From positions 14,625,149 to 14,689,148 of the forward strand of contig NC_045146.1 of the NCBI RefSeq assembly GCF_008831285.2: DNA of 64,000 nucleotides, given 5' to 3'. The position numbers and the translations under genes were made by a program. Below the pieces are notes generated by a model that saw only the letters and a list, made by a program, of their open reading frames with translations, ran no database searches and was not told the origin of the DNA. Below, piece by piece: positions 1-64,000 of the stretch (its first letter is position 1; the number at the start of each line of letters is the position of its first letter). Origin of the DNA: Nymphaea colorata. Taxonomy: Eukaryota; Streptophyta; Magnoliopsida; Nymphaeales; Nymphaeaceae.

Positions 1-203
1 CTGAAGGCTGACGCAGGGTTTGGACCCATCCGATGGTTGAATGAAGAGGCCGTCCCCCCACCCCGACAAGAAGGGTGTCAGTCACTTGGTTCCACTATTT
101 AAGTAGTGGGGTGCTGCTTACAGTGATGTCACTTGTTGCAAGTTTCCGTATCCGTATCAGCAGCAGCACGTGGGACTCAACTTTCTTTCTCTTTCTCTTT
201 ATT

Positions 204-208
<5 letters not shown>

Positions 209-234
<26 letters not shown>
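209..234. repeat. (AT)n microsatellite
   Basis: About 13 uninterrupted AT units, preceded by a pyrimidine (CTTT) run. Confidence 0.95.
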
Positions 235-686
235 GTAAACTGAAATCTTGAAATAATTCAAATTGCAGGGAGAGATGTGATTCTATCTGGCTGGTCAAAC
301 ATATGTGATCAAACACACTACATGATGCAACACATTGAACAGATCAAGCATGTTAATCAGGACAGTCCAATCATTTTATTAGATGGCCATGAATTTTTTT
401 ATTTTTTATTTTTCCTTCCCGCTAACCACCACCTCCCTCCCCAACCCAATTGCTAGCTAGCTGGTCCACTGATTGATGCTGGCTGATGGAGCTGTCGGCA
501 TTCCTCCTTAAATTCCCGCTACCCAATAACAGGCAGAGGCAGGGGGAGCCCAGCCTTGCCTGGCTCCCCCGGCATCTACCCGGTCCTGGAAAAAATAAAA
601 ACTGATTAGGGCTATCCTTTTTGTTTAGATAGCCAACCTTTGATTCAAGGGTAGAATCGGGTGACTTTGGATAGCTAGCTTTACAA

Positions 687-719
687 TTATATATATATAT
701 ATATATATATATCTATATC

Positions 720-769
<50 letters not shown>
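687..769. repeat. Compound (AT)n-(AG)n microsatellite
   Basis: About 58 bases of AT units with two CTATAT interruptions pass directly into about 11 AG units. The same (TA)n-then-GAGAGA order recurs at 19780, 31212 and 38672. Confidence 0.95.
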
Positions 770-770
<1 letters not shown>

Positions 771-1192
771 CGACACAGCCTGCAGTAGCAGGGTGCATAG
801 TTTCGTTTCTTGAGTATCAATTCTATTCAAGTATAGGTGTCGATTCACGTCAGTATTAATTAACGCCGATCGCTCACTGAAGCGTCATCAAGCCATCGGG
901 TGTGATGGGTACGTGAGGGGCAGCATGTCATCTCACCGACCAAGTGGTTCAAGTGTTCAGAGGCCGATCTTAGTTTCAGATAACATGCGAGGACCAGCAT
1001 CAACTTAAACATTATATCAGCCTCTCTCTCTCTCTCCCCACAATGAGAAAGTTAGAACGTGGTTCAGACGTGTATACGTAGAAGCTAAATCCAAGAGTAA
1101 AAACAGCAGAGGGTGAAGACGAGACAGACTAATGGATGGACGGAAGGCGTCACAGTGCTCACCATCAGCTACATTTACTAGGGTGGAAATGT

Positions 1193-1301
1193 CTAAATAT
1201 GCATGTTCATCCGCACCTTGGACAGCTTCTGTTTGAAAAAGTCGGGGCCTTCAGAGAACTTTTCTTCACCGCCATTCTGCATTAGGATGAATTCTTGCTG
1301 G
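1193..1301 (-). CDS. Candidate last exon of an unidentified gene
   Basis: Read on the minus strand, a long T-rich tract ending CTTCAG is followed by an open frame of about 35 codons. It includes EFILMQNGGEEKFSEGPDFF and KQKLSKVRM and ends in TAG at 1193-1195. The hydrophilic composition, poly-pyrimidine tract and AG acceptor look like a true terminal exon. A second coding-like minus-strand stretch lies just upstream at about 1556-1705 (contains KLKQMESRRIEGRFSEPVEL), but I could not join the two with clean splice sites. I do not recognise the family. The candidate is short and could be chance. Confidence 0.3.
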
Positions 1302-1705
1302 CTGAAGGAGAAAAAAAAAAAAACACAGACAGCGGGTGGTTATTGGTGAGACAGCTATGACATCAAACCACAGTGTCTGGCCGGAAACTGGAGCCGTCTG
1401 TTTTTTCTGTTCTTCATCCCTGCCAAACCATGCCCATGGTGAAGCTCGTCAACCAGCCCAACTGCTAGCACCACTAACCGGCATTTTCTTTGTTTTTGTC
1501 CATTAAAAGAAAGAATTCTCATGGTTCCCAGAAGCTGAAATAGGTGCAACAACTGCCTGCACACTGTCTTTTATCAAATGAAGAAACAGTTTCAATTTTG
1601 GCTTCAATTCAACTGGTTCACTGAATCTTCCTTCTATTCGTCTGGACTCCATCTGTTTTAGTTTCATTGCACCCACTTGCTCAAGCTTTATTTTCGGATC
1701 AAGGA

Positions 1706-3177
1706 CTCTGACTCTGTGTGTGCGTGTGTCTCTCTCTCTCCCCCGTTCCTTCTTGGAGTAGGGGACGTTTCATGTGGTGGTGGTCACATCGAGTTCTAAT
1801 AAGTACCACAATGAAATAAATTGAGGGGGGTATATTACTAAATAAGGGAGAAGGGAGAGTGCCGAGTCGACTGATGGCCACCGCAGTGTGCTGTGCCGGA
1901 CCGTGAACAGAGACACTCCCGCTTGGCTGTCTAACCGAATTTGGAACTGCTCCACCAAACACCTACCCCGACACAGATGGGATACACAGTGGCTTAACTT
2001 CAGGCGAACTATTTGGTGCCGCCTGTTTCAATCATAGGTGAAAATAGAAAAACTTTCATGAGATTAACTCTCATGTCAAAGAAGCAAACTTGTGGGGGCA
2101 GACTAAATTTTCATCATGACAATGACATGATCCAAGAAAATCGTTCTCCTCTGACGTTGAGTCCCACTTATTTCCCTGTTTGTGAAATTGCGCCCTGAAG
2201 CTCTGTTATCTTCCGGGAGGAATGGTCAATTGGGTGAGAGACAGCTGCCCAGTTTGTTCACTGGAAGCTGCCGAAAATGCCAACGAGAAGAAGACCAGGA
2301 GAAAGAAAGTTTGTCGGGTAGGAAGAACAGGACCGTTTGCATGTCGAAAGCTGGCTAGTGGCAGGCTAATTAAGTTGTCCACAAAGCATCCTGTCAAAAA
2401 AATACTGACGCGATTGTTGATTTACCGTGAGAGACCGAAAAAGACAGCCAAATCAATGGCAGAAACTTAACCAAGAAGGAGATCTTTGATCAAACTTCTT
2501 GCCTTCACCCTGAGAGTCATGATGATTCTTCACCCGTTTAACTTGTTGCAGGATCCTGATCCTTTCTCGTTCTGATGCAGCAATAAAGCGAGTATCTGGC
2601 CAGAAATTTTCCAAGCATCTATTACCCGGACGCTGCCGATAGAATCAAGCGTTTCATTCCTGGATATACTGCGCTGAAGGATTTTTCCTGCATGATTCAT
2701 TTCCAACCCTATGGGCCGAAGGGTGCACCGACGGAACAGTTGTTCGGATAGGACTAGATCAGAACAAGTGAACAAACAATTGACAAAATGAAATGTGTGT
2801 ACACACACACAGAGATCAGTATTGTCACGGTTCTCCTCCACAAGGAAAGAAATTAGGCAGTCTCACAATACATGTTCTAAATAGTGCAAAGACATGCCTG
2901 ATGATTTCAGAAAATTTGCTTCTCTTTTTCACCGACAGCTGACTCTGAATGATCAGAACAAATAGTTAAAAGGTCCAAAAGAGCAGACTCTAAAGGAAAA
3001 GTATCTTTGCACCGGAAAGAACCAATGCATTCATTACGTGAATCCGAAACATCACACCACCCATGCCTTTGTAACGACCTAACCGTGAACATGGAAGGGA
3101 CTTTTGGATAATCATCCATACTTATTGGAACTGCTCTTATTACAGGATGAACCACCTGCTTGTACCCTGCATGTAGC
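1706..3177. other. 3' flank of SDH1, no clear gene
   Basis: This is the sequence downstream of the SDH1 stop codon. The first few hundred bases (about 2700-3177) are probably SDH1 3' UTR; no canonical AATAAA was found on the minus strand there. Several short open frames occur on both strands, but none has splice borders or a recognisable motif. Confidence 0.5.
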
Positions 3178-11074
<7,897 letters not shown>

Positions 11075-12097
11075 CCTTCTTCGCCTCCCAGGAACAGGTA
11101 GGTAATCGAGAGAAAGAGGTACGAGGCAAGCAGGCGGAGGAGTAGGCCGAGGGAAGGGAGGAGAGGGAAGGCAGGCAGCCGGCGCGACGGAGGGTCAGAG
11201 AAGAACTCACTCCCAAGCCACTCTAGGAAAAAAATGGAAGAGGAGAATCGGGCTCGTGAACGGAACCACCCAGGCCGACGCCTTTTCGAATCTCCCGATC
11301 AACTCCCGAGCCCAGGCGTGGGCTAGTGCTGTTAACAGGAGGAACCTTGACTGTAGTTTTTCCAGCTCCCCAGCTCAAGTTCCAAGTTTAATCTTTCGAG
11401 TAAAGCATAAATTTAAATCGACATGTTGATTTCCTTTCCTTTATAACGCTCAAGTTAATTATGAACTGAATTCTTATCTGAAGATCGCATTGCCATTGAA
11501 TTTATGCAAAATTTTATGGGAGTGTAGAGGGTCCTCTCATAAGATGCGTACACGCATCCGCCGGAGCGACTGGTGGCGCTGGTGGCCACGGCGACGGCGT
11601 TGAATTGAGGAAAGGGGAGGGGTGGTGGTTGGTGGAGGAAGAGCGGCTGCGGTGCCCATGCAGCCACGCTCCGGCATGATCCTCCATGGCCTTCGCCCAT
11701 TTGATGCAAAGCACTTGTTCTCATTGGTCGAGTCCAGAGAAAGAGGAGGAGGCTTCCACGAAACCACAACATTGAGCGAGCATGAATGTTACTGAAGATT
11801 GTAGAAGTATGAATGTTTTTGTGTCTCGTATTTATTTAACTACTGAAACCATGCAGAAGATATTACAAATTTCTCTTGCAATCAAATTCCCCTCTTAAGT
11901 TGCACTGCCTCTGTATTCTTCCTTTTAAGCATTCTTAGTGCAAGAGCATTTTGCAGAAGCTGGCGTATTTTATTCAGAACGTGCTCACGTTAAGGGGCAA
12001 TAATTATAAAATTTTTAAATTTCAAGGGATACCATTATGTAAATAAAAAAAAGTTATTCAGAAATGTCAATATAAAAATAAGTTCGTTGGGGTCCAT

Positions 12098-12115
12098 GTG
12101 GGCAATTGCCCACAC
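12098..12115. repeat. Perfect 18-bp palindrome within a degraded interspersed repeat
   Basis: TGTGGGCAATTGCCCACA is self-complementary and is followed by CTGCCTCCGCCCC. The same arrangement with variant sequence occurs at 13478-13497 and 47218-47239, so it marks a dispersed repeat family rather than a single site. Confidence 0.7.
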
Positions 12116-12619
12116 CTGCCTCCGCCCCTGCCAGGAGCCAGGATATTCAGATATTTTTGAGTTAATAGGTATTCTAGTGAAATTCTTTTAAGTGTGGGCC
12201 TCAACCACTGCCGGAAGCTATTCCTTCTTCATGCAGGCAATAATACACAGAAGTTTCAAACTATGTATACCAATTACTGAGTTGCACGCATAGAAGTACC
12301 GAAGTAAACATTCTCGATTCCTCATACGAACCTTCAAGTCCGTGTTGAGGTGACCTTTACTTAGATTTAAAGGTATTCCTTCCCAAAGCATGCAGTAAAA
12401 AATAAGAACAGAAGAATCAACATGGTTCATGCAAGGAATTTTATTTGTTAATATTGCATCGTGGATATGCTTCAATCAGATTCAGTTATGTTTGATTTCA
12501 ATGATGATGCGCCTATTAGCAGCTCTTTTCAAACTTTGAAGGCCAAGTTTGAGCGAATGCTTTCAAATGAGATCAAGCCTGGTGATCAATTTTCATGAGA
12601 AAACAGTTCTAGGAGCATG

Positions 12620-12664
<45 letters not shown>

Positions 12665-14105
12665 CTGTGAGATTTTAGGTCTGATCTTACATTCATGGGA
12701 TTCAATCCTGATCATCATTTCAGATCAGAATAGATTGAGGGCAAGGGTCTTATCTTATGTTCATGGGTTTCAAATCCTGATCATGATCTTCCTAGATCCG
12801 AATAAAATTCAAGAACTTGCGATTAGTATGGTCATAGGCTTGGAATGATAAGAAGACCACTAAACTAACAAAGAGGACCCAATATTCATGACAGATCTAT
12901 AGGAAGATAAATGCCACAGACAGATCATCCACTTTTTGGAGATTTAGATACAAGTGAACTTCAACAAAATTGAAGAAGCTATTCATGATCTAGACAAACG
13001 CACTTTACCATAGAAATAATACTTGAAATATTGTTCATTATTGATCTCAAACTCACTGGGGTTTCCAATAAGTGAAGCCAAATCCTAACCTTTTCTCGTT
13101 CGTTTTTTTCTTTTCCTTTCTTAGAGCAAGATTAGATAGCATATGTGGACCCAACTCAAATTGGATATTCGATATAAACCCGATGCATCAGCATTCCAAA
13201 TATCTGCCTATCTGTGTTTGGACAAACCCAGTATTCAAAATATGCAGAGACCATTGAAATAGTATATATATATATATATATACACACACACGATCAGGTG
13301 CCCCCATTTTTCTATTTGCTAGTACGTGATGTATGTACTGTATATATGGGTGTTTCTCATATCTTCTTTTTCTGCCATGACTGGATTTTATTTTGCACCT
13401 TTCTGTTTTGGATTTGTAATAAAATACTTAGTTCATCCCTTCTCCACCACAGATAGCAGTGGTGGATTTAGTCGTGAGCGTGGGCCGCTGCCCACGCAGA
13501 TCCATTCATTTTCAATAATGAATTAGGACCAGTTACATGGGGTGCCACTTGGACCATGCCTAAAAGTTGTTATAATTGTTCCTCGGCTAAAAATTTCTGG
13601 CTTCGCGACTATCAAATACGCCAAATTAAAGAAAATTGTACTCAAGTACAGCATTTTTTTTTAAAAGTTCGTGGTTTAGATGTTGTTATGAACTCTGACA
13701 AGCGTCTAAATTTCTTTGGTTAACTAAACTAAGAGTTTGCCTCTCCTTTAAGCAACTCCAGAGCTAATGCAAGTTGATTTGAATTATATATGCTGAATCA
13801 TTAGGTGAAAGTTCATGCGGAAGTTAGCACTTAATAATCGATAAGATATATTGGAACTCTATCCAATCCTTTGTGCAAGAGACTCCCAAACTCTTTAGAG
13901 GAGTATGAGCGATTGGCTGCAAGGTAAAGCTCTTGGCATTTTACTGGAATGAGCATAAACAAACAAGAAAAGGCCAAGAATTGTGTAATTAAAAGGCCAA
14001 AATACTCCTGCTTCAAACTCCAAATTTTCTAACCTTGTAGAGAAGAACAATGAATTCTAGCTTTTTGAACTCTTTGCCTTATACTACAAGTTCTTTAAGT
14101 TTAAC

Positions 14106-14285
14106 TCGGGGACGGAGGCAGGTGTGGGCTATATGTGGGAAATTACCCAACTTGACCCCAAAAACATTTTATTTTTTTGTTGATATTTTTGAGTCATTTT
14201 TCTCGTTTACAAATTGATGTCGTTTAAAAATTTAAAATTTTATACTAAGTGCTCCTTAACCAGAATTTTCTTGCTCTGCCCCGGG
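14106..14285. mobile_element. Decayed TIR-type element (CGGAGGCAGG family)
   Basis: It opens with GGGGACGGAGGCAGG and closes with CTTGCTCTGCCCCGG, enclosing AT-rich DNA with a TGTGGG...CCCAA inverted pair. It resembles the intact element at 24151-24314, but its ends are degraded and no target duplication is visible. Confidence 0.35.
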
Positions 14286-16045
14286 TCCGACTCCTTTAAC
14301 AGGAGAAAGATCTGGTTGTTGAAATTGGTGTCAATGTAAGAGTATAACCAGCTGGTTGAACTTACCTAAAGAACACGGTTTAGCCAGTTGGTGTTCTGTT
14401 CCACTTCCACACATTCTTTTCTACGTACATAGAAATACAAATATGCAACAGGTAGGGACGTAAATGGATCGGAACATACCCAGTACAAGGGCAAACTGTA
14501 AAGGCAACCAAGTATGTGGTGTAGAGAAATAAATCATCCAATAACATTGCAACCAAGTATATGCTGTAGATTACACATAGACGGCCAATGCAATCATCTA
14601 ATATGGCTTACTTTCATATTAACTTCATGAATGAAGGTTAAATGTTTGGGCACCAAAGATATTCAATGACCAATGGAAACCGCTCTTTGTAGGTGCAGAA
14701 AAAAAAAAAGAAAAGGAAAAAGTATTTCTTTGTAAAATGTCTAAAACATGTATTTTAGTCAATGACCAAAATGCCCCTCGTGATGCAAGTTTAGGGCTCC
14801 AATGGGCAACGAGTTCCAAAGCTAGTTGTATATTACATAACTGACGTGCACAATGATTAGAATTTTCCTGGTCTGCCCAAAGAAAAATTCCCCCAAAAGG
14901 ACAAAAAAATATGGGAAAGGGAAAGTACAAGTTATAAAATGTTTATTCCCTTTCCCATAAATGATAAAAGCGTCTCAAAATCCCTTTGGTGCACATGTAT
15001 TGCTGGTCATGAGCTTGTTTTGTGCTGGAATGAGTCTCACCATATTACTCCATAGCCTGCTAAGATGTGTTTTGTGCAAATGGATCCCGTGGCGGAGCTA
15101 CAATTGGGTTGGCGTAAGCCACTGCACACCCATGAAAACTTGTATGTGATGGAGCTGGTGCCACCAGACCTTACCTCAGTAGATGCCTATAAGCACTCGT
15201 CCCGCACCCATCCCACTACTAAGTCAATGTGACATGTTGGTGCTCTTCAGCCAAAATTTTCTAGCTCCGACTGCCGGTTTGATAAGTCTTATTAACATGT
15301 AACCTACAAAGAGAGGTGGATCAATTATTAAAAGGCTTTGTAAATGGTAGTACTATGATGGAACCATAGTGCTTTATAACTCATTGAGACCATGTTTGAT
15401 AGCCGGGATATGAGATCCCAAGTTGATTTTAGTTCGTGTTTGGTTAACTCCCCAGCTTAAACAAACTTACTCAGTTGGGAATCTCAAATTTGAGTCACAA
15501 TCATTGTGATAACCATGGGTTTGTGGTCGTGAGTGGGAAGAGGCCTGGGATCTAGTAAAACCTGTGCTATCCTTAGATTGAAGATGCCAGACGATAAAAC
15601 ACAGCCTAAGGGATCCAAGTGTCGATGAAAAATGAGAACACGACCATTTCTTCCACGTTCTGAGGGGGCCGACCTCTGTGGTAGGCAGAAGGAGACGACA
15701 CCTTATTAATAACTTGCGCTCCGTCAGTTCGATCCATATGTGCAAGTAGTGGTGCATATGACAAAGACGTGTTCGGTATTTCTTTGTCAGGAAATCGTCG
15801 CAGAATCCATTGAGTTGTCCGAGATGGTTGTAGCCAGAAGATTAATAAGCAAAAACTGTAAATTTAAGATGATTAATATCACTCAAATTCATCGATTACA
15901 AGTAGGAAGAGAGAGAGAAAGAAACGCAGAAAGAAAGGGCCATAGATCTTTTCATGACGAAGAACTTGGAATATACACGTTGAATCTTCGATTCTAAGTA
16001 AACAAAGGCGGCGAGACGGAGAGATTGATAGAGGAGATGTTGGTG

Positions 16046-16055
16046 TTTATTTATT
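16046..16055 (-). terminator. Candidate polyadenylation signals of DWF4
   Basis: Two overlapping AATAAA hexamers on the minus strand, 30-39 bases after the DWF4 stop codon. Plant poly(A) signals are degenerate, so this is a candidate only. Confidence 0.4.
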
Positions 16056-16084
16056 TAATACTGTAAATATGAATCCATTCCCAC

Positions 16085-19601
<3,517 letters not shown>

Positions 19602-19776
19602 TTATTCTCTTCTCCTTTTCTGAAAGAGCGCCCCTTTCTCTCTCTCTACCTCTCTCCCCACTAAGGGAGCTGAATCACATGATCAGAAGTATGCTATATA
19701 TGTTCTACACAACCATACGATTCATATACATGTAGATAGAATAAGAAAAAAAAAGGTAGAAGCACCCACCAAGACT

Positions 19777-19779
<3 letters not shown>

Positions 19780-19845
<66 letters not shown>
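19780..19845. repeat. Compound (TA)n-(GA)n microsatellite upstream of DWF4
   Basis: About 23 TA units followed by about 9 GA units, roughly 200 bases upstream of the DWF4 start codon. Confidence 0.95.
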
Positions 19846-20157
19846 TTTAACTTCCCTACATAAAATATTAGAATCCATGTAGGGCAACATGCAGCAATGG
19901 CCGGCTTGTGAATCTGCAACCTACCATTCATTTCATCGCATGAAAAACGTCGTTGGCTCGTTTCTGTAGAAAATAAAATACTTACAAGTCGCATATCATG
20001 TTGTGGACTGCCATTTTTCTGTTGCATTTTGTTGCTTATTTTATTTGTTAGTTAATAGCTCATAATATTTTGCCCTCTGACTAGTGAGAAAGTCAAAACA
20101 GTAAAGGACCATGCCTAGGGCTAACTTAACTTTTCAAGCCTGTCCGGATCGAAGTCG

Positions 20158-20163
20158 CGCACG
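20158..20163 (-). promoter_or_regulatory. Possible BR-response element (BRRE) upstream of DWF4
   Basis: The minus strand reads CGTGCG, matching the published BZR1 site CGTG(T/C)G, about 575 bases upstream of the DWF4 ATG. BZR1 is known to repress DWF4 in feedback. A 6-bp match is weak by itself. Confidence 0.25.
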
Positions 20164-21255
20164 ATCTTTTTCGACTCTCAAGAAAGCAGTCAAAGCAGTA
20201 CTGGTCTGCCATTATGGGGACGTCGTCAAGGGATTGGAATATTTAGACCCAATACATGTACTGAGGTTTTAATCCCGAGATAAAAAAATAAATGCAACGG
20301 ATCGAATCCCTTTGGTGATATTTGAATGTGAATTTCAAGATAAAAAGTCAAATTAATTACTCCGCTGACTTGCATTTACATTTCTTAGTGATTTCTTAGA
20401 AATCAAATTAATTTCAAGATAAAAAACCATTTGTATTCACATACAACTTGTGAGTTCAATATGATTTTCTTTCTCCTTACGCAATAGATGAATCTTACCA
20501 AAACGATACGAAAATGCACCTACCGCATGTACGATATTTTTATAGTTAAGAGGCGAAAGTATCGAGTACAGGTTCTTCATAATAATTTTGAATTTTGATA
20601 ATCTATCCGTTTAAATGGGAGGGCAGATTGCACAATGCAACTGCCACTTTTCTTTTATTTGAACATGCACACATGTAATCAGATTAGATTCATACAATTA
20701 AAAATTTCTTAAATATAATTTATCTCCAGCACGCATAAATTGTATGAGAACATTGCATCAATTCTGTTCTTAATGGAGAGGTAATTAAGAAGAAAAAAAA
20801 TTAATTAAGAAGAAAGCAGAAGAGAATAAAAACACAAGGATGCTATCTAATGGATGGAAAGGGAAGGAGCCCCCACTTCATGATATGAAATTAAATTAAC
20901 CAATGCATTCATGTAACAACCCACACGGTCACCTTGATGTTGTGACCACTCATATCAATAATTTTCAAACTTCCTTGCATGACTTTTCGCATCCGTGTCT
21001 ATAATATCTATCACTTACATGTTTATGTACTAAATAAACACAGGTAAGCACGGCTAACGGGGGCCTGCAGGGGTGAAACCCTTCTCAAAAATTTACATAT
21101 AAAATTTAAAAAAATTCACTTATTTTATATAAAAATTTTGAAAAATGGTATTTCAGTTCACGAAAAATTTCTTCCTCCAACCCTGCAAGTAAGTAATTAT
21201 TTGATGAAAACTTGCAAGTAAGTAATTATTTGATGAAAACTTGAAAGGGACTGAG

Positions 21256-21257
<2 letters not shown>

Positions 21258-21294
<37 letters not shown>
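21258..21294. repeat. (TA)n microsatellite
   Basis: About 18 TA units, just after the 31-bp tandem repeat at 21184-21245. Confidence 0.95.
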
Positions 21295-21295
<1 letters not shown>

Positions 21296-24142
21296 CACTA
21301 CAAATACAACACTTGCATATATGCTTTTGCAAGAAAAAAAAAAAGACCAGTTCCACATGTGTCTTGAAATTTGCGTTTGGGTGATAATAAAAAAGTTTAA
21401 TTTATTTATCACAAACTCAATTTTTGATTTGAGTTCTTGCGACTGTCCGTACTTGCTGCTCAAACATCCAAAATTATATTTTGCAAATATTGGAACCATT
21501 GTTGAAATGGAGTTATATTTTCGGTGTCAAAGAACAGTAACGCAGTGTTTCGTGAAACATTAGAATGCAACCATGAATCTGCTGTGTATTATATGTATTT
21601 GGAAGAAATTCATGAACCAACATGTTAGTGTTCCCGTTGTCAAATGCCACCCATGAGCAGAGAGAGATCTGTGGATTGGAAGTTCTAATAATAAAGAAGC
21701 GTGAACTATGGTGCTTGTACTAAAGACCATAGCCTGTTAGATTAATTAATCCTTTCAACTACTGCAGAATAATAAGAAAAAAAAAATGCTGGACGCTATT
21801 CTCTCATGTTTGAGTGAGTTTCGTGAGAAATCTAATCGTCTAGTACGCAATGAACCTGCCAAGCTTCATTTTTCTCGTTACATTTAGAAAGAACTATCAT
21901 GCATCTTACCATGTTTCTTAGGATGAGAACAATGCATCCAAAGGATATGTAGTCTAAGAACATAATGTTCCTTCTATCAAACACCATAGTAAGTGGTGGT
22001 CCATATCTTTAATAGGTCGTTTTTGTTCTTTTAACAAAAAAAAAAAAAAGAGACAGAATGTCCTGAAAACTACGTCGATTGTTCCAACTGTACAGTTCAA
22101 AACTTAAAAAAATCAGTGAGGTGAAAATCTTATAAAAACTAGAAAGAAGCTAGCTAGCAAATAATTATACATTTGCTTATTTTCCATACTTTTTTAATTT
22201 ATCCCTTTCAAGCATCTCATGTTTGGTGGCATGATTCCTAACATTGAAGAGCCTTGTGTGCATTTTGAGGCCCCACACAGTGAAGGATGAGAAGGATTTG
22301 GATGCCCTGATTTATTTTTTATTTTGATTCTGCACAGCCACCTCCTTTTGGCCATATTTTAATATAAACATAATATTTTTTGTATAAAGAATGCCGGTTT
22401 GGCTGATAATTTTGCAAATAAATAAGGCTTTGCTTCTACAACCACTGACCTTTATCTAAAACATTCAAGTGTAGTTCCAAAAGAAATGTAATATCATGGC
22501 TTTCTCTAATTTATCAATGACAAACCAAAATCAGGAGAATGCTGAGAAACACAAATTTTTGTATTTTCACAATTGAAATCAAATGATGACTTCTATAATT
22601 TACATCTAACTTTAGAAAAATAAATGTATACCACATCACCGTTACTTAAAATAAAAAAAAAAAATAGAAGCAGTATATCTAGAATATAGCTGAAACGCTA
22701 GGCTTTTGAATAAAATAAACTATCAATTTTTTAAGTGTTCTTTGGCGGAAAAAGGAGCGCCTTCTCCGGCTACTTTTCTCCACGACTGCAGGGTTTCGTT
22801 GACAGCTATGCGGGCGCGCGGGTATCTTTCCTTTCATTCTACCCGGCGATCGCTCGCTCGCCGGCCGAACAGAAAAGAAAATCAAGTTCATTACAATTTT
22901 ATCAGGATTCTAAGCAAATTAAGAACAAAAATCCCTTTTCAATGAGATTGGGGGCCCCTACTGCCGAACTGATCAGCGGTGGTGTGGAGGAAAACACAGC
23001 TCGCATTTGCTCTGGTTTCTTATGCAGCCCTCTGCTGAAAAGTTGCTACGTCATTAAAAAAGAAAACCGGGAGAGAAAAGAAATCGAATGGAAGGCGGTG
23101 GTCCATTTTGGGAGGGGCGGTGGCCGTAGAATGGGGCGGATCACGGCCCTCCAGTTGCGCTTCATTTATTACCAGAGGGTAGGGAGGCATACAGAAATTG
23201 ACAGGACGAGGAACCAATGGGTGGTAGGCAAACCGGACACAACCTTGTCATCCATGGCTTTCTTCCCAACCAGTCAGACAAATATTGCAACCACAGTATG
23301 AACCTGTCATAAATATTTGGCCGGTGGACTTTCCGGCGACCGCCGCTTCCCCCCTTGGCCGTCAAATCTTGACTTCATATACGAAATCCGAAAACCCAAA
23401 TTTATATGTGTTGCGTAAGTTTGATTTTATGGCCTCCCATTTTTAAAGACATTTGATTTGCATAATATTTTTAGTAGTTTTTGGTATGAAAGTATATTTA
23501 AATAGTTATATTTGTATCATTACAAATGGCCGTTTAACTTTTGATTTATTACATTTTCGTCCTTAATTTAATTTCAAGCATTTCTCTCTTTCATTTTCTC
23601 CCTTTCCAGTTCAAGTTTTTTTTATTTTTTATTTTTTATTTTTTAAGGGTGATTAGTTCATTCAGAAACACCACTGACCCCTCCTTTATGTCCACCCTCT
23701 TAAGTTCAAGGAACATGCTTTGTGATTCATAAAAACACGAGTCTTTAGAAAAGTCGAACCACCTTGTTGCCCAATACGCTACCACCTCTCATGGTGTGAT
23801 ATATCAACAAATTATTTTAATGAAAATGATTTTGAAATTACAAATTCCTATGTGCTTCTAAAATAATTTTGTTGATCATGTATAAACAAATCTTTGAGTA
23901 AACTTTCACAAAAAAAAAAATAGTTTTCAGAATTCAAAAAAAATAGAAGTTTTAGCTTCTTATTGGTTAAAAAATTAAGAAAACTCGCCTAACTAAAGAA
24001 GTTGGTGACTTGTTTCACTTAATATTATTTCCACAATAACTTTGAAAGGGGAAAGGATTCACCCGACCAACTTTGGTGGAGGTAAAACCTTACCCATTCC
24101 CTTTGTTCATAAAGGTCAGATATGCTTCAGAGCTTAGGTGAT

Positions 24143-24322
24143 CTTACGACCAGTGACGGAGCCAGATTTTTCTTTGTTATGGGGCACTTTTAATAAAATT
24201 ATCATTTCTAAAGGGATACAACATATATAAATAAGTAAATAATTATAAGAAATCTATGTAAAAATGTTTTAAAGGACAACTGCCCATGCCAACTTATATG
24301 TAGCTCCGCTACTGCTTACGAC
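24143..24322. mobile_element. hAT-like miniature TIR element, 164 bp, with target duplication
   Basis: The element spans 24151-24314. It begins CAGTGACGGAGC and ends GCTCCGCTACTG, an inverted terminal repeat with one mismatch in 12. It is flanked by the perfect 8-bp direct repeat CTTACGAC (24143-24150 and 24315-24322). An 8-bp duplication and a CAGTG start fit the hAT superfamily. The interior is AT-rich and non-coding, with ACTGCCCATG near the right end as in other members of this dispersed family. Confidence 0.85.
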
Positions 24323-27300
24323 CTCATCACCATTCACCGGAACTTTGAAGTGGAAAGGAGATTTTTTTTTCCCCTTACACAGATACTCCCTTGAGGTAGG
24401 AAAAATGTCAATCGAACTGAGATCCTATCAACGTTATGCTTTCCTTTAATTCTCTAATTCTCCTTAAGGATCACTGTCACAGTATATTTTTTATAGATTA
24501 AATTTGTTAGTAATACGTAAGATGGAGGTCATATCCTTTTGCAGAATTACTGTTTTACTTCCGATAAATTTTGTTTATTGACCAAAGCCTATACTTACTC
24601 ACTCTACATGTTACCCGTTGCACTTAACTCGAAGTTACAACAAAAGAAAATTTATGTTTATTATTTTAGTATTAGTTTAGACAAAGTAGACAATTGTTTT
24701 TTGCAGAAATCTCTTTGTAAGAAATACGTAACGGGAATATAAAAAGTATTTTTTTCAAGACTGTTTTGGAAACATACTAATAAGTGTACATTTTTTAATA
24801 TAAATACGTCATGTAAGAAAATATTAAGAGTAGGCAGAAAAAGCTTTCAATACTATACACGTTAGCTTCTCTCAGAAGATCATCGTTTGCTTTCCCTTTT
24901 TGAATGTTTAGTTCATACTTAAACTCAAAATTGCAACTTGTTCATTTTTTATTTTGAAATTCGATTGAAAGCTTGCGTCCACTAAGATAAAATTCCACTG
25001 CTGCTCAAGAAAGTTGTTCAGAAAAAGGGAAAAGAATCAATGATGACTTTGCTGTATTTTGCAAGTCAAGAAAAGCAAGTGATTAAAGAGCAACGTTATC
25101 ATAATTTGTTACCAGATCAAATCCATTAGCGGGAAAGTCCAGTTAATCGGCTTAATCCAAATTGATCTTGGGATTTTTTTTAGTTGGTAAAAATCAAATA
25201 ATCTATATTTCTTTGAACAATAAAAACGCAAAACTAAAAAATTAGAAGCAATAAGAGTCCACTGCCATCAGTGAACTTGGTGGTGCACCGAACAATTGTT
25301 GCACTGATTTGAGCGATTTATACTCATTTTATTACATCGAAATTGGCAGTGCCATGTGACTGTGCCTATAAGTTGTAATTCCTTCTCTAATATTGCATCA
25401 GCATGTAAACAGTCTTGTTTATCCATTGAAGATCACACACTAAGAAATGTTGCAGAAATTTGGAAGAATATGATAAAACGGTTTCTTCTTGTTTAGATTC
25501 ATCTGTTCAACCAGAAAATGAATGATCACAAGCATTCATATGATAATCAGAAAACCTTCATCGCATCCTTTCATGGCGACTTTTTGTGGCATCTGCAGAA
25601 CCTTCAAAAACAAGTTCAAATGATGACATCTAGCCACTTGAAAGTAGTCTATGGAGAGACCTGAAGAAAAGACATGATTGCATTTAGACTATTTAAAAAA
25701 AATCCAAGAAAGGAGAACTGAGCTGGGGATAGTTGGGAGGAGGAAGGGCTCATAATAGTTCAAACTCTTAAAAGATGATCAGGAACAGGTGTCCAGTGAA
25801 GGCCCTTGTCATTTCTTTAAAGCTAGATCGCTCCTATAATGGGCGGAAAGCAACCTTACTTTTGAAAAGGAAGGCCGTCCCAAAGATCATATGAATAACC
25901 ATTCTACACACGTCACATTAAAAAGGAAAGAGAGATCCTCAGTGCGTAGATTTTCTAGTCATATGACCTGCAGAAAGGTGCAGGAAAAAGAAACTTCAGC
26001 CGCTGATATTAAATTCAAAAGGAGAAAGTTGGTAACTTGCCAGCCTAATTAATCTCCTCGTCACCAGGATACCTTATGAGATTAGTGTTAATTTTATGAG
26101 ATTAACGGGTTTGTAGAACATGGGCTCCCGACCATTCTAACAAATTGATGACATTGACGCTCGTAAGAAGAACATTATGTTCTTGAAACTTTTTTTTTCA
26201 AGACAATGTTTTAGAAGGACCTCCATGTTTTCTTCTTTCACAAAATGTAATGATGGTCTTAAATCCAATAAACAAATGCCTCAAGTAACAGACCTCAAAC
26301 AGCATCAAAGGGCGTAATGAATAGGCTCCACAGAGGCATGTCTTTAAGTTTCAGCATCTTGGATTCGTCACTTTCATGGCATAAACAAAGAGTTAGCTGG
26401 TTAACGGCATACAACTTTAGCTTCTGCCATTCTTCAGTATGAACATGAATCAGTTGTTACCATACTGACAGCAGCACTACTTTCTCAACCACCATTCTTA
26501 GAAATAAGCGCTCCAACAGTGGTTTTCCTCAGAGTTCAAGTCATATTTAACTAACAGCAACTTGACAGTTGAAGAAGACTGATACATGGGACATGTTACG
26601 TGGCGCAGGCTATATATTCTGCCGAAGATCATTTTTTTGCTAGAGCTAGTGGCAGTCTAGCTATAGCCATTCTTTGTAACTCTCCTTTTCCATAGTTAAT
26701 TTTGAAGATCAATCATTGACCTGGGAATCATATACGTTCCATCCACGGGCATCATAAAGGCAAAAGCGTTCTCATCTGTGTTCTTTCCATGTCACCTCAA
26801 TTACAGAGAATCTTAGGCTTATAAACATGCATCTGGATTCCTTGGTAAGCAAACCCAAGCTAATGCCAAGAGAGAGAGAAAGAGAGAACTGTTTATTCTG
26901 ACAGTAAAGTGCCGTCCCATTAAAGCTGCAAAAGCCCACTCTTTTAAATCTTTCTTGAAAAACCTTCTTTTTTCTGCACTTTACTAGTAAGAATAAGAAA
27001 TAATGAAGCTGGTCCTAAAGTGCCGTCTTTTCTTTGAAGTGGGCAGCAACTAGTGACTTGCTATAACCTACTGCAAAGGGACTCTCAGCCTGATAATCTG
27101 TGGGTAGCAAACTCTATCTATGCCCGACTTGTAGATCTTTCCAGACCTGATCATGAGATGTAGCAGCATTGATGAGGCATAAGATCCAGGACAATCATGA
27201 TTCATGTCTCTGCAACAAGCCTGTTGGAGCATGAAGCCCAGCCCAATCCTAATATATGTTTTATGTATGTAAATTTTAGATAGAGTTTTCTATTATAAGT

Positions 27301-27591
27301 AGAATCCAATATTTGTGCTCCTGTATCTTTTCCACGAGCAAGAAAAGAAAAGGAAAATTTAGCGCGGCCGCGGATCAAGAGGGTTTTCTCCAGCAACTGA
27401 ACAATTGTGGAAGAAGTAGATAACTGAACCACCAACATGCCAACAATGAACCAAATTTGCCTGGAACTAGTATCACATAGCGGAGGCTGTAATATCATTT
27501 GAAGAGAAAGATGCTTACTTGATAAGGATTTCTATTTATTTCTTTGACATTAATATAAAAAACTGCTTATTAGAAATTAAAGATTCAAATT
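24323..27591. other. Gene-poor AT-rich intergenic DNA
   Basis: No frame over about 70 codons, no splice-bounded exon and no recognised domain on either strand. A short (GA)n run lies near 26871-26887. I see nothing else supportable. Confidence 0.5.
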
Positions 27592-27958
27592 ATTGTCACA
27601 AAAAACGCCGTTTTTTAAAAAAAAACGTGTATTTAATGTCAAAAACAGTTCTGCCGTATAGTACCCGTACTATTCCCGTTTTTAAAAAAAAAAGGTCAAA
27701 AAATGAAAAACGCGTATAATACCCGTTTAATACCCGTATTATACATTATTTTTCCGTTTTTTGCGGTTATTTACTCGTTTTTTGCCGTTTTTTTATTAAT
27801 TATTATTTTTTCTAAATTTTAAGATGTATTAAATGTTTAATTTTTAAAAAAAATTTATCGAACTTTTTCCGTTTTATTCCCGATATATAAAACTTTGCCG
27901 TATTATACCCGTTTTTTTTTATCGCCGTTTAATACCCGTCCCCGTTTTTTGTGACAAT
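27592..27958. mobile_element. TIR element with ACCCGT/CCGTTT internal motifs
   Basis: The left end ATTGTCACAAAAAACG is matched in inverse at the right end (CGTTTTTTGTGACAAT), a perfect 16-bp terminal inverted repeat. The interior has many variants of CCGTTTAATACCCGT and TATACCCGTTTTT on plus. No coding capacity. Flanks carry TTCAAAT-like words, but a clean duplication could not be aligned. Mutator-like or unclassified. Confidence 0.65.
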
Positions 27959-28938
27959 GAATTTCAAATGATGCGAGCTGCGATACCCTTTATTGACTAT
28001 AACATAAATCCAAAATCCTTGACAGTCATCATTGTGCAGATGATCTTCGATGAAGTTGAGCTTTCTTTCGAAGGAGATTTCAAATTTGCTTTTTGGCTGA
28101 AAACATGAATGATGATTTCTGCAAGTCCTGTAATAAACAACAAGACACCCTGATTCAGACGCGTGAGACGAGCTATGACTGTAGCAATTTTAGATGAAGG
28201 TGTCCCTGATAATGTTCTAGATCTGTTCCTTGGCCGGAAATTGTGTTTCATCATCTACGTAATGGAAAGCAACATGGATCGTAGAATGGATTTTCAGAAC
28301 TAAGATTTAAGAGTAATGGACTCTGAACAGTTGTAAGAGCAAAGATCGGACGCTAAAATCTTTTCTCTTCTTAATCCCACTAGCTCAATTCGGATGAGAC
28401 TCAAAGTGGCATCTGAAGATGCAGGGGGCATTTGTTACTTAGTTGTCAAAATTGCAGTTTTTGAGCGAATATCTCGCCCTTCTTTTTACTGCTTGACAAA
28501 AAAAGATTATCTCGCCCTTCTTTTATTTATTATAAGCTATTGTTTGGCTTTCATCTGAATGCCTTTGACAATGAATCTCATTAAAATTTGTTTCGAAAAA
28601 GTTTCTTCATGAAATTTGTTTGATATTAGTTGAACAATTGGTGGGTATCTTACCCAAAACCCTTGCTAAAAACTCTTGAGACCATTTAATTAGACTCGAA
28701 CCAGGGCATTGGTCTTCCAGTGGATCAGTAACATCATACTAACTGTTTACCAAGATGAACGGAAGATACCTTGAAATCAAGGAGTTTCAGGCCCTGCGGG
28801 GTTTCAGCAAGATCCTGAGTTGTTGAAATCTGAAGAAACAGATCAAGAAGATGAGAAATATCCTTAGCTGAGTCTGCCTAATTAATCAAACGATCCTTCC
28901 AAAGTTAGAAGGACCAGAGAATCAATTACAAGAGTTAC
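27959..28938. other. Intergenic DNA with one unassigned short open frame
   Basis: A minus-strand frame of 85 codons at 27997-28254 has no motif I recognise. The rest is AT-rich and shows no supportable feature. Confidence 0.4.
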
Positions 28939-29211
28939 ATGATCGATTGTGAGTTTCTTAGGCATCAGTGGCATGCAACAACACTCTTTGGAGAAAAGAA
29001 TGGTGGATTGTTCAGGTTGCATAGCATCTATAGAGTGCTCCGATGCTCAAATTGGTTATTTAACCGATTGGAAAAAGTGTTCTCTAAGATTGATCTCAAA
29101 TCAGTGTATCAGCAGTTGAGAATATTACCGAAGTTATTCGGATCTTATTGTTGTGTGGATGTCATGAACATGAAGGCATGTACAAGTGTCATGGTTACTC
29201 ATTGTTTTTAG
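28939..29211 (+). pseudogene. Ty3/gypsy reverse-transcriptase relic
   Basis: An open stretch contains VFSKIDLKSVYQQLRI, which matches the FSKIDLRSGYHQIRI core of Ty3/gypsy reverse transcriptase. It is an isolated ~90-codon fragment with no LTR, gag or integrase nearby. A second copy of this DNA, about 290-470 bases long, lies at 38727-39190. Confidence 0.6.
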
Positions 29212-29448
29212 CCTTTTTATTTATATGAAGTATAGAATTCATTGAGTCTTGGCAAATGTCGCAATGATCTTGTGGCTATCACTTAAACTATTAATTCTGG
29301 TTGATGAAGTTGGGGAGCTAAAAGAACTTAAAAAAAAAAAAATCACAATATTTAGAATATCATTGTGCAGCAAGTTTATTTACATGTTTGATGGTGGTTT
29401 TTAAGTATTCGGAAATTGAATGAACAAATTGTTGTACACAATATTTAG

Positions 29449-30630
29449 AATATCAAAAGATTAGGAAACCGAATGAACAAATTGTTGTACACACATAATA
29501 TATAATAAAACCTCTTGCAAAATAACATAGAAACTGAGAGAGTAAATTTATCCTGTGGACATAGAGACTCTCTCTCTCTTATCTCTCTTTCTCGTCCCAA
29601 CTACTTAATTTTTTCCTTGTCTCTCTATTATCTTTTTATGGTGTCAAAGCTAACGCTATGTTTGGATGAATAGGAAAAGAGAGAAAGAAATGGATGAAAG
29701 GGAATGGAAGGAAAAATAATAGGGAGGTAAAGGAGAAGAAAGGATAGAAACTATAAAATGGTGGGAAATGGTGATTCTCTTTTAACATGTCTTCCATCGG
29801 CAAACGGCTAATTACAAGGGCGTGCCTCCTCAGCTATGCCTTTTTATTTACCCCAAGTCCTTGGAGACTACTTACAAGGGTGTGCCTCCCTCAGCACTAC
29901 TTTCAATTTTGTGCTGAGGTACAAACAAAAGCAAAGTACTGTTTCAGTGCTAGAAAAGACGTTTCAGTGCTAGAAAAGACATTAAGTTCTTTGACAGAGC
30001 TTTTTCACGTCATCTAAAAATGTGATGAAGAAATGAAAAAGGAAAGATGTGAGAAAAATAAATCCGGCATTTCCCACATCTTTCCTTTTTCATTTCTTCA
30101 TCACATTTTTAGATGACGTGAAAAAGCCCACACAAAGAACTTAATGTTTTTTCTAGCACTGAAAGCCCTTGTAATTAGTCGTTTACCAATGGAAGACATG
30201 TTAAAAGAGAATCACCATTTCCCACCATTTTATAGAGGCAGGCATGTTAAAGTGATCGGCCACACTCCAACTGCCATCGCTCCAAACATGTCACTTGGTT
30301 GAGGGTGGATATGTAATTCCAAATGAAGAGATTGGAAGGAAAAGGAACATATGATCACTCATTTTCCTTTCTTCTCCTTTACCTCCCCATTCCTTTTCCT
30401 TCCTTTTCAGTCCATCCATTCCTTTCTCTCTTTTTCCGTTCATCCTCTGACACCATAAAAAGATAACTTAAGTGGTTCGACAAGAAAGGAAGAGAAGAGA
30501 GAAAGAGAGTCTCTATGTCCACGAGAATAAATTTTCTCTCTCAGTTTCTATGTTATTTTAACAGAGGTTCTATTATATATTTTGTGTGTACAACAATTTG
30601 TTCCTTCAGTTTCCTAATCTTTTGGATTCA
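29449..30630. repeat. Nested fold-back inverted repeat
   Basis: Outer arms (about 29449-29740 and 30345-30625) are inverted copies, recognisable by TTGTTGTACACA / TGTGTACAACAA and by paired GA-rich and CT-rich tracts. Inside them a second pair starts with CTATAAAATGGTGGG (29753) and ends with its complement (30230). The inner arms pair tightly over about 55 bp around 30000-30055 and 30075-30128, with a ~20-base loop. The left inner arm carries extra sequence with a 20-bp unit (GTTTCAGTGCTAGAAAAGAC) in two copies. Confidence 0.75.
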
Positions 30631-31210
30631 GCGGTTCACAACAATTATCTCTTTACCTAAATTCAGCTTGTTAATATTGGTAATGACACCTCTAAAACCC
30701 TTAGTTTCCTTATCTTTTGGATTGTATGGTTTATAGCAATTATCTTCTTTCTTAAAATTCAGCTTGTTAATATTGACAATGACACTTGTAGAACCCTTAG
30801 TTTCCTCATCTTTTGGATTGTAAGGTTTATAACAATTATCTCATTTCCTAAAATTCAGCTTACTAAAATTGGCAATAACGCTCATATAGTTTATCAGTGA
30901 TGGAGGCAGGGCTTTGTTCTCCCTCAAATTTTAAAAAATTCAAAAAACTATATGCAAATTTCAAAAAATTTAGTTTAGTGTAATAAAAGATTTTAAAATT
31001 TCTATTCAGCTCATGTTAAAATTTTGAAATTATTGTTTGGTTCTTGCAATGAAAAAAAAAACTGTTGTAGATTGCATGCTTTCCATCTTGAGCTGGATTC
31101 TTTTTCTTCAAGGGAGGTTTGATAGCCTTAGATTTGTAGATTAACCTGGCATGTTTTCACTAATGTGGCAAAAGATTCAGGATAAAACCCATGGTTCATT
31201 AAACTAAAGA

Positions 31211-31291
<81 letters not shown>

Positions 31292-31313
31292 AGAGAGAAA
31301 GAGACCTTGTAAA
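30285..31313. repeat. Interspersed repeat, copy 1 of 3
   Basis: It begins near GGTTGAGGGTGGA and runs through a CT-rich tract, a GTGTGTACAACAATTTG segment and two ~96-bp tandem units (30670-30865). It then reads GATGGAGGCAGGG, an AT-rich block and TTGATAGCCTTAGATTTGTAG, and ends in (TA)n plus GAGAGAGAAAGAGACC. Copies 2 and 3 lie in 37556-38716 and 53430-54310. No coding frame and no LTR borders were recognised. Confidence 0.75.
31212..31289. repeat. (TA)n microsatellite, about 38 units
   Basis: The longest uninterrupted dinucleotide run in the window, at the 3' end of the interspersed repeat. It is followed by GGAGAGAGAAAGAGACC, as in the sister copy at 38672, where the run has only ~9 units. 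Confidence 0.95.
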
Positions 31314-32104
31314 GCGGAGCCTTTAAGAGAGAAATTACGGCACTTCAAAAAAAAAAAAAGACCGGCATTAAATTCATGAGACCTTGCTCAATCGTTTGTG
31401 TTTCTAATTGCTCCTGCCAAAACAGAGTTAAATAAGCAGGAAATGGCGGAAAGGAGTGTCTCAGTTCTCCATCAAAAACCTTGAGTTGATACAAAACCTG
31501 AATATATCAACTGTTTGAAGATGAAAATATTCGAATTGTTAAAGATTTGTTTCGATGAACATTCCCAAAATCCAAGTTGCTTGTTTCCATTGCCAATAAT
31601 GATCAGAAAAGGAGACTGTGAAATGAAGAATTCTGAGATGTTCTCGTCCACTGCTACTCATCCAGAGAGCCCTAAAGGCAGATTATGTATTACATTCTAA
31701 TTGCCAACCTAATTGACAGGAAAATATTGAAATGAACTTCATTTAGACTTTTCGGTAGTTAGGAGAATTCATTTACAATATTGTGATCTGACTTGAATCT
31801 CCAATGTTAATGCACCATTATCAAAAGAGCTGCTTTTAGCAAACTACGATTTCTTGTGCACAATGAGAAGATTTCTCGACAGACTTATTACCCCTAAACT
31901 CATAATGGTTTTCGTGATCAGATGAAAATGTGAAAAAGACAACTATTGTTTAAGATATTATAAACCACAGCTGGGTCCAATTATTCGACTCCATTAGAGT
32001 AAGTACTAATTCAGTTATTTTTATTTCGCGTGTAGACGATGAAGAACTTCTCGTTTATATCTGCATTCAGATCACTAATAAGTAAAATCTGGATACGCTT
32101 GAAT
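31314..32104. other. Intergenic, downstream of HD-Zip copy A
   Basis: About 47 bases at 31411-31457 (CCTGCCAAAACAGAGTTAAA...) recur in the same orientation at 35164-35211, just past HD-Zip copy B. Otherwise AT-rich, with no supported gene. Confidence 0.5.
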
Positions 32105-33408
32105 TTAATTTTTGTAGTATTGGGTTTTGGTTATTCCAAGCATGTGGTTCTTGTCGTAGGCCACATCTGAGAGGAGTATTTCATCTTTTGGCAGGTCGTC
32201 AGCATCCATAGAATAGATGCTGACGTTCTCCGGCGTGTACAAGAAGTGCTCCTGCTGGTCAACCTCAAAGTCTGCCGGAAACGCCTGCGGCGCGTCCATG
32301 GAGAATGATGAGCTTGGCCTGCAGCTTTTCTCTGAGAGCCTAGAAATCTCCTTCTCAGCCTCTGCCAGCATCTCTCTGACGACCCGCCAAAAGATGAAAT
32401 ACTCCTCTCAGATGTGGCCTACGACAAGAACCACATGAGAATATAGGGGACGTATAGAGTAGCCCTGCAAAGAGACCAGCCATTTCATTGAGATCATGAA
32501 CGAGTTTGGGTTTTTGTGGAATAAAGCAGGTTTAGGCCATACTTAAAGAGCCGAGTTCGTGACCATGCTGATTAGAAAAGCTTGGCAACCTAAACTTTAT
32601 ATCAGATGATGATCACTGAAATACGAGTCGGAGAAACTATTTATATCCTCATCTTTTACAAGAAGTGGGTTCCTTGACAGGTTTCAGTTACTGAGAAATT
32701 GTTCTTAAAAAGCTTAAATTAAATCAAAGCAATCTTGTTGTTGTTTCTATTGTTGTACTTTTCACCGTAAAAGTAGGGGAAAAGAATGTAATGGGAACGA
32801 CGGCCGGAATTTATAGCCTGTTTCAAACCATGTCTGAAACATTAAACCTGGTCTTAGCCCCTTAAACAAGTAATTTTTAGACTAATGTTGATACTGAAAC
32901 GATGTTTTTGACAGTCATTAAGACTGACCTCCGATTCGAGCTTGCTCTTCTCTGAGTTGGCATTTTCATACAAGGACTCGAGCCTCTGGTACTCTTCCTC
33001 CAGCTGCTTGCTCTTCCAGCGGGCTCGCCGGTTCTGAAACCAGACGGCGACCTGACGGGGGTCGAGGCCGATCTCCATCGCGAGCCGAAGCTTCCTCTCA
33101 GACTGTAGCTTGTGCTCGTTGTCGAAGTTCTTGTCCACGAAATAGACTTGCTCTGCGCTGAGCCTGCGCTTCTTCATCTCTGCCGTGGCGTCGGACTTGG
33201 CCTTCTTGTTCCTTCGGCGCCTGGGCTTGGGCTCGTCCGCCGGACACTCGACGCTGCTGATGAGCCAGAAAGGGTCCATATCCCCTGATACAGTCGACTC
33301 TGCTAAGTTGGTGTGTGAGTTGGGGGCACCTTCTGGAAAGGGTGGACTCATGACAGGGTAGAAGCTAGAAAGGAGTGCCATCTGATCCTCGACGTGCTTC
33401 ATATTCAT
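32105..33408 (-). CDS. HD-Zip class I transcription factor, copy A (splice junction damaged)
   Basis: DNA-binding leucine-zipper homeodomain protein. Exon 1 is 32929-33408 (160 codons): acidic N-terminus, basic [11 protein letters not shown] (61-71), homeodomain ~78-134 with [10 protein letters not shown] (123-132), then the zipper. It ends in phase 0 at a GTCAGT donor. Exon 2 includes 32105-32371 ([12 protein letters not shown]-terminal [14 protein letters not shown]). The tail and homeodomain resemble the HB21/HB40/HB53 clade. Two oddities: helix 1 reads QVYFVDKNF where the family usually has QVNFLEKNF, and the exon 2 acceptor is obscured by a 62-bp inverted piece of the gene's own 3' end. 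The only nearby AG in phase would add about 10 foreign residues. Either a weakly altered gene or a young pseudogene. Confidence 0.65.
32141..32202. repeat. 62-bp inverted repeat, arm 1 (inside exon 2 of HD-Zip copy A)
   Basis: This is the part of exon 2 encoding [20 protein letters not shown] on minus. It is repeated in inverse at 32376-32437, with one mismatch seen. Confidence 0.85.
32376..32437. repeat. 62-bp inverted repeat, arm 2 (at the exon 2 acceptor)
   Basis: Inverted copy of 32141-32202, sitting where the intron acceptor of HD-Zip copy A should be. On plus it still reads [17 protein letters not shown]. The equivalent piece is present in HD-Zip copy B at about 34875-34929, so it predates the duplication. 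Confidence 0.85.
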
Positions 33409-34191
33409 GGCTTCCTACTTCAGATTGCCTCTGTACTACCATCTCGAGAGGGGATGGTCAAGACATGACAGGCCAAAAGCGACACCATCGTCGCTGAATT
33501 TATAGGGCTTCAGACACCAAAGTACACAAGCTTCCTCAAAATATCCAATCTATCCAGTTCAATTATTTTTAGCAACTACAAAAACCGCAGATATGCACGT
33601 ATTCATGCATTGAATATATTTTAAATTTATATTTTAAATTCATATTTTTACATCCAAATTATCGAGCCCATTGGGTTAGCTCGATGCCTTTTTCTTTGGG
33701 CTCAGGCCTGAGCCCAATCGAATCATCGAATTCGAGGACCCACCGACTGTTGGGTATGATGCCCAACCTTAATTACATTTACAACCAATCACTTGGAAAA
33801 GATACACAGTTGTTCTTCTTACCTCCTTGGACTGATTTGGCATTAGTATGGTTCAACTTGAATACCATACTCTGTTCCTTATGATAACTCCCATAAAAAT
33901 TTGAATCCAATAACCTGACCAACTGGTTAATTCATGCCTTTAAATTAAATTCAACAACAAGTAAGAAGTCAGTTTTCATCTTTTTTTTAACTGCAATTTT
34001 CCTTTTTAAGATGCTACCATTAAAAAAAAAAGGAACTGGATAGATTGGAGATTTTGAGGAAGCTTATGGGTACTTTGGTGTCTGAAGCCGTATAAATTCA
34101 GCGACGATGGTGTCGCTTTTGTCCTGTCTGTCATCTTCTTCACCATCCCCTCTCGAGTTGGTAGCACAGAGGCAATCTGAAGTAGGAAGCC
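33409..34191. promoter_or_regulatory. Shared head-to-head upstream region of the HD-Zip pair
   Basis: The inverted arms continue upstream of both start codons to 33560 (copy A) and 34033 (copy B). Both copies therefore kept about 150 bases of the same 5' flank. The 472-bp spacer between them is unique and AT-rich. A bidirectional promoter is an inference; no TATA box was confidently placed. Confidence 0.45.
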
Positions 34192-35307
34192 ATGAATATG
34201 AAGCACGTCGAGGATCAGATGGCACTCCTTTATAGCTTGTACCCTGTCATGAGTCCACCCTTTCCAGAAGGTGCCCCCAACCCACACACCATCTTAGCAG
34301 AGTCGACTTTTTCAGGGGATATGGACCCTTTCTGGCTCATCAGCAGCGTCGAGTGTCTGGCGGACGAGCCCAAGCCCAGGCGCCGGAGGAACAAGAAGGC
34401 CAAGTCCGACGCCACGGCAGAGATGAAGAAGCGCAGGCTCAGCGCAGAGCAAGTCAATTTCCTGGAGAAGAACTTCGACAACGAGCACAAGTTGCAGTCT
34501 GAGAGGAAGCTTCGGCTCGCGATGGAGATCGGCCTCGACCCCCGTCAGGTCGCCGTCTGGTTTCAGAACCGGCGAGCCCGCTGGAAGAGCAAGCAGCTGG
34601 AGGAAGAGTACCAGAGGCTCAAGTCCTTGTATGAAAATGCCAACTCAGAGAAGAGCAAGCTCGAATCGGAGGTCAGTCTTAATGACTGTCAAAAACATGG
34701 TTTCGGTCAAAATTAGTCTAAAAATTACTTGTTTAAGGGGCTAAGACCAGGTTTAATGTTTCAGACATGGTTTGAAACAGACAATAAATTCCGGCCGTCG
34801 TTCCCATTACATTCTTTTCCCCTACTTTTACGGTGAAAACTGAAACAGGCTCCTCTATACGTCCCCTATATTCTCATGTGGTTATTGTCGTAGGCCACAT
34901 CTGAGAGGAGTATTTCATCTTTTGGCAGGCAGAGAAGGAGATTTCTAGGCTCTCAGAGAAAAGCTGCAGGCCAAGCTCATCATTCTCCATGGACGCGCCG
35001 CAGGCGTTTCCGGCAGACTTCGAGGTTGACCAGCACCGGAGGACGTCAGCATCTATTCTATGGATTGGAACAATTTCTATCCCAATCTCCTGTAATTGCT
35101 ATATATTGGACCCGGTAATTTGGTATTCAGCGCACAATTTATATCCCAATCTCCTGTAATTCCTCCTGCCAAAACAGAGTTAAATAAGCAGGAAACGGCG
35201 GAAAGGAGTGTAGGAATCACTGGAATGGAATTTGGTTGGGAGTGGATGTATGTATCGTCGTGCAATAAATATAAAGCGAAGCAGTGCGTCACGGCCGAGT
35301 TTTTTTG
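34192..35307 (+). pseudogene. HD-Zip class I transcription factor, copy B (C-terminus broken)
   Basis: Exon 1 is 34192-34671 (160 codons) and nearly identical to copy A. Its helix 1 is the consensus QVNFLEKNF and [10 protein letters not shown] is intact. The intron is shorter than in A (about 259 versus 549 bases). A plausible acceptor TTTTGGCAG at 34928 opens exon 2 in phase with [12 protein letters not shown] deletion of about 19 bases relative to A, near 35033, then shifts the frame, and homology to A ends around 35065. The shifted frame runs on through unrelated DNA to a TGA near 35307. It could still make a protein with homeodomain and most of the zipper but with a foreign tail. Confidence 0.7.
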
Positions 35308-36117
35308 AGCCTGCCCGGCATCGAAGGCATTCTCCAAAGCCCTCGGCCAGCCGACTCATTCTTAAGTTAGAGGAGGTATTCATCTTTTCTTCGGGACTCT
35401 GGACTAGACGAGGAGTGCAAAGCACTCGGCACACCATCACTCAGGTTTATCCCATTGTCGGTCATCGGCAAGCCGTGACCATGAGGCCCTGTCAAAACGT
35501 CGTCATTCCTCAGTAAGGCGGCCGACTATCGCGCTACTCGACGATGATCATTCACTTGCTAACCCTCGCGTGACTCTACGCGGTTGTGAAACGCAGCGTG
35601 TGCACCTACTGGGGGAATTGCTCCTAACCCACGCACACTCCATTGTGTATCCAAACACTATGCGTGGGGAATCCATTCGATTCTCCAACGACAGACTTGC
35701 ACTTTCAAAGGGATCGTTGATCTTGATGCATTTATATGTCTTGTCGTCGCACCACCGCGCTGCACATTCCACGTGTATTGTTTTTTGCTTGACTCGACGT
35801 TCGATTGATCCCACATGCTTCCCGAGCTATGCTTAAGCTGGCCAAGTAACATATCCATCTATTAGCTTTGCCGACCCAACAGTGCGATTGTAGTTCAAAA
35901 TATAATATTGTGAGTGACGACCACTCTAAACTTGAACTGGAGGATTTTTATCCCTTTACAATCAGCATGACGCGCACACCATTAATACAAGGCAAATCTA
36001 TTATAGTTTAAGCAACACCGATTGTGCACGATGCACGGGAAAGCGATTTCTTACAATTAATTAACTTATGTTTTTGGTATGTTCTAAAAATTGAAACTTG
36101 TATGTATGTGATGTGCC
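35077..36117. other. Intergenic; mixed-composition block
   Basis: A 20-bp word (TATCCCAATCTCCTGTAATT) is directly repeated at 35077 and 35142. From about 35270 to 35860 the base composition is nearly balanced, unlike the AT-rich surroundings, with overlapping short frames on both strands and no recognised domain. It may be an old mobile-element or captured fragment. Confidence 0.4.
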
Positions 36118-36165
36118 TAATTCAATTTATGAACATTATTTTGGCTGACCGTGGAACACACAGTC

Positions 36166-36405
36166 GCGTCTAAAGGGTGGGCATCCGGCCGGGCCCGGGT
36201 TTCGGCCCTGGCTTGTCCCATTTAAAATAAAATAAAATTAATTATAAAATAATTTTTTAAATATAAAATACATTTATTAATAATAAATATATATTACTAA
36301 AATAAAAATAAAAAAAATAATTTTTTAATCTAAACGTGCTTAACCAGCCGGACGGAGCTAACCCAGGCCGGGTTATCGGGCCCGACCCTACGCCAGGCTT
36401 AACCC
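36166..36405. mobile_element. Non-autonomous insertion, absent from the sister duplicate
   Basis: GC-rich ends (GGGTGGGCATCCGGCCGGGC on the left; GGGCCCGACCCTACGCCAGG on the right) flank a pure A/T core. The other duplicate near 52310 reads straight across (CACAGCCCCGTCCACTC), giving an empty site. A related element lies at 40660-40865. No clear target duplication was found. Confidence 0.6.
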
Positions 36406-37978
36406 TGTCCACTGTATGTATGACTTCTTAAAGATTTCAGCTTGCAAATTAATATGGAGATGTATATCCTAGACCCGCTTCCAAATATGCCTATGTGTTT
36501 TCACCAACACATTTATACAGCAGCAGGAAAAAGCTAAAACTTTAATTGCGGCAGATACAAAAGTGAAAAAGATGTGGATAATAAATTCGACTATTTCGAA
36601 AGTTTGTCATTTAGTAGTGGTACAAGCCTATTTATAAAACACCTTTTTGTTAAATTGGTACACATACCATACCATAAACATGCGTCTTCCACCACTCCAC
36701 ATTCACCTCACTCAATATATATATATATATTATTCATGCCGTTTCAATGCAGTTGGTTTCATAAGAAAAGTATCTAAAAGTACGTTATTTCAGTAATGAA
36801 GACAAGAAATGACTACACAAAGTTTATGATATTTAAAGTTTTTAATAAAAATGTGCAATTTACATTATTTTCCAAGCTAACTCTAGGTTTGTTCAATTTC
36901 GATGCATGCGAATTAGGGACTCTAAAAATCAGAATAAATCAGTTTTTTTAATATCAAAAACATAATTCAAGTCTCTTTTCTTAAAGAATGTTCATGAACT
37001 GTTTTACATTATTAAATTTGTGTATATTTTAGTTTGTGAGGTTCTGTGTATATTTTCATATACACATATTTTGTTCTGTGACAAATATATAAATTTGTGA
37101 CTTGAAAGGATTCATATTGCAAATAAAAGCCAGATTTAGGATGCAAATGGGTCTATAAGACCCAATTACCGACATGAAGTCAGATCTATTTAATTGGAAT
37201 CAGTAAGACAAGCTAAAAAAATAAAAAAGATAATGTTATAGTATCTGAATCGTATGGGGTCGAAATCTGATTATGCCAATAGACAAGGAGAAGTCTTGAC
37301 CAACAGGAACTGGATGTTTAGGTTGTGGCGGACACGCTTTTAGTAATTTTAAAAAGGACAGTGGACACTAAGAAACTTTTTTTTTTTTGAAGAACGAGGA
37401 CAAAATAGTTAATATGATTTTTTTTTCTTTAAATTTTATACAGAAGGGCGAAGTAGGGAACACATCAAGGTTCTTCAACTTGGTCGGACCTACTCTGGTC
37501 CGGATCAGGATTGGAATCGAACTCATATATGTAACTGGGCACATTGATCTCATATTTGTCAGTTGGTTGAGGGTGGACATGTGATTTCAATCCCTCCCAA
37601 AATAAAGGGATTGGAAGGAAAAAGAAGGGATGACCATTCCCTTTCCTTTCTTCTCCTTTCCCTTTCCTTTCTTCTCCTTTCCCTCTCATTTCCTTCCCTT
37701 CATTTTCTCTTTCATCCATTCCTTTCTCTCATTTTTCCTTCATCCAAACGTAGCGTTAGGCTCTAACACCATTAAAGAGAGACAAAAAAAGAAATTAAGT
37801 GGTTCGATGAGAAAGAGAGAGAAGAGAGAGAGAGCCTCTTTGTCCACAATGATAAATTTTCTCTCTGAGTATCTATGTTATTTTGAGAGAGGTTCTAATA
37901 TATATTATGTGTGTAGAACAATTTGTTGCATCGGTTTCTTAATCTTTTGGATTTAGCGGTTCACAACAATTATATCTA

Positions 37979-38345
37979 TTGTTAATATTGGCAATGACAC
38001 ATGTAGAACCCTTTGTTTCTTTATCCTTTTGATTGTAAGGTTTATAACAATTATCTTCTTTCCTATTTTGATTGTAAGGTTTATAACAATTATCTTCTAT
38101 CCTAAAATTCAGCTTGTTCACAACAATTATCTCTATTGTTAATATTGGCAATGACACATGTAGAACCCTTAGTTTCTTTATCTTTTTTATTGTAAGGTTT
38201 ATAACAATTATCTTCTTTCCTAAAATTCAGCTTGTTAATATTGGCAATGACACCTGTAGAACCCTTAGTTTCCTTATTTTTTGGATTGTAAGGTTTATAA
38301 CAATTATCTCATTTCCTAAAATTCGACTTACTAACATTGGCAATT
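37979..38345. repeat. Tandem repeat of ~96-bp unit
   Basis: The unit begins TTAATATTGGCAATGACACC and ends AAATTCAGCTTG. Here there are about 3.5 copies, some truncated. The homologous loci carry about two each (30670-30865 and 53850-54030). Confidence 0.85.
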
Positions 38346-38726
38346 ACGCTCATATAGCTTATCAGGGATGGAGGCAGGGGCCTTGTTCTCCCTCAAATTT
38401 TAAAAAATTCAAAAAACTATATGCAAATTTCAAAAAATTTAGTTTAGCGTAATAAAAGATTTTAAAATTTCTATTTCAGCTCATGTTAAATTTTTGAAAT
38501 TATTATTTGGTTCTTGCAACGAAAAAAAACTGTTTTTGATTGCATGCTTTCCATCTTGAGCTGGATTCTTTTTCTTCAAGGGAGGTTTGATAGCCTTAGA
38601 TTTGTAGATTAACCTGGCATGTTTTCACTAATGTGGCAAAACGATAAAACCCATGGTTCATTAAACTAAAGATATATATATATATATATGGAGAGAGAAA
38701 GAGACCTTGTACTCCCATTAAATTAA

Positions 38727-39190
38727 AAGAGTTACATGATTGATTGTGAGTTTCTTACGCATCAGTGGCGGGCAATAACACTAAGAATGGTGGATTGTTC
38801 AGGTTTTCATAGCATCTATGGAGTGCTTCGATGCTCAAATTGGTTATTCAACAACTGGAAAAGGTGTTCTCTAAAATTGATCTCAAATCAGTGTATCAGC
38901 AGTTGAGAATATTATTGAAGTTACTCACATCTTGGCGTTGTGTGGATCTCATGAACATGAATGCATGTAGAAGTGTCATGGTCACTCATTGTTTTTAGCT
39001 TTTTTATTTATATGAAGTATAGAATTCATTGAGTCTTGGCAAATGTCGCAATGATCTTGTGGCTATCACTTAAACTATTAATTCTGGTTGATGAAGTTGG
39101 GAAGCTAAAAGAATTTTTAAAAAAATCACAATATTTAGAATATCATTGTGCAGCAAGTTTACTTACATGTTTGATGGTGGTTTTTAAGTT
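38727..39190 (+). pseudogene. Ty3/gypsy reverse-transcriptase relic, second copy
   Basis: Near copy of 28939-29400, with frame breaks around a VFSKIDLKSVYQQL-like core. Here it is joined directly to the (TA)n-GAGAGA end of the interspersed repeat, unlike the first copy. Confidence 0.55.
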
Positions 39191-39219
39191 TTTTTTTTTT
39201 TCTCTTTCCTGCGTCCTAA

Positions 39220-41155
39220 GTTAGTGTTTGATGATATGAGGTAGCATTGTAAGGTAAACATATGGTCTTAGTAGTGTGAATCTTACGTCAGCATTACATG
39301 TAAAAAACAGGTTGGATGGATCGAGGATATCCGACTTTGAATCCATGAATCTGAAATTCTGGTGATTTCATATCATTGTGGATCTCAAATCCATGGTGAA
39401 ACAAGGAGGATTTAACCTTTCCTTAGACCTATGGTTTTTCAATGTAAAACAGATTTTACAATTGTAAATCTAAAATCTACCGTTTATTTAGACAGTAGAT
39501 CTCTCCTGCCCCTGTGGACAGGCTTTTACGGACAACATGCAGCTTTCGAGATTCGACGGAGACGCCACCAAACTAGAGCAAGTCCACTGGCCGGCTCCAC
39601 CATTCCAAGCAGGGGCTGTCCGAGCCAACCATGTGACTTGTTCTCTCTCTATGCATCCTTTCATTGGGAATGATGGTTCAAAATATCACATTATTGATCA
39701 ATCAGCATAGCTTGAAAAATAATGGTTAAAATTTATAGATATAAATCTACACCAAATGTATCTTTCAAATCATCAATTAAGTTATGCAAAAAGATAAGGA
39801 AGACCATTGGATGAAACTGAAGGAGGCTGCTTTTCAAGTATGAAATGAAACATTTGGTTCGAAAACATGCTGTCTATATTGACTTTGAAATATTTGAAAA
39901 GTCTAATCTATAAATCAAGCATTTTAAAATAAAAAAATTATTTTTATGTTCTTTTATATATGTTGAAAAATATATGTTCCGGTGCATTTTAAACATCAAA
40001 TGTTTGTTGTCGAGGGAACGCATAATTGTTTTCTGGTTTACATCAAGCAGGACCCAATAGACAAACAGACTTGTTCAGCTTCTTCACTTAGCATTGTGTT
40101 GTAGAAGAGGGTGTGAAACAAATCAATCACGTTCATTATGTGCTCGAGGTTGGCCTTTTAACACCATAGGACCTCACCAAGAAAGAAGGTGAAGGAAATG
40201 GGCTTGCTTTAGAGATCTACCAGAGAGAGGGTTGCCAGCCATATGAGTATTATTATCTAATAAATACTTCAATGGCTCGGATTCCTCACACATGCACTTC
40301 ATTGTTTTACCTGAGGCCCAGCAGCAGCAAACTAAACCGACTTAAGAGATTGGATTTGAATTGGGTATCTGATGCCAAATGTAGATTCAACGAAGAAAAA
40401 GTTATAATAGAATCAAATCCGGCTTTTAAATTCAGATTCCTTAAACCCCAGTCTCAATAGTTTGATTTGATATCCAATCTAAATCTGATATATTGACATC
40501 AGTATGGTAGATGAAAAAAAAAAAAAAAAAACTTTTATCAACAAGTGATGTTCAAAGAAAGGAAAAGAAAAGTGGCTCCAAACTGAAGTCCTACTTTTGA
40601 AAGTACTTGTCCCTTCGCATTAGTTGGCTGGTCTTTCAATAAAAGACTTATCAACTAAGCCTAGAGTCCGGCTGGGCAGCCGCTGGGTGCCTGGTACTCG
40701 ACCCGACCCGTTAAAGATTTAAGAAAATAAATTTTTTTATTTTTTAATAATATATATTTATTATTAACAAGTATATTTTAAATTTAAAAAATTTATTTTA
40801 TAATTAAAAAATATTTTTTATTTTTAAACGGCCCGGACTGACCGGCCCTATGCCACCCTTAGTTGGAGTGGGGAGCTTATCATTTGGGTTGCGACTCATA
40901 CCACAAAAAAAAAAAAAAAAAAAACTATTGTGTTTTTTTCTTCTCTTTTTTTCTTTTTTATTTTCTTCATGCTTCAAAGTGTAAGAGTGCCTCGTTCCAG
41001 GGTTAGTTTGGAATTACAACAAAAGAAAAAGATTTGGAGACAGATAAATAAAAAAATAATTTACGAAAAGTGCGTTATAACGACATGCATCCTCCGCGGT
41101 AAGAGAGAGAGAAAGAAAGATACAAGAAAGCGTCCAACACGCAGAGGAATGCAAT
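39220..41155. other. Intergenic DNA with a GC-ended AT-core repeat
   Basis: At 40660-40865, GGCTGGGCAGCC...ACCCGACCCG and CGGCCCGG...GACCGGCCC flank a nearly pure A/T core, like the insertion at 36166-36405. Poly-A/T runs lie at 40514-40531 and 40904-40925. No gene supported. Confidence 0.5.
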
Positions 41156-42525
41156 ATGGGACGCAAAGAAAGGATCAAGGAAAAATCATTCGAAGGAGGT
41201 AAGCACCAAAGTCTTGAACTGAACCATCATTGCCGCTTCTCTTTATTTTCTCTACTTGTTGCGCTTCTTGGTGTCTTTCTTACTGTCATAGAATCATCAA
41301 ACGAAACCTGCTTCTTCAATCTCCATCGAATCTTTCTTCTTTTGCGGTGCGCTGGTGGCTGATTTCTTAAATGAATCCTAGTAATTAACCTGCTTATTTT
41401 AGTTTTTTCTTCGGTTTTTCGCTTTGTTTTTTTTCTTTGCTAATGTCTTGTGGCTGTTCGTCATTCTATTTCAAATTCTTGGTTGACCTTTTGAACCGGT
41501 TCTTGCGTGTAGAAAATTCAAGAGGACAGCACGGTCTGGTCTGCTGACGATCAAAACATGTCAGGTGTTTCAACCAAGCGCTTTTTATATGCTTCACACT
41601 CGCCCGCCATTCCTCTCAGGAGTCTGGTCCTGGTCGCGGCCGCAATCCTCTGCGAGTACCTGAAAGTAATTAAGCAACTATTAGGCTTTTTCCGACCAAC
41701 TGTTCATGAAGCTTCTGTTGGCTGTTTTAATCCGCAAATATGTGACTATAATTTTTTATCCTAACCGTAAATATAGTGCAGTTCATCTATTGTACATATA
41801 CTTCTTATACCAGTCCTTTCTAACTGGAAATACGTGCATACATGGGATTAATGGCTGCTCAGGTGTACTTCCCTTGCTGCTTCAAGTTTGGCAGAGGGCA
41901 GCTTTGTTGCTTAATCGGATTCGGCTCACACACTGATCTGGCAGATAGACTTGGAGACCAACGGTCACCTGCTTCAATGCCAATGTCGCCCAGCCTCCTG
42001 GTCAGAGGCACAGCTCGGACCCCAACACTGTTCCTGCTCAACAGCCATCATGGTTCAGCTGCCTCTAACACTCGGCAGCTTCCATGGTTCAGCTGCCTCA
42101 GGTGCCCTCTGTTCATATAGATCTGGACAGTTCGCTGGCTTCTTCCTCTACAGTTTGATCATTCCCCATCTGAATCTGATGCATTTGAACAGCGTCCGAA
42201 TCAAGCAGAAGCTCAACAAATGTTATCCTTATCAGTTCCACGTACAGGTGCGAAGAACAGTCCAACCAATCTGCCTCCATCAAAAAGTGAGCACAGACAT
42301 AATGTAGCTTCTACTGATGATAGTATGTAGCTGTACTTGCATTAGTGTTTTTCTAACTGTTGTTGCAATTTAGAATTACAGAAGCTCTAATTCATGATGA
42401 CATCCATGTGAAAAGTTTAAGGTCGTTCCAAGAGTTCATCACCTGAATTGCTTTTTCCTGCTGCCATTGGTAATGGGCAAGAGAGAAAGCACCTGCGGTT
42501 TTACACCAGTAACGTTATGTCTTGG
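41156..42525 (+). pseudogene. Decayed multi-exon gene, family unknown
   Basis: Coding-like, splice-bounded pieces follow one another on plus. ATG at 41156 gives MGRKERIKEKSFEGG up to a GTAAGC donor (~41200). A stretch after the TAG acceptor at ~41512 has a stop but later reads RHSSQESGPGRGRNPLRVPE. About 41950-42325 reads NVAQPPGQRHSSDPNTVPAQ, then, after frame changes, DHSPSESDAFEQRPNQAEAQ and SEHRHNVASTDD to a GTATGT donor. After an AAG acceptor (~42421), RSKSSSPELLFPAAIGNGQE follows in matching phase. The protein would be Pro/Ser/Gln-rich and hydrophilic. At least two frameshifts and one stop make it non-functional as read. I do not recognise the family. Confidence 0.5.
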
Positions 42526-43112
42526 ACTTTCATAAATGAAACCATCAGTTTATTATGGACGTTTCTATTTTTATTTGAAATTATACATAGTGATGAGCCG
42601 ATTATAGCTAATTATAAAATTAAATATGATACCGGATTATTTTATTTGTAACCATGTAATTTTTCTAGTTTCTGGTCCAGTTGATCCCTACTGGGCCTAA
42701 TCTACTTTCTTTCTTGATGGATTCAGTTGTTCTTGGATATGAATTGTTGAGTATTAATATCTCTTATTATTGAGTTGGATTTAGAGGAGAATCACGACAC
42801 CCACAAATATTAATGCGGTGCAAGACGTTTGGATTGCGATCGTTGAGCTTAATTTTTCAAATCGATCTCATTTTTTCCTAATTTTAGATACCCCAACCCA
42901 ATATCAATATCTCTCAATGCCAAGAGATTGGGAGAGATGTTGAATCGATCGATGCAGAATTCATGTCTAATAATTAAAAAAGAACAAGAGGCGATCGTCC
43001 TTAAAGAAGAGAGAAGAGAAGAGAAAGTCCTACCATCTACCACGCAGTTCAAGGTGATCCCACTTTCAACTTCACGCCGTTCCAATTTAATGGCCAACAA
43101 ATATTCCATCTA
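42526..43112. other. Intergenic, nothing recognised
   Basis: AT-rich DNA with short open frames on both strands only. The right edge abuts a fragment of the duplicated module. Confidence 0.45.
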
Positions 43113-43255
43113 AGCGCATGTTTATGGTATGGTATCTGTAGCAATTTAACAAAAGGGTGTTTGCGAAATAGTCTTGTACCACTACTAAATGACAAACTAG
43201 GGAAATAGTCTCATTTATTATCCACTTCTCTGTATCTGAAGTTTTAGCTTTTTCC
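43113..43255. repeat. Inverted fragment of the 36.5-kb module
   Basis: Read on minus it matches about 36530-36690 (GTTTGTCATTTAGTAGTGGT, then the ATACCATACCATAAACATGCG word). The 52.5-kb duplicate lost part of this segment. Confidence 0.7.
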
Positions 43256-44134
43256 TGCTTGCTGCTTGATTTATTGACTGGACCGCTAGATCCAGAAGGA
43301 GTGATAATAATAATAGGGCCAGGTTTACCGAAAGCTTCAATTTTAACAAACCAACGTTTTCAAAATGTGAATAATCACAAAAATCAATCACGCCTCAAGA
43401 AAAGAAACCGCCTCTTGGCTTGGTCAACCATGAGGACTGGAGATCAAAAGCAAGAGAGAGAGAGATAGAAGAGAGAGTTCAGTTGAACTCTAAGCGGACG
43501 GATGATAAGTGGAAACATATTTTGATGGTGGGCAGCCCTTGAGTGGAAAGGAAGCCTATCCTGAATACGACAACGATCGAGTGAGTATGTTATGTGTATT
43601 ATGTAGCGTAGCTAAATAGTCACCATCTTTTCTCTTTCACAATTTGCTTTTTCAGTTTCTAAGCATGCATGCATGCGCACACACAAACAAACGTAAACCA
43701 ATTTACACGGCAACCACTCTTTTCTCTCTCACTTCCCTTTCGAACTCTCTTACGCTTCTCACAGCCAAAAAACACATGTCCCTCCCATTCCTTTCGAACG
43801 TATTTTCAAGTGCCCAACAGCTAAACTTCCTCCTGAACAACAAAAATTTGTCCTCCTTCCTTGAAAAGTGTTTTCAGCTACCCACTAGCCGAACTTCCTG
43901 AACAGACAAAAATTTGTCTACCTTCATGTGTTTTCAGGTACCCCTTATTGTAATGGTTTGATGATCTGAACAAGTGATTTCTCCTTCAGGAAGTGCAGCT
44001 AATAATGGAGGACAGCCATTTTATCTGCTCATTTTATGGAAAGACGGGCCATTTAACAAAGCAATGCAAACTATAATATAAGCCAACCATAATCCACCAT
44101 AATCTGTCCCCTTACAGTTTTCCTTATTTCTTAA
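43255..44134. repeat. Outer inverted repeat, left arm
   Basis: Inverted counterpart of 48347-48870. Shared words include GCATGCATGCATGCGCACAC, the AACTCTCTTACGCTTCT region and a GATCCAGAAGGAGTGATAAT block. About 290 bases (43310-43600) are absent from the right arm. A direct third copy of its inner part lies at 50118-50475. Confidence 0.8.
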
Positions 44135-45188
44135 GATTATTAATTAATATGTTTTCAAGGTTTCAGTTACATAATTTTATGATTTTGGCACAACGTACGT
44201 GATGTTGATTGCCGCATTCACATCAAATTTTAAATGCTTATTAACATTCAAAGTCCAAAGTTCAAACATATAATCCTGCTTTTGAGATAAACTCTTGTGA
44301 GTAAACTCTGTCATTCCAGTGACTTTCCTGGCTAAGGTTCAGGTTTTTTACCCGACCCGGCCTGGTTAATAACGGGTCGGGCTCGGGGCCCTTGACTGAG
44401 GGCCCGAGAAGAATTTGATGTGAATGCGGCAATCAATATTGGGCAGTGGCAGTATATATGTTCTCAGTATATATGTTCTATCGTTCGAAATAATTCGACC
44501 AGTCGGCAGCTTTCCTTCTCAAGGTACTGTCTCTCATTTGTTCTTTCTTTTTCTTTTTTTTGTCTTCTTCTTCTTCTTCTTCTAAGCTTTGATGGCTTGT
44601 GCAGGATTGGGCAGACATCAGAATAACAGCGACAAGAAGAACCATGAAGAGATCATAAAGCTGGCGGCCAAATTTAAATGGCAACAGTGTCCCAAATGCA
44701 AAATCTATATTGAGAAAGTAGGGGGCAGCAACCACATCACTTGCAGGTGTGGTTGCAGCTTCTGCTACAAATGTGGCGCAAGATGGGCGTATCACCGATG
44801 TCAATCCTGAGAAGAGCCGACAATCCAGGCCACTATGGGAACTCTCTTGTTGATCAGACGGAAGGCATTAGGCAGCGTTGTTTGGAGAATGGCACTTTTG
44901 ACAGATGTCCTCGTTGGTCGAACTGCAGCATCGTCGTCCTCATCTCATGGATTGAAGCCTCAACTGGAAGAGGTTTACACAGTTTTACCGTTTGTATTAA
45001 ATAAATAAGGATTCCCCTTCTTGGTGCATGGTTGAATGTATTTTTCGTTCTTCCTTTCAAATAATATGTGACCAAATAAGGTAAGCGTCTACGTAAATAA
45101 AAGAATGTTTGATGGAAAAAGTGGAATGAGAATAGCCATTTCTTCTTGCTACTTCGCAGAGGACGCGACGCCGATGGGCCGGTCGCTG
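44135..45188. repeat. 2.2-kb palindrome, left arm
   Basis: The arm is almost identical to the reverse complement of 45308-46364, with only scattered substitutions and 1-3 base indels. It carries an RBR-type exon, and a shorter nested inverted pair (TTGATTGCCGCATTCACATC at 44205 and its complement near 44415). Confidence 0.92.
44605..44810 (+). pseudogene. RBR-type E3 ubiquitin ligase fragment, plus copy
   Basis: The exon follows a CT-rich tract and the acceptor GCTTGTGCAG and ends at TGA. It encodes KLAAKFKWQQCPKCKIYIEK, then GGSNHITCRCGCSFCYKCG. This CPxC...H.TC.CG..FCY.CG pattern is the IBR/Rcat zinc-binding module of RING-between-RING ubiquitin ligases. The RING1 domain, most of the IBR and any normal C-terminus are missing, so this looks like one captured exon of a larger gene rather than a working enzyme. 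A nearly identical inverted copy lies 0.9 kb away. Confidence 0.75.
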
Positions 45189-45307
45189 GTGGTCGCATAG
45201 AAATTGATGTTCCTTTCGACTTGTCTCTCTGTCTTTCTTCCGTGGACCAGACCACGGTCACACACATGCGAGACCACCGCACCAGCACTGCAGCATCACC
45301 CACCGAG
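45189..45307. other. Palindrome centre (119-bp spacer)
   Basis: Unique DNA between the two arms. It contains a small inner inverted pair (GTGGACCAGACCACGG region) and GTGGTCGC...GCGAGACCAC words near its edges. Confidence 0.8.
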
Positions 45308-46364
45308 CAGCGACCGGCCCATCGGCTTCGCGTCCTCTGCGAAGTAGCAAGAAGAAATGGCTTTTCTCATTCCACTTTTTCCATCAAACATTCTTTTATT
45401 TACGTAGACGCTTACCTTATTTGGTCACATATTATTTGAAAGGAAGAACGAAAAATACATTCAACCATGCACCAAGAAGGGGAATCCTTATTTATTTAAT
45501 ACAAACGGTAAAACTGTGTAAACCTCTTCCAGTTGAGGCTTCAATCCATGAGATGAGGACGACGATGCTGCAGTTCGACCAACGAGGACATCTGTCAAAA
45601 GTGCCATTCTCCAAACAACGCTGCCTAATGCCTTCCGTCTGATCAACAAGAGAGTTCCCATAGTGGCCTGGATTGTCGGCTCTTCTCAGGATTGACATCG
45701 GTGATACGCCCATCTTGCGCCACATTTGTAGCAGAAGCTGCAACCACACCTGCAAGTGATGTAGTTGCTGCCCCCTACTTTCTCAATATAGATTTTGCAT
45801 TTGGGACACTGTTGCCATTTAAATTTGGCCGCCAGCTTTATGATCTCTTCATGGTTCTTCTTGTCGCTGTTATTCTGATGTCTGCCCAATCCTGCACAAG
45901 CCATCAAAGCTTAGAAGAAGAAGAAGAAGAAGAAGACAAAAAAAAGAAAAAGAAAGAACAAATGGGAGACAGTACCTTGAGAAGGAAAGCTGCCGACTGG
46001 TCGAATTATTTCGAACGATAGAACATATATACTGAGAACATATATACTGCCACTGCCCAATATTGATTGCCGCATTCACATCAAATTCTTCTCGGGCCCT
46101 CAGTCAAGGGCCCCGAGCCCGACCCGTTATTAACCAGGCCGGGTCGGGTAAAAAACCTGAACCTTAGCCAGGAAAGTCACTGGAATGATAGAGTTTACTC
46201 ACAAGAGTTTATCTCAAAAGCAGGATTATATGTTTGAACTTTGAACTTTGAATGTTAATAAGCATTTAAAATGTGATGTCAATGCGGCAATCAACATCAC
46301 GTACATTGTGCCAAAATCATAAAATTATGTAACTGAAACCTTGTAAACATATTAATTAATAATC
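45308..46364. repeat. 2.2-kb palindrome, right arm
   Basis: Inverse of 44135-45188. Right of it (46365 onward) the sequence differs from the left flank, so the palindrome has a definite outer edge at GATTATTAATTAATATG. Confidence 0.92.
45686..45891 (-). pseudogene. RBR-type E3 ubiquitin ligase fragment, minus copy
   Basis: Mirror copy of 44605-44810 with the same frame, acceptor and stop. One visible amino-acid change turns GGSNHITC into GGSNYITC, replacing a histidine that is normally a conserved zinc-site residue in this module. All cysteines remain. Like its partner it is an isolated terminal fragment. Confidence 0.75.
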
Positions 46365-47577
46365 CTTTTACCTTGGCTAAGTCCACATCTCTGATGATGT
46401 CATGGATAACCACCTCTCAGTCTGCACCAAAAGGGAAATGGAATGTTCCAGACAAGCACTAACAACAAATTTAGAGAAAAGCAGCTGTTGCACGCAAATG
46501 AGAATGCAACCTGTATCTACAGAACCACAATGTCTAGTGATTTCATGCATCTCCGATAATGTTAGACCACCAAGTCTTGAGACAGATGAGAACACAAATA
46601 GAGCAGTGTCATGGCTTTGGAACCAAAAGAGCGTCGGATAGAAAAAAAGGAAAATTGTATTAATGAAACATATGTTCTTATAATACATGTTCTAGAAATA
46701 CCATGACGTAAATATAATTACACCAATGAGGTATCCTATTTCCTGAAATAATAATATTATACTTTTCTAAATCGTGCATTAATTTAAAAACATGTGTTTC
46801 AATAACATAATATTCTTCTTATCAAACACCCTCTACGGTTTTCGTGTCGGCACATTTATACAATTTCCTTGACATCAGTACTTTATCGCCATGGTGGTAC
46901 GAAGCGTTGGCGATTTTCAAATCCGGAGCTGCATGCATGGTAAACGCGCGGAAATTTTTAGCACTAATTGAACATGGTACCTTCTCGTGCCATGTTGCGA
47001 TCAAATTTGGCTTAAAATGAGAAAGCAGGCGCGATGAATAGGGCTGTAGTTCATTTACTTGGAGATGAAACAGAAACCTACAAGCAGACGGTTTCAATAC
47101 TATATTTACTTAAAGTATTGCTTTGGTTAACCTTTTTCTTTGATGTCACGGCATAATACTGCATAATTGTGTGAACTGCATATATCTAACTGCATATTAA
47201 AATAATTGTGTGAAGCTGGTGTGGGCAACTGCCCACACCAGCCACCAGGTGGCTCCCCCACTGGGAGTATCTCACTGCCTAAGCAAGAGCTGATCAATTA
47301 CTTACATTGTATTCACAACAAATTTCTTTTATTAACGCAGCTGGAGTTCTGAGAGCACCTTATCAAGTTACGTCTTGAAACTTACCTTAGGTGTCCAACT
47401 CTTAGCTTCCATCAACTAAAGGTCCATAACTTGAACTCCACACATTCAAATTCCTTTTCTCCTTTCCTAAAAAGATCAGTATTTCAAACTCATGTTCGTT
47501 GTATGCTCTCCCCACACTGCAAAACTCCAGGGTTAGTATTTCTTGCAAGGCACTTAGACATGCCTAAACATGTATAA
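46365..47577. other. Intergenic; unassigned frames only
   Basis: Minus-strand frames of 103 (46377-46688) and 91 codons (46822-47097) have no motif I know and no flanking splice structure. At 47218-47239 a GTGTGGGCAACTGCCCACAC palindrome marks another copy of the dispersed repeat seen at 12098. Confidence 0.4.
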
Positions 47578-47970
47578 AATATGAGCCTTTAGAAAAAAGT
47601 GAGGCAAAGAAGCTATCGCAAACAGAATAGATAACAATAACACTATAACAGATATTCACAGGAAAAGAATAAAAATAAAAAATAAAACAAAAAATTTTAA
47701 ACCCTTGAGTAATAAGCTATCAAGCCTTTCCTACCTTTTTCTTCTTGTCTTTGCAGAGGAAGGCCTCTAAAGGAATTCTTTTCACCCCCTAGATTTTCAA
47801 TAGAGGCTCTTCCCCGAGCCACCACACATGGGCTCCATTTCATTGTCATATGTTTTCTCTCTCTAGAGTTCTAGGATGACAAACACATTCTACTTGTGCA
47901 CATTTCTAAGTTTTACCTGCATCCCGTTTGTATTTCAGATGCATTCGTAAAGACCACCCAGACTTGAGCT
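47578..47970. repeat. Direct duplicate (partner 51898-52240)
   Basis: It begins AATATGAGCCTTTAGAAAAA and continues through CTCTTCCCCGAGCCACCACA to TTTCAGATGCATTCGT. The partner lacks about 45 bases of the middle. Same orientation, about 4.3 kb apart. Confidence 0.85.
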
Positions 47971-48346
47971 AATTTAACGAATGGGTACTCATTTTTCATA
48001 GAACATGACACTTCGAATTAATAATATAACATGTAGGAGCAACAGCAGCATATTAGCACATCAAAACATGTAGCTTTCCATTATTGAGCTTACACCATGT
48101 CAGCCCATGTGAAAGGTCTGAGTCCCTTCACAATATTGCTCATCGATAAGTAGCTTCAGTAGTACTTCTCCATTATTTCCTTTGCTTACTGGTTCTTTCT
48201 CTAAAAGGCCCCGATTCAGGTCGGATGACTTGAGTTCTGAACCGGGTCAGATAAAACCTTGACAGTCTAGCTAGCTCCTAGAAGCCCTCACATGGAGATG
48301 AATAACTGCACCGTGTCTACATTAGTGAAATCACTATTAATAACTA
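47971..48346. other. Intergenic, nothing recognised
   Basis: AT-rich sequence between two duplicated modules. No frame or motif supported. Confidence 0.4.
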
Positions 48347-48870
48347 TAAAATGAGCAGATAAAATGGGTGTCCTCCATTATTAGCTGCACTTCCTGAAGG
48401 AGAAATCACTTGTTCAGATCATCAAACCATTACAATAAGGGGTACCTGAGAACACCTGAAGGTAGACAAATTTTTGTCTGTTCAGGATGCTCGGCTAGTG
48501 GGTAGCTGAAAACACTTTTCAAGCAAGGAGGACAAATTTTTGTTGTTCAGGAAGTTTAGCTGTCGGGCACTTGAAAATACGTTCGAAAGGAATGGGAGGG
48601 ACATCTGTTTTTCGGCTGTTAGAAGCGTAAGAGAGTTCGAAAGGAAAGTGAGAGAGAAAGAGTGGTTGCCGTCTAAATTGGTTTACGTTTGTTTGTGTGT
48701 GCGCATGCATGCATGCTTAGAAACTGAAAAAGCAAATTGTGAAAGAGAAAAGATGGTGACTATTTAGCTACGCTACATAATTCGATCTCATGTGACTGCG
48801 TTTTACGGACTGCCGGGTATTATCACTCGTTCTGGATCTAGAGGTGCAGTCAATAAATCAAGCAGCGCAG
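48347..48870. repeat. Outer inverted repeat, right arm
   Basis: Inverse of 43255-44134, without the left arm's 43310-43600 block. Together with the left arm it encloses the RBR palindrome, giving an inverted repeat within an inverted repeat over about 5.6 kb. Confidence 0.8.
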
Positions 48871-50117
48871 GGTCGAGGTTCTGGTGGTTCCGTTCGGTCG
48901 GAGATGAAAGCAGGAGGGAACCGTTTGTTTTGAACCTCACTCGATCGAAAAGATATTCCAATGTGAAATGCTCGAAGAACATGTCGATACAAAGTATTGT
49001 AAGTAAATGGATCCCGAGTAGAGTCATTCTTTGATGAATGATCACTATAAAACAGACTTAATAAAACTTTATCAATCCTTTTTTCTCTTGTCAAGGTGAA
49101 GAACTGCACTAGGAATTCTCTCTCTTCATCATCAATCCCATATATTTCAGATCTAACCTCTCTCCTTTCATGTACAGTTGAGAGTAGTGCAACATTGTTT
49201 GTGTGCACGAAGCACGAAGAAGTTCCAGTGGAAAGGTATGGCGCTCCTTATATGAACAAGGTTATTTTGTTGTTTTCAATGGCAACATAAGACGTGAAAC
49301 TTGTCCTAATTGTATACACAAGGTAGGCCAGACACGCGTCATATGGGCCCTACACATATAATATTCAAGGCCTTTTCTAAGTTTAAAGATGCTTTGAAGT
49401 TGCACTTCTCTTGTTAGACGTTTGTTCTTTCATTTGCTTTTGCTTAACCAGTTTGAGCCTGTCCTTCTCATTACTGCAAATAGAGTACGTGAGTGCCGAG
49501 TTTGTTCGATCTCCTTAAATTCCCTGCCTTCCTAGGTAAAATTCTTCAACCATCCACGGTCGCTACCACCTGTAAAAATGTACAACGGATCTGCCCAACA
49601 TAAAGTACTTCTTTGGACCTAACTCTCTGAGAAATAATATAATTCGTTCCAAAACAAGTTCTAGCATATACTTGTTGATTACCCTTTCGAAACTTTTCAT
49701 AAATATTCAGAAACTTTGCTTTGAAAAGATTGAAAGTATCATATCTTAACCAGCATATCCACTAATCAAAACTTTCGAGTGGGCAGGGACCTGCTGCTCG
49801 GTAGAGAGTTGAAGATCCCACCCAACCTTTTGAGGGTGCTACTGCTGCTGTCAGTGACTTCTTTTTTGCACACAAGTGGTTAATGCCTTTACTGACCACT
49901 ATCAACCCCCACTCCAAGCCATTGGGCTAGCCCATTTGGAGGACACTAACCGAAATTCAAAAGACTTCTCGTCTTCCAACAACTCCAAGGCCTTATATAC
50001 TCATCTGTGTAAGGTTTATCCATCCATAGGCGCTGTAGAAATATATCATCATTCTAACAGACTTAAGTGAAATATTGTAGATCTCGATCTGGCCACTAAT
50101 GGATGCCTGATTATATA
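48871..50117. other. Intergenic, nothing firm
   Basis: Short frames of 60-116 codons occur on both strands around 48800-49290 without splice borders or motifs. No gene supported. Confidence 0.4.
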
Positions 50118-50475
50118 GGCTCCCATTCCTTTCGAACGTATTTTCAAGTGCCCAACAGCTAAACTTCCTGAACAACAAAAATTTGTCCTCCTTCCTTGAA
50201 AAGTGTTTTCAGCTACCCACTAGCCGAACTTCCTGAACAGACAAAAATTTGTCTACCTTCAGGTGTTCTCAGGTACCCCTTATTGTAATGGTTTGATGAT
50301 CTGAACAAGTGATTTCTCCTTCAGGAAGTGCAGCTAATAATGGAGGATAGCCATTTTATCTGCTCATTTTATGGAAAGACGGGCCATTTAACAAAGCAAT
50401 GCAAACTACAATATAAGCCAACCATAATCCACCATAATCTGTCCCCTTACAGTTTTCCTTATTTCTTAAGATTGG
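50118..50475. repeat. Third, direct copy of the outer-arm module
   Basis: It matches about 43776-44137 in the same orientation, from CCCATTCCTTTCGAACG to TTATTTCTTAAGATT. It stops at the base where the RBR palindrome begins in the first copy. Confidence 0.85.
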
Positions 50476-51282
50476 TACATCATTGTAGATGTAATACCTA
50501 CTAAACCTAACGATTCGGTAAGACACAGTAAATGAAGAAATGATGTGATGTGGGTTTTATTAAACTCAATGTGGTTTTCTATTGAACCTGTGCAGCGAGC
50601 TTTTAGAACGGCAGCTCTCAAACCAGTTGGTCTATAAGGAACCAGGTACAGATCACTCCTTAAACTCACTTGCTTGAGTTCAAGAGACACAACTAAACAG
50701 AAGTCCATGAATCACAACTTTGCAGAATAAACACAAACCAAACCTTACGCCTACATAGCACCACTCTCTGAATACTGACCCAAAAGAACATCTACACTTG
50801 CCCCAAGCTCATATCTCAACACTCAGAACTTACAAGCCAACTTTGCTATGACCCAACAATTGGCCAACTCTTTGCCCAACCAAATGCATCATGGACATAA
50901 CAAATTAGGTATAACATTTTTGTTGCTAACCTTTTCAAGGTCAAAAACTTAGCCATCTCAAAAAAATTTCAAATCACCAGGCCAACCTTTCCTATTCTTT
51001 GCCCAAGCAAATGCATCATGGACATAACAAATTAGGTACAACATTTTTGTTGCTAACCTTTTCAGAGTCAAAAACTAAGCTGTCTCAACAAATTTTCAAA
51101 TCACCAGGCCAACCTTTCCGAATAGGAACCTTAATGCACTTGCTATCAATCATTTATTTGTTCTCATCATGATCGAGGCTAGCAAAACATAAAGGAAAAA
51201 TAAAAATGAAACAAAATATACTAGAAAAAATATTTACACCTCTGGAGGAGGACATGCAGCCATTTTCCATTTAATTGAGCTG
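50476..51282. other. Intergenic with a ~122-bp tandem duplication
   Basis: Two adjacent copies at about 50875-50997 and 50998-51118 share ATGCATCATGGACATAACAA and AAATCACCAGGCCAACCTTT. No gene supported. Confidence 0.7.
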
Positions 51283-51574
51283 TCAGATTCTACAACACGA
51301 TGTTCTGTTTGTACTGAAATCTAAGTATATGACAGATGTATTATCTTTGGTTCTCAAAGTTCTTGCTTCGTTCAACACTAATTTAGCTATCAACTCTGCT
51401 ATATTCTCTTGATCTGCTACGTCATATGTTTCTCTGTACTGCACATGCCATCCCAGAATCATTTTAATCGAATGCAATAATTATAGTTCAAAGTTCGACA
51501 ATGGCACAAAATTAATTACCTGAAGAATTAGTTGGTTTGCTTTCTTTATGCTAAGAACGTCCCAAAGGCCATCG
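51283..51574 (-). pseudogene. PP2C protein phosphatase, last two exons only
   Basis: Type 2C Ser/Thr phosphatases are metal-dependent. Two minus-strand exons are seen: 51520-51574 (after acceptor TTATTGCAG) encodes DGLWDVLSIKKANQLILQ and ends at a GTAATT donor; 51283-51438 encodes YRETYDVADQENIAELIAKL, then NEARTLRTKDNTSVIYLDF, to a TGA. Phases match. The DGLWD motif (its Asp is a metal ligand) and KDNTSVIYLDF are PP2C signatures. No earlier exon was found upstream between 51575 and 52240, where duplicated repeat DNA begins. The gene is therefore probably truncated, although a very long intron cannot be excluded. Confidence 0.75.
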
Positions 51575-51897
51575 CTGCAATAAAGAACAGTAAAAATAGT
51601 ATGAAACTATGCCTTGCATAATCAGCAAAGAAATGGCCACAGCAGTCGGTCAGAGTTGGGGCTGAATATTAGACAGAAAAGGTCCATGTATATGATAGAG
51701 ATATGAAGAGAACTTGCTCTAACCATGTCAGGCAAGTCCCTGACATGCAAACCCACACTTTGATGCATCAGGTCCTTAGCTGGACAAGGACCCTGTAAAG
51801 CTCAACTGCACTCAGGAGTCAAGTGGTATCCAAATCTTGTGACCAAAAAAGGATCATGGAGGAGGGATCAACTTCAACAACAAAAACTCGATGAATA
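51575..51897. other. Flank of the PP2C fragment
   Basis: No further PP2C exon was recognised. A GTCAGGCAAGTCCCTGACA inverted word lies near 51727-51745. Confidence 0.4.
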
Positions 51898-52240
51898 AAA
51901 TATGAGCCTTTAGAAAAAAGTGAGGCAAAGAAGCTATCGCAAACAGAATAGATAACAATAACACTATAACAGATATTCACAGGAAAAGAATAAAAATAAA
52001 ACAAAAAACAAAAAATTTTAAACCCTTGAGTAATAAGCTATCAATCAAGCCTTTCCTGCATTTTTCTTCTTGTCTTTATAGAGGCTCTTCCCCGAGCCAC
52101 CACACATGGGCTCCATTTCATTGTCATATGTTTTCTCTCTCTAGAGTTCTAGGATGACAAACACATTCTACTTGTGCACATTTCTAAGTTTTACCTGCAT
52201 CCCATTTGTATTTCAGATGCATTCGTGAAGACCACCCAGA
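51898..52240. repeat. Direct duplicate (partner 47578-47970)
   Basis: Same order and orientation as the partner. It ends at ATTCGTGAAGACCACCCAGA and passes directly into the next duplicated module. Confidence 0.85.
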
Positions 52241-52244
52241 CGTG

Positions 52245-52567
52245 AACAATTGACAAATTGCTGCCCAATTCAATTTATGAACATTATTTTGGCTGACCGT
52301 GAAAACACAGCCCCGTCCACTCTATGTACGAAGCCTTCAATATCTGAATCAGAAGAAGATGCGTATCACCTCTTAAATCATTTCAGCTTGCAAATTAAAT
52401 ATGGACATGGATATCCTAGACACGCTTCCAAATATGCCTATGTTTTTTCACCAACACACTTGAACAGCAGCAAGCAGGAAAATGCTAAAACTTTAGATAC
52501 ATAGAAGTGGAAAATAAATGAAACTATTTCGAAAGTTTGTCATTTAGTAGTGGTACAAGACTATTTC

Positions 52568-52603
<36 letters not shown>

Positions 52604-54310
52604 AATGCCGTTTCAATGCAGTTGGTTTCATAAGAAAAATATCTAATAGTACGTTATTTCAGTAATGAAGACAAGAAATGACTAACCAAAGTTTATGATA
52701 TTTAAGGTTTTTAATAAAAATGTGCAATTTACATTATTTTCCATGCTAACTCTAGGTTTGCTCAATTTCGATGCATGCGAATTAGGGACTCTAAAAATCG
52801 AAATAAATCAGTTTTTTTAATATCAAAAACATAATTCAAGTCTCTTTTCTTAAAGAATGTTCATGAACTGTTTTACAATATTAAATTTGTGTATATTTAG
52901 GTTCTGTGTATATTTTCATATACACGTATTTTGTTATGTGACAAAATATGTAAATTTGTGACTTGAAAGGATTCATATTGCAAATAGAAGCCAGGCTTGA
53001 ATTTAGGATGCAAATGGGTCGATAAGATACAATTACCAACATGAAGTTAGATCTATTTAATTGGAATCAGTAAAACAAGCTAAAAAATAATAATAATGTT
53101 ATAGTATCTAAATATGTATGAAGTCGAAATCTGATTACGCCAATAGACAAAGAGAAGTCTTGACCAACAGGAACTGGACGTTTAGGTTGTGGCGGACACG
53201 CTTTTAGTAATTTTAAAAAGGACAGTGGACACTAAGAAGTAAGAACTAAGAAGCTTTTTTTTTTTTTTTTAAGGACGAGGGCAAAATAGTTAATATGATT
53301 TTTTTCTTTAAATTTTATATGAAAGGGCGAAGTAAAGGGAACACATCAAGATTCTTCAACTTGGTCGGACCTACTCTAGTTAGGATTGAAATGGAACTCA
53401 TATATGTAAATGGGCACAGTGATCTCATATATGTCAGTTGGTTGAGGGTGGACATGTAATTCCGATCCATCCCAAAATGAAGGATTGGAAGGAAAGGAAC
53501 GGATGATCATTCCCTTTCCTTTTTCTCCTTTCCCTCTCTATTTTCTTCCCTTCTTTTTCTCTTCCATCAATTCTTTTTTGTTTTTTTCCCTTCATCCAAA
53601 CATAGCATTAGGTTTTGACACCATAAACAGTAGGACAAAAAAGAAATTAAGTGGTTCGACAAGAAAGAGAGAAGAGAGAGAGAGAGAGAGCCTCTGTGTC
53701 CCTGAGGATAAATTTTCTCTCAGTTTCTATGTTATTTTGCGAGAGGTTCTATTATATACTATGTGTGTACAACAATTTGTTCCCTCGGTTTCCTAATCTT
53801 TTGGATTCAGTGGTTCACAATAATTATCTCTTCTCCTAAATTCAGCTTCTTAATATTGGCAATGACACCTGTAGAACCCTTAGTTTCCTTATCTTTTGAA
53901 TTGTAAGGTTTATAACACTTATTTTCTTTCCCAAATTTAGCTTGTTAATATTGGCAATGGCACATGCAGAACTCTTAGTTTCCTTATCTTTTGGATTGTA
54001 AGGTTTATAGCAATTATCTTCTTGGCAATAACACCCATATAGCTTATCAGGAAATGGAGGCAGGGGCCTTGTTTTCCCTCAAATTTTAAAAAATTCAAAA
54101 AAATATATAAAAATTTCAAAAAAATTAGTTTAATGTAATAAAAGATTTTAAAATTTCTATTTCAACACATGTTAAAATTTTGAAATAATAGTTTGGTTCC
54201 TACAACGAAAAAAACTGGTGTCGATTGTACGATTTCCATCTTGAGCTGGATTCTTTTTCTTCAGGGGAGGTTTGATAGCCTCAGATTTGTAGATTGAACT
54301 GGCATGTTTT
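52245..54310. repeat. Segmental duplicate 2 (partner 36118-38716)
   Basis: It matches the partner from CAATTTATGAACATTATTTTGG onward but lacks the GC/AT insertion at 36166 and about 95 bases near 36610. It carries a longer (AT)n run (52570-52599) and two ~96-bp tandem units (53850-54030). Homology ends after TTTGTAGATTGAACTGGCATG. Confidence 0.8.
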
Positions 54311-57144
54311 ATTAAAAGATCCACGATGCAGGAACCATGCAACTTACGCCATGGTTTTGATCAAAATACTTATTGTCACCTCAGCATGTATCATGGGAGA
54401 CAGTGCTTTGCGTGCAGGCAACATGCAGGAATTGGCAAAAAATATTCACAGGAAGAAAAGTAAGATCCTTAAAGAGGATGGCATAATGAAGATCGCGCTC
54501 TTTTCTTTATTAACTTATCTAAGTTGGTTTAATCATGACCTGAAAGCCATCTTGTGTCTTTCTTAGCTGTAGAAAGTCATATTCTCACAAGTTATTGGCC
54601 TTCCAACTACACATTCGTCCTAGTCAAATTGTCCAAATTGGTTTTATATTTAAAAAGTCACAATTATAATCTGATTTGTGCCATAAAACCCGACTTTGGT
54701 CTTTAAATGATTTTTTTTTTCTTGGTACAGTCCAGTCAAAGGAAGACAACCGTCTCTAGCCAGGAAGGCGACAGCCACTCGATAGCCTAATTTTTGGGAC
54801 CGAGCTTTTCAATCTTTTTTGTTTTTTTCTCTCTCTCACCTACATCTTCATTGTTCCTTAACAACAATTATAAATGATAAAATTATAGAGCCCATAAACA
54901 TAGAAAAATGAGACCGATTCCATATATATTATAAAGGCGGTGGATTTCACAATTGCTCTTATATAACTATATATGTACAACACTACATTCGTTCCTGGCT
55001 GCCTTTACATTAACTGGCTCCCTACTTTGACTCCAATTAGGTAATGCAAGAACACTTTTTTTTTTTTGTTTTTGGTCACCCAAATGCAAAGGGATGTAAA
55101 TTGTTTCGGTTCGGCTTAAATTGAACTTTGATGAAATTTGACTTGGATCGAACCTTTTGTGATCAGATTCAGTCTCCCTTTGCGATTCTATGTTCAAAAC
55201 TGAGCTTGCTTTTTTGTCAGATCCCAATTGGATATTGTACTGGGATTTGAAATTGGCTATGAAGCTCCATATCAAATCCCAATCTGATTAGTAATTGGAT
55301 CCATATTTCTTTATCAGATTTGTCCATCTTGCCTAGTTACATTCTCAAATTATGAAGCTAAATTAAGGGCCGACTCTAACTTGTTCTAGTCCGGGATGGA
55401 TTTGTTCATTTGTCTCTTTCTCTTTCTCTTTCGTTCGATCTTGTTCTAGATGGATTCTTTTATATATTTTTTTTTCTTCCTTTTCTTTCTTAAGGTCTTG
55501 TTAATCCCCTTGACCTAGTCAGTGGATTAAGATGAAAATTTGGATATGCTTTTTCCAACTTCTGGAGATAGAGACTCAGAGAGTAATCTGCATGTCTCAA
55601 TTTTATTGGATTAACATAAGTCTTTTTGTCAAACTTATTATATTCTAAAGTAGACCACTTTGTCAAACTAAGAAAGAAGACTTACTGGTGTTTGTGTCCT
55701 AGTTTGTTCCTAATTGCTCACTAGCAAAGGCAGGGTTTTTTTTAGGGGTGGACCAAACGGTCATTCGATCGGGCCAAACTGTCCAACGAATTTATCCGGG
55801 TAGGGTCAAACTAAATCAGAATACACAAAAATATTTATTATGTTTTATAATAATTAGTATGCTTGTTTACACAAAAATATTTAATTAAATACAATATGAG
55901 TTATTAATTAATTAATTTTGTATGATATAATTTTAAATACACTAAGTTAAATGGTGTATATGGTAACTATTTGACTATTATTATATGCAACTTCATAAAA
56001 GTCATTACCATAATTTTATGTTGGTGCGTTTGGTTAGACCTTTTGTCCAACCATTCATAGGTCGCAACTTCAAAACGTGGGGACACCAACTCAAGCTCTC
56101 GGATTCGAATGTCAGCAAATGCGTTTCGGATTCGGATATCAACTTACGGTTCGGATTCAGATATCAAGCTATAATTCGGATTCGGACATCAACTCAGGAT
56201 TCATATAATATCCGACCAGGTATTTACTTAAAACCAAATCAGAATCCGTATCTGATTGGATAAGATGGTTAAGTACCCGATCGGATATTTACGTTGATCG
56301 GTTGTTATTTCTTAAATCCGAATCTGATGTGATTTTCTTGTTCGGATGTTAAATTGCTTACCATATCCGACTTTTTAAAGGCAGTTTGGACGGATACCCG
56401 ATCTGAATATGATCCATTGACATCCCTAATCAAGACAGGATGTTCCATTCTTCAATGCTCAAGCGCTTGTTCTCCCTGGACATTCTGTGACTGCTTTGCT
56501 GTGTTCCCTTGTGAAAATTTTGCTCGATGACATACCAATGGACTGCAAGACTCGCTGGCTTTTTCTTTTCTTCGCGAGTTTCATTGCGGGAAAGGAATAC
56601 AAGATACTAATTTCCTCTCTTTTCTACAGAAATTTGATAGAAGTTTTCCGACAAAGTGTTCTTTCTTTGTACTCGTCGTTTTCGTTTCTGTTTATTCACG
56701 GCTTTGATGCAAGAAGATGGGGTTTATGCTGTACGAAATTTGCGCCTTTCCTGCATTCTGACGCCCAATGATAGGATGGCGTGATTCCTTTGAAAGAGGA
56801 AAGAAAAATAAGTGTTTCACTCTTTGGATCTTGGTTGTGAAACTTAAAGATTTAATGCGTGTCGTCTTTTTCTTCTTCTTTATTCTTTTGGTTTGTGCAG
56901 GTGCCGGAGTTTGCCTGCGAGTATTACCGTTTTTCTATCTGGACCATTTTTTTTCCCTTTAAGGTGAAAAGGACATGAACATAAGGTCTAGGAGCCAAAA
57001 ATGTAAAACTGGATCGTACGCCCACGTTGTTTTATACAACATTAGGTTTATGTGCTTCTACATTTGAGTGCTCGGCGTGTTTTCTCATCTCCTTCTGTTA
57101 ACTGGCCTTTGGTCGTTGAATTCTAAGCAATGTTTGGTCGTTGA
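54311..57144. other. Gene-poor stretch with dispersed repeat fragments
   Basis: An open frame at 54294-54566 (90 codons) has no recognised family. Around 56090-56430 several GGATTCGGATATC-like words repeat irregularly and end at CCATTGACATCCCTAAT, the typical terminus of a common plant TIR repeat. A GGGTGGACC...GGGTAGGGTC segment lies near 55745-55810. Frames at 56487-56962 are unassigned. Confidence 0.4.
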
Positions 57145-57512
57145 ATTCTAAGCAATGTTATAAAGGAAGTAGCATATCACGGCCCACCTATACGCCGTAT
57201 CGTAACTTATCGCAAACGTAGCGTTAGCGTATCGTAAAATTAATTTTTTAATTTAAAAAAATATTTAAAAATCAGTAAAAAAGAGAAAAATCTGGAAAAA
57301 TGAACAAAAAATCAGAAATCAAGAAAAATGTATTCAAATATAAAAAAATATCATCATACATAAGGAACATCATCTGTATCAACAACACATTCAAAAATAA
57401 GAAATCAAATATCAAAATAACATAATAAACATCCATCACAATTTAAAACTTGAAAATTTTATAGAATCAAATATTCTTCGACCTATACGATACGGATAAC
57501 ATTGATTCTAAG
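57145..57512. mobile_element. TIR element, 352 bp, CGTATCGTA family, with 8-bp duplication
   Basis: The element spans 57153-57504. It starts CAATGTTATAAAGG and ends GGATAACATTG, with a 9-bp terminal inverted repeat CAATGTTAT. It is flanked by the perfect direct repeat ATTCTAAG (57145-57152, 57505-57512). The interior has CGTATCGTAA words near the left and an A-rich body with ATCAGAAATCA-type words, as in the larger element at 60375. An 8-bp duplication suggests hAT. A 25-bp tandem copy of the left flank, including the duplication word, complicates the left border slightly. Confidence 0.7.
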
Positions 57513-58753
57513 TTGTTGTTCTTCTCATGTTCTGTTAATTCCATCATCAAGAGAGACATTGATTAGAGAGAGATGTTATTTGATTGGTGTAACTTACATC
57601 GTGGATGGTTTGACATGCCTTTTGTCCACCCATCTATTATTTTCTTTTTGTTTCCACCTGTTCATCTTGATGCGTTAGCATGCCTAGTTTAATGTTGTCT
57701 TTAGAGTTTCTGCAACTTTATCTAGTTCCAACTTCTGGCAGAGGTGAAAGTTTTTTTTTTTCTCTTGCATAGCCAATATGGAGTACCACAAAGAGCACAG
57801 GTTCTGTGTGAGATAGACAAGCTGATCCAAGAAAAATTAAGATTAAGGAGATCTTAATTCAACTGCACTCACAACTGAGCTAAAGCTAAATTTAAACTAA
57901 CTAAACTAACCAAAACTCAAGCAAATGACTAACTAAACAAGAACGAAGAAGAAGAACAGAGAAAACAGAAAAAAGAGATTGCATTTCATTTCGACTTTTT
58001 TTTTTGTTACAAAATGACCCACGTCCCTTTATATAGAGAAAGGGATGAATTTTAGATCTGGATCCATTTAACAAGTACCAAAAATCTAAATCCATTACAT
58101 GGTTTGATTATGCTTCCATCTTGCATCAGACTCCTCTAGTTGGAGAAGAGTCGTCCTCGATGAGTTTAAATCTTTCATTCTGCCAAAAATTGGATATGTT
58201 GAACAAAAGGACCAACCACTCCCCTACTTGGTGATCTGCTCACTTCTCCTACAGACGATCAAGGTGGCGGCTCAAGTGGTGGCTTTGGAGAAGAAACACA
58301 GGCTTCGATATGATCTAAAGGCATTCATGATTCAAATCCTGTCTCAAGTGATGGAAAGAACTGGTTTGGATCCAAATCTGAACTCTTATACCCATGAATC
58401 GAATGATATGGACCTGAACCGGGTCCAAAACCTGGTTTGGCTTGAACCGGTCCCAAAAGGAACCGGTCCAAACCTGTTTTAGCTTGAACCGGTTCCAAAA
58501 GGAACCGGTCCAAGAAGGTGATGTCTTGCTGGCCTCTATTGGTGGTAAAGATTGTGATTGAGGTGCTGTTTTGCTGACCTCTATTAGTGGTGAAGATTGT
58601 GGTTGTTTTCTTCATTTGTTCGTTATCTCAAAAATACAAGTTTTACACAAGAAGAAGGGTGACTGGTTTCTTCTTCTTTGCCGTGGACTTCTTCTCACGT
58701 GGCTGTTTGCTTTTTCTTTGCTTGTAAGTGGATCTACCTTGTTGATTGTGCTC
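57513..58753. other. Intergenic, with short tandem duplications
   Basis: At about 58425-58515 a ~45-bp unit containing TTGAACCGGT and AAAAGGAACCGGTCCAA occurs twice. At about 58520-58605 a ~53-bp unit containing GACCTCTATT occurs twice. The ACCGGT words make the first pair locally self-complementary. No gene supported; 5' LTR ends of the downstream copia relic were looked for here and not found. Confidence 0.5.
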
Positions 58754-61700
58754 ATGGATGACAAAGTCTCTTCTCTACCATTTCCTAAACTCTCATCAAC
58801 AAATTATATATAATGGGCTAGAACTATGGAACACTTTATACGTAGTAAAAGCCTTTAGGGACTAGTTGATGGGACAAAACTTGAACCACAACTAGTCCTC
58901 ACTAAAGTTGTTGATGGAAGAGCTATGGAATTGGACGGAACGAAAAAAATGGAAAGTAGTGGCTGAATATAATAAGAAATAGGAAGAATGGAGTGTTGGT
59001 CATCATAATATTATTACTTAGATCTTGACTTGTGTTGACAATGCTAATAGTGGGCAAATCTCTAAATTAAATTTTGCCCTAAAGGCTTGGGAGTATCTAA
59101 AGAAAACTCATACCATGAGAGATGTTGCTTATATGCATAATGTTCAACTCAAAATTCACAATCTTCAACAAGGAGATAGATCCATTAAAGAGTATGTGGC
59201 TGAAATGGATCAATTGTATGATGAGTTGAGCATTTTTGAACCACATTGGACGCAAGATCTTCTTCTTAGAGAAAAGCAAATACAACGTGATAAGTTCTAC
59301 AAGTTTATCATATGTCTTAGACCCGAATTTGATGGTGTTAAAACCGCTTTACTTCATCGTTCTAAAAACACCATTATGAATGAGGCTATTGCGGAGCTTC
59401 AAATAGAAGAAAATCGACTTTATCTTGACAAAGAAAAAATCAACAATGTTCTTGCCACATCTAGGCCAGGGGCCCATTTGAGACCGTATAGACCTCCTCA
59501 CTTTAATCGTACAAATGAGGGAGCAAGAAGAAAGATTATTTGCTATCATTGTCAAGAAGAAGGGCATACCAAGCCTACATGTCCAAAACTTAGAATTTTT
59601 GTCAAAAGAAGCAATGTTGCGGCTCAAATTCAAGAAGAAAGGAAAGATGCAAGGTCTTTCCAACTAGATCAACTCATGAGTGTTCTTCAACCTAAGATCA
59701 TTAAAGTTATTCAACCTTTATTAAAGGGAGGAGGCACACCTTCAACATTGGGCGCCACCGTGGCATCTACTTCTTCAAGTAAGTACTCTTGGGTTATTGA
59801 TTCGGGTGCATCTTTTCATATGACTCCTTGTGGATCCCATCTCACTGAATGCACCAAAAATTATTCTTATTCTTTTGTGAAAATGGCGGATGGTACTTCT
59901 CTTGAAATCGATTTTATTGAAAATCTTGACCAAACTTTTGAATCCAAAACTCTAAAAGTACCTCATGTTAGATATATTCCTAAATTAAACTTAAATCTAT
60001 TATCCGTTTCTCAAATAGCATACCTTGGTTTTGATATAATCTTCTCACAATACAAATGTTTGATACAGGACCGTGTATCTAAGAAGACGATTGGGGAAGG
60101 TTTTATAACAAATGATCTCTACTATATAGAGTTTTTGGATCTTTCAAGACCATCTTGCAATATCTCCAAAGGATGTGACATTCAAACTTGGCATCAAAGA
60201 CTTGGACACTCTAATCTAGAAAAAATGTCTCATCTTCCCTTTGTGAAAAATTTTTGTCAAAAGAACTTTCATTGTAATGATTGTATTAAGGCAAAAATGA
60301 AAGTATTACCTTTTGACAATAGAAATTTCATTGCCCAAAAATCTTTTGATTTGGTGCATTCGGATGTGTGGGACCAATGTTGTAAAACGCGTATCGTAAG
60401 CCGTATCGGTCGAGCTTTAAGATACGTCGTATCGTAACGTATCGTAACCATATCGTAAATTTTAAAATAATAATAATAATAAATCAGAAAAAAATCATAA
60501 AATTCATAAAAAATCAGAAAAAATTAAAAATAATAAATTCTTCATAGAAAACATGGTTTAGTCTTTTAGATAATGATAGACTTATTATTTTGCTAAATGC
60601 TATACGCGTTCACGGTTCATCATTCATACTTCATAGACATCAAAATTCATAACAATATCTTTCTTTTTCATCTTCATCTTCATGGTTAAAAAAAACCCCT
60701 TTCCTCCCAATGGGAATCAGTCACTCATGCACAAATTCATAGTTTAATAGATGATTTCACAGTAAAAATCGATGATTTCACTCTAAGACGATACAATCTA
60801 TAGATTAGAAATGAAGGAGGAGTGGGTTTTTATTAAAAAAACTCGAAGAAATGGGGTTCAAGCTCTCTTGTTAGAAATAAGCCTGTATCGTACGATACGG
60901 GCCGTATCGCACTGTATAGTATGATACGGGGGCCCGTATCGCATGTATCGTACGTGTATTGTACGATACACTCCCATTTGTGATACAGGGGGTGTATCGT
61001 ATCGTATTTTCTAAACGATATGATACGTATCATACGATACGGCCCCGTATCGTACGATACGTACAACACTGGTGGGGACCCGCTCCTATTATGTTAAAAG
61101 GAGGATTATTGTACTATGTGATCTTTATTGATGATTATTCTAGACATACTTGGGTTTACTTTCTCAAACATAAATCGGAGGTTTTTACAAACTTTATGAA
61201 CTTTTACAACATGATCTATACCCAATTTGGCTCAAATATCAAAGTCTTTAGAAGTGATTCGGGAGGAGAATTTATGTCAAATGAGTTTTAACAATTTCTA
61301 AAAGAAAAAGGTATTGTTCATCAAAGATCTTGTCCTAACACTCCACAACAAAACGGAGTGGCCGAGCGTAAGCATAGGCACATTATTGAAACTACTAGAG
61401 CTCTTCTTTTATCCAAAAATGTTCCCAAAAACTTTTGGGCTGAGGCTGTTTTAACTTCAACCTATTTAATTAATAGAATGCCTTCCAAACTTTTGAAACA
61501 TATTTTTTCGTTTGAAAAACTTCACCACTTTAAACCCAATTACAATAGACTTAAAGTCTTTGGTTGCAAATGTTTTGTGTTAAGTGATAAAGACGATAAG
61601 CTTTCTTCCAAAGCTATTTCTTTTGTTTTTATTGGGTATTCTGAAACTCAAAAGGGTTATAAACTGATCTGGGAAGACTAACATATTTTCTTGGAATTGA

Positions 61701-62528
61701 AGTTGCTTGTAGCAAACAGGGGTAATCTTCTTTCTCAAATGAAGTTTGCTAGTGAGTTAGTTGACAGAACATGTATCTCAGATGACAAAGTTGTTGATAC
61801 TCTAGAAGCACTTGGAGTCAAAATGAAAATTGATGTTGGAGAGATATTAGGAAATCTCACTCCTTTTCGGCAAATAGTTGGTGCTCTCTCTTATCTCTCT
61901 ATCACCAGGCCTGACATTGCTCATGTCGTGCATGTGATAAGCCAATTTCAACAAAGACCTTCCTTAGTACACATGGGAGCGGCAATGCGGATCGTCCGTT
62001 ATGTGAAAAACACTATCAACAAAGGATTGTTTCTGTCTTCCTCTTCTATATTAAAATTAATTGCTTATACAGATGCTGATTGGGGGGAGATCCCAATAAT
62101 AGGCACTCCACCACTGGTTTTTGTGTGTTTTTAGGTGATTCCTTAATTTCCTGGCGATGCAAGAGACAAAACAAGATGTCACTATCCTCAACAGAAGCTG
62201 AGTATCGTGCAATGGCAACTACAACAATGGAGATTGTGTGACTCAAGAGCTTGTTGAAAGATATGGGAATTCATATCAAGGATCTCCTGTCAAGCTTTGC
62301 TGTGACAATAAAAGTGCAATTTATATTGCTAGCAATCACACTTTCCACGAACGAACGAAGCATATAGAGATGGACTGTCATTATGTTCGTGAAGAATTCC
62401 TTTAGAAGAATATTGATCTCTCCTATGTTCCTTCTGAATATCAACTAGGCGACTTCTTCACAAAAGCTTTTGCGGCAGCCAGATTTCAATTTCTCCTTGG
62501 CAAACTTTCAGTTATCACACTGTAAGTT
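58754..62528 (+). pseudogene. Ty1/copia retrotransposon gag-pol relic
   Basis: The gag start (LSSTNY region) at 58754 is broken by stops. A long frame at 59025-60437 holds the gag core, CCHC knuckle CYHCQEEGHTKPTCP, the protease DSGASFHMT motif and GAG-pre-integrase WHQRLGHSNLEKM. Integrase is cut at 60374 by an inserted element and resumes at 61072 with DDYSRHTWVYF, NTPQQNGVAERKHR and NFWAEAV. At about 61675-61685 it jumps straight to the RT end (FLGIEVA, RPDIAHVVHVISQF) and RNase H (DADW, then a frameshift, [10 protein letters not shown]). Most of the reverse transcriptase is therefore deleted. Cannot move by itself. Confidence 0.9.
60367..61079. mobile_element. 697-bp TIR insertion inside copia integrase
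   Basis: The element spans 60375-61071. Left end CAATGTTGTAAAACGCG; right end, reversed, CAGTGTTGTACGTATCG; the terminal repeats share CARTGTTGT. The flanks read GTGGGAC on the left and GTGGGGAC on the right. The intact integrase (SDVWGPAP) needs GTGGGGAC once, so this is an 8-bp duplication with one G lost on the left. Both ends are packed with CGTATCGTA and GTATCGTACGATAC variants. It is related to the element at 57153. Confidence 0.8.
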
Positions 62529-62538
62529 TGAGGGGGGT

Positions 62539-62990
62539 TGTTAGAATGTATGTATCCCTTCTATACATACATATATGTATATACATTACATATATTAGTA
62601 ATCTAATATATGTATGTATGTATGTATGTATTTTATAGGTTTGGGTACTTAAGATATTTATGTATCTTTTTGCCTTCTTTTTGTCTTTTTCTTTTTTGTA
62701 TTTTTCCTGTTTTACCCCTGCCCCTTTTTGTTTTTATCCAAAGGGGACCCAAGGGGAGACTAGTCCCAACGGCTAGAATTCTAGCCGTTGGAACTAGTCT
62801 CCAACGGCTAGCTGTCTCATCTCTTTTGGTTTCTTCCTTATAAATAGTGTATATTCTCTAGTGTAAATGGTATGGCTGTTTAGCCACTTCTTGTTGTGAT
62901 TATTGGAATATATATTTTCTTTGTTCCTCTTGAGTGTGATCTCTTGAGTATTATTTTGTTGGGTTGGAGGAAGCTTCAAGTGTGAAGATA
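62539..62990 (+). repeat. 3' LTR of the copia relic (right end approximate)
   Basis: The purine tract GAGGGGGG is followed directly by TGTTAG, the usual junction of polypurine tract and LTR. Inside are a (TATG)n run (62610-62630), a 46-bp palindrome and TATAAATAG near 62839 as a candidate LTR TATA box. No 5' LTR was found, so the right border cannot be fixed by comparison. Confidence 0.6.
62756..62801. repeat. 46-bp near-perfect palindrome in the LTR
   Basis: The two 23-base halves (GAGACTAGTCCCAACGGCTA... and its inverse) differ at one base. A third CCAACGGCTAG follows at once. Confidence 0.85.
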
Positions 62991-64000
62991 TTGAAGCATT
63001 ATCATTTGTTTGGCCTGATTTACATGTCTCACACGCCCGAAATGTAGAGCTGTGCCTAAGTTGTTTTTGTTCTTGTCCAATTGAGTATCTTCATTATGTA
63101 TCGTCAAGACGTTCAGGTAGCTCTCTTGGTACCTTTTGAGAAAAGTTTAAATGGATAATCATAGAAAATTAACACATGATGGTCAAATGTGAGGCCTCCT
63201 CCTTTCTGTTTAGCAGTATGATCTTAAATTTAGACAATCAGACCATACTTGGTGTTTAACTGATCTTTCTTGGCTCAAACGTGACAGAGTGAAAAACCAC
63301 TGACATTACAAACTTCATGATAATGTCAGGTCTGGTTTTATCAGCTACCTTAGTTTCATGTTGCTGCTAGTGATTTTTTACTTAATTTGTTATAGTATCA
63401 TGGAATGTTCTTTCATAGTTTACCAGAGTTCCCAGCAATGTCCTTATCTATATTTCTTTATAAAACAAACTGAAATAATTCCTTCAATTTGGTGCCGAGG
63501 ATTTCTGTACATCCTCTTTGCCTATATAGTGATTCGAGCCACGCCTTCGAGGATGTCCACTAAATATTGATAGGTTTGATAGCTACAAACCTCTTGCAAT
63601 GTGAAATCAACTTCTGGTTGCTATCAATATATGCAATAGTTTATCCACAGGACCACAGCAGCACATGAGGTCAGAGATGAAAGAAGATGGTGGTTGGTCT
63701 CATTATTGAACAGTTGATGTAGCTTCTCTGTTGTACTTAGTAAAACATGGAGTGCAATTGCCAGAACATTTAATTGCCATGCAATAAAGCAGCTGACTAA
63801 AGAGGAAGGAACTACGGCTGAACTTGAATAATGCAACAGGAACAGTAAAGGTATATAGGAAAAAATGACCAGATTGATGGGTGTGTTGATGTTGCAGGAA
63901 ATAAAACAACGTGCATGAAGTGTGGTGGTTAGGTGCTATAAAATTTCAGTTAATTCTTGCAACAGCAATGTAGGTACAAATTCATCATTAATGATCGGCT
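62991..64000. other. Right edge of the window, nothing recognised
   Basis: AT-rich DNA with short frames of 60-80 codons on both strands. No splice-bounded exon, domain or repeat border supported. Confidence 0.45.

Follow-up and report, generated by a model that had tools for sequence, protein, structure and literature searches.

A near-perfect palindrome of chimeric gene fragments in Nymphaea colorata, probably a young foldback duplication

A near-perfect palindrome in Nymphaea colorata raises the question of whether it is a silencing locus aimed at a gene elsewhere in the genome, or a product of DNA rearrangement. The window, which is the whole 64-kb stretch of DNA that was analysed, lies at C9:14625149-14689148 and contains no N bases. 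It was compared with the 407.8-Mb assembly of 783 contigs. The region C3:19120001-19280000 was also taken, and local coordinates on C3 are counted from 19120001. A limited search of open-licence papers found no earlier description of the palindrome locus.

Structure and composition of the arms

The two arms comprise 1,054 and 1,057 bases and are reverse complements of each other (Table 1). In the alignment, 1,044 of 1,054 aligned bases are identical. The arms differ by ten substitutions (about 1%) and by a sole gap, a 3-bp indel inside an AAG/CTT repeat. The alignment bears out the near-perfect palindrome of about 2.2 kb, with arms of about 1.05 kb and a spacer of 119 bp, that had been described at first sight. 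By reasoning, a chance origin of arms of this length is excluded.

RNAfold gives the plus strand of the palindrome (2,230 nt) -2,044 kcal/mol with 97% of its bases paired, and the longest helix without interruption is 399 bp. The minus strand reaches -2,060 kcal/mol, and five other pieces of the window, each of 2,230 nt, range from -483 to -947 kcal/mol. The modelling agrees with the original prediction that a transcript would have the potential to fold into a long hairpin. The palindrome thus has the long near-perfect inverted repeat and the short spacer of a hairpin-siRNA locus. A young MIRNA gene was rejected. MIRNA foldbacks usually stay within about 300 nt, and the stem of about 1,054 bp is far from this short length.

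A MITE-like 28-bp inverted repeat occurs in each arm, its two parts 182 bp apart (44202-44229/44412-44439 in the left arm, mirrored at 46060-46087 and 46270-46297 in the right arm). By eye, no clear target-site duplication is seen at this element.

Judged by homology, each arm is a chimera of a CDPK-like intron, an RBR RING2 exon and a GH3 3' end. A simple RBR inverted duplication is ruled out by this three-part composition. The original prediction spoke of two mirrored RBR exons, and an RBR exon is indeed present in each arm. It has a Pfam IBR match (PF01485, E 9.4e-8) and aligns to the RING2 region of ARIH1. The exon accounts for only about 206 of the 1,054 bases per arm, the rest being CDPK intron and GH3, and to this extent the description did not hold. 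In the left arm the RBR frame has 68 residues (44604-44807) followed by TGA, and the exon is fused to GH3 at about 44822.

The CDPK-like fragment is the first part of the intron that follows an EF-hand exon. The end of this exon lies in the right flank and runs through a donor GT at 46370-46371 into the right arm. The CDPK name is based on Pfam EF-hand matches below the curated cut-off and on the neighbouring reading frame on C3, which has a protein-kinase domain; against the PDB, the EF-hand piece has only weak calmodulin/CDPK matches (best E 0.06).

Both arms have Ser where ARIH1 has Cys in the motif GGCNH, presumably the catalytic Cys of RING2. The left arm reads GGSNH, and the right arm has an additional change of His to Tyr two places past the Ser. 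A working RBR E3 ligase gene, which comprises RING1-IBR-RING2 with a catalytic Cys in RING2, was considered and rejected: the arms have only RING2, and Ser replaces that Cys. No further RBR module was found in the window by a pattern scan, a weak scan that missed the right arm on account of its Tyr. Between the RBR exons of the C9 palindrome and of a second palindrome on C3, dN/dS is about 0.28 (51 codons, with only seven synonymous changes). This hints that the RBR lineage was formerly under constraint.

Table 1. Features of the palindrome and its surroundings (positions in the window)
Feature	Position	Strand	Remark
Local repeat (A block), interrupted at the left junction	43254..44138	+	GATT shared with the arm
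Left arm, putative derived inverted copy	44135..45188	+	Outer end is a novel junction to the local repeat
CDPK-like intron fragment	44137..44349	+	91% identity to C3:19235260-19235472 (C3 local 115472-115260)
RBR RING2 exon fragment	44605..44810	+	AG acceptor just upstream
GH3-derived part	44823..45188	+	Internally deleted last-exon coding scraps followed by GH3 3' flank
Spacer	45189..45307	.	45210-45307 on the minus strand is natural GH3 3' flank and continues the right arm
Right arm, putative original copy	45308..46364	-	Collinear with C3 sources inward and outward
Mirrored RBR RING2 exon fragment	45689..45892	-	GGSNY
Rest of insert	46365..47569	.	Mosaic of further ectopic pieces
CDPK-like EF-hand exon end	46372..46433	-	Right flank only
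Local repeat, resuming right of the insert	47570..48064	+	About 1.42 kb of the unbroken copies missing between
Uninterrupted local repeat copy	50120..52245	+	Unbroken AAGATT-GGTACATC

Relatives on C3 and the insertion site

The region C3:19.13-19.25 Mb holds all three source types together, each about 10% diverged from the arms. When the left arm (with two more bases) is searched against the genome, there are 22 matches among the best candidates: the two arms, 15 matches within C3:19.13-19.25 Mb, and five short ones (43-57 bp) elsewhere. Only the arms themselves are full-length, and no other full-length copy is found among these candidates. The RBR-GH3 fusion recurs on the minus strand of C3 at local 120954-121592 (about C3:19240955-19241592). 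This copy retains more of the GH3 exon and shares a perfect stretch of 69 bases with the arm. The order of CDPK and RBR-GH3 is swapped between C3 and C9.

The C3 array consists of eight GH3 copies, and each of the eight has open frames in its last two large coding blocks. One copy has Pfam GH3, GH3_M and GH3_C matches. For Nymphaea colorata, 27 GH3 genes are reported, 12 of them on chromosome 3 (PMC13149400). The arm has about 73-83% identity to the GH3 genes over the matched part. The C3 region also carries at least four RBR pseudo-exons, and Copia-like frames, named by eye, separate two portions of the RBR-GH3 fusion region.

The right arm and the spacer as far as 45210 are collinear on the minus strand with a C3 GH3 3' flank (45210-45583 against C3 local 46041-45670, 80% identity). 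At the opposite end, the CDPK homology reaches 69 bases into the right flank beyond the palindrome (46150-46433 against C3 local 115260-115543, 90% identity). The homology of the left arm to C3 ends at 44137, which is the palindrome border. Because the C3 homology passes both ends on the right arm only, the right arm is, on this comparison, the original and the left arm its inverted copy.

The JC distances between the arms and C3 are 0.109-0.114 substitutions per site for the CDPK intron (217 sites), 0.096-0.101 for RBR (221-223 sites), and 0.114-0.118 for GH3 (265 sites). With 10 differences in 1,054 bases between the arms, against about 0.1 per site to C3, the inversion appears to have about one tenth of the age of the separation between the arms and their C3 relatives. 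With C3 as the reference for the ancestral state, two changes are assigned to the left arm and eight to the right, one of these eight being based on the nearest C3 copy alone.

At the left border, the local repeat runs as far as GATT and the arm takes over; the arm too begins with GATT, so that the junction has a microhomology of 4 bp. About 1.42 kb of the local repeat is replaced by 3.43 kb of mixed pieces. A second unbroken copy of the repeat lies within C9:14492410-14497469 and likewise reads AAGATT-GGTACATC. Two pieces of the insert outside the palindrome have matches elsewhere: 46569-47158 matches C9:12372341 (85%), and 47187-47554 matches C3:7106173 (76%). By eye, no target-site duplication is seen at the palindrome ends.

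The local repeat is of low copy number, with three copies in 9 kb in both orientations (43254-44138, 48346-48871 inverted, and 50120-52245). A CCHC-like knuckle motif is present in two of the three copies, and relatives occur at C9:14.49 and C9:21.95 Mb. Further along the window, 59022-62134 contains Copia-type-like frames (gag knuckle, integrase, and reverse-transcriptase-like pieces), which were named by eye.

Other palindromes and possible silencing targets

A second RBR palindrome is present on C3, with local arms 102513-103359 and 103417-104265 (C3:19222513-19224265). It has 840 identities, seven mismatches, two gap positions, and a 57-bp spacer. Its order is tail-to-tail as in the C9 palindrome, and the GH3 part is absent. 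The two palindromes have in common the RBR exon and some of the sequence preceding it. From the exon to the centre they are unlike, with GH3 in the C9 palindrome and other sequence in the C3 palindrome. A single ancestral palindrome copied to both chromosomes was rejected on account of this central sequence and of the outer ends, which also differ. Both palindromes keep the RBR frame open, and in the other C3 copies seen it is broken.

In the C9 palindrome, six of the ten arm differences fall within the outer 176 bp (binomial P 0.0025, for a region picked post hoc). In the C3 RBR palindrome, six of the seven differences are in the inner half, and the outer 407 columns have none except a 2-base gap at the edge. 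Since these lean the opposite way, no rule of gene conversion is drawn.

A GH3 palindrome lies at C3:19214128-19216171. Its inner arms are at local 94526-94803/94835-95112 (261 identities, 17 mismatches) and its outer arms at 94128-94402/95897-96171 (260 identities, 15 mismatches). Over the whole stretch, each of the eight GH3 genes is matched with up to two mismatches at 571-919 of 2,024 positions. Three palindromes from material of the C3 neighbourhood, a count confined to these related loci, may suggest more recurrence than a single accident would.

The window also contains a second inverted gene duplication, composed of HD-ZIP-like homeodomain copies at 32751-33570 and 34023-34847 in head-to-head order. 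The pair has 785 identities, 33 mismatches, and nine gap positions, and the copies are about 450 bp apart. One copy has a Pfam Homeodomain match.

The original prediction held that silencing would be aimed at an RBR gene elsewhere. At the protein level, the RBR exon has 19 matches among the best-scoring candidates: the two arms, nine in the C3 cluster, and eight elsewhere. Two of the nine are the arms of the C3 RBR palindrome (82-84%, open). The other seven come from broken copies: stop codons interrupt six of them, and the last belongs to a pair of matches that overlap on the frameshifted fusion copy. The eight matches elsewhere have 37-54% identity, and some of their frames are open. No intact, closely matching RBR gene is found among the 19 protein-level matches, and silencing of such a parent is rejected with it. 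The proposed target thus fails, by a check on the parent gene that had been named beforehand as able to refute the idea and that found none among the best-scoring candidates.

The arm was also compared with the eight GH3 genes (g1 to g8) as 21-mers, at 1,030 arm positions and allowing up to two mismatches. The near-matching 21-mers number 18, 95, 26, 103, 88, 26, 97, and 107 for g1 to g8 respectively, against 0 for each of five unrelated window pieces used as controls. Perfect 21-mers occur only for g2 (6) and g5 (7). The best score belongs to the broken C3 RBR-GH3 fusion, with 287 near-matching and 98 perfect 21-mers, and the C3 RBR palindrome has 143 near-matching ones (controls at most 3). 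The GH3 genes appear to be the better-matched genes that look intact, as judged on their last two large coding blocks.

Origin of the palindrome and comparison with known systems

The palindrome is probably a young foldback duplication of a non-functional chimeric gene scrap, born of repair. Several observations argue for this account. The right-arm homology to C3 passes both ends, whereas that of the left arm stops at the border. The unbroken repeat exists twice, and in both copies the border falls at AAGATT. The divergence from C3 is similar across the three parts, against 10 in 1,054 between the arms. The lone RING2 has Ser, the GH3 part has internal deletions, and more ectopic pieces lie in the same insert. 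The RBR frame that is open in both palindromes and broken elsewhere on C3 counts against the account, as does the recurrence of palindromes made of this material.

Under the foldback account, sequence of the C3 neighbourhood, consisting of the CDPK-like intron and the RBR last exon already fused to the GH3 3' end, would have reached C9 and landed inside the local repeat, which would have lost about 1.4 kb. On arrival or later, the end of the right arm would have folded back, or repair synthesis would have switched template, and about 1.05 kb would have been copied in inverse orientation as the left arm. The left arm would have been joined to the broken repeat through the 4-bp GATT microhomology. 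The process was presumably double-strand-break repair with template switching. Reinsertion of circular DNA on C9 was considered, with the swapped order of CDPK and RBR-GH3 as its sole hint. Yeast foldback inversions after double-strand breaks are reported with stems as short as 4 bp, and are alike in that one end folds back with a secondary joining to another sequence (PMC7467729). The yeast events are described there as gross rearrangements in a genetic assay, whereas the process on C9 is inferred from one product. The locus probably has no selected function today, and a hairpin transcript, if produced, could possibly give incidental siRNAs.

A working hairpin-siRNA locus is a minor possibility beside the foldback duplication. 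A folded read-through transcript would be cut by DCL enzymes, and the resulting siRNAs would act in trans on the C3 GH3 array and the RBR scraps, either through cleavage of transcripts or through RNA-directed DNA methylation. The near-perfect 1.05-kb stem is consistent with this, as are the near-matching 21-mers for every GH3 gene (18-107 of 1,030, and none in the controls) and precedents in Arabidopsis (PMC13213937), poplar (PMC9636151), and rice (PMC2708354). Perfect 21-mers for only two of the eight genes (6 and 7 of 1,030) argue against it, and the best match is the broken fusion and no working gene. The GH3 palindrome within the array matches the GH3 genes far better, which would make the C9 locus a secondary source at best. 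It is doubtful, and somewhat more so, that RBR/GH3 scraps became inverted repeats at least three times and formed dispersed hairpin loci that, through their siRNAs, keep the adjacent GH3 tandem array, expanded in this lineage, in check as a recurrent self-generated silencer.

Capturing elements typically carry mixed gene pieces. The mixed pieces within one insert, and the local repeats A and C that are inverted to each other around it, would fit an element of the capturing type (Pack-MULE, foldback, or Helitron), or a transposon bounded by long inverted repeats, that happens to have gene pieces at its ends. Helitrons are marked by a 5' TC and by a 3' hairpin-CTRR end. A transposon origin is nevertheless unlikely, and strongly so, because no target-site duplication is seen by eye at the palindrome borders and only the two arms are full-length among the 22 best genome matches; the insert also replaced about 1.42 kb of its target. 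An assembly artefact from a doubled-back read is the most improbable explanation. Such reads can occur in PacBio RSII technology. The assembly is reported to be based on PacBio RSII sequencing, with libraries of about 20 kb (PMC7015852). Against an artefact stand the ten substitutions and the 3-bp indel, including changes private to each arm, a spacer collinear with one arm only, a left border that is a microhomology junction into a repeat with known unbroken copies, and left and right flanks that differ.

If the palindrome is only repair scrap, it is a well-resolved case, in which the first arm, the relatives, and the four-base seal are all readable. It would also illustrate a way in which starting material for plant hairpin loci may be generated. 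If the C9 palindrome or the two C3 palindromes yield small RNAs, fragments of tandem GH3 (auxin-conjugase) genes would act as hairpins against their own array. Such GH3 hairpins would be an example from an early-diverging flowering plant.

By analogy, mirror-image gene scraps of the C9 kind are known raw material for gene-silencing RNAs. In poplar, partial ARR17 duplicates are reported with 24-nt siRNAs and target methylation, and like the C9 arms they are partial inverted gene fragments away from the related gene (PMC9636151). The inverted pseudogene pairs of rice also consist of two fragments in inverse order within one hairpin, and for the chromosome 6 pair mapped small RNAs are reported, along with a stem of 185 nt and a loop of 1,283 nt (PMC2708354). 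In Arabidopsis ecotypes, siRNAs and methylation were shown for two inverted repeats, PAI1-PAI4 and VIM4-VIM2, and the siRNAs from the VIM pair reportedly lower the VIM genes (PMC13213937). In contrast to the PAI and VIM repeats with their siRNA data, to the methylated ARR17 target, and to the short stem and long loop of rice, the C9 palindrome is known from sequence alone: its arms are chimeric scraps with only about 73-83% identity to the GH3 genes, its stem is about 1,054 bp, and its loop is 119 nt. Like the C9 palindrome, the PAI and VIM repeats are gene duplications in inverse orientation that could fold into near-perfect stem-loops, and the PAI pair shares its tail-to-tail order (PMC13213937).
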